A stretch of DNA of 54,292 nt from Haemophilus paraphrohaemolyticus (GTDB lineage Bacteria > Pseudomonadota > Gammaproteobacteria > Enterobacterales > Pasteurellaceae): positions 1-54,292 of the forward strand of contig NZ_MUXX01000001.1 in assembly GCF_002015045.1 (NCBI RefSeq), given 5' to 3'. The notes below the pieces were generated by a model, which saw nothing but the letters and a program-made list of their open reading frames with translations, searched no databases and was not told the origin of the DNA. Made by a program: the position numbers and the translations under genes. This document shows positions 1 to 54,292 of this stretch, one piece after another (the first letter of the stretch is position 1; each line of letters opens with the position of its first letter).

Positions 1-11
1 TGTTATCAGGT

Positions 12-146
12 TGTACCCCCCTCTTTAGAAAAGAGGGAAGGAGGGAGATTTGATAACGATATTGAATTTCTCACGAGGTTGAAATTACTTCTGCCAAATC
101 TCCCCTACCCCTCTTTGCTAAAGAGGGGAACTGTAAGAGGGAAGTA
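12..146. repeat. Dispersed CT/GA-rich intergenic repeat, two copies
   Basis: Two short inverted-repeat units built around CCCTCTTT...AAAGAGGG lie in front of ychF. The second unit, from about position 96, begins with a 29-base stretch identical to the last 29 bases of the window. Related units occur near 17935-17970, 43016-43062 and 48485-48565. All are intergenic and can fold into hairpins. This looks like a dispersed non-coding repeat family (MITE-like or REP-like). Its mobility and function are unknown to me. Confidence 0.7.
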
Positions 147-165
147 TACTTATAAGGAACAAAAA

Positions 166-1257
166 ATGGGATTTAAATGTGGTATCGTGGGTTTACCAAA
201 CGTTGGTAAATCAACTCTTTTTAATGCATTAACCAAAGCAGGTATTGAAGCGGCAAACTATCCGTTCTGTACCATTGAACCCAATACAGGCGTGGTGCCA
301 ATGCCTGATCCACGTTTAGATGCATTAGCAGAAATCGTCAAACCTGAACGCGTATTACCTACCACAATGGAATTTGTGGACATCGCAGGCTTAGTAGCAG
401 GTGCGAGCAAAGGCGAGGGCTTGGGTAACAAATTCTTGGCAAACATTCGTGAAACGGATGCAATTGGCCACGTGGTGCGTTGTTTCGAGAACGATGACAT
501 CGTGCACGTTGCAGGCAAAATTGACCCGCTTGATGACATCGAAACCATCAACACCGAATTAGCGTTAGCCGATTTAGATAGCTGCGAACGTGCAATCCAA
601 CGTTTACAAAAACGTGCAAAAGGTGGTGATAAAGAAGCGAAATTCGAGCTTTCTGTAATGGAAAAAATCTTACCGGTGCTTGAAAACGCAGGAATGATTC
701 GCTCAGTCGATTTAGACAAAGACGAATTGTTGGCAATCAAAGGCTACAATTTCTTAACCTTAAAACCAACAATGTACATCGCCAACGTGAACGAAGATGG
801 TTTTGAAAATAATCCATACTTAGACAAAGTGCGTGAATTTGCGGCAAAAGAGGGGTCGGTGGTTGTGCCTGTGTGTGCAGCGATTGAAGCGGAAATTGCA
901 GAATTAGACGACGATGAAAAAACCGAATTCCTGCAAGACTTAGGTATTGAAGAACCTGGTTTGAACCGTGTCATCCATGCAGGCTATGCGTTGTTAAATC
1001 TGCAAACTTACTTCACCGCAGGCGTGAAAGAAGTGCGTGCATGGACGGTTTCTGGTGGAGCAACAGCCCCTAAAGCGGCTGCTGTTATTCACACCGATTT
1101 CGAAAAAGGCTTTATTCGTGCGGAAGTGATTGCTTACGATGATTTCATTCAATTCAAAGGCGAAAATGGTGCGAAAGATGCGGGTAAATGGCGTTTAGAA
1201 GGGAAAGATTACATCGTGCAAGATGGCGATGTGATGCACTTCCGCTTTAACGTGTAA
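166..1257 (+). CDS. ychF: Ribosome-binding ATPase YchF (Obg-like)
   Basis: This is a 363-residue YchF/OLA1-family P-loop NTPase. The G1 loop GLPNVGKS is at residues 9-16. The G4 position reads NVNE in place of NKxD, in keeping with the family's preference for ATP over GTP. A C-terminal TGS domain ends the protein (DFIQFKG...[18 protein letters not shown] region). YchF binds ribosomes and is linked to stress responses and translation. The ATG at 166 is chosen because AAGGA lies a few bases upstream and MGFKCGIVG is the usual family start; the frame stays open further 5', but only into the repeat. A hairpin terminator follows. Confidence 0.97.
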
Positions 1258-1274
1258 TTGCAAAAAATCTAAGA

Positions 1275-1310
1275 AAAACAGCCGCTTGTAGCAATGCAAA
1301 CGGCTGTTTT
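1275..1310 (+). terminator. Terminator after ychF
   Basis: Inverted repeat AAAACAGCCG ... CGGCTGTTTT (10-bp stem) lies directly after the ychF stop. The 3' arm ends in a T-run, as in an intrinsic terminator. The loop carries part of an uptake-signal-like word (CCGCTTG). Confidence 0.75.
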
Positions 1311-1325
1311 ACATCATATAAAATG

Positions 1326-1390
1326 TAGGGTGGGATTTATCCCACCGTTAAACCTTAATATCATTAAATGGTGGGATAAATCCCATCCTA
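1326..1390. repeat. GGTGGGAT-type palindromic repeat before truD
   Basis: Two 21-base arms, nearly perfect inverted copies (TAGGGTGGGATTTATCCCAC... and ...GTGGGATAAATCCCATCCTA), flank an AT-rich 23-base centre. Each arm is itself partly palindromic, so the element can form a long cruciform or hairpin. The 3' arm ends about 10 bases before the truD ATG. Similar GGTGGGATTTATCCCACC elements are common in gammaproteobacterial intergenic DNA. I cannot classify it further. Confidence 0.7.
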
Positions 1391-1400
1391 TAGACAAAAA

Positions 1401-2414
1401 ATGAAACTCAATTATCTATTAGGCACACCACAACAAACAGGCAGATTAAAAGCTGAATTTGCAGATTTTATCGTGCGAGAAGAACTTGGCTATCCACTCG
1501 CAGGCGAAGGCGAATTTGTGGCTGTGAAAGTACGTAAAACCAATGCCAATACCCTTTTTGTAGGTGAACAGTTGGCAAAATTTGTAGGCATTTCCGCCAA
1601 AAATATGAGCTATGCGGGCTTGAAAGATCGCCACGCCGTGACAGAACAATGGTTTTGCCTCCATTTAGCAGGCAAAGAAACGCCTGATTTTTCTGCCTTT
1701 GAATGTGAAGGAGTAGAGATTTTAGAAGTGACTCGTCATAACCGTAAAATCCGCACAGGTGCATTGAAAGGCAACTATTTCGAGCTTTTACTACGCGATG
1801 TAGAAGAAACCGATGAACTCAAACAACGCTTGAATCAATTACAAGAGATCGGTTTCCCTAATTATTTTACCGAACAGCGTTTTGGGCGTGATGGACACAA
1901 TTTAACCCAAGCACAACGCTGGGCAAGCGGTGAAATTTCAGTAAAAGATCGCAAAAAACGCAGTTTTTACCTTTCCGCCGCTCGTTCGGAAGTGTTTAAT
2001 TTAGTGGTTTCGCAACGGATTGCCGATCAGCAAATGCAAACAGTGTTATTAGGCGATTATCTGCAATTGGCTGGCTCAAACAGCTTTTTTGAAGTGAAAG
2101 CGGAAGATTTAATGCGATCACAGCAACGTTTAGATGAAAAGGATGTCTTACTCACCGCACCACTGATTGGCGAAAATTCGCTCGAACAAAATGGCAATGA
2201 GTGTGAAAAAGCGATCGTTGCACAGCACAAAAATTTAATCAGCTTGATGAAAAAAGAGCGTATGAATGCCGCTCGCCGTGCGATGTTGTGTAAACCGCAA
2301 GATCTCCGTTGGCAGTTTGAACCTGAAGGATTACGTTTAACATTCTTTTTAAATTCAGGCAGTTACGCAACGGGATTGGTACGTGAGCTTATTACATTAA
2401 ACGAGGAAGAATAA
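1401..2414 (+). CDS. truD: tRNA pseudouridine(13) synthase TruD
   Basis: This 337-residue protein resembles TruD (349 in E. coli), which isomerises U13 of tRNA-Glu to pseudouridine. The family signature GLKDRHAV is at residues 73-80, with D76 the expected catalytic aspartate. The insertion (TRUD) domain follows in the middle. It sits 7 bases before surE, as in many gammaproteobacteria (truD-surE), so the two are probably cotranscribed. No clear purine-rich ribosome binding site is visible: the bases before the ATG are the end of a palindromic repeat followed by TAGACAAAAA. Confidence 0.96.
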
Positions 2415-2421
2415 GGACATT

Positions 2422-3198
2422 ATGAATATTTTAATGAGCAACGATGATGGCTTTCACGCAGAGGGCATTCAAACTCTCGCACGAATGTTGCGTGAAGCGG
2501 GTCATCGCGTCACCATTATTGCCCCAGATCGCAACCGTTCAGCGGCTTCTAGCTGCTTAACGCTCACGGAGCCGTTGCGTGTACAAAAATTTGACGAATT
2601 TAACTATGCAGTAACTTCGGGCACGCCTGCGGATTGCGTGCATTTAGCCTTAAATGGATTGTTACCCAACGATTTTGACTTGGTCATTTCGGGCATAAAT
2701 CACGGGGCGAATTTAGGCGATGATATTATCTATTCGGGTACAGTGGCAGCTGCGTTAGAGGGGCGTCATCTGCCTCTTCCTTGCTTGGCGGTCTCGCTTG
2801 TGGGTAAAAAAGGAGCGGATAAACATCACGGACATCTGTTCGGCTCAAACCATTTTGAAACCGCTTCGCATGTGGTGTTAGCACTTTTACCGAAACTCAA
2901 ACCAGAGATAATTACGCACCGTGAAATTTTAAATATCAACGTACCTGATCTACCGTATGAGGCACTTAAAGGTACAATGATTACCCGCCAAGGAAAGCGT
3001 TCACAAGCAGCGGAAATTGTGAAAACAGAAGATCCGCGTGGCAGCACAATTTACTGGCTTGGTGCAAATGGTACCGCCGTTGATGAGAGCGAAGGCACGG
3101 ATTTTTATGCCATCAATCAAGATTGCGTGTCGATTACTCCACTACAAGTGGATATGACCGCACATCATTCACTGACTGATTTACAAAAAATTCTCTAA
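2422..3198 (+). CDS. surE: 5'-nucleotidase SurE
   Basis: This is a 258-residue SurE-family survival protein, a metal-dependent nucleoside 5'-monophosphate phosphatase. The N-terminal [11 protein letters not shown] motif provides the metal-binding pair D8/D9, and SGTPADCVH and [11 protein letters not shown] are the other conserved SurE blocks. It begins 7 bases after truD. In E. coli the neighbours are pcm-nlpD-rpoS; here pcm and rpoS are absent, while the nlpD link remains through intervening small genes. Confidence 0.97.
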
Positions 3199-3225
3199 CA
3201 AATCTTTTAAAGGCTAACAAATTTT

Positions 3226-3810
3226 ATGCAATTATTTGGTACAATCTACGACAAAACGATGGCGTGGTCGAAGCACACTTACGCGGCTTATTGGCTCAGC
3301 TTCGTGAGCTTTATTGAAGCGATTTTCTTCCCAATTCCGCCCGATGTGATGTTAATTCCCATGTCAATGGCAAAACCGCAAAATGCATTTAAATACGCGG
3401 TTTACACCACCGTAGCCTCCGTGCTTGGCGGAATTATTGGCTACTTTATTGGATTTTATGCGTTCGAGTGGGTGCAATCGTTAATCACAGATTGGGGAAT
3501 GCAAGCCAGTTTTGACCAAGCGAAGGCGTGGTTTGAAGTTTGGGGCGTAGCAGTGGTTTTCTTGGCAGGTTTCTCGCCCATTCCGTATAAAGTCTTCACG
3601 ATTTGTGCGGGGGTAATGCAAATGGCGTTCTTCCCGTTTATGATTACTGCCGCTTTTTCCCGCTTTGCTCGCTTTATTTTGGTGGCGAAGCTCTCCGCGT
3701 GGGGCGGTGAAAAATATGCGGATAAAATCCGTCGTTCGATCGAATTGATTGGCTGGGGTACAATTGCCTTGGCTGTAGTCGCTTATACTATTTATCAGTT
3801 AACTAAATAA
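3226..3810 (+). CDS. VTT-domain (DedA/YqaA-like) inner-membrane protein
   Basis: This is a 194-residue polytopic membrane protein with about four to five hydrophobic segments. The block FVSFIEAIFFPIPPDVMLIP and the later FLAGFSPIPYKVFTICAG match the VTT/SNARE-associated (DedA superfamily) pattern of an E-x-x-x-P-x-P re-entrant element followed by a G-x-x-P-x-x-R/K element. Members have been linked to lipid scrambling or export and to membrane homeostasis; the substrate of this one is not evident. It lies 27 bases after surE and 14 before the first lipoprotein gene, so it probably belongs to the same transcription unit. Confidence 0.85.
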   Translation: MQLFGTIYDKTMAWSKHTYAAYWLSFVSFIEAIFFPIPPDVMLIPMSMAKPQNAFKYAVYTTVASVLGGIIGYFIGFYAFEWVQSLITDWGMQASFDQAKAWFEVWGVAVVFLAGFSPIPYKVFTICAGVMQMAFFPFMITAAFSRFARFILVAKLSAWGGEKYADKIRRSIELIGWGTIALAVVAYTIYQLTK

Positions 3811-3824
3811 AACAGGATTCCAAT

Positions 3825-4316
3825 ATGAAAAAATCATTCCTTTTATTACCGCTTGTAGCGGCATTTGCATTAACGGCTTGTACTTCCAACAATTCAGCAG
3901 AAGTTAGCGAAAGTTCATCAGATACCCTGCCAAATGGTGGCACTTGGCAACCTGCAGATATTCAACCAACTTCAATGCCAAACGGAATGAACCAACCGAT
4001 TTCACAACCAAGCTACACACCAGCACCTGTAACGACAAAACCTGTAGCAACAGCGCCAAGCTATAACAATAACGCAAGTTACGGTTCATCAGACAACATC
4101 GGCAACTGTCAAGTGGTTCGCGATGCAGCAGGCACACCGATTTATGCTCAAATGACCAAAGGCTGCTACACGGATAGCACCATTACCGTTGGCTCGCAAG
4201 ATACGCTCTATTTCGTTTCTTTCCTTGCAGGTAAAACCCCAGCTGAGGTTGCCGCATTAAACAACATTAGTACGGCGACGAAATTAAAAGTGGGTCAAAC
4301 GCTACGAGTACGTTAA
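3825..4316 (+). CDS. LysM-type lipoprotein, short paralogue of NlpD
   Basis: This 163-residue protein has a lipoprotein signal ending LTAC (C19). A Pro/Thr/Asn-rich linker leads to a C-terminal LysM-like module of about 50 residues (DSTITVGSQDTLYFVSFLAG...ALNNISTATKLKVGQTLRVR). The block RDAAGTPIYAQMTKGCY aligns with RDANNAPIYSQIQKGFY in NlpD two genes downstream, and the linker motif WQPADIQP resembles WQAADIQP there. It lacks the NlpD peptidase-like domain. It may bind peptidoglycan in the periplasm. The two cysteines (about 95 and 114) that NlpD lacks could form a disulfide. Its role is unknown. Confidence 0.85.
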   Translation: MKKSFLLLPLVAAFALTACTSNNSAEVSESSSDTLPNGGTWQPADIQPTSMPNGMNQPISQPSYTPAPVTTKPVATAPSYNNNASYGSSDNIGNCQVVRDAAGTPIYAQMTKGCYTDSTITVGSQDTLYFVSFLAGKTPAEVAALNNISTATKLKVGQTLRVR

Positions 4317-4325
4317 TAGGATTTT

Positions 4326-4526
4326 ATGATGAAAAAAGTGATGTTATTTGCACTTTCTTGTGCATTCTTAACCGCTTGCAGTGCGGAAAAAGTGGCTGAT
4401 CCGAATGAATTATCACCAGGTTTAATGCAGCCTGTGGATGGCTCAGGCGCAACGAACGGCAGCTTTAGCTGGGGCGATTTTCAAACAGCGCCGATGCCTG
4501 ATGCGATGAAAGCGACAACAAAATAA
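4326..4526 (+). CDS. Small lipoprotein related to the NlpD N-terminus
   Basis: This 66-residue protein has a lipobox LTAC (C18 from the first of two adjacent start codons). The mature part is about 48 residues. The stretch LSPGLMQPVDGSGATNGSFS followed by a W-x-D-x-Q-x-x-x-M-P pattern matches the region right after the lipid anchor in the NlpD gene downstream (LSPGVMQPVAGTGASN, then WQAADIQPVNMP). It has no LysM or peptidase domain. It sits 9 bases after the preceding lipoprotein gene and about 30 before nlpD. It looks like a decapitated paralogue or domain donor within a lipoprotein cluster. Function is not known. Confidence 0.8.
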   Translation: MMKKVMLFALSCAFLTACSAEKVADPNELSPGLMQPVDGSGATNGSFSWGDFQTAPMPDAMKATTK

Positions 4527-4558
4527 ACATAAATAAGAATAAAGAAAAAGGATTGATA

Positions 4559-5788
4559 ATGAAAAAACGTTTTTTACTTTTGCCACTTACCGCAAGCATA
4601 TTGATCGCTTGTTCGTCTAATTCTCCAGCCCCAGTAGTCAATGCTTCTGGCAGCAGTGAGCTTTCGCCAGGGGTAATGCAACCTGTAGCTGGTACTGGTG
4701 CAAGTAATAATATGGGTTGGCAAGCGGCAGATATTCAACCTGTGAATATGCCAAGCACAATGAGTACCCCGACGGTTTCGACACCAAGCTATCAACCAGC
4801 AGCAGTGCAAAACCCTGTTATTACAGCACAGCCTGAGCAACCAAAAACAACCACAAAAGTGGTAAAAAAAACCAAAACGGTTGAGAAAAAAGTCGATCAA
4901 AACTTTGAGATTCCACGCGATGCGAACAATGCTCCCATTTACAGCCAGATCCAAAAAGGCTTTTATGACGGCTCAACTTATACCGTTCGCAAAGGTGATA
5001 CCATGTTCTTAATTGCTTATGTAGTCGGTAAAGATGTTAAAGAGATCGCGACACTTAACAATATGAGTGAGCCATATCAATTAACCGTTGGGCAAAAACT
5101 CAAAACAGGTAAAGCAAGTACGGAAACGGTGACTGTTGAAGAAACCGTAACCGTGCCAGTTCAACCAAAAGTGACCTACCAACAAGGGGCGAATGGCACA
5201 GTTTATTCCTCTGAAGGTGAAATTACAGGACCTGTAAAAGCAGGTGTAGGCTCTGCAAATACAGCTGTAAAACCGACTATTCAAGCTTCTGAAGGAAATG
5301 TTACTAGCTCTGCTCCTACTGTTGTAGCAACAACAGCAACAGTTGAACAACAAGCTCAGCCGCAAGTTAGAGCAACTACCGTAAACACACAAAACGCGGT
5401 GGCAGCACCAGCATCATCAATTAGATGGGTTTCACCAACTACAGGGCGTATTGTTCAAGGCTTTTCAAACTCTGAAGGTGGTAATAAAGGGATCGATATT
5501 GCAGGGCAAAAAGGGCAGGATGTTCGCTCAGCAGCGGATGGTAAAGTCGTTTATGCAGGTAACGCATTGGAAGGTTACGGTAACTTAATTATCATCAAAC
5601 ATAATGATGACTTCTTAAGTGCATATGCTCACAACGACCGCATCTTGGTGGATGAGCAAGATAATGTGAAAGCAGGTCAAAAAATCGCAACAATGGGGAG
5701 CACAGGCACAAGCTCAAACAAACTTCACTTTGAAATTCGTTACAAAGGGAAGTCTATCGACCCAACACGTTATTTGCCAAGACAGTAA
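4559..5788 (+). CDS. nlpD: NlpD/LppB lipoprotein, activator-type LytM protein
   Basis: This 409-residue outer-membrane lipoprotein has a lipobox ending C18, a Pro/Val/Thr-rich linker, one LysM domain (about 135-185) and a C-terminal M23/LytM domain (about 305-405). The catalytic motif is degenerate: the usual HxGxD reads NKGID and the usual HxH reads KLH. This loss of zinc-binding histidines is known in E. coli NlpD, which activates the amidase AmiC during cell separation but is not itself a hydrolase. The ATG at 4559 follows AAAGGATTGATA; an in-frame TTG lies 6 bases earlier. It is the third of three tandem related lipoprotein genes. Confidence 0.93.
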   Translation: MKKRFLLLPLTASILIACSSNSPAPVVNASGSSELSPGVMQPVAGTGASNNMGWQAADIQPVNMPSTMSTPTVSTPSYQPAAVQNPVITAQPEQPKTTTKVVKKTKTVEKKVDQNFEIPRDANNAPIYSQIQKGFYDGSTYTVRKGDTMFLIAYVVGKDVKEIATLNNMSEPYQLTVGQKLKTGKASTETVTVEETVTVPVQPKVTYQQGANGTVYSSEGEITGPVKAGVGSANTAVKPTIQASEGNVTSSAPTVVATTATVEQQAQPQVRATTVNTQNAVAAPASSIRWVSPTTGRIVQGFSNSEGGNKGIDIAGQKGQDVRSAADGKVVYAGNALEGYGNLIIIKHNDDFLSAYAHNDRILVDEQDNVKAGQKIATMGSTGTSSNKLHFEIRYKGKSIDPTRYLPRQ

Positions 5789-5806
5789 CAAAAAATTTTA
5801 TGAATA

Positions 5807-5834
5807 TGACCGCTTGCTCAAGCGGTCAATTTTT
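5807..5834 (+). terminator. Paired uptake-sequence hairpin terminator after nlpD
   Basis: TGACCGCTTG, a short loop and AAGCGGTCA form a strong stem followed by ATTTTTAT. The arms are inverted copies of the A. pleuropneumoniae-type uptake word AAGCGGTC. This arrangement, which doubles as an intrinsic terminator, recurs in this window. Confidence 0.8.
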
Positions 5835-5868
5835 ATCAACACTTTACTTAAAGGATAAAAGGTAAAAA

Positions 5869-6453
5869 ATGGATCATTCTCAAGTAATTCGTTGTGATTG
5901 GGTTGATAGTAGCGAAATTTACACTCACTACCACGATACCGAATGGGGGAAACCTGAATTTGACAGCCAAAAGCTATTTGAAAAGCTTTGCCTAGAAGGG
6001 CAACAAGCAGGACTTTCGTGGATCACTGTATTAAAGAAGCGGGAAAATTATCGCCAAGCCTTTTTCAACTTCGATCCGCATAAAATCGCTCAGATGCAAG
6101 CAGTAGATATTGATAAATTAATGGAAAATAGCGGTTTAATCCGCCATCGTAAAAAGCTTGAAGCAATTGTAAAAAATGCTCAAGCTTATATTGAGATGGA
6201 AGCGAGCGGAGAAGATTTCGGCCAATTTATCTGGTCATTTGTAGATGGAAAACCGCAAATTAACGATGTGCCAAATTCAGCGAGCATTCCCGCTAAAACC
6301 GCAACATCATTTGCAATGTCAAAAGCACTTAAGAAAAAAAGCTTTGTGTTTGTAGGAGAAACCATCTGCTATGCTTTTATGCAATCCATGGGATTAGTCG
6401 ATGATCATTTAAATGCGTGTTGGTGTAAATCTACTTCTTCTTGTCCAAGATAG
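5869..6453 (+). CDS. tag: DNA-3-methyladenine glycosylase I
   Basis: This 194-residue protein matches E. coli Tag (187). It excises 3-methyladenine from alkylated DNA in base excision repair. Conserved blocks are RCDWV...YHDTEWG, EGQQAGLSWITVLKKRENYR (with the catalytic-pocket Glu), SGLIRHRKKL and FVGETICYAFMQ. The zinc ligands appear as the Cys in IRCDW, a His in HYHDTEW, and a His and Cys in the C-terminal DDHLNACWC. It is a probable single-gene unit preceded by AAAGGATAAAAGGTAAAAA. Confidence 0.96.
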   Translation: MDHSQVIRCDWVDSSEIYTHYHDTEWGKPEFDSQKLFEKLCLEGQQAGLSWITVLKKRENYRQAFFNFDPHKIAQMQAVDIDKLMENSGLIRHRKKLEAIVKNAQAYIEMEASGEDFGQFIWSFVDGKPQINDVPNSASIPAKTATSFAMSKALKKKSFVFVGETICYAFMQSMGLVDDHLNACWCKSTSSCPR

Positions 6454-6497
6454 TAATAAAACGTAGTTTGGTAAAAAATTTAAAAAATTAACAGCTT

Positions 6498-6513
6498 CTT
6501 AACTTTTGCTTAA
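6498..6513 (+). promoter_or_regulatory. Probable QseB-binding direct repeat before ygiW-qseBC
   Basis: Exact CTTAA-N6-CTTAA (repeats at 6498-6502 and 6509-6513). This is the arrangement I recall for the QseB site upstream of ygiW-qseBC in Aggregatibacter actinomycetemcomitans. TTTAAT about 12 bases downstream (near 6525) could serve as the -10, which would place the repeats over the -35 region and suggest autoactivation by QseB. The sequence match is direct; regulation is inferred. Confidence 0.7.
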
Positions 6514-6582
6514 GATTTATTTGGTTTAATACACACATCAAAGCAATACTGCTTGAGAAAACAACTTAAAAAGGAAAACGTT

Positions 6583-6948
6583 ATGAAAAAATTCGCATTA
6601 GCAACTATCTTCGCTTTAGCAACTACTTCTGCAATCGCAGGATTTAACAGTAATAACACTCAAGGCGGCTTCCAACAAGCGGCACCTGCAGCAATCAGCG
6701 TAAAACAAGCTATGTCTGCAGCTGATAATTCAATGATTACCTTAGTGGGTAACATTACACAACAAATCGATGATGATGAGTTCTGGTTTACTGATGGTAC
6801 TGGTCAAATCAAAGTTGAAATCGAACGTCAGGTGTGGAACGGTTTAAACGTAGGTCCGAATGATAAAATTCGCATTTTTGGTAAACTAGATAACGAGATG
6901 TTTGATAGAGCAGAACTTGAAGTGTTACGCATCGAAAAAGCAAACTAA
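6583..6948 (+). CDS. ygiW: YgiW/YdeI-family periplasmic OB-fold protein, copy 1
   Basis: This 121-residue protein has a signal peptide (cleavage after TSAIAG or nearby) and a single BOF (bacterial OB-fold, DUF388) domain. Conserved blocks are VTLVGNI-type SMITLVGNITQQIDDDEFWF, TDGTGQIKVEIE and DKIRIFGKLDNEM. The family protects against envelope stress, and in relatives the gene heads the qseBC operon. The ATG at 6583 is used because AAGGAAAACGTT precedes it and a proper signal peptide begins there; the frame is open for ten more codons upstream. A second, closely similar copy follows 79 bases later. Confidence 0.9.
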   Translation: MKKFALATIFALATTSAIAGFNSNNTQGGFQQAAPAAISVKQAMSAADNSMITLVGNITQQIDDDEFWFTDGTGQIKVEIERQVWNGLNVGPNDKIRIFGKLDNEMFDRAELEVLRIEKAN

Positions 6949-6990
6949 TTTTATATAACCACTTATATTTTTAATCACTAAACCAAACAT

Positions 6991-7009
6991 GCCACCGTCT
7001 ATAGGTGGC
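6991..7009 (+). other. Hairpin between the two ygiW copies
   Basis: GCCACC-N7-GGTGGC can form a 6-bp all-strong stem in the mRNA between the two ygiW genes, ending about 9 bases before the AAAGGA ribosome binding site of copy 2. There is no T-run, so this is not a classical terminator. It could be an mRNA stabiliser, a processing site or a translational control element. Confidence 0.5.
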
Positions 7010-7027
7010 TAAACAAAGGAAAACATT

Positions 7028-7396
7028 ATGAAAAAATTCGCCTTAGCAACTATTTTAGCTTTATCTACCACTTCAGCTTTTGCTGGCTTTAATGGTAACA
7101 CGACACCAAATGGAGGCTTCCAATCAGGTACTCAATCAGCAATTAGCGTAAAACAAGCATTACAAGCTGCTGATAACTCAATGATTACCTTAGTGGGTAA
7201 CATCACACAACAAATCGATGACGATGAGTTCGTATTTACTGACGGAACAGCACAAATTAAAGTGGAAATTAAACGCCGTGCTTGGAATGGCTTAAATGTA
7301 GGTCCGAACGATAAAATCCGTATTAGCGGTAAATTAGACAACGAAGCTTTCGAGAAAGCTGAACTTGAAGTTTATCGTGTTGAAAAAGCAAAATAA
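7028..7396 (+). CDS. YgiW/YdeI-family periplasmic OB-fold protein, copy 2
   Basis: This 122-residue paralogue of the preceding gene has a signal peptide ending TSAFAG. Its BOF domain is nearly the same (SMITLVGNITQQIDDDEF identical in both copies, NGLNVGPNDKIRI identical). The copies differ mainly in the linker after the signal peptide and in charge (IERQVW against IKRRAW). Tandem duplication is the simplest explanation. It has its own ribosome binding site (AAAGGAAAACATT) and precedes qseB, from which a terminator-like hairpin separates it. Confidence 0.9.
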   Translation: MKKFALATILALSTTSAFAGFNGNTTPNGGFQSGTQSAISVKQALQAADNSMITLVGNITQQIDDDEFVFTDGTAQIKVEIKRRAWNGLNVGPNDKIRISGKLDNEAFEKAELEVYRVEKAK

Positions 7397-7410
7397 TTTA
7401 CTCAAAAAAT

Positions 7411-7441
7411 AGCGAGCTCAGCTCGCTGTTTTTGTTTTTTT
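7411..7441 (+). terminator. Terminator/attenuator between ygiW copy 2 and qseB
   Basis: AGCGAGC-TCA-GCTCGCT gives a perfect 7-bp stem followed by GTTTTTGTTTTTTT. It lies 26 bases before the qseB start and leaves no room for a full promoter after it. qseB is therefore probably transcribed by partial readthrough, or from a promoter inside ygiW. A partly attenuating hairpin has been described at this position in Aggregatibacter. Confidence 0.8.
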
Positions 7442-7466
7442 AACTATAAAAGAGCGGTCAATTTCT

Positions 7467-8126
7467 ATGAGAATTTTACTAATTGAAGACGATAGCCTGA
7501 TCGGCAATGGTTTACAGATTGGCTTAACCCAACTCAGTTTTGCGGTGGATTGGTTTACTGATGGCAAAACTGGGCTGGATGCGCTGACTTCTGCGCCTTA
7601 CGATGCCGTGGTGCTCGATCTTACCTTGCCCAAATTAGATGGCTTAGACGTACTTCAACAATGGAGAGTGAACAATCAAGATGTGCCCGTGCTAATTTTA
7701 ACCGCTCGCGACACTTTAGATGAACGCGTAAAAGGCTTGCAACACGGGGCGGATGATTATCTCTGCAAACCTTTTGCATTAGCGGAAGTAGCAGCACGTT
7801 TGCAGGCGTTAATTCGTCGCCGTTATGGGCATCACAACCCTGTGATTGAACACGCAGGCGTGAAGCTCGATCCCAATCAACGAGCGGTTTCGCTTAACGA
7901 TCAGGTAATTTCACTCACCACGCGAGAATATAAATTACTGGAGCTTTTTATGCTCAATAAAGATCGCGTGCTCTCACGTGCTGCGATTGAAGAAAAACTC
8001 TCGTCTTGGGATGAAGAAATCAGCAGCAGTGCCTTAGATGTGCATATTTACAATCTTCGCCAAAAGCTTGGTAAGCAGTTTATCCGCACCGTACACGGAG
8101 TCGGGTATGCGTTAGGACAAGCATAG
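7467..8126 (+). CDS. qseB: Response regulator QseB (OmpR/PhoB family)
   Basis: This is a 219-residue response regulator. The receiver domain is at 1-120 with acidic residues E7/D8/D9 (LIEDDS), phospho-acceptor D51 (VLDLTLP), the Thr in LTARD and the Lys in CKPF. A winged-helix DNA-binding domain follows (about 125-218; [22 protein letters not shown]). It is partner of the sensor 31 bases downstream. In relatives QseB controls biofilm and virulence traits and its own operon. The CTTAA-N6-CTTAA site near 6500 is a plausible target. Confidence 0.93.
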
Positions 8127-8157
8127 CAACCGCAAGCGGTCAAAAATGGAAAATAAA

Positions 8158-9513
8158 ATGCAAAACAAACGCCTAACCCTTCGCTTAATTTACGTTCTTT
8201 CTTTTACCGCACTTTTTGTCTGGCTTGTTTCCACCGCTGTCGCTTGGTGGCAAGTGCGTAATGAAGTAAATGACGTATTTGATGCCCAACAAATTCTGTT
8301 TGCCGAGCGTCTTGCCAACTCCGATTTAAGCCATATTCTGCTTGAGCACGCCGAAGATATAAACAAAATCCAAACGCATTCATTTAAGAAAAATTATGAT
8401 GATGATGCCCTTGCCTTTGCGATTTTTTCCAAACAAGGCAAGCGGCTTCTGACCGATGGACGTAATGGCGATAATTTTGTGTTCGATAACGAAATCGGCT
8501 TCGCCAAAGGCTATATGCTTAATGATGACGATGAATGGCGGATTTTCTGGCAGCCTGTGGCAAATGGCGATCTGATTATCGCCGTTGGGCAAGAGCTGGA
8601 ATATCGCGAAGAGCTGATTAACGAAATGATTTTCGGGCAGATGTGGATCTGGTTTACCAGCCTGCCGATTTTAATTATTGTACTTGCGTGGCTTATTCAC
8701 AAAGAGTTGCAGCCAATTAAACGCTTAAGCCAAGAAGTGCAGGGCAGAAAATCGGGCGATGTTTCACTGCTCAATACACAATCTTTGCCTCTGGAAATTC
8801 TGCCACTGGTACAAAATTTAAACCAATTTTTTGACCGCACTTCGGCAATGTTGCAACGCGAGCGCCGTTTTACGTCTGATGCCGCCCACGAATTGCGTAG
8901 CCCCTTAGCCGCTCTTCGTATTCAAACCGAAGTGGCACAGCTAGCAGGTGATAATGCTCAGCTTCGCGAGCAAGCTCTTTGCCATTTAACCCAAGGGATT
9001 GACCGTGCATCACAGCTTATCGAGCACCTGTTGATGCTTTCCAAGCTTGATAATTTGCAAGAATTGGAAGAAATTCAACCGCTTGATTGGAAAGGTATTA
9101 TCCAATCGCTGATTGCCGAACGCTATTTTTTGGCAGAAAAACGGCAAATAACGTTGGCTTTTGAAAAAGAAGCTGAGCTGAAAGAAAAACAAGGGCAGCC
9201 GATTTTAATTTCCTTAATGCTCAGAAATCTGATCGATAACGCCATCAAATATTGCCCTGAAGGTGCAAAAATCTCAGTAAAAATGACCGCTTGCCAAATT
9301 ATCGTGGAAGACAACGGTGGCGGCGTTGAGCCTGACGATTTGAAAAAACTCGGGCAACGTTTCTACCGCCCCGCAGGACAAAATGAAAAAGGCAGTGGCT
9401 TAGGGCTTTCGATTGTAATGCGCATTGCAGAATTGCACGGATTGAAAGTGCGGTTGGAAAATGTGATGGAAAACGGGGAAAGAATAGGATTACGAGCGAT
9501 AATTTTAGTTTAA
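8158..9513 (+). CDS. qseC: Sensor histidine kinase QseC
   Basis: This sensor kinase has 451 residues. It has an N-terminal membrane segment (about 8-30), a periplasmic domain, a second membrane segment (about 158-180), a short HAMP-like linker, a DHp domain with the phosphorylated His in [13 protein letters not shown], and an ATPase domain with N box (NLIDNAIKY), G1 (VEDNGGGV) and G2 (GSGLGLSIV). The ATG at 8158 is preferred because GGAAA lies just upstream; an in-frame ATG 12 bases earlier has no such site. QseC homologues respond to host catecholamines or to iron; the signal here is not shown by sequence. Confidence 0.93.
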
Positions 9514-9514
9514 A

Positions 9515-9554
9515 AATAAGGTGAGCTTTGGCAAATCCAAAGCTCGCCTTTTAT
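9515..9554. terminator. Bidirectional terminator between qseC and yedF
   Basis: AAGGTGAGCTTTGG and CCAAAGCTCGCCTT form a long stem with a 5-base loop. TTTTAT follows on the plus side and, read on the minus strand, TTATTTTTA follows. It sits between convergent qseC and yedF and can serve both. Confidence 0.85.
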
Positions 9555-9558
9555 GTCA

Positions 9559-9828
9559 TTATCGCTGAATCAAATAACGCAACTTCGTACCATCTTGCTC
9601 AACGCTTAACAACGTATAACCATGGTTTTTGGTGTCCACTGGAATGTTGTTAATCGATTGAGCACAGTCGCTTAATAGCTCTAAAATCTCGCCTTTTTTC
9701 AATTCTGGCATCGTTTCAAGCATTACGATAGCGGGGTATGGGCAAGGTTCGCCTAAAGTATCCAGCGTGTAATCTGGGGTGATGTCTTTCGGATCTTTAT
9801 CCAATTTTTGCACAACAGTAAATGCCAT
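9559..9828 (-). CDS. yedF: TusA/YedF-family sulfurtransferase-like protein
   Basis: This 89-residue SirA/TusA/YedF-fold protein carries the family CPxP motif (GEPCPYP, C29) near the start of the domain. It lies directly downstream of yedE on the same strand (38 bases), the usual yedE-yedF pair. TusA-type proteins relay persulfide sulfur, and the YedF branch is associated with selenium metabolism in genome surveys. The exact acceptor here cannot be inferred. Confidence 0.85.
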   Translation of the reverse strand: MAFTVVQKLDKDPKDITPDYTLDTLGEPCPYPAIVMLETMPELKKGEILELLSDCAQSINNIPVDTKNHGYTLLSVEQDGTKLRYLIQR

Positions 9829-9866
9829 AATGTTCTCCTGATATTTGAGATTGTGTATGATATTGA

Positions 9867-11084
9867 TTAGTTACATCCGCAAGAAGCTGCAGCTACTTTC
9901 GCTTTAGCTTTGGCAAGGAAACGTTTTTCCCACCAAACGACAGCAACCAAGCAAGCGATTAATAAGCCATAGTTAACGAGCAAGCCGCCAACAGGACCAA
10001 ACTCTTTGAGTAAGTTAAGTTTGTCGTAATCTAAGGCGAGTGCTGGTGCGATATCGTCCCATACGTAAGCAAGGTAGGTTGAGCCGATAACGTTACCCAC
10101 ACCAACCCACATAAAGTGTACTTGCCCTTCCATAGAACGATACATCCAACCTGTTTCGCAGCCACCTGCTAATACGATACCAAAACCGAATAATAAACCG
10201 CCGATAATCGCATTTGGGCCTGCCCACATAATTTTAGGAGAAACGCCTAATTGAACGTAAGAAAACACGCCTATAGTGCCCACAATAATGCCGAAGATAA
10301 TCGCTTTTGCCATATAAGCGCGCCCTGTTACCCATAAATCGCGGAATGCGGAGGTAAAGCAGATTTGCGCACGCTCAATCAATAAACCAAAAACCAATCC
10401 GCAAAACATTGCAAAACCAAGTTTGATAGACGATTGCATCACATAGAGGGAAGCGGTCAAATATGCCAAAAAGATTACCATCCCAATGCGGAAGCGGCGT
10501 GTGGCTTGTTTCGGATCGGTTTCTTGGATTTTTGCTGCCCCTTTTTTGAGCTGCAATTTTACGCGAAACATTGGAAGTAGAGTGACTTTTACCCCAAAGT
10601 AAGTCCCGATTGCAGTGGCAATAGTAAAGAACCACGCATGAACGGAGAATTGTGGAATCCCGGTGAAAAGTGAGGCCAAGTTACAGCCCATCGCCAAGCG
10701 TGCTCCGAAGCCAGCCAATGCACCGCCAATTAAGGCTTGAGCAATACGACGTTTGTGTGGCTGGTTACGCCATTTCACATTGTTCGCCCAAAGTGCTGCA
10801 GAAATACAGCCAGCGAACATTCCTAGAATCATCACGCCATCAATACGGGTGAAAATTGTACCTTGCATCCCGATGATTTTATAATAGCTCCATTCGCTTA
10901 CATCCACACCAAGGGCTTGTAACGCGTGACCGCCCCAGCGAGTAAATTCGCCCGTAACCGCCCAATAAGTACCCGTTACGCCGAAATAGTAAGCTGAAAG
11001 TAAACCCGCTGCGATCACCGCTGCCACAGGGTTCCAATATTTAATTAGATAATCTTGTTTGAATTGTTGCCAAATCTCTAACAT
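9867..11084 (-). CDS. yedE: YeeE/YedE-family membrane transporter
   Basis: This 405-residue polytopic protein has about ten hydrophobic segments and two copies of the YeeE/YedE signature containing a conserved cysteine (LAMGCNLASLFTGI and LAGGCETGWMYRS). Homologues include thiosulfate transporters (TsuA) and YedE/FdhT, linked by context to selenium. The last residues are CGCN. The ATG at 11084 follows two AAGGA motifs; a TTG 36 bases further upstream would also keep the frame. It forms a likely operon with the sulfurtransferase-like gene downstream. Confidence 0.88.
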   Translation of the reverse strand: MLEIWQQFKQDYLIKYWNPVAAVIAAGLLSAYYFGVTGTYWAVTGEFTRWGGHALQALGVDVSEWSYYKIIGMQGTIFTRIDGVMILGMFAGCISAALWANNVKWRNQPHKRRIAQALIGGALAGFGARLAMGCNLASLFTGIPQFSVHAWFFTIATAIGTYFGVKVTLLPMFRVKLQLKKGAAKIQETDPKQATRRFRIGMVIFLAYLTASLYVMQSSIKLGFAMFCGLVFGLLIERAQICFTSAFRDLWVTGRAYMAKAIIFGIIVGTIGVFSYVQLGVSPKIMWAGPNAIIGGLLFGFGIVLAGGCETGWMYRSMEGQVHFMWVGVGNVIGSTYLAYVWDDIAPALALDYDKLNLLKEFGPVGGLLVNYGLLIACLVAVVWWEKRFLAKAKAKVAAASCGCN

Positions 11085-11285
11085 TGTCCTTAAATCCTTA
11101 AGAGAGTTAATGATTTGCAAGCGAAGGTATATAATGAAAAATAGAATTGAATTGAGAAAAACAATTGGATTTGTTCACATCCTATACACAAACTTGCGAT
11201 ATATGAATGAATTACCGTTGAGGTGGTAAAAGTATAATCAAAAAATAGAGAGAAAACAACCCAAGATTGATAGATAGCAGATAAA

Positions 11286-11315
11286 ATAAAACCTCAAGCT
11301 AAATAACTTGAGGTT
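11286..11315 (-). terminator. Terminator after the helical-repeat lipoprotein gene
   Basis: AACCTCAAG and CTTGAGGTT form a 9-bp stem with an 8-base loop. On the minus strand TTTTATTTTAT follows, so it ends the lipoprotein transcript. Confidence 0.8.
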
Positions 11316-11340
11316 CTGTTTTAACTGAATTAGCAAAAAA

Positions 11341-11691
11341 TTATTTAGACTCAACTGCTTCTTTTACGGCATCTACTTTTTCGCCAACTTTGTTCATCAT
11401 TTCGGATGTTTTTTCAGTCGCTTTATCTGCCATTGCATCTGCAGCTTGTTTTACTTCTTCTGCTTTATCTGCTACTACAGCTTTGGTTTCTTCAACTTTA
11501 GCTGCTGTTGCGTCTTTTACTTCTGCTGCTTTTTGAACTACAGTCTCTTTAACTTCAGTTGCTTTTTCTGTTGCAGTTTGTTTCACTTCTGTCGCGGCTG
11601 CTTGAGCTTTTTCAGCTGTTTTTTGAGCTTGATCACAAGCAGTTAACGCTAATGCTGAACCTAAAACAAGGGCTAATAATGATTTTTTCAT
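11341..11691 (-). CDS. Alanine/lysine/glutamate-rich helical lipoprotein
   Basis: This 116-residue protein has a lipoprotein signal ending LTAC (C19). The mature part is almost entirely A, K, E, V, T and D, with an 11-residue-like periodicity (AAEVK/AEEVK, TEKATEVK, AAKVEETK). This predicts a continuous amphipathic helix of the kind seen in LEA-like and apolipoprotein-like proteins. It has no enzymatic domain. It probably coats a membrane or forms coiled coils at the periplasmic face of the outer membrane. It is a single-gene unit with its own terminator. I do not recognise a characterised homologue. Confidence 0.85.
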   Translation of the reverse strand: MKKSLLALVLGSALALTACDQAQKTAEKAQAAATEVKQTATEKATEVKETVVQKAAEVKDATAAKVEETKAVVADKAEEVKQAADAMADKATEKTSEMMNKVGEKVDAVKEAVESK

Positions 11692-11843
11692 AAGAACTCC
11701 ATAAAGTTAATTTTGCATCAATTGCTCACACTTAGTATATGTTTCTAACAAAAAGTTCATTTCTTTTACTTAAATGGTCAAATTTTATTTCGTTCTAGTC
11801 ATAAAATATTTCGATTTGAAAGTATAAAAACAAAGTTATCATC

Positions 11844-11881
11844 AAAAATTAAAGGGCTGAATATTTGATATTCAACCCTTT
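11844..11881 (-). terminator. Terminator after ydcH-like gene
   Basis: AAAGGGCTGAATAT and ATATTCAACCCTTT form a 14-bp stem with one G-T type mismatch and a 3-base loop. A T-rich tract follows on the minus strand. Confidence 0.85.
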
Positions 11882-11899
11882 CAACGTTCAATTAACAAC

Positions 11900-12118
11900 C
11901 TATTTCGCAGAATATTGTCTCAAAATTGCATAAAGCTCATCTTTAATTTTCAATTTTTCTTTTTTAAGCGTTTCAACTTCCTGTTGAGTGGCGAGTTCAA
12001 TATTCGCTTCTTGGTTTTTAATTTTTTGGTCGATTTCATTATGTTTATCAAATAAACGAGCGAAATGGGCATCTTCATTTTTCAATTTAGTAATCAAATC
12101 ACGATATTCAGGAAACAT
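11900..12118 (-). CDS. ydcH: YdcH family (DUF465) small protein
   Basis: This 72-residue, highly charged, helical protein starts MFPEYRDLITKLK and contains FARLFDKHNEIDQKI and LKKEKLKIKDELY, typical of the DUF465/YdcH family. Two antiparallel helices are predicted. It is a cytoplasmic protein of unknown function that is widely conserved in proteobacteria. It is a single-gene unit with its own terminator, divergent from the chalcone-isomerase-like gene. Confidence 0.88.
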   Translation of the reverse strand: MFPEYRDLITKLKNEDAHFARLFDKHNEIDQKIKNQEANIELATQQEVETLKKEKLKIKDELYAILRQYSAK

Positions 12119-12203
12119 AGTAAACTCCTTAAATTAGGTTATTAATAGATTCAATTTCATCCTACTCCTTTTGGCTTAACTTGGTAGTGAAATATCACAA
12201 AAA

Positions 12204-12219
12204 TTTGAACTAGATCACA
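12204..12219. promoter_or_regulatory. Possible CRP site between ydcH and the CHI-like gene
   Basis: TTTGA-N6-TCACA differs at one position from the CRP core TGTGA-N6-TCACA. It is centred about 89 bases before the start at 12300 and about 93 before the divergent ydcH start, so it could act on either. Moderate support only. Confidence 0.4.
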
Positions 12220-12299
12220 AAATTTTTACCTACTTCTACTACGACAAGCCGAAAATTTAACGGTATAATGCAAACTCAACTATTCAAGAGGCAATAAGA

Positions 12300-13235
12300 A
12301 TGCGCTACAAAGCTCTCTTTACTTTGTTATTTACCCTATTAAGTGGCAATGCTCTGTCTGATTGGAAGAAAATCAATGATTTAGATTACACGTGGGGTCC
12401 TTTTAAAATTTACAACATCTCTCTTTTCACGGAAACGGGCAAATATCAACCCAATATTCGTCCGCTTATGTTGAGCCTAAAATATGATAAGCCTGTGGAT
12501 GGACGCGATTTTGCTATTTCTATCGCACGTTCTTGGGCACGTTTAGAGATCAAACTTTCCAACCAAGAAGCGATAATCGACCGCTTGCGTAAAACATTGC
12601 CCGATTTAAAACCAGGCGATATACTTTATTATGTTGCATTGGCTGATCGTGGTTATTTTATTGTGAATAATCAAGTAATTGCGGGAGAATTTGACAAAGC
12701 GACTAATGATGCTATTTTGGCCATTTGGCTTGATCCGAAAGTAGATCTAAGCCATAAATTAATTGTGAAGAAAACCAATGGTTCACAAAATATCCATATT
12801 GCTGAGTACGATCCCGAAGATTCGGATGAAATCAATGTTGTTTCACCCTTACTAGAAGAAAAAAACAGCAAACCAAGTCCTGAGCTTTCAGATAAAACCG
12901 CTACAACGGAACAAGCGGTCGATCTTGAGCCAGAAAATGTAAACGAAAAAGTAAAAATGCACAAACAACCCGTGGTTGGCGTGCCTGATAAAGCCATTGT
13001 TGAGCCTGTAAAAGTCGAATCAACGCCAGAAACAAAAACCGTACAAGCGGTTGAAAATGTAGCAGAAGTCGCAACTGAAGAAGCAGAAAAGCAACCTGCT
13101 CAAGATGCCCGTAAAGCCCAACAAGACGAGCCAAAACTAGAGCAAAAATCAGAAGATAAGGTGGATCCTGAAAATCCAGAAATCGACATTCGCCCGATTG
13201 AAGATCCAATGCCTGACAATATTCGTGCGAGTTGA
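12300..13235 (+). CDS. Exported chalcone-isomerase-like protein
   Basis: This 311-residue protein has a signal peptide (residues 1-20, ending ALS). A chalcone-isomerase-like domain spans about 21-165 (GPFKIYNISLFTETGKYQP, ISIARSWARLEI, DLKPGDILYYV, FVALADRGYFIVNN-like block, AILAIWLDP), as in PF16036-type bacterial proteins. The last 120 residues are low-complexity and rich in E, K, P, V and A. The bacterial domain is not known to have isomerase activity; it may bind fatty acids or lipids. The stop overlaps the region just before proC, so the two are probably cotranscribed. Confidence 0.75.
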   Translation: MRYKALFTLLFTLLSGNALSDWKKINDLDYTWGPFKIYNISLFTETGKYQPNIRPLMLSLKYDKPVDGRDFAISIARSWARLEIKLSNQEAIIDRLRKTLPDLKPGDILYYVALADRGYFIVNNQVIAGEFDKATNDAILAIWLDPKVDLSHKLIVKKTNGSQNIHIAEYDPEDSDEINVVSPLLEEKNSKPSPELSDKTATTEQAVDLEPENVNEKVKMHKQPVVGVPDKAIVEPVKVESTPETKTVQAVENVAEVATEEAEKQPAQDARKAQQDEPKLEQKSEDKVDPENPEIDIRPIEDPMPDNIRAS

Positions 13236-13237
13236 TT

Positions 13238-14056
13238 ATGCAACACCCAAAACTTACCTTCATTGGCACAGGCAATATGGCTTGGGCAATCATTCAAGGC
13301 TTATTAAAAAGCGGTTATCCCGCGAGCCAAATCATCGCTTGCAACAAGAGCAATAAAACGCGTCGCAATGAATTACAAGAGATGGGTATTGCGACACAAT
13401 TTACCAATCGTGAAGCCGTTGAGTTGGCTGAAGTCCTGATCTTAGCCGTAAAACCACAAATGATGGCGGAAGTTTGCACTGAATTTGTGGATATTGATTT
13501 CTCACAAAAGACCGTGATTTCAGTGGCTGCTGGCATTTCTATTGCTCGCCTTGAACAGCTTTTATCGACCGCTAAAAACATCGTTCGCACCATGCCAAAT
13601 ACGCCTGCATTAATTGGCGAAGGTCTAACAGGCTTATTTGCAAAATCGTCGGTTAATCAGACCGCTTGCAAATTGGCGGAGCAGTTAATGTCTGCCGTTG
13701 GGCAATGTTATTGGGTGGATGAAGAGCATAAAATCAATCAGATTATTGCGCTTACAGGTTCTAGTCCTGCGTACTTTTTCCGCTTTATGGAAGCAATGCA
13801 ACACTCTGCAGAAAAAATGGGGTTTTCTGCTCAAGATGCTCGTTTTTTGGTGCAACAAGCCGCACTTGGTGCCGCAAAATTGGTGCAAGCTAATCCCGAT
13901 ATTCCGCTTTCACAATTGCGTGAAAACGTGACTTCAAAGGGCGGCACAACCGAAAAAGCATTAGACGTTTTCGAACAACAACATTTGGCTGAAACCATTG
14001 AGCAAGCAATGCAAGCAGCTATTTCACGTGCTACCGAAATGGAGCAATCATTATGA
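13238..14056 (+). CDS. proC: Pyrroline-5-carboxylate reductase
   Basis: This 272-residue P5CR performs the last step of proline synthesis (P5C to proline with NAD(P)H). The dinucleotide-binding motif GTGNMA is near the N-terminus, and the family signatures TMPNTPALIGEG and the long C-terminal helical motif with GSSPAYFFRFMEAM and VTSKGGTTEKALD are present. The ATG at 13238 is chosen over a TTG 6 bases upstream. It starts 2 bases after the preceding stop and overlaps the next gene by 4 bases (ATGA). Confidence 0.96.
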   Translation: MQHPKLTFIGTGNMAWAIIQGLLKSGYPASQIIACNKSNKTRRNELQEMGIATQFTNREAVELAEVLILAVKPQMMAEVCTEFVDIDFSQKTVISVAAGISIARLEQLLSTAKNIVRTMPNTPALIGEGLTGLFAKSSVNQTACKLAEQLMSAVGQCYWVDEEHKINQIIALTGSSPAYFFRFMEAMQHSAEKMGFSAQDARFLVQQAALGAAKLVQANPDIPLSQLRENVTSKGGTTEKALDVFEQQHLAETIEQAMQAAISRATEMEQSL

Positions 14057-15213
14057 TGAAACTTTCTCCGTTTAACTGGGCATCTTTCAACTTTTTTGGC
14101 TATTTCTGTGCTTATGGCGTGATGTTGCCATTTTTGCCTGTTTGGCTCAAACATTACGGATATAGCGCGGAAATGATCGGTTTAATCGCCTCCGTGGGGT
14201 ATATTTTTCGCTTTTTAGGTGGTGTGCTCGCCTCACAACGGGTAAAACACGTCGATCATCTCATTCCAACCGCTCGTGGCTTAACTTGGCTAAATTTAGC
14301 CGTTATTCCGTTCATTTTTCTCTTTGCGGATAATATTTGGCTACTCTTCCCGTTGTTAATGATTTTTCACGCTTTCAATGCGGGGGCGATTCCGATTGCA
14401 GATAGCATTGCTTCCATCTGGCAGCAACAGGTTGGATTAGATTATGGCAAATCACGTTTATTTGGCTCAGTCGCCTTTGTGGTGGGCTCGTTGAGTTGCG
14501 GCTATTTGGTCGGCTTTTTAGGTGAAAGCTCGGTGCTTTTCATTTTCGCTGGCTTTATGTTATTGCTCGCCTTTGGACAATCACTCAAGCCTTTGATTGC
14601 GTTACAACAAAACAGTGAACATCACGTAACAAATTCGCCAAGCTCTTGGGAAATTTTCAAAGAACCTACCGCTTGCCGAATGCTGATTACCGTTTCGCTC
14701 ATTCTGGGATCGCACGCTGCCTACTACACTTACAGCACGCTCTATTGGTCATCACTTGGTATTTCAACAGAGATGATCAGCCTGCTTTGGGGCATTGCAG
14801 TTGTAGCTGAAATCTGTATGTTCTTCCTTGCTAAACGTTTTTTAGGCAAGGTTAAAATTCACTATTTGATGATGATTGCCGCAACAGTCACCATTTCTCG
14901 TTGGATTTTACTGGCAAACATTAGCGATCCGACGCTGTTTATTTTTGAGCAATGTTTGCACTCATTTAGCTTCGCGATGACCCACTTTGCGATGATCCGC
15001 TATATTTCAAGCCAAGAAGTCGAGAAAATCGCCAAACTGCAAGGGCTCTATTTTGGCTTATCAAACTGCGCCATTGTTGCCATTTTCACTTTTATTTCAG
15101 GCTTGCTTTATCAATACAATCCAAGCTATATGTTTATTTTGATGGCAATAACTGTCGTACCAACCTTTTTCTTAGTACCACAAATAGCACCTAAAATAAT
15201 ATCTAAGCATTAA
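14053..15213 (+). CDS. MFS transporter, HcaT (3-phenylpropionate) type
   Basis: This 386-residue major-facilitator protein has about twelve membrane segments. The start SPFNWASFNFFGYFCAYGVM and the internal DYGKSRLFGSVAFVVGSL match the HcaT/YcaD-like MFS_1 family annotated as 3-phenylpropionic acid transporters. The substrate in Pasteurellaceae is unproven, and no aromatic degradation genes are nearby. Its start codon overlaps the proC stop (ATGA). Its 3' end overlaps the convergent pabA stop by 4 bases. Confidence 0.85.
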   Translation: MMKLSPFNWASFNFFGYFCAYGVMLPFLPVWLKHYGYSAEMIGLIASVGYIFRFLGGVLASQRVKHVDHLIPTARGLTWLNLAVIPFIFLFADNIWLLFPLLMIFHAFNAGAIPIADSIASIWQQQVGLDYGKSRLFGSVAFVVGSLSCGYLVGFLGESSVLFIFAGFMLLLAFGQSLKPLIALQQNSEHHVTNSPSSWEIFKEPTACRMLITVSLILGSHAAYYTYSTLYWSSLGISTEMISLLWGIAVVAEICMFFLAKRFLGKVKIHYLMMIAATVTISRWILLANISDPTLFIFEQCLHSFSFAMTHFAMIRYISSQEVEKIAKLQGLYFGLSNCAIVAIFTFISGLLYQYNPSYMFILMAITVVPTFFLVPQIAPKIISKH

Positions 15214-15800
15214 CGCATAAGCCAGTTACGTAGCATTTCCTTGCCATACTCGGTAATAAAAGATTCGGGGTGGAACTGCACCCCGTAAATTGGCAGAGTT
15301 GCGTGTTTGAATGCCATTAACACCGTTTGATCGCAAACTGAAGTTGCCACAAGCGGTGTTTTTTCAAGGGAGCTTTGCGAAATTGCCCACGAATGATAAA
15401 GCCCAATATTAAAACTTTCAGGCAAACTATCAAACAGCGGATTCTCTTCAAGCTGGCTTAATGGGCGTTGTTGCCCATGCCGAACCTCAGCAAGATTATA
15501 TAGCTCGCCACCAAAAAATTCCGCAATGGTTTGATGCCCTAAGCAAACACCTAAAATAGATTTACGCTGAGAATAACGTTCTAACATCGCAAAATTATTT
15601 GGATAAGCCCGCGGCACATCAGGTCCTGGCGAAATCAGAATATGGCTAAAATTGTCTACTTCATCCAAATCCAATTCCTCACTAAACACAATTTGCATCG
15701 GAATATTGAGTTCACGACAAAGGGGGCGAAGTAGATCGACGAGGTTGAAAGTAAAAGAGTCGTGGTTGTCGATGATAAGGAGATTTTTTGAATCAAACAT
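15210..15800 (-). CDS. pabA: Glutamine amidotransferase of aminodeoxychorismate synthase
   Basis: This 196-residue class I glutaminase has the nucleophile Cys in GVCLGHQ and the catalytic His/Glu in GVQFHPES; IDNHDSFTFNLVDLL and ISPGPDVP are typical of PabA/TrpG. No trp genes are near, and pabB-pabC lie 21 kb away in this window, so PabA (folate pathway, supplying ammonia to PabB) is the better name. TrpG is the alternative. The ATG at 15800 is preferred over a TTG 30 bases upstream. Confidence 0.82.
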   Translation of the reverse strand: MFDSKNLLIIDNHDSFTFNLVDLLRPLCRELNIPMQIVFSEELDLDEVDNFSHILISPGPDVPRAYPNNFAMLERYSQRKSILGVCLGHQTIAEFFGGELYNLAEVRHGQQRPLSQLEENPLFDSLPESFNIGLYHSWAISQSSLEKTPLVATSVCDQTVLMAFKHATLPIYGVQFHPESFITEYGKEMLRNWLMR

Positions 15801-15859
15801 TCTATTCTTTATCCAGTTATCTTTTGGCAAAGGTCGTTAAGTATATCAAAATCTTAAGA

Positions 15860-16654
15860 TTACTCCGCCCAAGCTTCTATCGTTAATTTCTTGCCAAAAT
15901 GGCTTTCAATAAGGCGTTCGGTAATCGCGTGCTGTGGATGTAACAATACCTCTTTGGTTGTGCCATATTCTAAAATCTCACCTTCGTGCATCACGAGTAA
16001 TTTGTCGCTGACGTGTTTGATCAAGCCGAGATGCTGCCCAATGTAGATAAATGAAAGGGCGAGACGTTGTTGAAGCTCAAGCATTAAGTTGATCATTTGC
16101 GTTTTGACTGAGAAATCCAAAGTGCTAGAGGTGTCATCAATAATTAGGATTTCTGGTTCTAAAATAAGGGCTCGTGCAAGGGCAACACGCTGTTTTTGGC
16201 TGTTGGAGGCCAGTGAAATGGGGGTTAGCACGTGATCTTTATAAAGCCCAACTAATTTGAGCGTTTGGAAAATGCGTTCATTACGTGCCTCTTCAGATAG
16301 CTGAGTTGCCATTCGAAGCGGGGCATCTAAAATCTGTCCGATGTTGTGATTGGGATCAAACGCATCATTCGGATCTTGAAACACCATTCGGATATGTTGG
16401 GCTCGGAAAGCGTAATCACCAAAAGCAAGCGGTTTATTTCGGAATAAGATTTGCCCAGAAGTCGGCTCAACCTGCCCAATGATCATTTTGGCAAGCGTGG
16501 ATTTTCCTGAACCATTTTCACCGATAATTGCAAGGGTTTCACGGCGATTTAGGGTAAAGGAAGCATCTTTTACCGCATAGAAATCGTACTTGTGGAACAG
16601 GCTGCTACGTTCGATAAAGCGTTTGCTTAAGTTTTGAATGTCTAGTAATGCCAT
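15860..16654 (-). CDS. sapF: Peptide ABC transporter ATPase SapF, stand-alone
   Basis: This 264-residue ABC ATPase is closest to SapF of the antimicrobial-peptide uptake system (SapABCDF). Walker A is GENGSGKST. The signature motif is degenerate (SLASNSQKQR where LSGGQ is usual), and Walker B ends LIIDDTS, with Asp in place of the usual catalytic Glu. SapF proteins as I recall them already deviate here (APGQKQR in E. coli). The gene is alone: the 170 bases upstream hold only a repeat and the fba terminator, so sapABCD are not adjacent. Confidence 0.85.
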   Translation of the reverse strand: MALLDIQNLSKRFIERSSLFHKYDFYAVKDASFTLNRRETLAIIGENGSGKSTLAKMIIGQVEPTSGQILFRNKPLAFGDYAFRAQHIRMVFQDPNDAFDPNHNIGQILDAPLRMATQLSEEARNERIFQTLKLVGLYKDHVLTPISLASNSQKQRVALARALILEPEILIIDDTSSTLDFSVKTQMINLMLELQQRLALSFIYIGQHLGLIKHVSDKLLVMHEGEILEYGTTKEVLLHPQHAITERLIESHFGKKLTIEAWAE

Positions 16655-16687
16655 AATTGATAATCAAATTTGCATTCATTAAAAACA

Positions 16688-16746
16688 TTCGTAGGGGCAC
16701 TCTTTCTAGAAAGAAGAATCGGGCGTGTGCAACATGCCCCTACGAA
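16688..16746. repeat. CGTAGGGGCA-type palindromic repeat upstream of sapF
   Basis: TTCGTAGGGGCA at 16688-16699 and its exact complement TGCCCCTACGAA at 16735-16746 enclose a centre with its own palindrome (TCTTTCTAGAAAGA). Elements beginning GTAGGGGCA are widespread in bacterial intergenic DNA. It resembles a small MITE-like or REP-like element inserted between fba and sapF. Confidence 0.7.
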
Positions 16747-16773
16747 AGAAAATAATGGTGCTTCGAAAACTAT

Positions 16774-16800
16774 AAAAAAGACCGCTTTTGCAAGCGGTCT
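16774..16800 (-). terminator. Uptake-sequence hairpin terminator after fba
   Basis: AGACCGCTT-TTGC-AAGCGGTCT is a perfect 9-bp stem made from two inverted uptake-signal cores. On the minus strand TTTTTTAT follows. It sits 23 bases after the fba stop. Confidence 0.85.
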
Positions 16801-16822
16801 AAATTTGCGAAAAGTTTACAAA

Positions 16823-17899
<1,077 letters not shown>

Positions 17900-17934
17900 T
17901 TTTTGTTTCCTCTAAATGTTAAAAATTTGATTTT

Positions 17935-17970
17935 TGATCCCCACTCTTTAGCAAAGAAGGGAGATTAAAT
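17935..17970. repeat. CT/GA-rich dispersed repeat between pgk and fba
   Basis: CCCCACTCTTTAGCAAAGAA followed by GGGAGATT is a single, diverged unit of the repeat family seen at both ends of the window. It lies inside the pgk-fba transcription unit and could fold as an mRNA hairpin. Confidence 0.6.
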
Positions 17971-17976
17971 TAGAAA

Positions 17977-19152
17977 TTAACCTTTCGCACGTTGTTCTAA
18001 AATTTCAACCGCTGGTAATACTTTACCTTCAACGAATTCTAAAAACGCACCACCACCAGTTGAGATGTAAGAGATTTTATCTGCAATACCGAACATATCA
18101 ATTGCTGCTAAAGTGTCACCGCCACCAGCGATAGAGAATGCACCGTTTGCAGTTGCATCAACGATTGCTTGAGCTACAATTTCTGTCCCTTTACGGAAGT
18201 TAGGGAACTCAAATACGCCCACTGGACCATTCCAAAGAATAGTTTTCGCACTGCGGATAATGGCTGCTAATTCTTCTGCTGATTTATCACCGATGTCGAA
18301 GATTGACTCATTTTCAGCCACTTCATTTACCGCTTTTTCAACTGCAAATGCAGTTTCAGAGAATTCTGTACCTACACGCACATCAACTGGCACTGGAATA
18401 TTCGTTGCTTTTGATAAGCTCTGTGCTTCAGGGATTAAATCTGCTTCGTATAAAGATTTACCTACATTGTGACCTTCAGCCGCAATGAAAGTATTTGCGA
18501 TACCGCCACCCACAATAAGTTGATCAGCGACTTTTGATAAACTGTCTAAAACAGTTAATTTGGTAGAAACTTTTGAACCACCTACAATTGCCAACATTGG
18601 ACGTTGTGGTTCTTTTAATGCTTTGCCTAATGCGTCTAATTCAGCCGCTAATAATGGACCTGCACAAGCAACCGGTGCAAATTGTGCTACGCCGTGAGTT
18701 GAAGCTTGAGCACGATGGGCCGAGCCGAATGCGTCCATTACAAATACGTCACAAAGTGCTGCGTATTTTTTAGATAATTCTTCTTCGTTTTTCTTCTCAC
18801 CTTTGTTCACGCGTACGTTTTCTAAAACAACGATTTCGCCGTCTTTTACATCCACGCCATCTAAGTAGTCGCGCACTAAACGTACTGGCACACCTAAATC
18901 TGATGCATTTAAGTAATCAACGACAGGTTGTAGAGAATCTTTCTCTTCAAACACGCCTTCAGTTGGACGCCCTAAGTGTGAAGTTACCATCACTTTAGCA
19001 CCTTTTTCTAACGCTAATTTTAATGTAGGGATAGTTGCACGAATACGTGCATCTGAAGTAACTTTGCCCTCTTTAACTGGAACGTTTAAATCCGCACGGA
19101 TAAATACGCGTTTACCTGCTAAATCAAGGTCTGCCATTTTGATAACTGACAT
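17977..19152 (-). CDS. pgk: Phosphoglycerate kinase
   Basis: This 391-residue monomeric kinase transfers phosphate from 1,3-bisphosphoglycerate to ADP in glycolysis. Signatures are [44 protein letters not shown], the hinge block GGSKVSTKL and the nucleotide loop [17 protein letters not shown] lies upstream of the chosen ATG. pgk followed by fba is the common gammaproteobacterial order; no epd or gapA precedes it here. Confidence 0.97.
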
Positions 19153-19355
19153 AGTGAGTTCCTCTTTTTAATCAAATTTTAAAATATAAAAACGGCTTGA
19201 TTATACCATTTTTTGATTAGATTTTATGAATATAGATCAAATAATGCTTTATTTTCTTCGATAAAAGAAAATAATTTGACTACTCAACTCGTAAAATATT
19301 TTACTTTTTCGACTGCTTGAATAGAAAATTGTTCTTACGTTATACGCCAAATTAG

Positions 19356-19793
19356 TTATAAATACAACGCCATTACGATGGCATGTTCTTTTTTTCCATC
19401 AGGTAAAGGGTAATAATGCTTGCGAACGGTGACTTCGTTAAAGCCTAGCTGGGTATAAAGCTGTTGAGCTTTAATGTTGGATTCCCGTACCTCAAGCCAA
19501 AGCGTTAGCACGCCTTTCTGGCTTAGTTCTGTAATTAAACCTTGCAACAACGCCTTGCCATAGCCTTTGCCTTGCTCTGCGGGATCGACTGCAATATTAA
19601 ATAGCGTAGCTTCATCCAACACGACATTGCAAATAGCAAAGCCGACGATTTTGCCTTGTTCAAGCAATTTTAGGTTTAAATAACGCTCACCTTGGTTATT
19701 CAACAACGTGCCTTTTGACCACGGCACAAGATGTGCTTTCTGTTCTATTTCGAATAGACGGTCGAAGTCAGTTTCGATAATATGTTCAATCAT
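19356..19793 (-). CDS. rimI: Ribosomal protein S18 N-alanine acetyltransferase
   Basis: This 145-residue GNAT acetyltransferase is about the length of RimI (148 in E. coli). The acetyl-CoA loop is AEQGKGYGKALL, preceded by the strand LFNIAVDP; the C-terminal Tyr block QLYTQLGFNEV is conserved. RimI acetylates the N-terminal alanine of ribosomal protein S18. It is preceded by the arcC terminator, so it probably has its own promoter in the short gap at 19794-19811 or is reached by readthrough. Confidence 0.88.
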   Translation of the reverse strand: MIEHIIETDFDRLFEIEQKAHLVPWSKGTLLNNQGERYLNLKLLEQGKIVGFAICNVVLDEATLFNIAVDPAEQGKGYGKALLQGLITELSQKGVLTLWLEVRESNIKAQQLYTQLGFNEVTVRKHYYPLPDGKKEHAIVMALYL

Positions 19794-19810
19794 AATCTTT
19801 TTTCTATAAA

Positions 19811-19868
19811 AAATAAGCGGTTAAATTTTATGTAAATTTTGCAAAATCTACAATAAATTCAACCGCTT
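19811..19868 (-). terminator. Terminator of the arcBC operon
   Basis: AAGCGGTTAAATTTT and the partly complementary AAATTCAACCGCTT form a long imperfect stem with uptake-core ends. On the minus strand a T-rich tract follows (TTATTTTTTAT). It follows the arcC stop. Confidence 0.75.
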
Positions 19869-19884
19869 TATGAACGCTTAACGA

Positions 19885-20829
19885 TTAGTAAAACTCTACG
19901 CCTTCAACACACTTTGTCACGCGCGTTCCCGCTTTGCCAGCTACAATATCTTGAATTTGAGCAAGTGAGCCAATCGCCGCATCTTTGCCTGTCGCTTTAA
20001 CGAAGTTGATTACTGCCTGTACCTTTGGTCCCATTGAACCTGGGGCGAACTCGGAAGCCAAGGCTTCGAGTGCTTCTGGGCTGCCTTTAGCGATTTTGCG
20101 TTGGGTCGGTTTTTGGAAATCAACACAAGCGGCATCCACATCAGTGGCAATAATAAATAAATCAGCATCCAAGTTTTCTGAAATCACCGCCGTCGCTAAA
20201 TCTTTATCTACCACCGCTTCCACGCCTTGTAATTCGCCTTTTTCATTGCGGAAACTTGGCACACCACCACCTCCGCCACAAATCACGATTTGATCTTGTG
20301 CAAGTAATGCTTTCACCGCTTCAATGCCAGTAACGCCGACAGGTTTCGGACTTGGTACAGCACGGCGGAAATATTGTCCGTCAGCCATCACTGTCCAGCT
20401 TTTTTCCGCGGCTAATTTTTCCGCTTCCGCTAGACTATACACCTGGCCAATCGGTTTACTTGGTTTAGCAAATGCAGGATCGTGTTTATCGACAATCACT
20501 TGAGTCACCAAGGTTTGCGTTGGGTGTTCAGGAATTAGGTTGGTTAATTCTTGTTGTAACATATAACCAATCATTCCCACAGTTTGTGAAACCAAAATAT
20601 CTAACGGATACGGTTCAATTTTCGCATCTTGAGCGTGATAAGCTGCGTGTTGTAAGGCAAGTAAACCGACCTGTGGACCATTCCCATGTGAAATTACAAG
20701 TTCATTATTAGGTTTGATTTTAGCAAGCTGTTCTGCTGCAACGCGAATATTCGCCGCTTGGTTTTGTGCCGTCATCGGCTCGCCACGCTTTAATAATGCA
20801 TTGCCACCGAGTGCTACTACGATTTTCAT
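19885..20829 (-). CDS. arcC: Carbamate kinase
   Basis: This 314-residue amino-acid-kinase-fold enzyme makes ATP from carbamoyl phosphate in the last step of the arginine/citrulline fermentation route. Conserved blocks are [38 protein letters not shown], the [10 protein letters not shown] loop and [20 protein letters not shown] precedes the ATG. It starts 11 bases after arcB, so the two form an operon; arcA (arginine deiminase) and an antiporter are not present beside them. Confidence 0.96.
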
Positions 20830-20840
20830 TTTTCTTCCCC

Positions 20841-21845
20841 TTACGCCAAACTCGCCACCATCACCGCTTTAATTGTATGCATACGGTTTTCTGCTTGTTC
20901 GAATGCCACATTTGCTGGTGATTCAAACACATCTTCTGTTACTTCAATACCATTTGCCAAAGCGGGGTATTTTTCTGCAATTTGCTTACCAATTTTGGTT
21001 TCGCTATTGTGGAACGCAGGCAAGCAGTGCATAAATTTTACTTTCGGGTTGCCCGTACGTTTCATCAACTCAGGGGTCACTTGATAAGGCATCAACATAT
21101 CAATACGTTTTCCCCACGTTTCTAACGGCTCACCCATTGAAACCCACACATCAGTATGCACGAAATCCACACCTTTCACTGCTGTATCAATATCGTCGGT
21201 TACCGTAATTCGAGCGCCCGATTCTGCCGCAAATTTTTGACACATTTCAACCAGCGAATCTTCTGGTAACAATGCTTTTGGTGCACAGATACGCACATCC
21301 ATCCCGAGTTTCGCCCCAATTAACAAGAGTGAATTCCCCACATTGTTACGTGCATCACCGATATAGACGTAGCTAATTTGGCTCAATGGTTTTTCGCAGT
21401 TTTCAATCATTGTTAGCACATCGGCAAGCATTTGTGTTGGGTGGAATTCATCAGTTAAGCCATTGAATACTGGTACGCCCGCATATTCTGCTAACTCATT
21501 GACAACTGATTGTTTAAAGCCACGATATTCAATCGCATCATACATTCTACCCAATACGCGAGCGGTATCTTTCATCGATTCTTTATGCCCAATTTGTGAA
21601 GAGGTTGGGTCAATATAGGTTACGTGTGCACCTTGATCGTAAGCTGCCACCTCAAATGCACAGCGAGTACGGGTGGAGGTTTTCTCAAAAATTAACGCAA
21701 TATTTTTACCTTTTAAACGAGGCTGCTCTGTGCCAGCATATTTCGCACGTTTTAAATCGCGTGATAAATCTAACAAATACTTAATTTCACGTTCGGTGTG
21801 GTTTACTAAACTGAGTAAATGTCTGTTTTTGAGATTAAATGCCAT
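20841..21845 (-). CDS. arcB: Ornithine carbamoyltransferase, catabolic type
   Basis: This 334-residue OTC has the carbamoyl-phosphate motif STRTRCAFE, the ornithine loop HCLPAFH and [14 protein letters not shown]. The direct link to carbamate kinase points to the catabolic direction (citrulline plus phosphate to ornithine plus carbamoyl phosphate), though an anabolic role cannot be excluded by sequence. AGGAG precedes the ATG. The 285-base region upstream has AT-rich sequence with a weak ARG-box-like motif. Confidence 0.94.
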
Positions 21846-21962
21846 AATGTGTACTCCTACTGTTGTGAGTTGAAAAATTAAGCTATTCTAGCAAAGCAAA
21901 CGGTTGCCTTCAAATAACACTTTCTTATAAAGAAATTTTAATATTGAAAAATTATGCATTTA

Positions 21963-21983
21963 TTTTTCATTTTTATTCACTTT
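21963..21983 (-). promoter_or_regulatory. Weak ARG-box-like sequence upstream of arcB
   Basis: On the minus strand GTGAATAAAAATGAAAA resembles half of the ArgR box (TGAAT-N4-ATTCA), with one good half and one poor half. It lies about 120 bases upstream of arcB. This fits arginine-linked control but is only suggestive. The rest of the gap shows no other recognisable element. Confidence 0.25.
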
Positions 21984-22085
21984 AATACAAGAGGAATTTT
22001 AATGAAATTATAAAGAAAGGAAGAGTTTATTTTTTACTCTCTCATCTTGTGAGGAAACAGGAGAAGTTGAGAACGAAGAAACGTA

Positions 22086-22112
22086 TAAAAAAACGCTCCC
22101 TTTCAGAAGCGT
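22086..22112 (-). terminator. Probable terminator after doxX
   Basis: ACGCT...AGCGT pairs around a partly complementary interior. On the minus strand TTTTTTTATACG follows. It is located about 20 bases after the doxX stop. The stem is short, so confidence is moderate. Confidence 0.6.
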
Positions 22113-22130
22113 CTGTTTATTACAAGCGGT

Positions 22131-22550
22131 CTATTTATTCGCTAATTTTGCATCTAATGATAGAGAACCTGCACCTTTCACTAAGAAAAGTAAGAATGCC
22201 ATACAATACATAATTGCTATTTCGCCTTTGTTTGATAACGGATCTAATACCGTTTCTGGTGTCATATGCATAAAGAAATATGCATATGCCATTTGACCTG
22301 CTAACAAGAATGAAATGGGGCGAGTGAATAAGCCTAATGCTAATAATAAGCCGCCGCCGATTTCTAAGATACCGCCTAACCCATACATTGAGAACAGAGG
22401 AACACTACCGTTTCCTCCTGTCATTGAGAAGGGAAACTCAAAGAATTTCGCTGTACCGTGTAATAAGAACATATAGCCGATAACCACTCGTGCTAATAAA
22501 AATACTACTGGGCTAAGTTTTTCGAATTTTTCAAATGCTTGATTCATCAT
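22131..22550 (-). CDS. DoxX family membrane protein
   Basis: This 139-residue inner-membrane protein has four hydrophobic segments and the DoxX pattern (LLARVVIGYMFLLHGTAKF, GLGGILEIGGGLLLALGLFT, MAYAYFFM). DoxX proteins are associated with redox or quinone functions and oxidative stress; no specific role can be assigned here. AGGAAAA precedes two adjacent ATG codons. It is divergent from a broken LysR-type regulator, which may once have controlled it. Confidence 0.88.
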   Translation of the reverse strand: MMNQAFEKFEKLSPVVFLLARVVIGYMFLLHGTAKFFEFPFSMTGGNGSVPLFSMYGLGGILEIGGGLLLALGLFTRPISFLLAGQMAYAYFFMHMTPETVLDPLSNKGEIAIMYCMAFLLFLVKGAGSLSLDAKLANK

Positions 22551-22679
22551 TTTTCCTATCTAAAGTTAAAGAAATGTAATAAAAATATGGCGTACATTGT
22601 AATTGAATCTTTCTGCTTGATCATTCCGCTTTTTCTAAATAAACTTTTTAGCTCAGCTTAATAATATAAAATACGTAAG

Positions 22680-23570
22680 ATGAATGATTTTAAAGCGATG
22701 TCAGTTTTTGTGACCGTGATTGAACAAGGTTCAATGCAAGCTGCAGCAGAAAAGTTGGCGATGACCCCATCTGCAATTACCCAGTCGATCCAAAAGCTAG
22801 AACAGCAACTCAAAATTAAATTATTAAATCGCACCACCCGCAAAATATCGCTTACAGAAGCAGGTGAAGCCTTTTATCAACATGCCAGCCAAATGCAGAA
22901 AAGTGCTGAAAATGCGATGAAAAGCGTCGAGCTGTTGCGATCTTCTCCAACAGGTACGCTCAGAATTTCTTGCCCTTCAGGTTTAACCCGTTCTCCGTTT
23001 ATTCAAGCCTTAAAATTAATTCTGGAAGAACATGCTGATTTCAATATGGAGCTTTCATTTAAAGATGAAGCTGTCGATTTAATTGAAGAAAGAATAGACA
23101 TTGCTTTACGTATTGGTACGCGTGCATTGGGAGACAATATGATTGCTCGCCATATTTATGATGTGAAATTGGCAATCGTGGCACATAAAGATTACCTCAA
23201 AAAGCATTTTTTGCCGTAAACGCCTGATGAGCTGTATCAATTGGATTGGATTTATTTTGCTTCGCTTGATCCCGACTATTTACAATTTTCTAGCCCTTTA
23301 GGCAAAGCTCATATTAAACCTAACTATCGTATTAAAACCAATACACTTTTGGCAAGCCGAGACTTAACGCTGCAAGGCTTAGGAATTTCCATTCAGCCTA
23401 TCCTTGAGATAGAAAAAGAGCTTGCTGATGGCACGTTGGTACAACTTCTGCCCGAATGGGAATTGCCGAAGAATCCGATGTATTTAGTGACACTTCAGCG
23501 GGTGCAGTCGGAAAAAGTGAGAATAGCGGTGGAAGCGATTGTAGATTATTTTGAGAGGTTGAAAAGCTAG
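22680..23570 (+). pseudogene. LysR-type regulator interrupted by an in-frame stop
   Basis: The region encodes a complete LysR-type regulator in a single reading frame except for one TAA at 23217-23219. The 179 residues before it hold the winged-helix HTH (AAAEKLAMTPSAITQSIQKL, LLNRTTRKISLTEAG) and half of the effector domain. The reading continues without shift after the stop (TPDELYQLDWIYFASLDP...) for 116 further residues to a normal C-terminus. A one-base change, such as AAA to TAA, explains it. A truncated DNA-binding protein could still be made. It is divergent from doxX. Confidence 0.85.
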
Positions 23571-24250
23571 GCTCTTGCCAACGTCCAAACTTGGACTTCT
23601 TTCACGCCTGTACGTTTAACCTCGCGACAAATCGCATTAAGCGTTGAGCCTGTGGTCACAACATCATCCACGATTGCAATTCGCTCGTAAAAAGTGCCCG
23701 CTTGTGGCTTAAAACAAAAGGCGTTTTTCAGGTTCAAACGCCGTTCTTGTGCAGTTAATTCACGCTGTGAAGCAGTATGCCGAATACGGCTAAGGCTTTG
23801 CGTATCAAGTGGAATATCCAACCATTGAGAAAGATGCCGAGCAATCAACTCCGATTGATTATAGCCTCGCCGCCAATGGCGCTGCCAAAAAAGTGGCACG
23901 GGCAAAATGGCCTCTGGGAGAGCCAAACCATGCTCCCGTTGAGCCTGTTTTACGGCTAATAACAACAGCCTTGCTAACGGTTGATCCAACCAATATTGCT
24001 GATGAAATTTAAAGCGATGAATCCAATCTGTAAGCGGTTTTTTATAGACAGAAATTTGCACCATTCGCTGCCATTTTGGCTCATTTTGCAGACATTCGCC
24101 GCAAGATAGTGCATTTTCCGCCAACAAGCCACCACAATGCCCGCAATAAGGCGAACGTGCTAAAAGCTTGACGCATCGGCTACAAAAGCCATGATGCACT
24201 ATCGCCAACGGCTTATCACAATGAAAACAGCGGAAATCTAATCTATTCAT
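23567..24250 (-). CDS. comF: ComF family phosphoribosyltransferase-like protein
   Basis: This 227-residue protein has an N-terminal zinc-ribbon region with repeated Cys pairs (CFHCDKP, CSRC, CGHCGG, CGEC) and a C-terminal phosphoribosyltransferase fold with the PRPP loop AIVDDVVTTGSTL. ComF/Com101A is required for natural transformation in Haemophilus and others, acting in DNA entry to the cytoplasm. That suits an organism whose DNA is full of uptake signals. GGAGG lies upstream. Its end overlaps the broken LysR gene by 4 bases (convergent). Confidence 0.9.
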   Translation of the reverse strand: MNRLDFRCFHCDKPLAIVHHGFCSRCVKLLARSPYCGHCGGLLAENALSCGECLQNEPKWQRMVQISVYKKPLTDWIHRFKFHQQYWLDQPLARLLLLAVKQAQREHGLALPEAILPVPLFWQRHWRRGYNQSELIARHLSQWLDIPLDTQSLSRIRHTASQRELTAQERRLNLKNAFCFKPQAGTFYERIAIVDDVVTTGSTLNAICREVKRTGVKEVQVWTLARA

Positions 24251-24325
24251 ACATCCTCCGCTATTTACTCTACCAAATTGGCAAAAATGATTTTTCGAGC
24301 GCGTTCGAAAAATGAGGAAATATTT

Positions 24326-25423
24326 TTATTTTAACCAGCTTTTCACAAACTCTGCCACTTCATCCACATCATTGATATCCAATCGATTTTCCCGTTCAAT
24401 CGGGTAATCGGTGGCGGTGGCAATCGTCCATTTATCAAGCTCTGGCAATGGCTTTTCAATCCCTTTTCGATGAAGCTGGATTTTTGGCAAAGCTTCATGC
24501 TTAAACCCTTCCACCAGCACCAAATCAACCTCCTTGAAATTGGCAATAATTTGCTGAAAATTGACCGCTTGTTCGGGCGTTTCTATCATCAATGCCCAAC
24601 GCTCATCGCACGCAATCGCTGTTGGATTCGCTCCAGCCAAACGCAAACGGTGGCTATCTTTGCCTTTTTTATCCACATCAATATTGTGATGAGAATGCTT
24701 GATTAAACCCACTTTGAGGTTGCAAGCGGTCAATTTTGGAATTAGTTTTTCCAACAGCGTGGTTTTGCCCGTGCCGCTGTAGCCTGTAATGGCAAGCACA
24801 GCAGGTTTGGTACGAGGCATTTCAGCTGTTGCCAATTCTTCTAAGGTATTAAAATTCCGAAACGCTTCTTTCTGCTCGGAAAAATCTACCGCAACGCTTT
24901 TTTGTTGTTGGAAGAATTGGTATAAGCGACGTTCGCCCATTTGCAGGTAATCATTCAGTGCTTTTGCGACATTGCGATGAATTAACGCAAAAGTCGGGTG
25001 CGGCCGTTCGCCATCGTGGGCGTAAGCAATCTCTGCTTGGTTGATTTGTAATGCAGTAAGCAGTTTTTGTAATAAATTGCTTGGTAAGAACGGTGAGTCG
25101 CATGGCACGAACAGCAAATAGTCGCTTTCAATGTTGCGTAATCCTGTAAGCATGCCACTTAATGCACCTTGGAAATCAGGGATTTCATCTTGATAAAAAG
25201 GTAGGTGAGGGAAAAGCTGCTGATATTCCGCCTCCGAGCGGTTGATATTCAAATAAACTTTGCCATTTACTGCTGATAATTGCGGGCTAATACGTTCCAA
25301 AATATGTGCGATAAGCGGGCGATGTTGTAGCTTTTGTAAGCCTTTTTCTACGCCATTCATTCGGCGAGCCAAACCGCCTGCGAGAATTACAGCGTGAATT
25401 TGAGGTGAAATTTTTTCTGTCAT
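24326..25423 (-). CDS. mobA: Fused MobA-MobB molybdenum cofactor protein
   Basis: This 365-residue protein joins two families. Residues 1-195 are MobA, which attaches GMP to the molybdenum cofactor (LAGGLARRMNGVEKG nucleotide loop, PFYQDEIPDFQGALSG, LFVPCDSPFLP). Residues about 208-365 are MobB, a GTP-binding adaptor (Walker A GYSGTGKTTLLEKL, KHSHHNIDVDKKGKDSHRLR, VLVEGFKHE). In E. coli these are separate adjacent genes. The neighbours yihD and dsbA also match the E. coli mob-yihD-dsbA region. Molybdoenzymes served are not in the window. Confidence 0.93.
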   Translation of the reverse strand: MTEKISPQIHAVILAGGLARRMNGVEKGLQKLQHRPLIAHILERISPQLSAVNGKVYLNINRSEAEYQQLFPHLPFYQDEIPDFQGALSGMLTGLRNIESDYLLFVPCDSPFLPSNLLQKLLTALQINQAEIAYAHDGERPHPTFALIHRNVAKALNDYLQMGERRLYQFFQQQKSVAVDFSEQKEAFRNFNTLEELATAEMPRTKPAVLAITGYSGTGKTTLLEKLIPKLTACNLKVGLIKHSHHNIDVDKKGKDSHRLRLAGANPTAIACDERWALMIETPEQAVNFQQIIANFKEVDLVLVEGFKHEALPKIQLHRKGIEKPLPELDKWTIATATDYPIERENRLDINDVDEVAEFVKSWLK

Positions 25424-25507
25424 AAATAAGGGCTTTTCTTTGCAAAAAGAGTGCTAAAAGTATATGATCCAAGTCAATTTTCAACAAGATTTTTTAAGGA
25501 TTTTCCA

Positions 25508-25777
25508 ATGAAATGCAAACGTTTAGAAGAGTTATTAGAGCTATTAGGCGAGCACTGGCGTAAAAATCCAGATTTACACTTAATGGATATTTTACAACAG
25601 CTTTCGGTAGAAGTAGGTGAGCCAGATAACTACCCAGCGTTACGCGATGAGGTGTTGATTTATCAATTAAAAATGCGTAATGCTGATAAACACGAGCCCA
25701 TCCCCGGATTAAAAAAAGATTACGAAGATGATTTCAAAACTGCATTATTACGTGCTCGCGGAATTTTAAAAGACTAA
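25508..25777 (+). CDS. yihD: YihD family protein (DUF1040)
   Basis: This 89-residue charged protein (RLEELLELLGEHWRKNPDLH, DDFKTALLRARGILKD) matches E. coli YihD in length and in position next to mob genes and dsbA. Function is unknown. The ATG at 25508 follows AAGGATTTTCCA. The dsbA start lies 41 bases after the stop, so the pair is probably cotranscribed. The E. coli kinase gene srkA, usually between them, is absent here. Confidence 0.88.
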   Translation: MKCKRLEELLELLGEHWRKNPDLHLMDILQQLSVEVGEPDNYPALRDEVLIYQLKMRNADKHEPIPGLKKDYEDDFKTALLRARGILKD

Positions 25778-25818
25778 TGTGGTCGAACGGAAACCATTAT
25801 TTTTACAAGGAACACAAA

Positions 25819-26457
25819 ATGAAAAAAATGTTATTAAAGACCACATTCATTGCACTTTCTGCACTTTTCGCGGTAAATTCAACCGCTTTCGCAGCAAATC
25901 CTGTTGAAGGCAAAGAGTACACTACCGTTCGCCAAGCCCCTTCTGCACAAAAAGAAGTGTTAGAATTTTTCTCATTCTACTGCCCACACTGCTACGATTT
26001 TGAATTGAATTACAAAATCCCTGCACAAATCAAAGCAAATCTGCCTGAAGGCACAAAATTAGTACAATATCACGTCAATTTCTTAGGACGTCAATCTGAA
26101 AACTTAACGCGTGCGTGGGCATTTGCTATGGCTCAAGGTGTGGAAGATAAAGTGAAAACTGCATTATTTGAAGGTGCTCAAAAAGATGCATTTAAGTCAA
26201 TGGACGACATCAAGGCGGTATTCGTGGCAAATGGCGTGAGTGCAGCAGATTTCGATAACGGCATTAACAGCTTCGTGGTAAATGGCTTGGTAAACAAACA
26301 AGTTCAAGCAGCAGAAGAGTTTAAAATTCGTGGCGTACCCGCTTTCTTTGTAAACGAGCAATATGAAATCAATTTAAGCGGTTTCTCAGATTCAACTTCA
26401 ACCAATGATTTCATCAAACGTTATGTTGATGCAGTCACTTTCTTAATTAAAAAATAA
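25819..26457 (+). CDS. dsbA: Thiol:disulfide interchange protein DsbA
   Basis: This 212-residue periplasmic oxidoreductase introduces disulfides into exported proteins. It has a signal peptide of about 25 residues (ending STAFA), the thioredoxin-fold active site FYCPHC (C55-C58), a helical insertion and the cis-Pro loop RGVPAFFVN. The ATG at 25819 is preferred because TACAAGGAACACAAA precedes it and the signal peptide begins there; a start at the yihD stop would add 14 non-hydrophobic residues. A strong terminator follows. Confidence 0.96.
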   Translation: MKKMLLKTTFIALSALFAVNSTAFAANPVEGKEYTTVRQAPSAQKEVLEFFSFYCPHCYDFELNYKIPAQIKANLPEGTKLVQYHVNFLGRQSENLTRAWAFAMAQGVEDKVKTALFEGAQKDAFKSMDDIKAVFVANGVSAADFDNGINSFVVNGLVNKQVQAAEEFKIRGVPAFFVNEQYEINLSGFSDSTSTNDFIKRYVDAVTFLIKK

Positions 26458-26474
26458 ATCTGAAATATGATCAT

Positions 26475-26496
26475 AAGGGGCGTTTGCCCCTTTTTT
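26475..26496 (+). terminator. Terminator after dsbA
   Basis: AAGGGGC-GTTT-GCCCCTTTTTT is a compact GC-rich stem with a six-T tail, 18 bases after the dsbA stop. Confidence 0.9.
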
Positions 26497-26528
26497 GCAA
26501 TATTTCCCTAAGATATAAAGAGAGAAAA

Positions 26529-27968
26529 ATGAAATTTTCCCCCGCTGTTTTATTTGCAATTTTGGGCATCAATCTGACCGCTTTAGCACAAGCTGAAGTA
26601 GCCCAGCCTAAAAATGATCTGACCGAACATTTTCAAGTTGCTCAGCCGAAAATAAAGAGTGCTCCTGTTCCTGAACAAACTGAGAAATCTGGCACTGTGT
26701 CGATGACCAAAGAAGAGTTGGCTCAGCACCCCGATTTAATTGTGCGCGGGTTAATTCCAGCTGTGTTGCAAAACAACGAACAAGCGGTTGAATTATTACT
26801 GCCGATGTACAAAAACTTGCCGAATCAAGATCCATTCTTGCGTGACTGGGCAGAGGCGATTTCTGCTAAATCACAGGGCAATTTTGCGGATGCTGTAGCA
26901 CGCTATCGTTCTCTTTTTGCACAAAAATCAGATATTCCTGCCTTGCGTTATCAACTCGCTCAAGCCCTTTTTTTAAATAACAATAATGAGGCGGCTAAAG
27001 ATCAATTCCAAAAATTGCGTGCAGAAAATTTATCGCCCGATTCAGTTGCAATTATCGACCAATATTTGACCGCTTTAAATAAACGCGATCAGTGGAAATT
27101 TAGCGGTGGAATGAGCTTCCTTAATGAAACTAACATCAATAACGCACCGAAAGCGGGTACAAAAGTAGGCAGTTGGGAAGCCTGGAAAAAAGAGAGTGCA
27201 CAAGGTTTTTCTTACTACTTCAATACTGAGAAAAAATGGTCGTTACCAAATCAATTTTTCACCAAAATGGAACTGAATGCTTCGGGTAAATATTATTGGA
27301 ATAACAAAAAATATAATGAACTCAATGTACGTGCAGGTGCAGGCTTAGGATATCAAACTGCACGTTTTGAAATTGCCCTCACTCCATTTACCGAAAAACG
27401 TTGGTATGCGGGTGGTTCATCCGGTAGTGAATCGCTTAAACAATATTCAAAAAACTCAGGCGTTCAGCTTGAAAGCAGTTACTGGTTGAATGAAAAATGG
27501 CAACTTTCAAGCGTGTTGGAATATGGCGAACAGCGTTATGATTGGCGTAAGCACTTAAACGGCAACAACTATTTGTGGTCAAACACGCTCTTATATGTAC
27601 CAAAAAGCGGGCAATATTGGTTTGTTGGCGTAGATTACAACCGAGAAAATACCCGCGATAAAGACAACGCTTACCAACGCACCACTGCTCGTTTAGGCTG
27701 GGGGCAAGAGTGGGGCTGGGGCATCTCAAGCCGTGTTTCCCTTTCTTATGCGAAACGGACTTATCAGGCTCATCCTGCGCCCGATTTAATCGGTAAAATA
27801 CAAAAAAATGATGAATATTCAACTGCTTTAACCTTTTGGCATCGTGATTTACACTTCTTTGGTGTGACGCCAAAAGTGACTTGGCAATATCAGAAAGTAA
27901 GCAGTAACCACCCGTTTTATAGCTATGACAAAAATCGGGTTTATTTTGAGATGAGTAAAACGTTCTAG
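26529..27968 (+). CDS. Slam-type surface lipoprotein assembly modulator
   Basis: This 479-residue outer-membrane protein has a signal peptide (about 1-22) and an N-terminal alpha-helical TPR-like domain (about 85-190; FADAVARYRSLFAQKSDIPALRY..LAQALFLNN). A beta-barrel domain of about 270 residues follows, with alternating aromatic strands and terminal F (YFEMSKTF). This is the SlipAM/DUF560 organisation of Slam proteins, which move lipoproteins or secreted proteins to the cell surface. A Slam gene usually sits beside its substrate; none is visible here. The ATG at 26529 follows AAAGAGAG; the frame is open 45 bases upstream into the dsbA terminator. Confidence 0.85.
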   Translation: MKFSPAVLFAILGINLTALAQAEVAQPKNDLTEHFQVAQPKIKSAPVPEQTEKSGTVSMTKEELAQHPDLIVRGLIPAVLQNNEQAVELLLPMYKNLPNQDPFLRDWAEAISAKSQGNFADAVARYRSLFAQKSDIPALRYQLAQALFLNNNNEAAKDQFQKLRAENLSPDSVAIIDQYLTALNKRDQWKFSGGMSFLNETNINNAPKAGTKVGSWEAWKKESAQGFSYYFNTEKKWSLPNQFFTKMELNASGKYYWNNKKYNELNVRAGAGLGYQTARFEIALTPFTEKRWYAGGSSGSESLKQYSKNSGVQLESSYWLNEKWQLSSVLEYGEQRYDWRKHLNGNNYLWSNTLLYVPKSGQYWFVGVDYNRENTRDKDNAYQRTTARLGWGQEWGWGISSRVSLSYAKRTYQAHPAPDLIGKIQKNDEYSTALTFWHRDLHFFGVTPKVTWQYQKVSSNHPFYSYDKNRVYFEMSKTF

Positions 27969-27978
27969 GGTTGATGCG

Positions 27979-28716
27979 ATGTTAAAGATAGAGAATCTTT
28001 CTCAGCCTTACGGACTAAAAAAGATAACCTGCTCTTTTCCTGAAGGAAAGTTGATCGGCATTATGGGAGCGAATGGTGCAGGCAAATCGACCTTGCTTAA
28101 AACGATAGCGGGTATTTTACCCATTACAAGCGGTGAAGTTTGGCTCAAAAATACCCAATTGAGCCAAATGAATGCTCTTCAGAGAAGTCAGCAAATAGCT
28201 TATTTGGCTCAAAATACCAATATTCATTGGGATCTTTGTGTTTATGATGTAATTGCACTAGGTTTAGAGGTGCCGCATTCTTTTACTAAAGGGCAGTCAC
28301 TCATTTATCGCATTGCACAAAAATTTTCTGTTGAGCATCTGTTAGATAAATCATTTCAGAAACTTTCGGGCGGCGAAAAAGCACGAGTGCAGCTCGCCCG
28401 CTGTTGTATAAAAAACGCCCCATTGTTACTTGTGGATGAACCGATCGCTCCGCTCGATCCTTATTACCAAATCGATATTATGGAGCAACTAAAATCCCTT
28501 ACGCCAAATCAAACTTGTGTAGTTGCCATTCATCACTTATCGCTTGCCTATCAATTTTGTGATGAAATTATTTTGCTTAATAAAGGCAGAATTATTGCAA
28601 GTGGCGAAACACAAGCGGTTTTAAATGCAGAAAATTTAGCAGTTGCGTTTAATGTGAAAGCAGAATTTGATACAGAGAAAAGAGAGATTCTGGGGATAAG
28701 AAAATTAGAGAAGTAA
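27979..28716 (+). CDS. Lone ABC transporter ATPase, FecE/BtuD-like
   Basis: This 245-residue ABC ATPase has Walker A GANGAGKST, Q-loop YLAQNTN, signature LSGGEKAR, Walker B LLLVDEP and the switch His in VVAIHH. It is most like the ATPases of iron-siderophore, heme or cobalamin importers. It starts 10 bases after the Slam stop and is probably cotranscribed with it, but no permease or binding protein follows (metG is convergent). It must work with a permease coded elsewhere or be a relic. Confidence 0.85.
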   Translation: MLKIENLSQPYGLKKITCSFPEGKLIGIMGANGAGKSTLLKTIAGILPITSGEVWLKNTQLSQMNALQRSQQIAYLAQNTNIHWDLCVYDVIALGLEVPHSFTKGQSLIYRIAQKFSVEHLLDKSFQKLSGGEKARVQLARCCIKNAPLLLVDEPIAPLDPYYQIDIMEQLKSLTPNQTCVVAIHHLSLAYQFCDEIILLNKGRIIASGETQAVLNAENLAVAFNVKAEFDTEKREILGIRKLEK

Positions 28717-28720
28717 TAGT

Positions 28721-28757
28721 AAAAAAGCTAAGTCTCGTAAATTACAAGACCTAGCTC
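28721..28757 (-). terminator. Terminator after metG (probably bidirectional)
   Basis: AGCTAAGTCTCGTAA and TTACAAGACCTAGCT form an imperfect long stem. On the minus strand CTTTTTTACT follows. It sits between the convergent ABC ATPase gene and metG; the T-run favours metG. Confidence 0.7.
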
Positions 28758-28826
28758 TTATATTGAAAATGCTTTTGGGATTAGATCATAACAACTATTT
28801 TCTATTTCCCACCATCTCTCAAAAAC

Positions 28827-30884
28827 CTATTTCACCTGCATACCAGGGCGAACACCTTCATCGCCTGAAAGTAAGAATAGATCCGCACCGCCAGTGCCTG
28901 CCGATAAAATCATCCCTTCTGATACGCCGAATTTCATTTTGCGAGGGGCAAGGTTCGCGACCATAATTACAAAACGCCCGTTCAGCTCTTCAGGGTTGTT
29001 GTAGGCAGCTTTAATACCTGACAACACTTGGCGTTGATGGTCGCCTAAGTCTAATTGGAATTTTAACAATTTATTCGACTCTGGAACGGCTTCGCAGCTG
29101 ATCACTTTCGCTACGCGTAAGTCTAATTTCGCGAAATCATCAATGGTGATTTCTGGAGCAATCGGTTCGATTGCAGAATTTTCTTGATTTTCCACCGCTT
29201 GTTTTCCTTTTTTCGGTTCATTTTTAGTTTGTTCGGCAAAAAGCTGTTTCGTTTCTTCAATCACCGCATCAATCTGTTTTTTCTCAAGACGAGAGAACAA
29301 TGATTTAAATGGTGAAACTGTTTTGCCTAATAATGGTTGGGCAATGGTTTCCCAGCTTAATTCTGTTTGTAAGAACGCTTCAGCACGTTCTGCAAGCTGT
29401 GGTAAAACGGGTTTTAAATAACTCATTAACACACGGAATAATTCAATACCCATTGAACAAACGGTTTGTAATTCCGCTTCTAGACCTTCTTCTTTAGCAA
29501 TAACCCAAGGTGCTTTGTCATCAACATATTTGTTTGCGCGGTCAGCTAAATCCATAATTAAACGAATTGCTTTATTATATTCACGTGCTTCAAAATGTGC
29601 TGCAACTTGCTCTGATTGTGCAACAAATTCTGCGAAAAGCACTTCATCTTCAAGTTTATCCGCTAATTTTCCTTCAAAACGTTTTGCAATAAAACTTGCA
29701 TTACGAGAAGCTAAGTTCACTAATTTGTTTACGATGTCGCTATTCACACGCTGTACAAAATCTTCAAGGCTTAAGTCTAAATCTTCAATACGCTCGTTTA
29801 ATTTCGCCGCATAATAGTAACGTAAACATTCTGGATCGATATGTTTTAAATAGGTGCTAGCTTGAATAAAGGTTCCACGGGATTTCGACATTTTCACGCC
29901 ATCCACAGTCACATAACCGTGAGCAAACACATTGGTTGGTTTACGTTGTTCGCAGCCATCTAACATCGCCGGCCAAAATAGGCTATGGAAGTAAACAATA
30001 TCTTTACCGATAAAATGATAAAGCTCTGTTGTTGAATCTTTTTTCCAGAACTCGTTGTAGTCAATGCCTGTGCGATCGCAAAGATTTTTGAATGATGCCA
30101 TGTAGCCAATAGGTGCATCTAACCACACATAAAAGAATTTGTTGTCTGCATCTGGAATTGGGAAACCAAAGTAAGGCGCATCACGGCTGATGTCCCATTG
30201 TTGTAATCCGCTTTCAAACCACTCTTGCATTTTGTTGGCAATTTCAGGTTGAAGTGAACCAGAACGTGTCCATTCTTTCAGCATACTTTCAAAACTTGGT
30301 AAATCGAAGAAGAAATGTTCTGATTCTTTCACAATAGGGGTTGCGCCTGAAACGGCTGAACGTGGATTGATAAGATCCATCGGGCTATAAGTAGATGCAC
30401 AGACTTCACAGTTATCACCATATTGATCTTCTGCTTTACATTTCGGGCAAGTCCCTTTTACAAAGCGATCTGGCAAGAACATCTCTTTTTCTGGGTCGAA
30501 AAGCTGTGAAATCACACGACTTTTAATAAAACCGTTCTCTTTCAGCTTTAAATACATTGCAGTCGTAATTTCACGGTTTTCTTCGCTGTGGGTCGAGTGG
30601 TAGTTATCAAAACTGATATTAAAGCCTTTAAAATCGGCAACGTGATCGGTTTTCGCTTTTTCAATCAATTGCTCAGGGGTAATACCTTGTTTTGCTGCAT
30701 TAAGCATAATCGGTGTGCCGTGTGCATCATCTGCACAAACAAAATGCACTTCGTTGCCACGCATACGTTGGAAACGCACCCAAATATCCGCTTGAATATG
30801 CTCAAGCATATGACCTAAGTGAATCGCCCCATTCGCATAAGGCAGGGCACAAGTGACCAACATTTTTCGTTTTTGATTTGACAT
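28827..30884 (-). CDS. metG: Methionine--tRNA ligase
   Basis: This 685-residue class I aminoacyl-tRNA synthetase charges tRNA-Met. It has the HIGH-type motif GAIHLGH, zinc cysteines (CPKC...CEVC), the KMSKS loop [10 protein letters not shown], an anticodon-binding helical domain, a Lys/Glu-rich linker (about 545-575) and a C-terminal EMAP-like tRNA-binding domain ([12 protein letters not shown]...). The start [19 protein letters not shown] at 30884 is chosen over an ATG 12 bases upstream because GAGAAG lies ahead of it and the family starts here. Confidence 0.96.
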
Positions 30885-30963
30885 TGTTCTTCTCATAAAT
30901 CTAGTAAAAAATCGTGGGGATTGTAGCTCAAAAAGGGCGTTTTTTCTAGGTGGAAGAAGGAAT

Positions 30964-31007
30964 AAGCGGTCTTTTTTCTGTAAAAGTTTACGAAATTACG
31001 ACCGCTT
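30964..31007. other. Paired uptake sequences between metG and adhE
   Basis: AAGCGGTC and GACCGCTT are inverted copies 28 bases apart in the 344-base gap between the divergent metG and adhE. They do not follow the end of any gene, so here the pair is not acting as a terminator of a known transcript. It could end a short antisense or upstream RNA, or be only an uptake site. The remainder of the gap is AT-rich and holds the adhE control region. Confidence 0.55.
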
Positions 31008-31106
31008 GAAAATGTCAGTTAGCATGCTGAATTGCTCGTTTGCTTTTCCTAAAAGTTATCTAATTGTAAATTTTTAGTTTCAGTTTTTTTACCACTTGAA
31101 ACCTTC

Positions 31107-31146
31107 TTGATTAAGATCAAAAATACCTCTTGTGAGTGAGTAAATT
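31107..31146 (+). promoter_or_regulatory. FNR site and promoter of adhE
   Basis: TTGATTAAGATCAA (31107-31120) is an exact match to the FNR palindrome TTGAT-N4-ATCAA. TAAATT at 31141-31146 is placed as a -10 for a start near 31155, which would put the FNR site at about -41.5, the class II activating position. This fits anaerobic induction of a fermentative alcohol dehydrogenase. The -10 match is only moderate. Confidence 0.8.
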
Positions 31147-31228
31147 TAGGTGCAAATCTTTTACAGTTGGATAATAATTTCATCAGTTAAAGAATTTTAG
31201 ATTTTTAATTTTTAGAGGAAACCAAACT

Positions 31229-33844
31229 ATGGCTAAAGCAACTCAAACTGCTCAACCTTATGATGCTCAAGCGGAAGTGAATGCACTTGTTGAAAAAGGC
31301 TTGAAAGCCCTTGATGAGTTCCGTCATTTAAACCAAGAGCAAGTGGATTACATTGTCGCAAAAGCGTCTGTAGCGGCATTAGATAAACACGGTGTGTTGG
31401 CAATGCACGCATATGAAGAAACGGGTCGTGGCGTATTCGAAGATAAAGCCACCAAAAACCTGTTTGCCTGTGAATATGTCGTGAACAATATGCGTCACTT
31501 AAAAACAGCTGGAGTGATCAGTGAAGACGATGTAACAGGTATCACTGAAATTGCTGACCCAGTCGGCGTTATCTGCGGTATCACACCAACCACCAACCCA
31601 ACTTCAACCACTATCTTCAAAGCGTTAATCGCCCTTAAAACACGTAACCCAATCGTTTTTGCTTTCCACCCGTCTGCTCAACAATCTTCAGCTCATGCGG
31701 CACAAGTTGTACGTGATGCGGCTGTCGCTGCGGGTGCACCAGAAAACTGCGTGCAATGGATTACCGTTCCATCTATGGAAGGCACTTCTGCGTTAATGAA
31801 ACACCCTGGCATTGCAACGATTCTTGCAACTGGCGGTAATGCAATGGTAGAAGCGGCTTACTCTTGCGGCAAACCAGCATTAGGCGTGGGGGCAGGTAAC
31901 GTGCCAGCTTATGTGGAAAAAACCGCAAAACTGAAACAAGCGGTCTACGACATTGTGATGTCAAAATCATTCGATAACGGTATGATTTGTGCTTCTGAAC
32001 AGGCTGCAATTGTCGATAAAGAAATCTATGCGGATTTCATCAAAGAGATGCAATCTTACGGCGTTTATTTGGTGAATAAAAAAGAGAAAGCCTTGCTTGA
32101 AAAATTCATTTTCGGCGTGGATAAAGCTCACGATGAAAACTGTGCTGGTGCAAAATTAAATGCGGCTGTGGTGGGTAAACCAGCAGCGTGGATTGCTGAA
32201 CAAGCAGGCTTTACCGTTCCACCAAAAACCAACATTCTTTTAGCAGAATGTGCTTTCGTGGGAGAGGGCGAACCGCTTACTCGTGAAAAACTTTCTCCTG
32301 TGCTTGCGTTATTAAAATCTAACAGCACAGAACAAGGCTTGGAATTAGCGGAAGCGATGGTGAACTTCCACGGTTTAGGTCACTCTGCGGCAATTCACAC
32401 GCAAAATGCAGAATTAGCAAAAACTTTCGGCGAACGCGTTAAAGCGATTCGTGTAATTTGGAACTCACCATCAACATTTGGTGGTATCGGTGATGTGTAT
32501 AACTCCTTCCTGCCTTCATTAACGCTTGGTTGTGGTTCTTACGGTAAAAACTCCGTGGGCAACAACGTGAGTGCAGTGAACTTAATTAACATCAAACGTG
32601 TAGGCAGACGGAGAAATAATATGCAATGGTTTAAAGTGCCATCAAAAATCTACTTTGAGCGTGACTCAATTCAATACCTTAAATCCATGAGCGATGTTCA
32701 CAAAGTGATGATCGTAACCGACCGTTCAATGGTAGATTTAGGCTTTGTGGATCGTATTACCGAACAATTACGCCTACGCCGTAACAAAGTGATGATCCAG
32801 CTTTTCACTGATGTAGAACCAAACCCAAGCCTACAAACCGTACAACGCGGTACAGAATTGATGCGTAGCTTCCAACCTGACACCATCATCGCATTAGGTG
32901 GTGGCTCACCAATGGATGCAGCGAAAATTATGTGGTTATTCTATGAACAACCAGAAGTAGATTTCCGCGATTTAGTGCAAAAATTTATGGATATTCGCAA
33001 ACGTGCGTTCAAATTTCCACAATTAGGTCGCAAAGCGAAATTCGTGGGCATTCCAACCACATCAGGCACAGGTTCTGAAGTGACTCCATTTGCGGTAATT
33101 ACGGATGGCGACATTAAATATCCATTAGCGGACTACTCATTAACCCCAACAATCGCGATTGTTGACCCAGCATTAGTGATGTCTGTGCCTTCACACGTTG
33201 CGGCAGATACAGGTTTAGACGTATTAACTCACGCAACAGAGGCTTACACGTCGATTCTTGCGAACGACTATACCGATGGCTTAGCCTTACAAGCGATTAA
33301 ATTAGTTTTCGAAAACCTTGAAAAATCGGTGAAAGAGTTTGACGAAACCGCACGTGAAAAAATGCACAACGCTTCAACAATGGCAGGTATGGCTTTCGCC
33401 AATGCGTTCTTGGGTATCTGTCACTCAATGGCACACAAAATCGGCGGTAAATTCCACACCATTCACGGCCGTACCAATGCGATTTTACTGCCGCACGTAA
33501 TCCGCTACAACGGCACACGCCCAACCAAAGTGGCAACCTGGCCGAAATATACCAACTATGTAGCAGATATTCGTTTCCAAGATATTGCACGTATGCTTGG
33601 CTTACCAGCTTCAACTCCAGAAGAAGCCGTGGAATCTTATGCAAAAGCGGTGCACGACTTGGCAGTGCGTTGTGGCGTGAAAATGTCCTTACGTGACCAA
33701 GGTGTCGATGAAAAAGAATTCATCGGTTCATTGCGTGAATTAGCGTTAAACGCATTCGAAGACCAATGTACGCCAGCGAACCCACGCTTAGCGATGATTG
33801 AAGATATGGAAGAGTTGATGAAAAAAGCGTATTACGGTGAGTAA
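31229..33844 (+). CDS. adhE: Bifunctional acetaldehyde-CoA/alcohol dehydrogenase
   Basis: This 871-residue AdhE is a fusion. Residues 1 to about 445 form the CoA-acylating acetaldehyde dehydrogenase (catalytic Cys in FDNGMICASEQ; GVGAGNVPAYV). Residues about 460-871 form the iron-dependent alcohol dehydrogenase (ALGGGSPMDAAKIMW nucleotide loop; iron His ligands in the LTHATEAY and CHSMAHKIGG...HTIHGRTNA blocks). It reduces acetyl-CoA to ethanol during fermentation to recycle NADH, and AdhE proteins form spirosomes. A long gap with an FNR palindrome precedes it, and TTAGAGGAAACC is a good ribosome binding site. Confidence 0.97.
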   Translation: MAKATQTAQPYDAQAEVNALVEKGLKALDEFRHLNQEQVDYIVAKASVAALDKHGVLAMHAYEETGRGVFEDKATKNLFACEYVVNNMRHLKTAGVISEDDVTGITEIADPVGVICGITPTTNPTSTTIFKALIALKTRNPIVFAFHPSAQQSSAHAAQVVRDAAVAAGAPENCVQWITVPSMEGTSALMKHPGIATILATGGNAMVEAAYSCGKPALGVGAGNVPAYVEKTAKLKQAVYDIVMSKSFDNGMICASEQAAIVDKEIYADFIKEMQSYGVYLVNKKEKALLEKFIFGVDKAHDENCAGAKLNAAVVGKPAAWIAEQAGFTVPPKTNILLAECAFVGEGEPLTREKLSPVLALLKSNSTEQGLELAEAMVNFHGLGHSAAIHTQNAELAKTFGERVKAIRVIWNSPSTFGGIGDVYNSFLPSLTLGCGSYGKNSVGNNVSAVNLINIKRVGRRRNNMQWFKVPSKIYFERDSIQYLKSMSDVHKVMIVTDRSMVDLGFVDRITEQLRLRRNKVMIQLFTDVEPNPSLQTVQRGTELMRSFQPDTIIALGGGSPMDAAKIMWLFYEQPEVDFRDLVQKFMDIRKRAFKFPQLGRKAKFVGIPTTSGTGSEVTPFAVITDGDIKYPLADYSLTPTIAIVDPALVMSVPSHVAADTGLDVLTHATEAYTSILANDYTDGLALQAIKLVFENLEKSVKEFDETAREKMHNASTMAGMAFANAFLGICHSMAHKIGGKFHTIHGRTNAILLPHVIRYNGTRPTKVATWPKYTNYVADIRFQDIARMLGLPASTPEEAVESYAKAVHDLAVRCGVKMSLRDQGVDEKEFIGSLRELALNAFEDQCTPANPRLAMIEDMEELMKKAYYGE

Positions 33845-33875
33845 TCAACACTAATCACATTTGATTAACGAATCC

Positions 33876-33936
33876 AAGCGGCTAAATTTCTTGAACGTTT
33901 TGCAAAAAATTCGAGGAATTTAACCGCTTTTTATTA
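33876..33936 (+). terminator. Terminator after adhE
   Basis: AAGCGGCTAAATTT and GAATTTAACCGCTT form a long stem with a few mismatches, followed by TTTTATTA. As elsewhere, the ends resemble uptake-signal cores. Confidence 0.75.
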
Positions 33937-33983
33937 GACTTTTGCCATTTAAAAAAGATTAATGCTCTAGCATATTTTTACTT

Positions 33984-34009
33984 AAAATTGTGATCTAGAT
34001 CACAATTTT
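33984..34009. promoter_or_regulatory. Perfect CRP palindrome upstream of the adhesin
   Basis: A 26-base perfect palindrome centred on TTGTGATCTAGATCACAA matches the ideal CRP site (TGTGA-N6-TCACA). GATAAG near 34029 could be the -10 of a start near 34038, placing CRP at about -41.5. It is located about 86 bases before the adhesin ATG, so the adhesin is probably activated by cAMP-CRP. Confidence 0.85.
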
Positions 34010-34545
34010 ATGCTTGAATTGTATCTCTGATAAGCTCATAATTTTTATGAGCAAATCACTCAAATTTTTTACTACCTTACATAAGGACTATATTATGAAA
34101 TTTAAAACGTACTGCAATAGCATTATTTGTAGGTGGTGTTATTTCAACTTATGCATCTGCAGATGGGCAACTTGATGCTGCATTTGGGACTATTAAAACT
34201 GCGATTGAAACAAACAAAACGGCATTAGAATCTAAAGCAGATAAAGCATTAGTAGACGAACTTGACGAAGATGTAGGTAAGCTAGAAGATAAAGTTAATG
34301 GTATAGCTGAAACAGCTGCAAATAAAGAGGATTTAGGTAAATTAAATGATGCCGTAGAAACTCTTCGTGATGATGTAAATAATAATACCGATATTCTTAG
34401 TCAAAATAGCGAGGATATCGCAGCGAACAAAGAGGCAATTGAAGCGAATAAAACTGCGATTGAAACAAACAAAGCTGCCATTGATGAAATTAAAAATCTT
34501 CAAGGTTACGACTCTTTAACTAAAGTAGAAAACATTGTTAGCAAT

Positions 34546-35150
34546 AAAGCAGATCAAGATTATGTGGAAGGTTTAGAGCGTGACGTTAAAGCTAATACTC
34601 AAGATATTAAAGAGTTATCAGAAGGTATTAGAGATAATATCTTACCAGCAATTGAAGCAAACCGTACAGACATTGATGCAAATAAAGCAGATGTTGATAC
34701 ATTGAAAAATAAAGTAGCTGGAGCAGCTGCTGCTGTTGACTTGCTTACTCAAAATATTGCGTTAAACAAAACTAATATAGAGTCTAAAGCAGATCAAGAT
34801 TATGTAGAAGGTTTAGAGCGTGACGTTAAAGCTAATACTCAAGATATTAAAGAGTTATCAGAAGGTATTAGAGATAATATCTTACCAGCAATTGAAGCAA
34901 ACCGTACAGACATTGATGCAAATAAAGCAGATGTTGATACATTGAAAAATAGAGCAGATGGAGCAGCTGCTGCTGTTAACTTGCTTGCTCAAAATATTGG
35001 CTTAAATAAAACCAACATAGAGAAAAAAGCAGATAAAGCAGATGTAGATGCTTTGAAAAATAGAGTAGATGGAGCGGCGGCAGCAGCTAATTTACTTGCT
35101 CAAAATATTGGCTTAAATAAAACCAACATAGAGAAAAAAGCAGATAAAAC
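34546..35150 (+). repeat. 240-bp and 111-bp nested tandem repeats in the adhesin
   Basis: Bases 34546-34785 and 34786-35025 are a near-identical tandem duplication with a 240-base (80-codon) period, differing at only a few sites in the portion compared. The final 111 bases (37 codons; ...LLAQNIGLNKTNIEKKADK) of the second copy are repeated once more up to about 35136. The periods are multiples of three, so copy-number change would lengthen or shorten the stalk without losing frame. Confidence 0.9.
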
Positions 35151-35401
35151 AGATGTAGATGCAAATAAAGCAGCGATTGGTGATCTAGCAACAGTAATTG
35201 ATGAAGCAGTCACAAATCTAGACGGAGTAGTAAATGATTTACATGGAGATTTATCAGTAACCAAACATACTGTAGCAGAAAATCGTAAGGACATTGACAA
35301 AAACGCTTCACGTATTACAAATACTCGTAATAAACAAGTTCTTCAAAATGCTCGTTTAGATAATCACAGTAATAGAATTGGTGTGAATGAAGCTGCAATC
35401 G

Positions 35402-35540
35402 CAACTAACAAAGCTGATATTGAAACTAACAAAGCTGATATTGAAACTAACAAAGCTGATATTGCAACTAATAAAGCTGATATTGCAACTAACAAAGCTG
35501 ATATTGCAACTAACAAAGCTAACATTATCACTAACAGAGC
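35402..35540 (+). repeat. 21-bp tandem repeats encoding 7-residue stalk units
   Basis: About six to seven units of AACAAAGCTGATATTGAAACT and close variants (GCAACT) encode TNKADIE/TNKADIA heptads, then decay into TNKANII, TNRANIA and ANTAAIA. This is a coiled-coil array just before the anchor domain and a typical site of slippage. Unit changes keep the frame. Confidence 0.9.
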
Positions 35541-35883
35541 TAACATTGCAGCTAACACAGCGGCAATTGCAACACACAATCAACGCCTTGATCATTTAGA
35601 TAATAGAGTTAATAAACTTGATAAAGATCTTAAACGTGGTCTTGCTACTCAAGCTGCTTTAACAGGTTTATTCCAACCATATACTGTAGGTAAAGCAAAC
35701 TTTACGGCTGCTGTTGGTGGTTATAAATCTCAAACTGCGGTTGCTATTGGTACAGGTTACCGTTATAACAAGCATGTTGCAACTAAAGCAGGTATCGCAT
35801 TTACTCAAGGCGGTGCTGCTTATAATGTTGGTGTGAATTTTGAATGGTAATAGATAACGAAGTTTATCTAATGACTTAAAATC

Positions 35884-35924
35884 AATACCTGTTTTTGAAT
35901 GATTTCAGAAACAGGTATTTTTTA
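35884..35924 (+). terminator. Terminator after the adhesin
   Basis: AATACCTGTTT and AAACAGGTATT form an 11-bp perfect stem with a 14-base loop, followed by TTTTT. It sits about 35 bases after the adhesin stop. Confidence 0.85.
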
Positions 35925-35925
35925 T

Positions 35926-35981
35926 CAGCCCTGTGCCGTAAAACTCCGTCCTTCAGGGCAGAGATATAAGGCACAGGGCTG
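35926..35981. mobile_element. IS200/IS605-like end or omega-RNA-like hairpin remnant
   Basis: CAGCCCTGTGCC at 35926-35937 and its exact complement GGCACAGGGCTG at 35970-35981 enclose a second hairpin, CTCCGTCCTTCAGGGCAGAG. The inner hairpin and the flanking GTAAAAC resemble the right ends of IS200/IS605-family elements next to tnpB, where the omega RNA ends. No tnpA or tnpB reading frame is present. It may be a small remnant or a palindrome-associated non-autonomous element. The family assignment rests on resemblance only. Confidence 0.45.
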
Positions 35982-36013
35982 AAAAAAAAGCATAGTAAAT
36001 GGTTTTACTATGC
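35982..36013 (-). terminator. Terminator after adk
   Basis: GCATAGTAAA and TTTACTATGC form a 10-bp stem with a 4-base loop. On the minus strand eight T residues follow. It sits 19 bases after the adk stop. Confidence 0.88.
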
Positions 36014-36031
36014 CCCAAATGTAAGATTAAA

Positions 36032-36709
<678 letters not shown>

Positions 36710-36732
36710 TTATAAGGGAATGGCGTATTAGT

Positions 36733-37329
36733 CTATAAAGTAATATGCTGAGTAGATATCGCTCGGCTCTCGTCAAATGGGTTCATAGCGTTAATCATCA
36801 TCACTTTTTCATATTGATGAATTTCATCGGTGTAGATCTCTTTTAATTGAACTCGATTTTCACTTAATAATCGGCTTAATTGTGTACCTTTTAAAAGATA
36901 ATTTTTCGGGCCATACCAAATTCCATCTTTAAAAAAAATCAGATTACCAATTCGGCAATCAGTAACCTTTTTATCTTGAATAATAACTGCCTCATCTTTT
37001 GTCATCTTTATATCTTCAAATATTGTTCTGTTAGTATATTTGAAAGTATAATCTAAGTTATCCAAATAAACACATTGATAGTTTCTTATTTCTCTTCTTT
37101 GGTAAACCGAAAAAATAATATTAAGATCTTGTTGATTATAATCAATTCGGCATTTTATCAATCCATTCTGATATTCTGTTGGCACCTGTATAATTTCTTC
37201 TAAATTAAATACCGACGTTTTCTGAAATAATTTCTCTATCGTATTATCCATTCTTGCCTGATGGAAAGCTAAATTTTGCGGAATGCCATCTATAATCGCA
37301 ATGGTTTCAAACACAGGAAATAGGGACAT
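36733..37329 (-). CDS. pabC: Aminodeoxychorismate lyase-like class IV aminotransferase
   Basis: This 198-residue PLP-fold class IV protein is shorter than E. coli PabC (269). The probable PLP lysine is in FKYTNRTIFE and the cofactor phosphate block is in VTDCRIGNLIFFKDG. The start overlaps the end of pabB by 23 bases, a tight coupling that supports the job of converting aminodeoxychorismate to 4-aminobenzoate and pyruvate. The N-terminal half is abbreviated relative to the family, as in other short Pasteurellaceae versions as I recall them. Confidence 0.82.
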   Translation of the reverse strand: MSLFPVFETIAIIDGIPQNLAFHQARMDNTIEKLFQKTSVFNLEEIIQVPTEYQNGLIKCRIDYNQQDLNIIFSVYQRREIRNYQCVYLDNLDYTFKYTNRTIFEDIKMTKDEAVIIQDKKVTDCRIGNLIFFKDGIWYGPKNYLLKGTQLSRLLSENRVQLKEIYTDEIHQYEKVMMINAMNPFDESRAISTQHITL

Positions 37330-38278
37330 ACACTTTCTCCAAAATTTCTTTATACTCTTCTTCTAGGCTACTTTGTGAAGTAATGCCACCGCCGCTGCGG
37401 AATTGCATTTCACCTTGCTCGTTCTTTTCAATGTAGCGAATTGCCACCGCACTTTCTAAACTTTCGCCATCAAAATAACCAAAAATACCCGTGTAGTAGC
37501 CTCGTTTTTCACCTTCGGCTTGTTGAATAATCTGCATAGTTTTCTCTTTAGGAGCACCGCTAATAGAACCAGCGGGCAAGAGCTTACTCAAAAGTGAGCC
37601 TATTTCTATCTGCCAATTTTCATCTAATTCGCCACAAATTTCAGAACTCGTTTGATAAATTGCCCCACGGTGGGTTTCAATTCTTTCAACATAGCGATAT
37701 TTTGTCACTTGAATATTTTGGGAAACAATAGCTAAATCATTTCGAATTAAATCAACAATGGTGTTATGTTCTTCAAATTCTTTTTTTGAATCTAATAATC
37801 TTTGTTTTGCATTTTCTTCACTTGCATTAATTGTGCCTTTCATTGGGTAAGAATAGATTTTATTATCTTTAATATGAATAAAAGTTTCAGGCGAAAAGCA
37901 GACAAATTTATCTTGATAGAGTAATTTATATTTTGCTTTGCTTTTAATAAAAATCTCTTTAAGCGAATAATTTGTTTGAATTTGGGTAGGAAAGGCAAGA
38001 TTTAATAAATAACTATTACCTTTTTGAATTTCATTTTTTACCAATTCAAAGGCAGTTTGATAGCGGTCGAATTTTAATGGTCTTCTGCTAAATTCAAATT
38101 GCTTATTAAAATCAGAGAATGAAACGTTATTGCAGGTCGGAAATTGAAAAAATATTTGATGTGAGGAGCATTCTGCTAATGGCAGCAAAACGGGCTGCTT
38201 TTGTTCAAAATCAATCAAGAAGAAAAACGGTTTTCTGGCTGAACTAAAGGCATTAGCTTGTTTAATAAAGGATTGCAT
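37307..38278 (-). CDS. pabB: Aminodeoxychorismate synthase component I
   Basis: This 323-residue chorismate-binding enzyme has the catalytic-core blocks SYPMKGTINAS, DLIRNDLA, HRGAIYQTSSEICGEL, LLPAGSISGAPKEKTM and FRSGGGITSQS. It lacks the roughly 130-residue N-terminal domain of E. coli PabB, so it is a short form. With PabA it makes 4-amino-4-deoxychorismate for folate. The start lies only 24 bases after the T-run of the GcvB small RNA on the same strand, so its promoter must lie in or before gcvB unless it depends on terminator readthrough. Confidence 0.9.
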   Translation of the reverse strand: MQSFIKQANAFSSARKPFFFLIDFEQKQPVLLPLAECSSHQIFFQFPTCNNVSFSDFNKQFEFSRRPLKFDRYQTAFELVKNEIQKGNSYLLNLAFPTQIQTNYSLKEIFIKSKAKYKLLYQDKFVCFSPETFIHIKDNKIYSYPMKGTINASEENAKQRLLDSKKEFEEHNTIVDLIRNDLAIVSQNIQVTKYRYVERIETHRGAIYQTSSEICGELDENWQIEIGSLLSKLLPAGSISGAPKEKTMQIIQQAEGEKRGYYTGIFGYFDGESLESAVAIRYIEKNEQGEMQFRSGGGITSQSSLEEEYKEILEKVYVPISCV

Positions 38279-38302
38279 AGATAAAACCTAAATTGATACC
38301 AT

Positions 38303-38480
38303 AAAAAAAGCCCCTCAAAGTGAGGGGCATAAAACCAAAAGGGTTTAAAAAATATACAGGAAGTGAAATGAGTAAAAATCAAAGGTTTTTACTCTAGTCT
38401 AGTTTCCTAGACCAATATGCAAACACAACATCATACTTAAAATTAGAAATAGTAAAATTACTATCACTATCCGTCTAAGT
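38303..38480 (-). ncRNA. gcvB: GcvB small regulatory RNA
   Basis: The RNA is about 178 nt, divergent from gcvA as in E. coli. Recognisable GcvB elements in order are: a start near ACTTAGACGG; the G/U-rich seed R1 TGATGTTGTGTTTGC...TTGGTCTAG (about 38435-38407); a GTCTAG-GAAA-CTAGAC hairpin; a second hairpin GAGTAAAAA...TTTTTACTC; the second seed TTTCACTTCCTGTAT (38368-38354); and the terminator GCCCCTCA...TGAGGGGC with seven T. GcvB uses Hfq to repress amino-acid and peptide transporter mRNAs when glycine is plentiful. The 5' end is inferred from promoter position. Confidence 0.9.
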
Positions 38481-38489
38481 ACGGCAAGG

Positions 38490-38518
38490 ATTATAGAGAT
38501 ATCGGAGCAGTTAAACAA
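38490..38518 (-). promoter_or_regulatory. gcvB promoter
   Basis: On the minus strand TTGTTT, a 17-base spacer and a perfect TATAAT (38495-38490) form a good sigma-70 promoter ending about 9 bases before the proposed first base of GcvB. Confidence 0.8.
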
Positions 38519-38531
38519 GCGAGAAATTTTT

Positions 38532-38545
38532 ATTTAGACTATTAG
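38532..38545 (-). promoter_or_regulatory. Probable GcvA operator upstream of gcvB
   Basis: On the minus strand CTAATAGTCTAAAT lies just upstream of the gcvB -35 box. CTAAT is the core reported for GcvA sites in E. coli. The second element, CTAAA, is one base off. GcvA, coded on the other side, is the known activator of gcvB. Confidence 0.5.
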
Positions 38546-38663
38546 AAAAAATAATGCAATAATAGCAGGGATAATAAAGAAACGCTATTTCATTAGGAAT
38601 AGCAAAAACGAGCTTGATTATGCGCCTTTATAAGTGGCGTTTCAAGCTGAAAAAGGAAATTTT

Positions 38664-39551
38664 ATGAATAAAAAACTCCCACCACTCAATGCGTTAAAAG
38701 CCTTTGAAGCGGCAGCGCGCCACCTTAACTTTACAAAAGCAGCGGAAGATCTTTTTGTAACTCAAGCTGCAGTGAGCCATCAAATTAAAATTTTGGAAGA
38801 TTTTTTAGGCGTGAAACTCTTTCATCGTAAAAATCGTTTACTTGAACTTACTGAAGTAGGTTCGCAATATTTTGCTGAAATTCAACCGCTTTTAGAGAAA
38901 ATCGCGATAGCAACGGAAAAGGTCAAACTTAAAACTGCTCGCCAAATTTTGGCAATCAGCACCACGCCTTCATTTGGTATGCACTGGCTTGTACCACGTT
39001 TAAATGATTTCCACCAACGCTATCCAGATATTGAAGTGCGTTTAACCACCATGCCACAAGATGAAGGCTTATTCGGCAAAGATACCGATGTTGCGATTTA
39101 TTACGGCAACGGTAATTGGAACAATTTGGAAGCGATTGAGCTGGTAAAAGCGCGCATTATGCTGCTCGCTTCGCCCGAATATTTGAAAGATAACCCAATT
39201 GAAAGACCAGAAGATCTAGCGGGTAAAAACTTGATCCACGTTTGCTCTTCCACCAAATGGAAACAGATGGTAGAGCATCTCAAGCTAGAGATGGACATCG
39301 AAACAGGCCCGATGTTCGGTACAACCTCAATGGGCATCCAAGCAGCAAAACATGGACAGGGCGTCGTGGTCGCAAACCGAATGCTTGCTCAAGATGAGAT
39401 CGAAGAAGGTTCGGTGGTTGAGCCGTTAATGACCAATGTTTACGATGAAAAAGCATTCTACGTGGTTTATCCTCCACAAATGGCGGAAAGTACCAAAGTG
39501 AAATGCTTTGTCGATTGGATTACTGAAGAGATTAAAAATAGCTATAAATAA
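38664..39551 (+). CDS. gcvA: Glycine cleavage regulator GcvA (LysR family)
   Basis: This 295-residue LysR-type regulator starts MNKKLPPLNALKAFEAAARH, as GcvA does. The HTH is at about 20-60 (LNFTKAAEDLFVTQAAVSHQ), and the effector domain holds TPSFGMHWLVPRL and DVAIYYGNGNW. GcvA responds to glycine and controls the glycine cleavage genes and the small RNA gcvB. The ATG at 38664 has AAAAAGGAAATTTT before it; the frame is open 30 bases upstream. The divergent GcvB RNA confirms the identity. Confidence 0.94.
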   Translation: MNKKLPPLNALKAFEAAARHLNFTKAAEDLFVTQAAVSHQIKILEDFLGVKLFHRKNRLLELTEVGSQYFAEIQPLLEKIAIATEKVKLKTARQILAISTTPSFGMHWLVPRLNDFHQRYPDIEVRLTTMPQDEGLFGKDTDVAIYYGNGNWNNLEAIELVKARIMLLASPEYLKDNPIERPEDLAGKNLIHVCSSTKWKQMVEHLKLEMDIETGPMFGTTSMGIQAAKHGQGVVVANRMLAQDEIEEGSVVEPLMTNVYDEKAFYVVYPPQMAESTKVKCFVDWITEEIKNSYK

Positions 39552-39559
39552 GGAAAATA

Positions 39560-40234
39560 ATGAGATATAACTGGGTTCTTTTTGACGCGGATGAAACACT
39601 CTTTTCGTTCAATTCCTACTTAGGCTTAACTGCAATGCTCAAGCGTTATGGCATTGATTTTACACGTGAAGATTATGATGCTTTTCAAGCGGTCAATAAA
39701 TTGCTTTGGGTTGCATACCAAAATAATGAGATCACCGCAGAAGATATTCAAATGCGTCGTTTTGCCAAATTAGCTGAGCAAACAGGCGTGCACCAAATTC
39801 AGCTTAATCAGGAATTGATGGCAGAAATGGCAAAAGTCAGCAAGCCGCTTGATGGCGTGATGGAAATGCTGGAAGCTCTTTATCCTGAAGTTAAAATGGG
39901 CATTATTACCAACGGTTTTACCGAACTACAACAGCAACGTTTGCAAAACACCCAAACCAAAAAATTCTTCGAAATTGTCGTAGTTTCCGAACAAATTGGC
40001 GTGGCAAAACCAGACCGAAAAGTGTTTGATTATGCCTTTTCGCAAATGGATGAACTAGATAAAACCAAGATTCTTATGGTGGGCGATACCCTCGCTTCTG
40101 ACATTCTAGGCGGCTACAATTCCGGCATTGATACTTGCTGGTTTAATCACGCGAATCTTGTAAATGACACAAAAATCCAACCAACTTATGAGATTAAAGA
40201 TATTCTTGAGTTGGTGGGGATTGTGAAAGGGTAA
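39560..40234 (+). CDS. yjjG: Pyrimidine 5'-nucleotidase YjjG (HAD family)
   Basis: This 224-residue HAD-superfamily phosphatase has motif I FDADETLF (D9, D11), motif II IITNGF, a motif III Lys in VAKPDRKVFDYA and motif IV VGDTLASDILG. Length and N-terminus match YjjG, which removes phosphate from dUMP, UMP, dTMP and damaged pyrimidine nucleotides. It is 8 bases downstream of gcvA with AAGGAAAATA as ribosome binding site, so probably cotranscribed. Confidence 0.92.
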   Translation: MRYNWVLFDADETLFSFNSYLGLTAMLKRYGIDFTREDYDAFQAVNKLLWVAYQNNEITAEDIQMRRFAKLAEQTGVHQIQLNQELMAEMAKVSKPLDGVMEMLEALYPEVKMGIITNGFTELQQQRLQNTQTKKFFEIVVVSEQIGVAKPDRKVFDYAFSQMDELDKTKILMVGDTLASDILGGYNSGIDTCWFNHANLVNDTKIQPTYEIKDILELVGIVKG

Positions 40235-40250
40235 ATTCCAAGCATATAAA

Positions 40251-40288
40251 AAATGGCTTAGTACTTTAAGTTCTAAGCCATTTTTAGT
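40251..40288. terminator. Bidirectional terminator between yjjG and dnaQ
   Basis: AAATGGCTTAG and CTAAGCCATTT form an 11-bp perfect stem followed by TTAGTTT on plus. The A-rich left side gives T residues on minus. It lies between convergent yjjG and dnaQ. Confidence 0.85.
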
Positions 40289-41053
40289 TTACTGTATGCT
40301 TTCCGTTTCCATTCGTTTCAGCCAAATGCAATTCTCTTTTGACTTTTTATTGATCAACGCTATAAAAGCCTCGTGGGCTTCAAGCTCAGAAGAGGTGGCT
40401 TGGAAAACAATAGTTCCGCTGGAATCCACGTCTTCTCTTGCAATTTCTTCTTGAGATTCAACCGCTTGTACGTTCTCTTCTGTTTCATCTGCTAGCAAGG
40501 CAATTTGACCGCCTGTCATCATTAGGAAGACATCAGCCAGAATTTCCGCATCCAGTAATGCCCCGTGGAGGACACGCTTGCTATTGTCGATGCCTAAGCG
40601 ATCGCAAAGTGCATCCAAGTTGTTTCGTTTACCTGGGTACATTTTACGAGCCATTGCAAGGCTGTCGGTAACAGTGCACATCTCAGCTGTTTTTGGTGGC
40701 GGATTTTTCAAGAATGAAAATTCATGATCTATAAAGCCCACGTCGAAGGGCGCATTATGAATAACAAGTTCTGCACCTTTAATAAAATCCACGAACTCGT
40801 GAGCAATTTCGGCAAAAGAGGGCTTATCTTGCAAGAACTCGTTAGTAATGCCGTGAACTTTAATCGCCTCTTCTTCAACTTCGCGAGGAGGCTTGATATA
40901 AACGTGATAGGTTCGCCCTGTTAAGCGGCGATTGATGACCTCAACCGCCCCAATTTCGATAATATTGTGCCCAATGTGCGGTGCACCGTTAAAGTTCATC
41001 CCCGTGGTTTCGGTATCTAGCACCACTTGTCTGTGTATTTCTTGTTCTTGCAT
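40289..41053 (-). CDS. dnaQ: DNA polymerase III epsilon subunit (proofreading)
   Basis: This 254-residue DEDDh 3'-5' exonuclease has Exo I VLDTETTGMN (D12, E14), Exo II in VIHNAPFDVGFID and Exo III with HGALLDAEIL. The C-terminal tail after about 200 would bind the alpha subunit. It lies 6 bases after recX, and the order recA-recX-dnaQ in one direction suggests at least partial cotranscription; rnhA, its E. coli neighbour, is not here. Confidence 0.95.
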   Translation of the reverse strand: MQEQEIHRQVVLDTETTGMNFNGAPHIGHNIIEIGAVEVINRRLTGRTYHVYIKPPREVEEEAIKVHGITNEFLQDKPSFAEIAHEFVDFIKGAELVIHNAPFDVGFIDHEFSFLKNPPPKTAEMCTVTDSLAMARKMYPGKRNNLDALCDRLGIDNSKRVLHGALLDAEILADVFLMMTGGQIALLADETEENVQAVESQEEIAREDVDSSGTIVFQATSSELEAHEAFIALINKKSKENCIWLKRMETESIQ

Positions 41054-41059
41054 TATTCT

Positions 41060-41560
41060 TTATTCATCGAATTCATCATCGTTGTCATTATAATCTATTT
41101 CCATCAAATGACTAAAATGATCCTGATAAAATCCACGGCTGACCATAAATCGCCACATTTTCTGCTTTGCTTTGATGTCCCAAACACGTGGGCATTTTCG
41201 CTCAAAAACTCGCTCGGCAATTTCATAAAAATCAATCTCTTCTTCGGCTTCGTCCATCGCAGCTGCAATTAAGCATTCTGGCACGCCCTTCATTTTCAGT
41301 TCTTGCTTTAAGCGACGCGGTCCAATTCCTTGTTGGGAACGATAACGAATAAAAGAGGTACAAAAACGTTCATCGCTTTGCCAGTTGTGCTCTTGTGCTT
41401 TTGTAATAGCTTTATCAATTTCGACCGCTTCATACTCTTTAAGTTTGAGCTTTGAACGGAGCTGCTTCTCGGTGTAATCTCGTTTCGAAAGAAGATAAAG
41501 CGTATAGTTTAAAGCACTGTATTTATGTACTTTTTTATCGGTAATTTTTTGTTCTGTCAT
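41060..41560 (-). CDS. recX: RecX, modulator of RecA
   Basis: This 166-residue protein made of three-helix repeats (ALNYTLYLLSKRDYTEKQLR, FIRYRSQQGIGPRRLKQEL, FYEIAERVFERKCP) is typical of RecX, which caps and inhibits RecA filaments. The frame is open 30 bases further upstream to an ATG at 41590, but that codon lies inside the recA terminator hairpin, so MTEQKITDKK at 41560 is the sensible start. No strong ribosome binding site is visible. It lies just after recA. Confidence 0.9.
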   Translation of the reverse strand: MTEQKITDKKVHKYSALNYTLYLLSKRDYTEKQLRSKLKLKEYEAVEIDKAITKAQEHNWQSDERFCTSFIRYRSQQGIGPRRLKQELKMKGVPECLIAAAMDEAEEEIDFYEIAERVFERKCPRVWDIKAKQKMWRFMVSRGFYQDHFSHLMEIDYNDNDDEFDE

Positions 41561-41581
41561 TATTGATTTGGTATAGAAAAA

Positions 41582-41601
41582 ATGCGACATTTCTGTCGCA
41601 T
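41582..41601 (-). terminator. recA terminator hairpin in front of recX
   Basis: ATGCGAC and GTCGCAT pair in a 7-bp stem, with TTTTTTCTAT following on the minus strand, 17 bases after the recA stop. Readthrough is needed for recX expression, as is known for recA-recX in E. coli. Confidence 0.8.
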
Positions 41602-41617
41602 TTGCTCATGATTATGA

Positions 41618-42793
41618 TTAAAGCTCTTCTTCGTTGAATTCTTCTTCGATTTCTTCAATATCTTCTAATTCTTCGATATCAGTATCTACTTCTTCAACAT
41701 CATCTGCACCTTTGCCTTTTTTGCCTTTTTTCGGACTAGGAGCTAATGCAGTGTTTGGATTTTTCATAAATAATTCACGAAGATCTGCTTCAATTTTCGC
41801 AGCCACTTCAGGATGCTCAGCTAACCATTTAATTGCATTATTTTTACCTTGACCGATTTTCTCGCCTTCGTAAGAGAACCAAGCACCAGATTTATTGATG
41901 AAGCCTTGTTTTTCAGCCAAGATAAGTAATTCATTGGTGCGTGCAATACCTTCGCCATACATAATATCAAAGTTTACTTCACGAAATGGGGGAGCTACTT
42001 TATTTTTCACCACTTTTACTTTCGTTTCGCTACCAATGATGTTATCGCCATCTTTCACCACACCTGAACGACGAATATCTAAACGCACAGAAGAATAGAA
42101 TTTCAACGCATTACCACCTGTCGTGGTTTCTGGGTTACCAAACATCACGCCAATTTTCATACGGATTTGGTTGATGAAGATTACCAAGCAGTTAGTCGCT
42201 TTGATGTTAGCCGTTAATTTACGTAATGCTTGAGACATTAAACGAGCTTGTAAACCCATATGTGAATCGCCCATATCGCCTTCAATTTCTGCTTTTGGTG
42301 TTAATGCCGCTACAGAGTCCACGATAATCACATCCACTGCGCCAGAACGTACTAATGCATCACAAATTTCTAATGCTTGCTCACCGTTATCTGGCTGAGA
42401 AATTAACAAGTCATCAGTATTAACGCCTAATTTTTGTGCATAAACTGGATCAAGTGCGTGCTCCGCATCAATAAAGGCACAAGTTTTACCCGCTTTTTGT
42501 GCTTGAGCAATGGTTGATAACGTTAAGGTTGTTTTACCTGACGATTCTGGCCCGAAGATCTCAACGATACGCCCCATCGGTAAACCGCCAATCCCTAACG
42601 CCATATCTAAACCGATCGAACCTGTTGAAACTGCTTCAATATCCAAGTTCTCTGTTTGACCCAATTTCATAATTGAGCCTTTACCAAATTGTTTTTCAAT
42701 TTGCGCTAATGCCGCTGCAAGGGCTTTCTCACGTTGTACTGGATCTGTCTGTTTTACCACAACGTTTTTATTACTTTTTTTCTCTGCTGCCAT
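41618..42793 (-). CDS. recA: Recombinase RecA with extended acidic tail
   Basis: This 391-residue RecA has Walker [10 protein letters not shown], Walker [11 protein letters not shown], the L1/L2 region ([25 protein letters not shown]) and the DNA-strand-exchange core. It is longer than E. coli RecA (353). The extra length is a basic KKGKKGKG patch followed by a hyperacidic end in which 18 of the last 29 residues are Asp or Glu. In E. coli the shorter acidic tail restrains DNA binding. An inverted repeat that could bind LexA lies in the promoter. Confidence 0.97.
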
Positions 42794-42868
42794 GGGTTAA
42801 TCCTTGTGTCATAAATTAGTTTAAAAATGGCTATATTCTGTTCAATTTTGAACAATTTAACTGGATGC

Positions 42869-42897
42869 CAGTATAGTGGTTTACTATACAGTTGCAA
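42869..42897 (-). promoter_or_regulatory. recA promoter with non-canonical palindromic operator
   Basis: On the minus strand TTGCAA (42897-42892), a 16-base spacer and TATACT (42875-42870) form a promoter. The span between and over the boxes is an imperfect palindrome, CTGTATAGT-AAACC-ACTATACTG. It starts with the LexA half-site CTGT, but the CTGT-N8-ACAG spacing is not met. LexA control is likely by analogy but not proven. A second palindrome, TGTTCAATTTTGAACA, lies downstream near 42840-42855. Confidence 0.55.
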
Positions 42898-43015
42898 GTT
42901 TTTTTGCAGAAAAAATTAGAAAATGGAGAGTATTTGATTAGATAACCAGCAAAATAATGGATAAAATGATTAAATTTTAATCTTTTTATGATCGAAAATT
43001 TATCATATTTTAAAT

Positions 43016-43062
43016 AAATCCCCTCTCCCTTGGTGAGAGAGGGGGAGGGATAGGGGGAAATC
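43016..43062. repeat. CT/GA-rich dispersed repeat between recA and lolE
   Basis: CCCCTCTCCCTTGGTGAGAG followed by AGGGGGAGGGATAGGGGGAA forms a strong hairpin directly at the lolE stop. It is a diverged relative of the repeat family at the window ends and may terminate the lol operon on the minus strand, although no T-run follows at once. Confidence 0.6.
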
Positions 43063-44311
43063 AATACCCACTCAATACCTTCGCAGGCTCTAATTTTGCT
43101 GCACGTGATGCCGGGTAGAGGCTTGCGCATAAGCTCAACACAATGGTGGCAAGCAATACATAAACAATATCTTGCCAATGCAATTCGCTTGGTAGGAAAT
43201 TGACAAAATAAACGCCTTCAGAAAGCACTTGAATGCCAAGTAGATTTTCTAGCCCCTTGATAATACTGGTTAAATTCAAAGCTAACCCCACACCAAGCAG
43301 AATGCCTAACACCGCCCCTTTCATGCCTGAAAGTAAGCCATACCAGAGGAAAATCCGTTTAATAAAACCGTTATTTGCCCCAAGTGTTCGCATAATCGCG
43401 ATATCACCTTGCTTATCTTTTACCGCCATCACCAGCGTTGAAATAATGTTAAAACACGCTACGCCTATGACAAGCACCATTGCAATATACATCACTGTGC
43501 GAACTAGCTGGATGTCGTTATACATATAGCCAAATTTATTGACCCAAGTGTTCAAATAAAGCGGTTGATTAAAGTGATTTAATTGCGAAAGATCCAACTG
43601 CTGCACATCAAAGGGAGAACGCAAAGCCAACTCCACGCCCGTCACTTCGCCTTGTTCGTAATCTAACAATTCTCGTGCTTTTTCAATCGGTAGCAAGGCA
43701 TAGCTGTAATCCAACTGCCCCTCTAATTTCAAAATGCCCGTAATTGGTAAGTTAAAACGCAACGGCTGAGCCAAGCGGTCGTTTTCACTTGCTTGTGGCA
43801 GCAACAAAGTCACCTCATCGCCTACATCTACTTCGAGTGCTTTCGCAATGCCTGCTCCTAAAATCAAGCCGCCTTCTTTTTTAAAAACATCCCATTGATT
43901 ACCTTGCACAAAATGCCCAAGCTGGCTCACGCTCTCTTGCTTTTGCGGATCAACACCTCGCACTTGAGCAATTTTGAGCTGCGTGCCGTTTTCAATCAAA
44001 GCTGTAAAGGTAATAAATGGCGCGGTGGCAAGCACGTTTTCACTCTGTTTAACCAATTTTTCGAGCTGAACAGGATCTCTAATCACGCCCTCTTTATTGC
44101 CATCGTATGCATAAACTTCCGCGTGTGGCACAACGGAAAGCACACGCTGATTAAGCTCACGCTCAAAGCCATTCATTGCACTTAAACCAATAATCAACAC
44201 TGCCACGCCCAAGGCAATTCCTATTGTCGAAAACCACGAAATCAGAGATACAAGGCGATTTTTCTGCTTACCTTTTTGATAACGCCAACTAATAAAAAAC
44301 GGAGTGTTCAT
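43061..44311 (-). CDS. lolE: Lipoprotein-releasing ABC transporter permease LolE
   Basis: This 416-residue FtsX/MacB-type permease has four membrane segments (about 20-45, 270-295, 315-345, 380-405) and a large periplasmic domain between the first two. The start FFISWRYQKGKQKNRLVSLI is typical of LolE. With LolC and LolD it extracts mature lipoproteins from the inner membrane and passes them to LolA. The ATG overlaps the lolD stop (TGATG). Confidence 0.93.
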   Translation of the reverse strand: MNTPFFISWRYQKGKQKNRLVSLISWFSTIGIALGVAVLIIGLSAMNGFERELNQRVLSVVPHAEVYAYDGNKEGVIRDPVQLEKLVKQSENVLATAPFITFTALIENGTQLKIAQVRGVDPQKQESVSQLGHFVQGNQWDVFKKEGGLILGAGIAKALEVDVGDEVTLLLPQASENDRLAQPLRFNLPITGILKLEGQLDYSYALLPIEKARELLDYEQGEVTGVELALRSPFDVQQLDLSQLNHFNQPLYLNTWVNKFGYMYNDIQLVRTVMYIAMVLVIGVACFNIISTLVMAVKDKQGDIAIMRTLGANNGFIKRIFLWYGLLSGMKGAVLGILLGVGLALNLTSIIKGLENLLGIQVLSEGVYFVNFLPSELHWQDIVYVLLATIVLSLCASLYPASRAAKLEPAKVLSGY

Positions 44312-44991
44312 CAGCCTTCCTCACGCAATACGCCATCTCGCATCACGAAACGACGCGAGAGTTTTTGGGCCAAATTTAGATCGTGGGTCACCAATAAAAA
44401 CGCGATATTTTGTTCTGCATTGAGCTGTTTGATCAGATCAAAAATGCTCTCGGTGGTTTTTTGATCCAAATTCCCTGTTGGCTCATCTGCAAGTACTAAA
44501 TCAGGATTATTCACTAAAGCACGAGCAATTGCCACACGCTGACGCTCGCCGCCTGAAAGCTCTGATGGACGATGCGTAATTCGGTGAGATAATCCGACCG
44601 CTTGCAACATCTTTTCAGCACGATCTTTTGCTTCCGATTTGTTCTGTTTTCCAATTAACATCGGCATCATCACGTTTTCCAATGCAGTGAAATCCGCCAT
44701 CAAATGATGGAACTGATACACAAAGCCTAAATGCTGATTTCGTAAGCTCGCAAGTTTATTTGCACTCAGTTTTTGCAAGGATTGATCTTGAATCCATACC
44801 TTGCCCGAACTCGGTTGGTCTAATCCGCCAAGCATATGTAAAAGCGTACTTTTGCCCGAACCTGAACTCCCTACAATTGCCACCAGCTCGCCAACATTCA
44901 TTGAAAAAGAAACCTCTTTTAATACCTGAACTTTGTGATCGCCCTCGTCATAAAATTTACTTATGTTTTCACAGCGGAGTAATGTTGTCAT
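44311..44991 (-). CDS. lolD: Lipoprotein-releasing ATPase LolD
   Basis: This 226-residue ABC ATPase has Walker [10 protein letters not shown], the LolD motif [20 protein letters not shown], signature LSGGERQR, Walker [13 protein letters not shown] and switch His VTHD. It powers lipoprotein release with LolC/E. Its start overlaps the last base of the upstream restriction gene stop (TAATG); in E. coli that upstream neighbour is lolC. Confidence 0.96.
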
Positions 44992-45719
44992 TATGATTTA
45001 CCTTTTCTTGCTACAGCATCTTTAATCGCTTTTTCGATATCATTGTCAATTAATTTATATTTATCAAACAGATTTATATTGTCATTTTTTATATGTAACT
45101 GACCTTCATTACCATGATTTCCGCGATGCTGTCCTTTTGAAAATAACTCATGAGAGGCAACTTCATCTGAATTTAAAACCCATAGAATAATTTCATCACG
45201 AAATACCGCTAGCCAAATAAACACATCACAACATTGAGGCTTTAATTGTTGAAAATTCATTAAAAAGCGTTTATGAGTATTACTTGATAATGCTTTAATA
45301 TATAAAGGTTCATCGCTATCAGAATCTACAGCTCTTGAAGCCTTAACTTCAATTTTGATTCCATCTAGCCATAAATCATATTCACCTTTAAAATCAGCAT
45401 CTAATTTTTTAGATGGGGAAAGCAATTTATTACTTTTCCCTTTTACATAAGTTTGTGCAAATTTCTCACCAAAACCTCGAGGTGCTGAGATTTCAAATAT
45501 CCATAAGTTTGGATTTGAATTGATATATTCTGTTCTAATATCAATGTATTGCTCGTAAGTTAAACCTTTCTTCTCAATAAAAGAAATAATAAGATGCTCA
45601 TACTCATTGAAAGGATAGACTGCTCTATCATCTTCTATCATTTGTAAAACATCCATAAGATCTTTTTCACTACCAGAGAAAGAAGAGATAATTCTACTTT
45701 TTAATTCTGAAAGTTCCAT
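44991..45719 (-). CDS. Probable type II restriction endonuclease (PD-(D/E)XK)
   Basis: This 242-residue protein has no close relative that I recognise. The block [19 protein letters not shown] fits a PD-(D/E)xK nuclease core (Asp in EYDLW, then E-V-K), and a following Q/W-rich strand region ([17 protein letters not shown]) fits the fold. Its start lies 26 bases inside the methyltransferase gene and its stop overlaps lolD. Paired with an adenine methyltransferase, it is almost certainly the cognate restriction enzyme. The recognition sequence cannot be told. It is AT-rich compared with lolC and lolD. Confidence 0.75.
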
Positions 45720-47301
45720 TTTTTTCCTTAACTAAACCTAATAATGATAAATATTCAATTTCATTAAATAAGTTATCCTTTATAAATTGAGGGTAGATAG
45801 GCAATTGCTCTAAATCACCTCTTAATACTTTATGGGTATTAAATAACTTATGAAAAACCCAATTCATAAAACTACTATTAAATAAATCAGATAACACTTG
45901 CATAGAAACCGGAAAACCTTTCTCAACTATTATCATATTAGCGCTATTCAATACATAATACTTGTCTTTATCATAGTAGAAACATAAGTTAGAAGAAATA
46001 AATTTATAAATTAACTTTTGTTCTGCTTCAAATATTTCTCTAGGTGCGACCTGCTGATATTGTGAGAAATCGTTTGATAAAAAATTGGTTGCAGATTTTA
46101 ATCCTTCTTTCGTAATATCAGAACCTTTAAACACAGGAATAGAATCAGTAAATGGTTGTTTTTTCAGGAATTTTTCATTATTTCCAGTTACAATACCTAA
46201 TCCCCATTTAGCTCTATGTTCTAATGTTTCATATGGTAAACTAAATAAATATTCAATAACCTTGGATTCTTGAGCATCACAATTTAAATTAAAAATTAAT
46301 TTTGGATTAGAAATAAATGATTTTGCACTTCTATTAAAGATATTTCCTTTATAATTACAAATAATATCTTTATCTGAATTTGATTTTCTTTTATTCAAAA
46401 CAAAAGAAACTGCTCCAGTTTGTAAACCTTTAAATGCTTTACCATAATCTGTTAGGTTTAAAATGTCATACTTTAACATTTCCTGCCTAGCTGCTTCGAA
46501 TGCCGCAACATTGAAAAATGCTTCAGGTAAAAGCAATCCTAAATTACCATTTTTCTTTAGTAAAGAAAGAGACGCGAAAAAGAATAAAGAGCAAGTGTCA
46601 TTACTTGTTCCTGCATTTAATAAATTTGCATAAAACTCTTTATCTTTCTTATCTATTTTTTTGCCCCATGGAGGATTAGTATAAATAAGATCATATTCTT
46701 CTAAACCATTTTCTTTATACTTTTCTAAGAAATCAGCACAAATAATATTTTCTGAAATATACCCTGTCTTTTCTTTTATACGTTTCTTAGTAATTTCTAC
46801 TGCAAGTGGATCAATATCTATGCCATAAATATTTTCTGGTTTCACACCTAGTTCTATAGCACGCATAATAAAGTTTCCAGAACCACAACAAGGATCTAGA
46901 AATGTTTTTGTTGATAAATCACCTTTTATATTGAGTAAATCATTAACTATTTCTTCAGGAGTGTAGTAAATTCCTTCTTTATTTCTATAAGAATCAGATA
47001 AGCTTTCTTCATATCTCTTACCAAGATAGGCAATATTATTACTCTCTATCTCTTGAAGAATAAATTTGGTGAGTTCTTGATGGTTATGGCTATCCTTCTG
47101 GGATTTGTTTGCCCGAGAAGTTAATTTCTCTTTTCCTAATTTATTCGCTTTAAATTCAAATACAGATTGTTTATCAATTTTCCCTTTTCCGATTAAAGAT
47201 AGATAGCCAGTTTTAACCCAATTTCGAATTGTTGCAGTTGATACAGAAAAAAATTCAGCGGTTTCTGCAATAGTAAAAGCATTATTCTGCATTTTATTCA
47301 T
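45694..47301 (-). CDS. N6-adenine DNA methyltransferase with N-terminal HTH
   Basis: This is a 535-residue protein. Residues 8-52 form a helix-turn-helix of the MerR/excisionase type (FTIAETAEFFSVSTATIRNWV). The SAM motif I FLDPCCGSGNF (about 138-148) precedes the catalytic motif IV NPPW (about 208-211), as in gamma-class TaqI/Eco57I-like adenine methyltransferases, and a target-recognition domain follows at the C-terminus. It starts with ATGAATAA, which overlaps the lolC stop by 8 bases. A hand count of 46201-46260 gives 16 G/C in 60, against 29 in 60 for a lolC segment (47701-47760), suggesting foreign origin. Confidence 0.87.
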   Translation of the reverse strand: MNKMQNNAFTIAETAEFFSVSTATIRNWVKTGYLSLIGKGKIDKQSVFEFKANKLGKEKLTSRANKSQKDSHNHQELTKFILQEIESNNIAYLGKRYEESLSDSYRNKEGIYYTPEEIVNDLLNIKGDLSTKTFLDPCCGSGNFIMRAIELGVKPENIYGIDIDPLAVEITKKRIKEKTGYISENIICADFLEKYKENGLEEYDLIYTNPPWGKKIDKKDKEFYANLLNAGTSNDTCSLFFFASLSLLKKNGNLGLLLPEAFFNVAAFEAARQEMLKYDILNLTDYGKAFKGLQTGAVSFVLNKRKSNSDKDIICNYKGNIFNRSAKSFISNPKLIFNLNCDAQESKVIEYLFSLPYETLEHRAKWGLGIVTGNNEKFLKKQPFTDSIPVFKGSDITKEGLKSATNFLSNDFSQYQQVAPREIFEAEQKLIYKFISSNLCFYYDKDKYYVLNSANMIIVEKGFPVSMQVLSDLFNSSFMNWVFHKLFNTHKVLRGDLEQLPIYPQFIKDNLFNEIEYLSLLGLVKEKNGTFRIKK

Positions 47302-48466
47302 ACCTCAACGCCTGAGCTGGTTCAATTTTCGATGCACTAAATGCGGGATAAAGCGTACACGCGAGCGATAATAAAATCGATACCACCGCAATCACCGTAA
47401 TTTGCGTTGGAGAAATCAAAGTTGGCAACACAATCGCAGGGTTAATCATTGCAATCAATGTATCTAAATTCATTGCGGCAACTACACCTAAAACGACACC
47501 TAAAATCGAGCCAATAATCCCCACAATTGAGCCTTGGAAAATAAAAATTTGCATCACTTGCGGTTTGGTTAAGCCTTGAGTTTGTAAAATCGCAATTTCG
47601 CCCTGTTTATCTACCACCATTAAACTTAGTGAGGTAATAATGTTGGAAATCGCCACCACAATAATCAAGCTCACCAGCAAGCCCATCATATTTTTTTCCA
47701 TTTTCACCGCTTGGAAAAACTCGCCTTTCTGCTCGCGCCAATCGTGGATTTGGTACTGTTCTTCAGGGAAGTAACGGCTTAATTCGGTAACTTGGAACGG
47801 GTCGTTTAAATACAAGCGTATGCCTTGAATATGCTCGTTATCGATCCTGAGCAGTCGCCCCACATCCACTAAATTCGCAAATAGCGTATATTCGCTGCCA
47901 TTACTATTCGCATAATAGAACCCTGAAATATGAAACAGACGTTGCATCGGTACTCGTCCCATCGGTGTGTATTGGCTGTTTTCAGTAATCATAATGCGGA
48001 TTTTTTCACCTACATTCAGATTCAATTTTTGAGCCAATTGCCAGTTAATTAGCACGTTAAATTCGCCTTCGGGCAGAAGCTGCGCCACATTTTCGCCATT
48101 TAAAAGCGGATCATCTTGGGTATTTTCCACACCAATTAACGAGCCTGCTTCAATCCCTTGCTGACTTTGAATAATGATATTCGTACGGTTAATTGGATTA
48201 GCTTGAGTCACAAAATCTGGTTGGGGCTGTTGCTCATTTTTTGCAAAATGTCCATCAATTGGCATCACAACCGCATGTGGCAGTGTAGAAAGCAAATTAC
48301 GCTTTTGCATATTTTCCAAGCCGTTCATAATGGAAAGCACAATCACCAATGCCATTACGCCTAGCACAATGCCAAAGCTGGCGAGATTGGTCACCAGTCG
48401 CCCAAAACGATCGGCACTTTTCGTTTGCCAATACCGCCAAGCGATAAATAGGGAGGTAAAGTTCAT
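47294..48466 (-). CDS. lolC: Lipoprotein-releasing ABC transporter permease LolC
   Basis: This 390-residue FtsX-type permease is paralogous to LolE. It starts FTSLFIAWRYWQTKSADRFG, with the first membrane segment at about 22-46, a periplasmic domain to about 255, three more segments and the conserved end ALRYE. LolC provides the LolA-docking hook. It is the first gene of the lol operon; the next two genes on the strand are a restriction-modification pair, with lolD only beyond them. No good ribosome binding site is visible before the ATG. Confidence 0.93.
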   Translation of the reverse strand: MNFTSLFIAWRYWQTKSADRFGRLVTNLASFGIVLGVMALVIVLSIMNGLENMQKRNLLSTLPHAVVMPIDGHFAKNEQQPQPDFVTQANPINRTNIIIQSQQGIEAGSLIGVENTQDDPLLNGENVAQLLPEGEFNVLINWQLAQKLNLNVGEKIRIMITENSQYTPMGRVPMQRLFHISGFYYANSNGSEYTLFANLVDVGRLLRIDNEHIQGIRLYLNDPFQVTELSRYFPEEQYQIHDWREQKGEFFQAVKMEKNMMGLLVSLIIVVAISNIITSLSLMVVDKQGEIAILQTQGLTKPQVMQIFIFQGSIVGIIGSILGVVLGVVAAMNLDTLIAMINPAIVLPTLISPTQITVIAVVSILLSLACTLYPAFSASKIEPAQALRYE

Positions 48467-48484
48467 ATTATATAAATCATGCGA

Positions 48485-48565
48485 AGTACTTCACTCCCTC
48501 CATTTACGGAAGGGGGAAGTAAAAAATAAAGGGAAGACTATCTTACCATCTTCCCTCTTTTTGCT
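48485..48565. repeat. CT/GA-rich repeat pair upstream of lolC
   Basis: CTCCCTCCATTTACGGAAGG (hairpin) and, after an AT-rich spacer, GGGAAGACTA...TCTTCCCTC form inverted CT/GA-rich arms between the hydroxyacid dehydrogenase gene and lolC. They resemble the family at the window ends and could also serve as the terminator for the dehydrogenase gene on the minus strand. Confidence 0.5.
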
Positions 48566-48575
48566 AAAACATTAA

Positions 48576-49523
48576 TTACTTGCCCGTTTTTACAAACTCT
48601 TCAATATTTTGAGCAACTTTATTAACCAATGTTGTGACCGCTGAATCGCTTGCCCACGCAATGTGTGGGGTAATCAACAAATTCGGTAAGCGTTTTGCCG
48701 CTTGAACTAACGGATCATCAATCGCAGGCGGTTCTTTTACCAGCACATCTAACGCAGCGCCTGCAATTTGGCAAGTTTCTAACGCATTCAACAATGCTTT
48801 TTCATCTACCACAGGTCCACGACTGCAGTTAATCAAATAAGCTGTTGGTTTCATCAATGCCAAGGTTTCTGCGTTAATTAAGTTTTGAGTTTGTTCCGTA
48901 AGCGGGCAATGTAACGTGATCACATCCGCCTGTTTGAACACCTCTTCAAATGGGGTGTAACCTTCACGAATCGTGGTCGCACCTTTGTGCTCTGCAAAAA
49001 TTACGTTCATTCCGACCGCTTGTGCAAGGCGTGCCACTTCAGCTCCAGTGTTCCCTCTACCGAATACACCAAGCGTTGCACCACGAATATCGGTAATCGG
49101 ATAATCGGTGTAGCAGAACTGCCCACAAATCGCCCAACGGTCGCTGGTCACTTGGTCGTGATGGTAACTCATTAAGCTATGTTTAAGCGAAAAAATCATC
49201 CCCAATACGTGCTCTGGTACAGTAACAGAAGAGTAACCCGTCACATTTTTCACACAAATGCCAAGCTCTTTTGCTGCCACTAAATCCACGTTATTTGTGC
49301 CTGTTGCCGTAATGGCAATCAGTTTTAATTTAGGTAATTTCGCTAATAATTCACGCCCAAGTAATACTTTACTGGTCACGATAATATCAGCATCTTTGGC
49401 ACGCTCGAAGGTTTCATCCGCGCTAGTTCGGTCATACTCCACCCAATTATGCGGAAAGCTTAGACGAGGAATATTGTGTGTGGCAGGAATGCCTGTGCGG
49501 TCTAAAAATACAATGTTTAGCAT
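48576..49523 (-). CDS. D-2-hydroxyacid dehydrogenase
   Basis: This 315-residue NAD-dependent D-isomer 2-hydroxyacid dehydrogenase has the dinucleotide loop GVFGRGNTG, substrate-site Arg in NCSRGPVVDE, a catalytic Glu downstream (VKEPP) and the His in TPHIAWAS. Length and the N-terminal NIVFLDRTGIP resemble glycerate or hydroxypyruvate reductase-like enzymes next to lolC in other Pasteurellaceae. The true substrate is not determined by sequence. AAGGAG precedes the ATG. Confidence 0.88.
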   Translation of the reverse strand: MLNIVFLDRTGIPATHNIPRLSFPHNWVEYDRTSADETFERAKDADIIVTSKVLLGRELLAKLPKLKLIAITATGTNNVDLVAAKELGICVKNVTGYSSVTVPEHVLGMIFSLKHSLMSYHHDQVTSDRWAICGQFCYTDYPITDIRGATLGVFGRGNTGAEVARLAQAVGMNVIFAEHKGATTIREGYTPFEEVFKQADVITLHCPLTEQTQNLINAETLALMKPTAYLINCSRGPVVDEKALLNALETCQIAGAALDVLVKEPPAIDDPLVQAAKRLPNLLITPHIAWASDSAVTTLVNKVAQNIEEFVKTGK

Positions 49524-49560
49524 AGCAAGCTCCTTTTTCTTTTGTGTTGTAAGGGATATG

Positions 49561-49604
49561 CAAGCGGTCGAGTTTACAAAAAATATTGCAAATTCGACCG
49601 CTTG
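49561..49604. other. Paired uptake sequences between mglC and the dehydrogenase
   Basis: CAAGCGGTCGA and TCGACCGCTTG are exact inverted copies 22 bases apart. Read on the minus strand they follow mglC and could form a terminator stem, but no T-run follows. GTAAGGG/CCCTTAC (49615-49635) gives a second small hairpin nearer to the mglC stop. Confidence 0.6.
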
Positions 49605-49649
49605 TTATTGATGTGTAAGGGTAAATTGCCCTTACTTTATTCTGATTAA

Positions 49650-50660
49650 CTATTTTTTCTTCGCGTATTTCAATGAGTCAATTGCTACTGCTAAGACGAT
49701 GATACCGCCTTTGATGATGTATTGCCAGTAAGGGTTTACGCCGATGTAGGTTAAGCCGTAGTTGATAACGGTGAAGATTAACACCCCTGTTACTACACCG
49801 ATAATTGTACCCACACCACCTGCGAATGACACACCACCTACTACGCAAGCTGCGATTGCGTCCATTTCATACATAAAGCCTAAGTTGTTGGTTGCGCTAC
49901 CAATACGACCTGCTTCTAACATACCTCCGAAGGCATAGAAGATACCAGACACCATATAGATGCCCATTAAGTTCAGTGCAACGTTTACGCCGGATACTTT
50001 CGCTGCTTCTGGGTTACCACCAATAGCGAATACGTTTTTACCGAAGCGGGTTTTGTTCCATAAAATCCACATAATCACGGTTGCAATCGCTGCATAAATA
50101 GTGATGTATGAGAGCTTAAAACCACCAATTCGGAAGAAACCTTGTGTGAAGTCGGAGAAACTTTCGCTAAAGCCTGCGATTGGTGATGAACCTACAGCAT
50201 CATAGTAAAGTGAGTTGATACCGTAGATGATGATCATTGTCCCCATTGTGGCAATGAATGGTGTTACGTTTAAGTAAGCAATCACAAAGCCATTAAACAA
50301 ACCGATAATTGCACCGATACCGCAGATGATAAGCACAACCACCGGGATTGGCATTTCAGCAAGGTTCGGGAATACTTTGTTCATATTATCCATTGCTTGT
50401 AAGAGCGTAGCAGAGATTACCGCAGCAAGACCGACCTGACGACCAGCGGATAAGTCGGTACCTTGGGTAACAATCAGCCCTGCGACACCAAGAGCGATAA
50501 TTAAACGTACTGAAGATTGGGTTAAGATGTTACTAAAATTTCGTAAACTCAAAAAGCTAGGATCTTGTGCGATGATGATAATAAGTAAAATCAATAACAC
50601 AAAATAGATGGCATTTTGTTTCAGAAAATTAAGTGCTTTGTTAGGTTGTACAGCAGACAT
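49650..50660 (-). CDS. mglC: Galactose/methyl galactoside ABC permease MglC
   Basis: This 336-residue membrane protein has about eight to ten hydrophobic segments and the sugar-permease signature (EMDAIAACVVGGVSFAGGVG, the EAA-like loop). It forms the channel of the galactose importer with MglA and MglB. It starts 14 bases after mglA with CAGGAGTGAATT as ribosome binding site and is the last gene of the operon. Confidence 0.95.
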   Translation of the reverse strand: MSAVQPNKALNFLKQNAIYFVLLILLIIIIAQDPSFLSLRNFSNILTQSSVRLIIALGVAGLIVTQGTDLSAGRQVGLAAVISATLLQAMDNMNKVFPNLAEMPIPVVVLIICGIGAIIGLFNGFVIAYLNVTPFIATMGTMIIIYGINSLYYDAVGSSPIAGFSESFSDFTQGFFRIGGFKLSYITIYAAIATVIMWILWNKTRFGKNVFAIGGNPEAAKVSGVNVALNLMGIYMVSGIFYAFGGMLEAGRIGSATNNLGFMYEMDAIAACVVGGVSFAGGVGTIIGVVTGVLIFTVINYGLTYIGVNPYWQYIIKGGIIVLAVAIDSLKYAKKK

Positions 50661-50674
50661 AATTCACTCCTGAT

Positions 50675-52174
50675 TTATAAGTATTTTGCCGCAAGTTGTA
50701 AGATTTCTTCTTGGGAGGTTTTTGCCGTTTCGACAATGCCCGCCACTTTACCATTACTCATCACGATAATTCGGTCGGTAACACCAAGTAGTTCTGGCAT
50801 TTCCGATGAAATCATAATGATACCTTTTCCTTTATTGGCAAGTTCAAGGATCAGTTGGTAAATCTCAAATTTCGCCCCGATATCGATACCACGGGTTGGT
50901 TCATCTAGCATTAACACTTCTGGTTGGGTTAATAACCAACGTCCGATAATGACTTTTTGTTGGTTACCGCCTGAAAGTGAGCCAATCGATGTGCCGTGCG
51001 ATGGGGTTTTTACATTCATTGAATCGATTACCCATTGGGTATCGCTTTTCATTTTTTTATTACTGAGTAAGCCGAATTTGCCCAAATAAGATTTCATATT
51101 TGAAATCAATGAGTTAAATTCGATGCTTAAATTCGCATAAATCCCTGTGGAACGGCGCTCTTCGGTTACTAACGCAAAGCCGTTGTTAATCGCTTCAAAG
51201 GCGTTGTGGTTACGAATTTCTTTGCCATGAAGTTTAATCACACCGCTTGCTTTTTCACGCACACCGAAGATAGTCTCTACAATATCGGTGCGTTTTGCAC
51301 CTACCAAGCCTGCTACGCCAAGCACTTCACCTTTACGTAATTCAAAGGTAACATCCTGAATCGAAGGTTGATTTTTCGCGGTTAAATGTTCCACTTCTAA
51401 AATCACTTCTTGTGGTACGTTGGTTTTTTCTGGGAAACGTTGGGTTAATTCACGCCCTACCATCATAGAAACCACTTGATCCATTGAAGTGTCTTTAATT
51501 GCAACCGTGTTGACCCATTTACCATCACGTAAAATCGTAATTTCATCACAAATTTTGAAGATTTCATCCATTTTGTGTGAAATATAGATGATGCCACAGC
51601 CTCTATCTTTTAATTTTTGAATGATTTTAAATAAATGTTCTACCTCTTTTTCAGAGAGCGAAGAGGTTGGCTCATCCATAATTACAATTTTCGCATTGTA
51701 AGAGAACGCTTTGGCAATTTCGATCATCTGCATTTCAGACACAGAGAGTTTTGCTACTTTTTCTCTTGGATCAACATCAATGTCTAATTCATCAAAAATC
51801 GCTTTTGTATCGCGATACATTTTATCGTGATCCACAAATGGGCCTTTTAATGGATAACGTCCAAGCCATAAGTTATCCATTACGCTTACTTGTTTAACCA
51901 GGTTCAACTCTTGGTGAACCATTGAAATACCGTTTTCAAGTGCCTCTTTAGAAGTTTTGAAATTAACGGGCTTACCTAAAAACAGGATTTCACCTTCATC
52001 TTTTGCATAAATACCAAACAAGCATTTTAAAAGGGTCGATTTCCCCGCACCGTTTTCACCCATTAAGGCGTGTACGCTGTGCGATTTTACCGTTAGATTG
52101 GCGTGGTCTAAGGCTTTTACCCCAGGAAACGACTTGCTAACGTTTGTCATTGTGAGTAGTACTTCGCTTGTCAT
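50675..52174 (-). CDS. mglA: Galactose/methyl galactoside importer ATPase MglA
   Basis: This 499-residue duplicated ABC ATPase has, in its N-terminal half, Walker [10 protein letters not shown], signature LSVSEMQ and Walker [12 protein letters not shown]. The C-terminal half has a degenerate Walker A (GLVGAKRTD) but an intact signature LSGGNQQK and [11 protein letters not shown], the usual pattern of sugar ATPases (MglA/RbsA). It powers uptake of galactose. GGAG precedes the start. A hairpin separates it from mglB. Confidence 0.95.
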
Positions 52175-52188
52175 ATCTCACTCCGTGT

Positions 52189-52223
52189 AAAAAATTGAGG
52201 CACGGCGAACACGCCTGTGCCTC
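52189..52223 (-). terminator. Intercistronic hairpin between mglB and mglA
   Basis: GAGGCACGGCG and CGCCTGTGCCTC pair in an 11-12-bp stem with one mismatch; on the minus strand AATTTTTTAC follows. Such partial terminators or mRNA stabilisers after the binding-protein gene are common and give more MglB than MglA/C. Confidence 0.75.
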
Positions 52224-52236
52224 GTGTTTTAATAAT

Positions 52237-53229
52237 TTATTTTAAGAATTTATCTAAGTTGCTTGCATCAACACCTAAATAAGGAATACGAGCGACTTTA
52301 TCTTTTAATTTAATTTCTGTACCTGCAGTTGCATCTTTACCTGCTGCAAGGTTAGTTGATAATGCGATAACTGCTTTCGCTTGACCCACACCATCATTTA
52401 ACACAGTACCTGCAATTTCACCTTTTTTGATAAGTTGTAATACTTCAGGTAACGCATCCACACCGAAGATTGGTAATTTTTTACCGTGTGCTTTAGTCGC
52501 TTCTAATGCACCCATTGCCATACCATCGTTGTTTGAAATAATCACTTCAATTTGGTCTGCTTTCGGGCTAGTTAACCAAGCGTCAGTTTTATCTTTCGCC
52601 ATTGCCGCATCCCACATACCAGTATCGATGAATAATTGCTCAGTTTGAATACCTTGTTTATTTAATTCATCTACAACGTATTTTGTACGCGCTTCCGCAT
52701 CTGGGTGACCTGGTTCACCTTTTAATAATACGTATTGGATTTTACCGTCTTTATTTAAGTCTAACGCAGGGTTCGCTTTCCATTGTTTCGCAATTAAGTC
52801 ACCTTGAATCACACCTGATTCTTTCGGGTCTGTACCCACATAGTAAGCGTGTTCATAACTACCAATCGCTTTCGCACCTGGGTCTTTATTGAAGAAGATC
52901 ACCGGCACATCATCCCCTTTTGCTTTACCAATAATGGTTGGCGCTGCTGATGGGTCTACTAAGTTGATAGCTAATGCTTTCACACCTTTAGAAAGTAAGC
53001 CATCAACTTGGTCGTTTTGGATAGATTGTGTGTTTTGAGAGTCATTCATTAACAACTCGACATCTTTATGTTGAGCCGCTTCTTTTTCGATTTCTTTACG
53101 CATTAACGCCATAAAGTTATCGTCATATTTATAAATGGTCACACCGATACGATCTTTCGCTTGAGCAGTACCTACTGCTGAACCTAATGCAACCGCGAAT
53201 GCTACAGCACTTAAAATCATTTTTTTCAT
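52237..53229 (-). CDS. mglB: Galactose-binding periplasmic protein MglB
   Basis: This 330-residue binding protein has a signal peptide (about 1-24, ending AQA). The mature start [16 protein letters not shown] matches MglB, and the calcium-binding loop DLNKDGKIQ and sugar-site residues ([23 protein letters not shown]) are present. It delivers galactose or glucose to MglAC. The ATG at 53229 follows AAGGGGAAATTCT; the frame is open 27 bases upstream. Confidence 0.95.
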
Positions 53230-53334
53230 AGAATTTCCCCTTAAGTGGAATGACATAGAGAGATTTTAGAGAGTCATTAAATTGTTATACCTAACAACTT
53301 GCTCCAGATAATATAGATTTATGGAGGAATAATC

Positions 53335-53350
53335 CGTGATCTGCTTCACA
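53335..53350. promoter_or_regulatory. CRP site upstream of mglBAC
   Basis: CGTGA-N6-TCACA differs by one base from the CRP core. It lies about 113 bases upstream of mglB, as expected for a cAMP-CRP-activated sugar operon. It could also influence the divergent RNase gene, about 130 bases away. No clear GalR/GalS operator was found. Confidence 0.6.
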
Positions 53351-53472
53351 AAATTTAATATTTGATTTTCTTTTTGCTGAAATTTTCGCCAAATTTGCAA
53401 AATTTTTGGCTTTTTCGAACGCTTGTTTTATAGTACACGCCTTTAATGATTGGCTTTTATCCTATTTATTTT

Positions 53473-54171
53473 ATGAAATTAACCAAAAAAATGATTAACC
53501 TGCTGATTTTTCTCTTTGCGATTATTGTTTCTTACTTTTTAAATCAGCAAGAAAAATCAAAACCTGCTCAAACAACCACTTCCAACACCGCCCAACAAGC
53601 GGTCAAAAACAGTTACGATATTGTAATGGCAGACGACAAATACGGACAAAATGCCACCGCACCTGTTGATTACTATATGCTTGTACTCTCGTGGTCGCCT
53701 TCCTTTTGCGAGGCTCAACGTGAAAAGAACAATGGTAAAATTCCTGAAAAGGCAACCTATCAATGCTCTAGCTATAAAAAATTTGGTTGGGTCATTCATG
53801 GGCTTTGGGCACAGAATAAAAATGCTAGAACAGTTGAAGATCACCCTCGTTTTTGCCAAGGCGACTTACCGTCTGTTTCACCACAGATTATCGAAAAATA
53901 TTTGCCCGAATCCCCTGGAGCTTCACTCTTACAAGGCGAATGGGAAAAGCACGGTGCTTGTGCTTTCAACGATCCTGAAAGCTATTTCGCCAAACAAAAA
54001 GCCTTGTTTGATGATTTAGTCTTGCCTGATACGTGGATGCGAAATAATGAGCTTTTCCGATGGATGCGTAAAAATAATCCACAATTAGACCGCGTGTATT
54101 TGGGTGCAAGCAAGAATGAGCTTTATATTTGCTATGACAAAAAGTGGAATGTGATGGATTGTCCGAGGTAA
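53473..54171 (+). CDS. RNase T2-family ribonuclease (RNase I-like)
   Basis: This 232-residue exported or membrane-anchored ribonuclease has the two catalytic blocks of the T2 family: FGWVIHGLWAQ (His in CAS1) and GEWEKHGACA (Glu, Lys, His in CAS2), with several Cys for disulfides. A hydrophobic N-terminal segment (INLLIFLFAIIVSYFL) acts as a signal or anchor. Three ATG codons (53446, 53473, 53491) are possible and none has a good ribosome binding site; 53473 is a compromise. Homologues degrade RNA in the periplasm. Confidence 0.87.
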   Translation: MKLTKKMINLLIFLFAIIVSYFLNQQEKSKPAQTTTSNTAQQAVKNSYDIVMADDKYGQNATAPVDYYMLVLSWSPSFCEAQREKNNGKIPEKATYQCSSYKKFGWVIHGLWAQNKNARTVEDHPRFCQGDLPSVSPQIIEKYLPESPGASLLQGEWEKHGACAFNDPESYFAKQKALFDDLVLPDTWMRNNELFRWMRKNNPQLDRVYLGASKNELYICYDKKWNVMDCPR

Positions 54172-54263
54172 TATAAAGTAATTTCTTCGTTAATTAAGAC
54201 TGCCACAAATGCTTGCATTTGAACATTGCTTTAGCAACGGCACGAAGTGTTAGCATAGCGAAT

Positions 54264-54292
54264 AAATCTCCCCTACCCCTCTTTGCTAAAGA
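54264..54292. repeat. CT-rich dispersed repeat at the window end (cut)
   Basis: The last 29 bases are identical to positions 96-124. The unit is cut by the window edge. The roughly 90 bases between the RNase stop and this repeat show no gene. Confidence 0.8.

Follow-up and report, generated by a model that had tools for sequence, protein, structure and literature searches.

The junction between lolC and lolD in Haemophilus paraphrohaemolyticus is occupied by a two-gene restriction-modification (RM) cassette, inserted without any intergenic DNA into the essential lipoprotein-export operon lolCDE. We analyzed a stretch of 54,292 nucleotides containing this locus (hereafter, the window), and compared the junction across Pasteurellaceae and E. 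coli. Taken as a whole, the evidence makes it likely that a mobile RM cassette was acquired, was set exactly between the lolC stop and the lolD start, is co-transcribed with the operon, and lies at a recurrent docking point. The RM pair itself is ordinary, a new addition to a known family, and it is the location that is unusual.

Gene order and composition of the lol locus

The open reading frame (ORF) list of the window places lolC, an adenine methyltransferase (MTase), a restriction endonuclease (REase), lolD and lolE on the minus strand in this 5' to 3' order, with zero intergenic DNA (Table 1), which confirms the order given in the first-pass annotation of this DNA. Successive genes overlap by 8 nt (lolC/MTase, taken as ORFs), 26 nt (MTase/REase), 1 nt (REase/lolD) and 1 nt (lolD/lolE, TGATG); the first three values are those of that annotation, and the last replaces its value of 3. 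In addition to the match listed in Table 1, LolC matched NF008076 at 4.8e-125, below that model's own cut-off. The operon is adjoined by recA and a dehydrogenase gene, named by eye from the ORF list. A strong GC-rich hairpin lies directly 3' of lolE (43020-43044, CCCCTCTC...GAGAGGGG), which by appearance is a terminator or a REP-type repeat. Elsewhere in the window, a plus-strand ORF with a YadA-type membrane anchor (34564-35850) likely encodes a trimeric autotransporter adhesin.

Table 1. Features of the lolC-lolE region of the window
Feature	Position	Strand	Basis or detail
lolC, permease subunit of the lipoprotein-releasing transporter	47294..48466	-	TIGR02212 above cut-off
lolC 3' end, TTG AGG TAT GAA TAA	47294..47308	-	contains ATG overlapping the stop by 8 nt
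MTase, N6-adenine DNA methyltransferase	45694..47301	-	PADLOC, Pfam, alignment A2
MTase/REase dual-coding overlap, 26 nt	45694..45719	-	...NGTFRIKK* (MTase) and MELSELKS... (nuclease)
REase, type II restriction endonuclease, 242 aa	44991..45719	-	PADLOC, alignment A1
REase stop / lolD start (TAATG)	44991..45004	-	AAGG at 45004-45001 in the last REase codons
lolD, ATPase subunit, intact	44311..44991	-	TIGR02211 2.4e-109, above cut-off
lolE, permease subunit	43061..44311	-	NF008357 and TIGR02213 above cut-off

The proposed AT-richness of the inserted genes was borne out, with a GC content of 28-30% compared with 42-44% in the lol genes (MTase, 28.2%, GC3 0.18; REase, 29.9%, GC3 0.18; lolC, 42.3%, GC3 0.44; lolD, 43.3%, GC3 0.41; lolE, 43.6%, GC3 0.44). 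The motifs AAGTGCGGT and ACAAGCGGT, which we take to be uptake-sequence cores, occur 4 and 15 times in the whole window. None of these 19 cores of the two types lies in 44991-47301, as the first-pass annotation had noticed, and this absence is a weak sign with little meaning, because that density predicts only about 0.8 cores for 2.3 kb.

Identity of the RM pair

The MTase matched the PADLOC model MTase_II PDLC03356 over nearly its full length (3.8e-188), with a domain order of N-terminal helix-turn-helix (a weak match), N6_Mtase and TaqI_C. In Pfam, PF02384 and PF12950 scored above cut-off, and PF12728 (6.8e-5) below its cut-off. The motifs are intact: residues D136-F144 (DPCCGSGNF, which we take to be the SAM site) are invariant save S141 (at least 90%), and N209-W212 (NPPW, presumably catalytic) are invariant, in 23/23 aligned sequences. 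The homologue P0123 looks like a mosaic, its first ~180 residues being 97-100% identical to the window MTase and the remainder, from about residue 180 onward, 88-100% identical to P0129, a pattern that suggests exchange of the specificity half.

The REase matched PADLOC REase_II PDLC03414 over nearly its full length (5.1e-121), with no Pfam match at E ≤ 0.001 and no NCBIfam match. Residues D115...E124-x-K126, invariant in 30/30 aligned sequences, resemble the D...E-x-K arrangement, which we assume to be the catalytic core of PD-(D/E)xK nucleases. The best Foldseek match in the PDB for the AlphaFold model (pLDDT 83) was NhoI, a weak match (E about 1e-3, TM 0.35/0.51), and none counted at E ≤ 0.001; sequence searches of the PDB with the single query and with the alignment returned no match. 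The two genes are adjacent and both proteins match type II models, which supports the proposed RM pair as type II-like, with methylation and cutting of one and the same site predicted. No experimentally named enzyme was found for the PDLC03356 and PDLC03414 pair.

The cassette in other bacteria

Of 4538 candidates, 4306 were REase relatives at E ≤ 1e-3; one homologue, P0005, is 89% identical. A pattern scan with one genome per species yielded 29 foreign REase loci from many phyla at 63-73% identity, none of them with a Pasteurellaceae title. The REase was not found in phage or plasmid records, nor in a pattern scan of viral contigs. Both genes were present in 27 foreign loci, and these resemble the window in their MTase-then-REase order and in an overlap of exactly 26 nt in 22 (20 nt, 35 nt and three not measurable in the remaining five). 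Since the overlap is the same in 22 of 27 foreign loci, it is a property of the cassette that predates the insertion in the window. Cassette GC was below that of the flanks in 24 of the 27 loci; low GC being usual for the cassette elsewhere, it says little about the age of the insertion.

The setting is where the window differs. With starts placed by alignment, 27/27 foreign cassettes had no ORF of at least 120 aa ending within 25 nt upstream, and wherever an ORF of at least 120 aa lay downstream, it did not start within 66 nt (24/24). The pair is thus a separate cassette in the foreign loci, whereas the window copy sits within an essential operon and abuts its neighbors without intergenic DNA; a flush fit on both sides was seen only in the window among the window and the 27 foreign loci. 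A search for an operator of the MTase helix-turn-helix upstream of 26 foreign cassettes gave no k-mer clearly above shuffles (best 6-mer 11 versus 10 in shuffles; 7- and 8-mers no higher than in shuffles), and the cassettes had no inverted repeat in common.

Acquisition of the cassette

The REase was found in 0/140 Pasteurellaceae genomes at E ≤ 1e-5, in a search that recovered 6/6 known carriers, and the MTase in 0/140 at E ≤ 1e-20, the carrier control covering the REase search only. Because neither gene was found in the 140 genomes, the cassette was probably acquired horizontally and is not ancestral, as the first-pass annotation had held. In a FastTree tree of LolD and LolE (43 of 137 inner branches open), the window fell in a clade of 21 rows (support 100), adjoining L084/L085 (89). 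The lolC-lolD spacer is 2302 nt in the window and 14-28 nt in the relatives L072, L080, L082-L084 and L067. Among the 120 LolC matches listed, Actinobacillus, Mannheimia and Haemophilus paracuniculus reached 73-75% identity and others reached 95-97%.

These data are consistent with a mobile, AT-rich, two-gene type II RM cassette, from a family spread across many phyla, having been acquired by an ancestor of this Pasteurellaceae lineage. The cassette would have recombined exactly between the stop codon of lolC and the start codon of lolD, displacing a short spacer whose nature is deduced from relatives with LolC at most 75% identical among those named. No recombinase (integrase or transposase) was present among the window ORFs searched, including 10 further ORFs, no direct repeats flank the cassette, and no target duplication was seen. 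Since neither a recombinase nor a target duplication was seen, entry was likely through transformation-mediated or illegitimate recombination, and passages of PMC4176335 raise similar routes for small acquired RM regions.

The lolC-lolD junction across Pasteurellaceae and E. coli

Next, we examined the prevalence of insertions at this junction. LolD was found in 139 of the 140 Pasteurellaceae genomes (G459 had no LolD match), and upstream DNA was taken to ~11 kb, with shorter stretches where a contig ended (L075, L076, L087 and a small number of further loci). With tight linkage defined as a gap of at most 130 nt from the lolC stop to lolD, 81 loci were tight; the gap was 131-300 nt in 7, 301-900 nt in 5 and 4614-4743 nt in 24, and lolC was not upstream of lolD in 22. 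One locus, L137, with a broken lolC and a gap of 117 nt or 345 nt by two measurements, was counted as tight; its lolC match (in G394) contains two in-frame TAG codons, either a sequencing error or real. The junction was thus not tight in 58/139, comprising 24 with a biotin operon, 12 with other spacers or genes, and the 22 without upstream lolC. In 21 of the latter, lolC was elsewhere, on another contig, distant on the same contig or downstream of lolD (G473), and G417 had no LolC match. By contrast, lolD and lolE were contiguous in 139/139 (gaps -4 to 98 nt).

On the LolD and LolE tree, six coarse junction states required 9 changes, where 5 would be the minimum, and fine labels required 16; with L137 placed in another class, nine labels needed 18 changes, or 17 once L076, for which only 194 nt upstream of lolD are available, was left unlabelled as on the tree. 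The same junction therefore received unrelated cargo in different lineages while the neighboring lolD-lolE junction stayed unbroken, supporting the view, suggested in the first-pass annotation, that it is a recurrent site of gene gain, loss or swap. Unlike the window, E. coli showed no large insertion: a query spanning the junction was covered to at least 80% in one place in 5375/5375 genomes with a match, where joins of up to ~800 nt could mask a small insert (51 of 5426 genomes had no match).

The most frequent occupant was a biotin operon. All 24 long gaps contained matches to all five genes of the L101 gap, bioA, bioF, bioG, bioC and bioD, and H. influenzae HI1550-HI1554 presumably has the same lolC-bioAFGCD-lolD arrangement, which fits the non-adjacency of lolC and lolD in that species put forward in the first-pass annotation. 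This arrangement resembles the window in having foreign genes at the same junction, but is a metabolic operon of ~4.6 kb that starts 3' of the lolC stop and not at the overlapping ATG. In locus L079 (G461), the lolC stop and lolD are separated by a 265-codon ORF (22.7% GC), which has AGAGG shortly ahead of its stop and no family match in Pfam, NCBIfam, PADLOC or PHROGs. This unrelated, non-RM cargo fits the junction as tightly as the cassette does in the window, and its nearest tree neighbor, L082 (G464), has an empty site with a 23-nt spacer. L081 carries a GNAT gene that starts further down than the lolC ATG, and L099 retains a 27-residue relic like the 3' end of that gene (59%, E 9e-5), so occupants of the junction can decay; L077/L078 have, by eye, an apparent deletion scar of the same region. 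Long spacers without a recognized gene also occur (e.g., L066 and L173). In an Actinobacillus-like group, named by its LolC matches, a palindromic element of the CCACGGAA...TTCCGTGG type lies at the junction (spacers of 209 nt in L066 and 111 nt in L068; L069-L071, L073, L074 and L204 similar in beginning or length), and is perhaps a small mobile repeat.

Sharing of the start codon at the lolC stop

Where lolC lies upstream of lolD (117 loci), it ended in TAT GAA/GAG in 87, in TAC GAA/GAG in 28 and otherwise in 2 (one being L137). The TAT ending gives an ATG that overlaps the lolC stop by 8 nt, and the TAC ending (28/117) gives none. In E. coli this ATG is the annotated lolD start, the lolC/lolD overlap of 8 nt lying at the same codons as lolC/MTase in the window. 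In 24/117 loci this ATG begins a frame of at least 100 codons, namely lolD in 23, in some of which later lolD starts are also possible, and the 265-codon ORF in L079. Among 20 fetched genomes with lolC and lolD apart, it opens a membrane-protein frame of 211-219 codons in 13. The frame begins MNKKSPIP.../MSRKSPIP... in its carriers (L213, L216-L219, L221, L223-L228 and L232), and one such protein of 214 aa had no Pfam match.

In the window, the ATG at the lolC stop (47301) opens the MTase frame, of 535 codons, or 532 from 47292. The latter position, codon 4, lies 1 nt past the lolC stop and has GAGG at 10 nt (duplex -6.9 kcal/mol), compared with a ribosome-binding duplex of -2.5 kcal/mol and a spacing of 1 nt for the first ATG. 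Homologues P0122 and P0123 start at the codon-4 position, and P0121, P0124 and P0125 at the first ATG. Judged by these signals, codon 4 is probably the true MTase start; translation of the MTase would begin at the lolC stop or 1 nt past it, by way of the GAGG in lolC. The N-terminus of P0121 (99% identical) reads MNKM as in the window, and those of P0124 and P0125 (73%) MNNM, as expected if these genes also follow a lolC stop. The longest contig with P0125 has a length of 2677, equal to that for the REase homologue P0005. A separate homologue with the same start, together with five ORFs intact across the junctions, makes it very improbable that the contig is misassembled and that the RM genes are located elsewhere.

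These frames suggest why docking at this site may recur: lolC mostly ends in TAT-GAA/GAG-stop, supplying a ready overlapping ATG, and tight lolC-lolD linkage appears dispensable in Pasteurellaceae. We tentatively propose, while thinking it somewhat doubtful, that the lolC end is a protein-constrained translational docking socket, in which a Tyr-Glu ending can carry a start codon at the stop that is passed from lolD to a membrane gene, an AT-rich orphan or a restriction cassette, with the essential gene driving captured cargo without promoter or integrase. A counterpoint is that the biotin genes and the GNAT gene start further down and that 28/117 loci lack the ATG. A simpler account, to which we give a substantial chance if a little short of even, is that the site is merely tolerant, so that any lolC-lolD insert survives if lolD stays translatable, the shared ATG being a by-product of Tyr-Glu-stop with no role in capture. 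The two occupant classes without a start at the ATG (biotin operon and GNAT), as well as the long spacers without a recognized gene, fit this account, but, lolD aside, three unrelated genes have their starts at or beside the same ATG, and the likewise tight lolD-lolE junction is broken in 0/139.

Expression from the lol operon

The minus strand of 44991-47301 contained no terminator-like site, and the 20 promoter-like sites were at chance level (shuffles of 43000-49700 gave 21.2 ± 4.6). The simplest route of expression would therefore be read-through that starts upstream of lolC, and the lol genes and the RM pair are likely co-transcribed. For the MTase (from codon 4), the REase and lolD alike, a Shine-Dalgarno-like stretch lies within the preceding gene. 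The nuclease would start inside the MTase 3' end, and lolD may be read via such a stretch in the last nuclease codons. Because each gene has its own stretch, overlap need not mean coupling, and in the PvuII system a tested overlap showed no translational coupling (PMC2997769). Co-transcription as proposed in the first-pass annotation thus remains likely, and obligate translational coupling, its companion claim, is not supported.

The same annotation had reasoned that deletion of the cassette would endanger lolD expression and thereby fix the module. On this reasoning the RM genes would act as an addiction module locking the lol operon, their insertion having been selected as a selfish fixation strategy. 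The cassette is indeed flush on both sides, with the lolD start overlapping the REase stop by 1 nt and the lolD ribosome-binding stretch within the REase. We nevertheless consider such lock-in unlikely: it is weakened by lolC and lolD being apart in many genomes (lolC is not upstream in 22/139), occupants can decay, as in L099, non-RM cargo is equally tight in L079, and precise loss would presumably restore the ancestral junction.

Discussion

RM genes have been placed in comparable contexts before: passages of PMC3031569 describe RM genes on operons among other mobile contexts, and passages of PMC4176335 take small acquired regions as a hint of small integration hotspots. Those passages name no lol operon, and the sharing of the start codon and the further occupants come from the present study. 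Best-matching titles in the literature, including those on RM insertion and coupling and on Pasteurellaceae methylomes, contained none that names an RM system at the lolC-lolD junction.

We favor an acquired cassette at a recurrent docking point. Its restriction system would most likely be expressed from an essential housekeeping operon rather than from a locus of its own. The comparison suggests that a short coding junction can act as a hotspot without an integrase, and the docking site, not the RM pair, is the interesting part. The same comparison could be applied to other essential operons with start-inside-stop overlaps, asking whether conserved protein ends give reusable entry points for defense genes.
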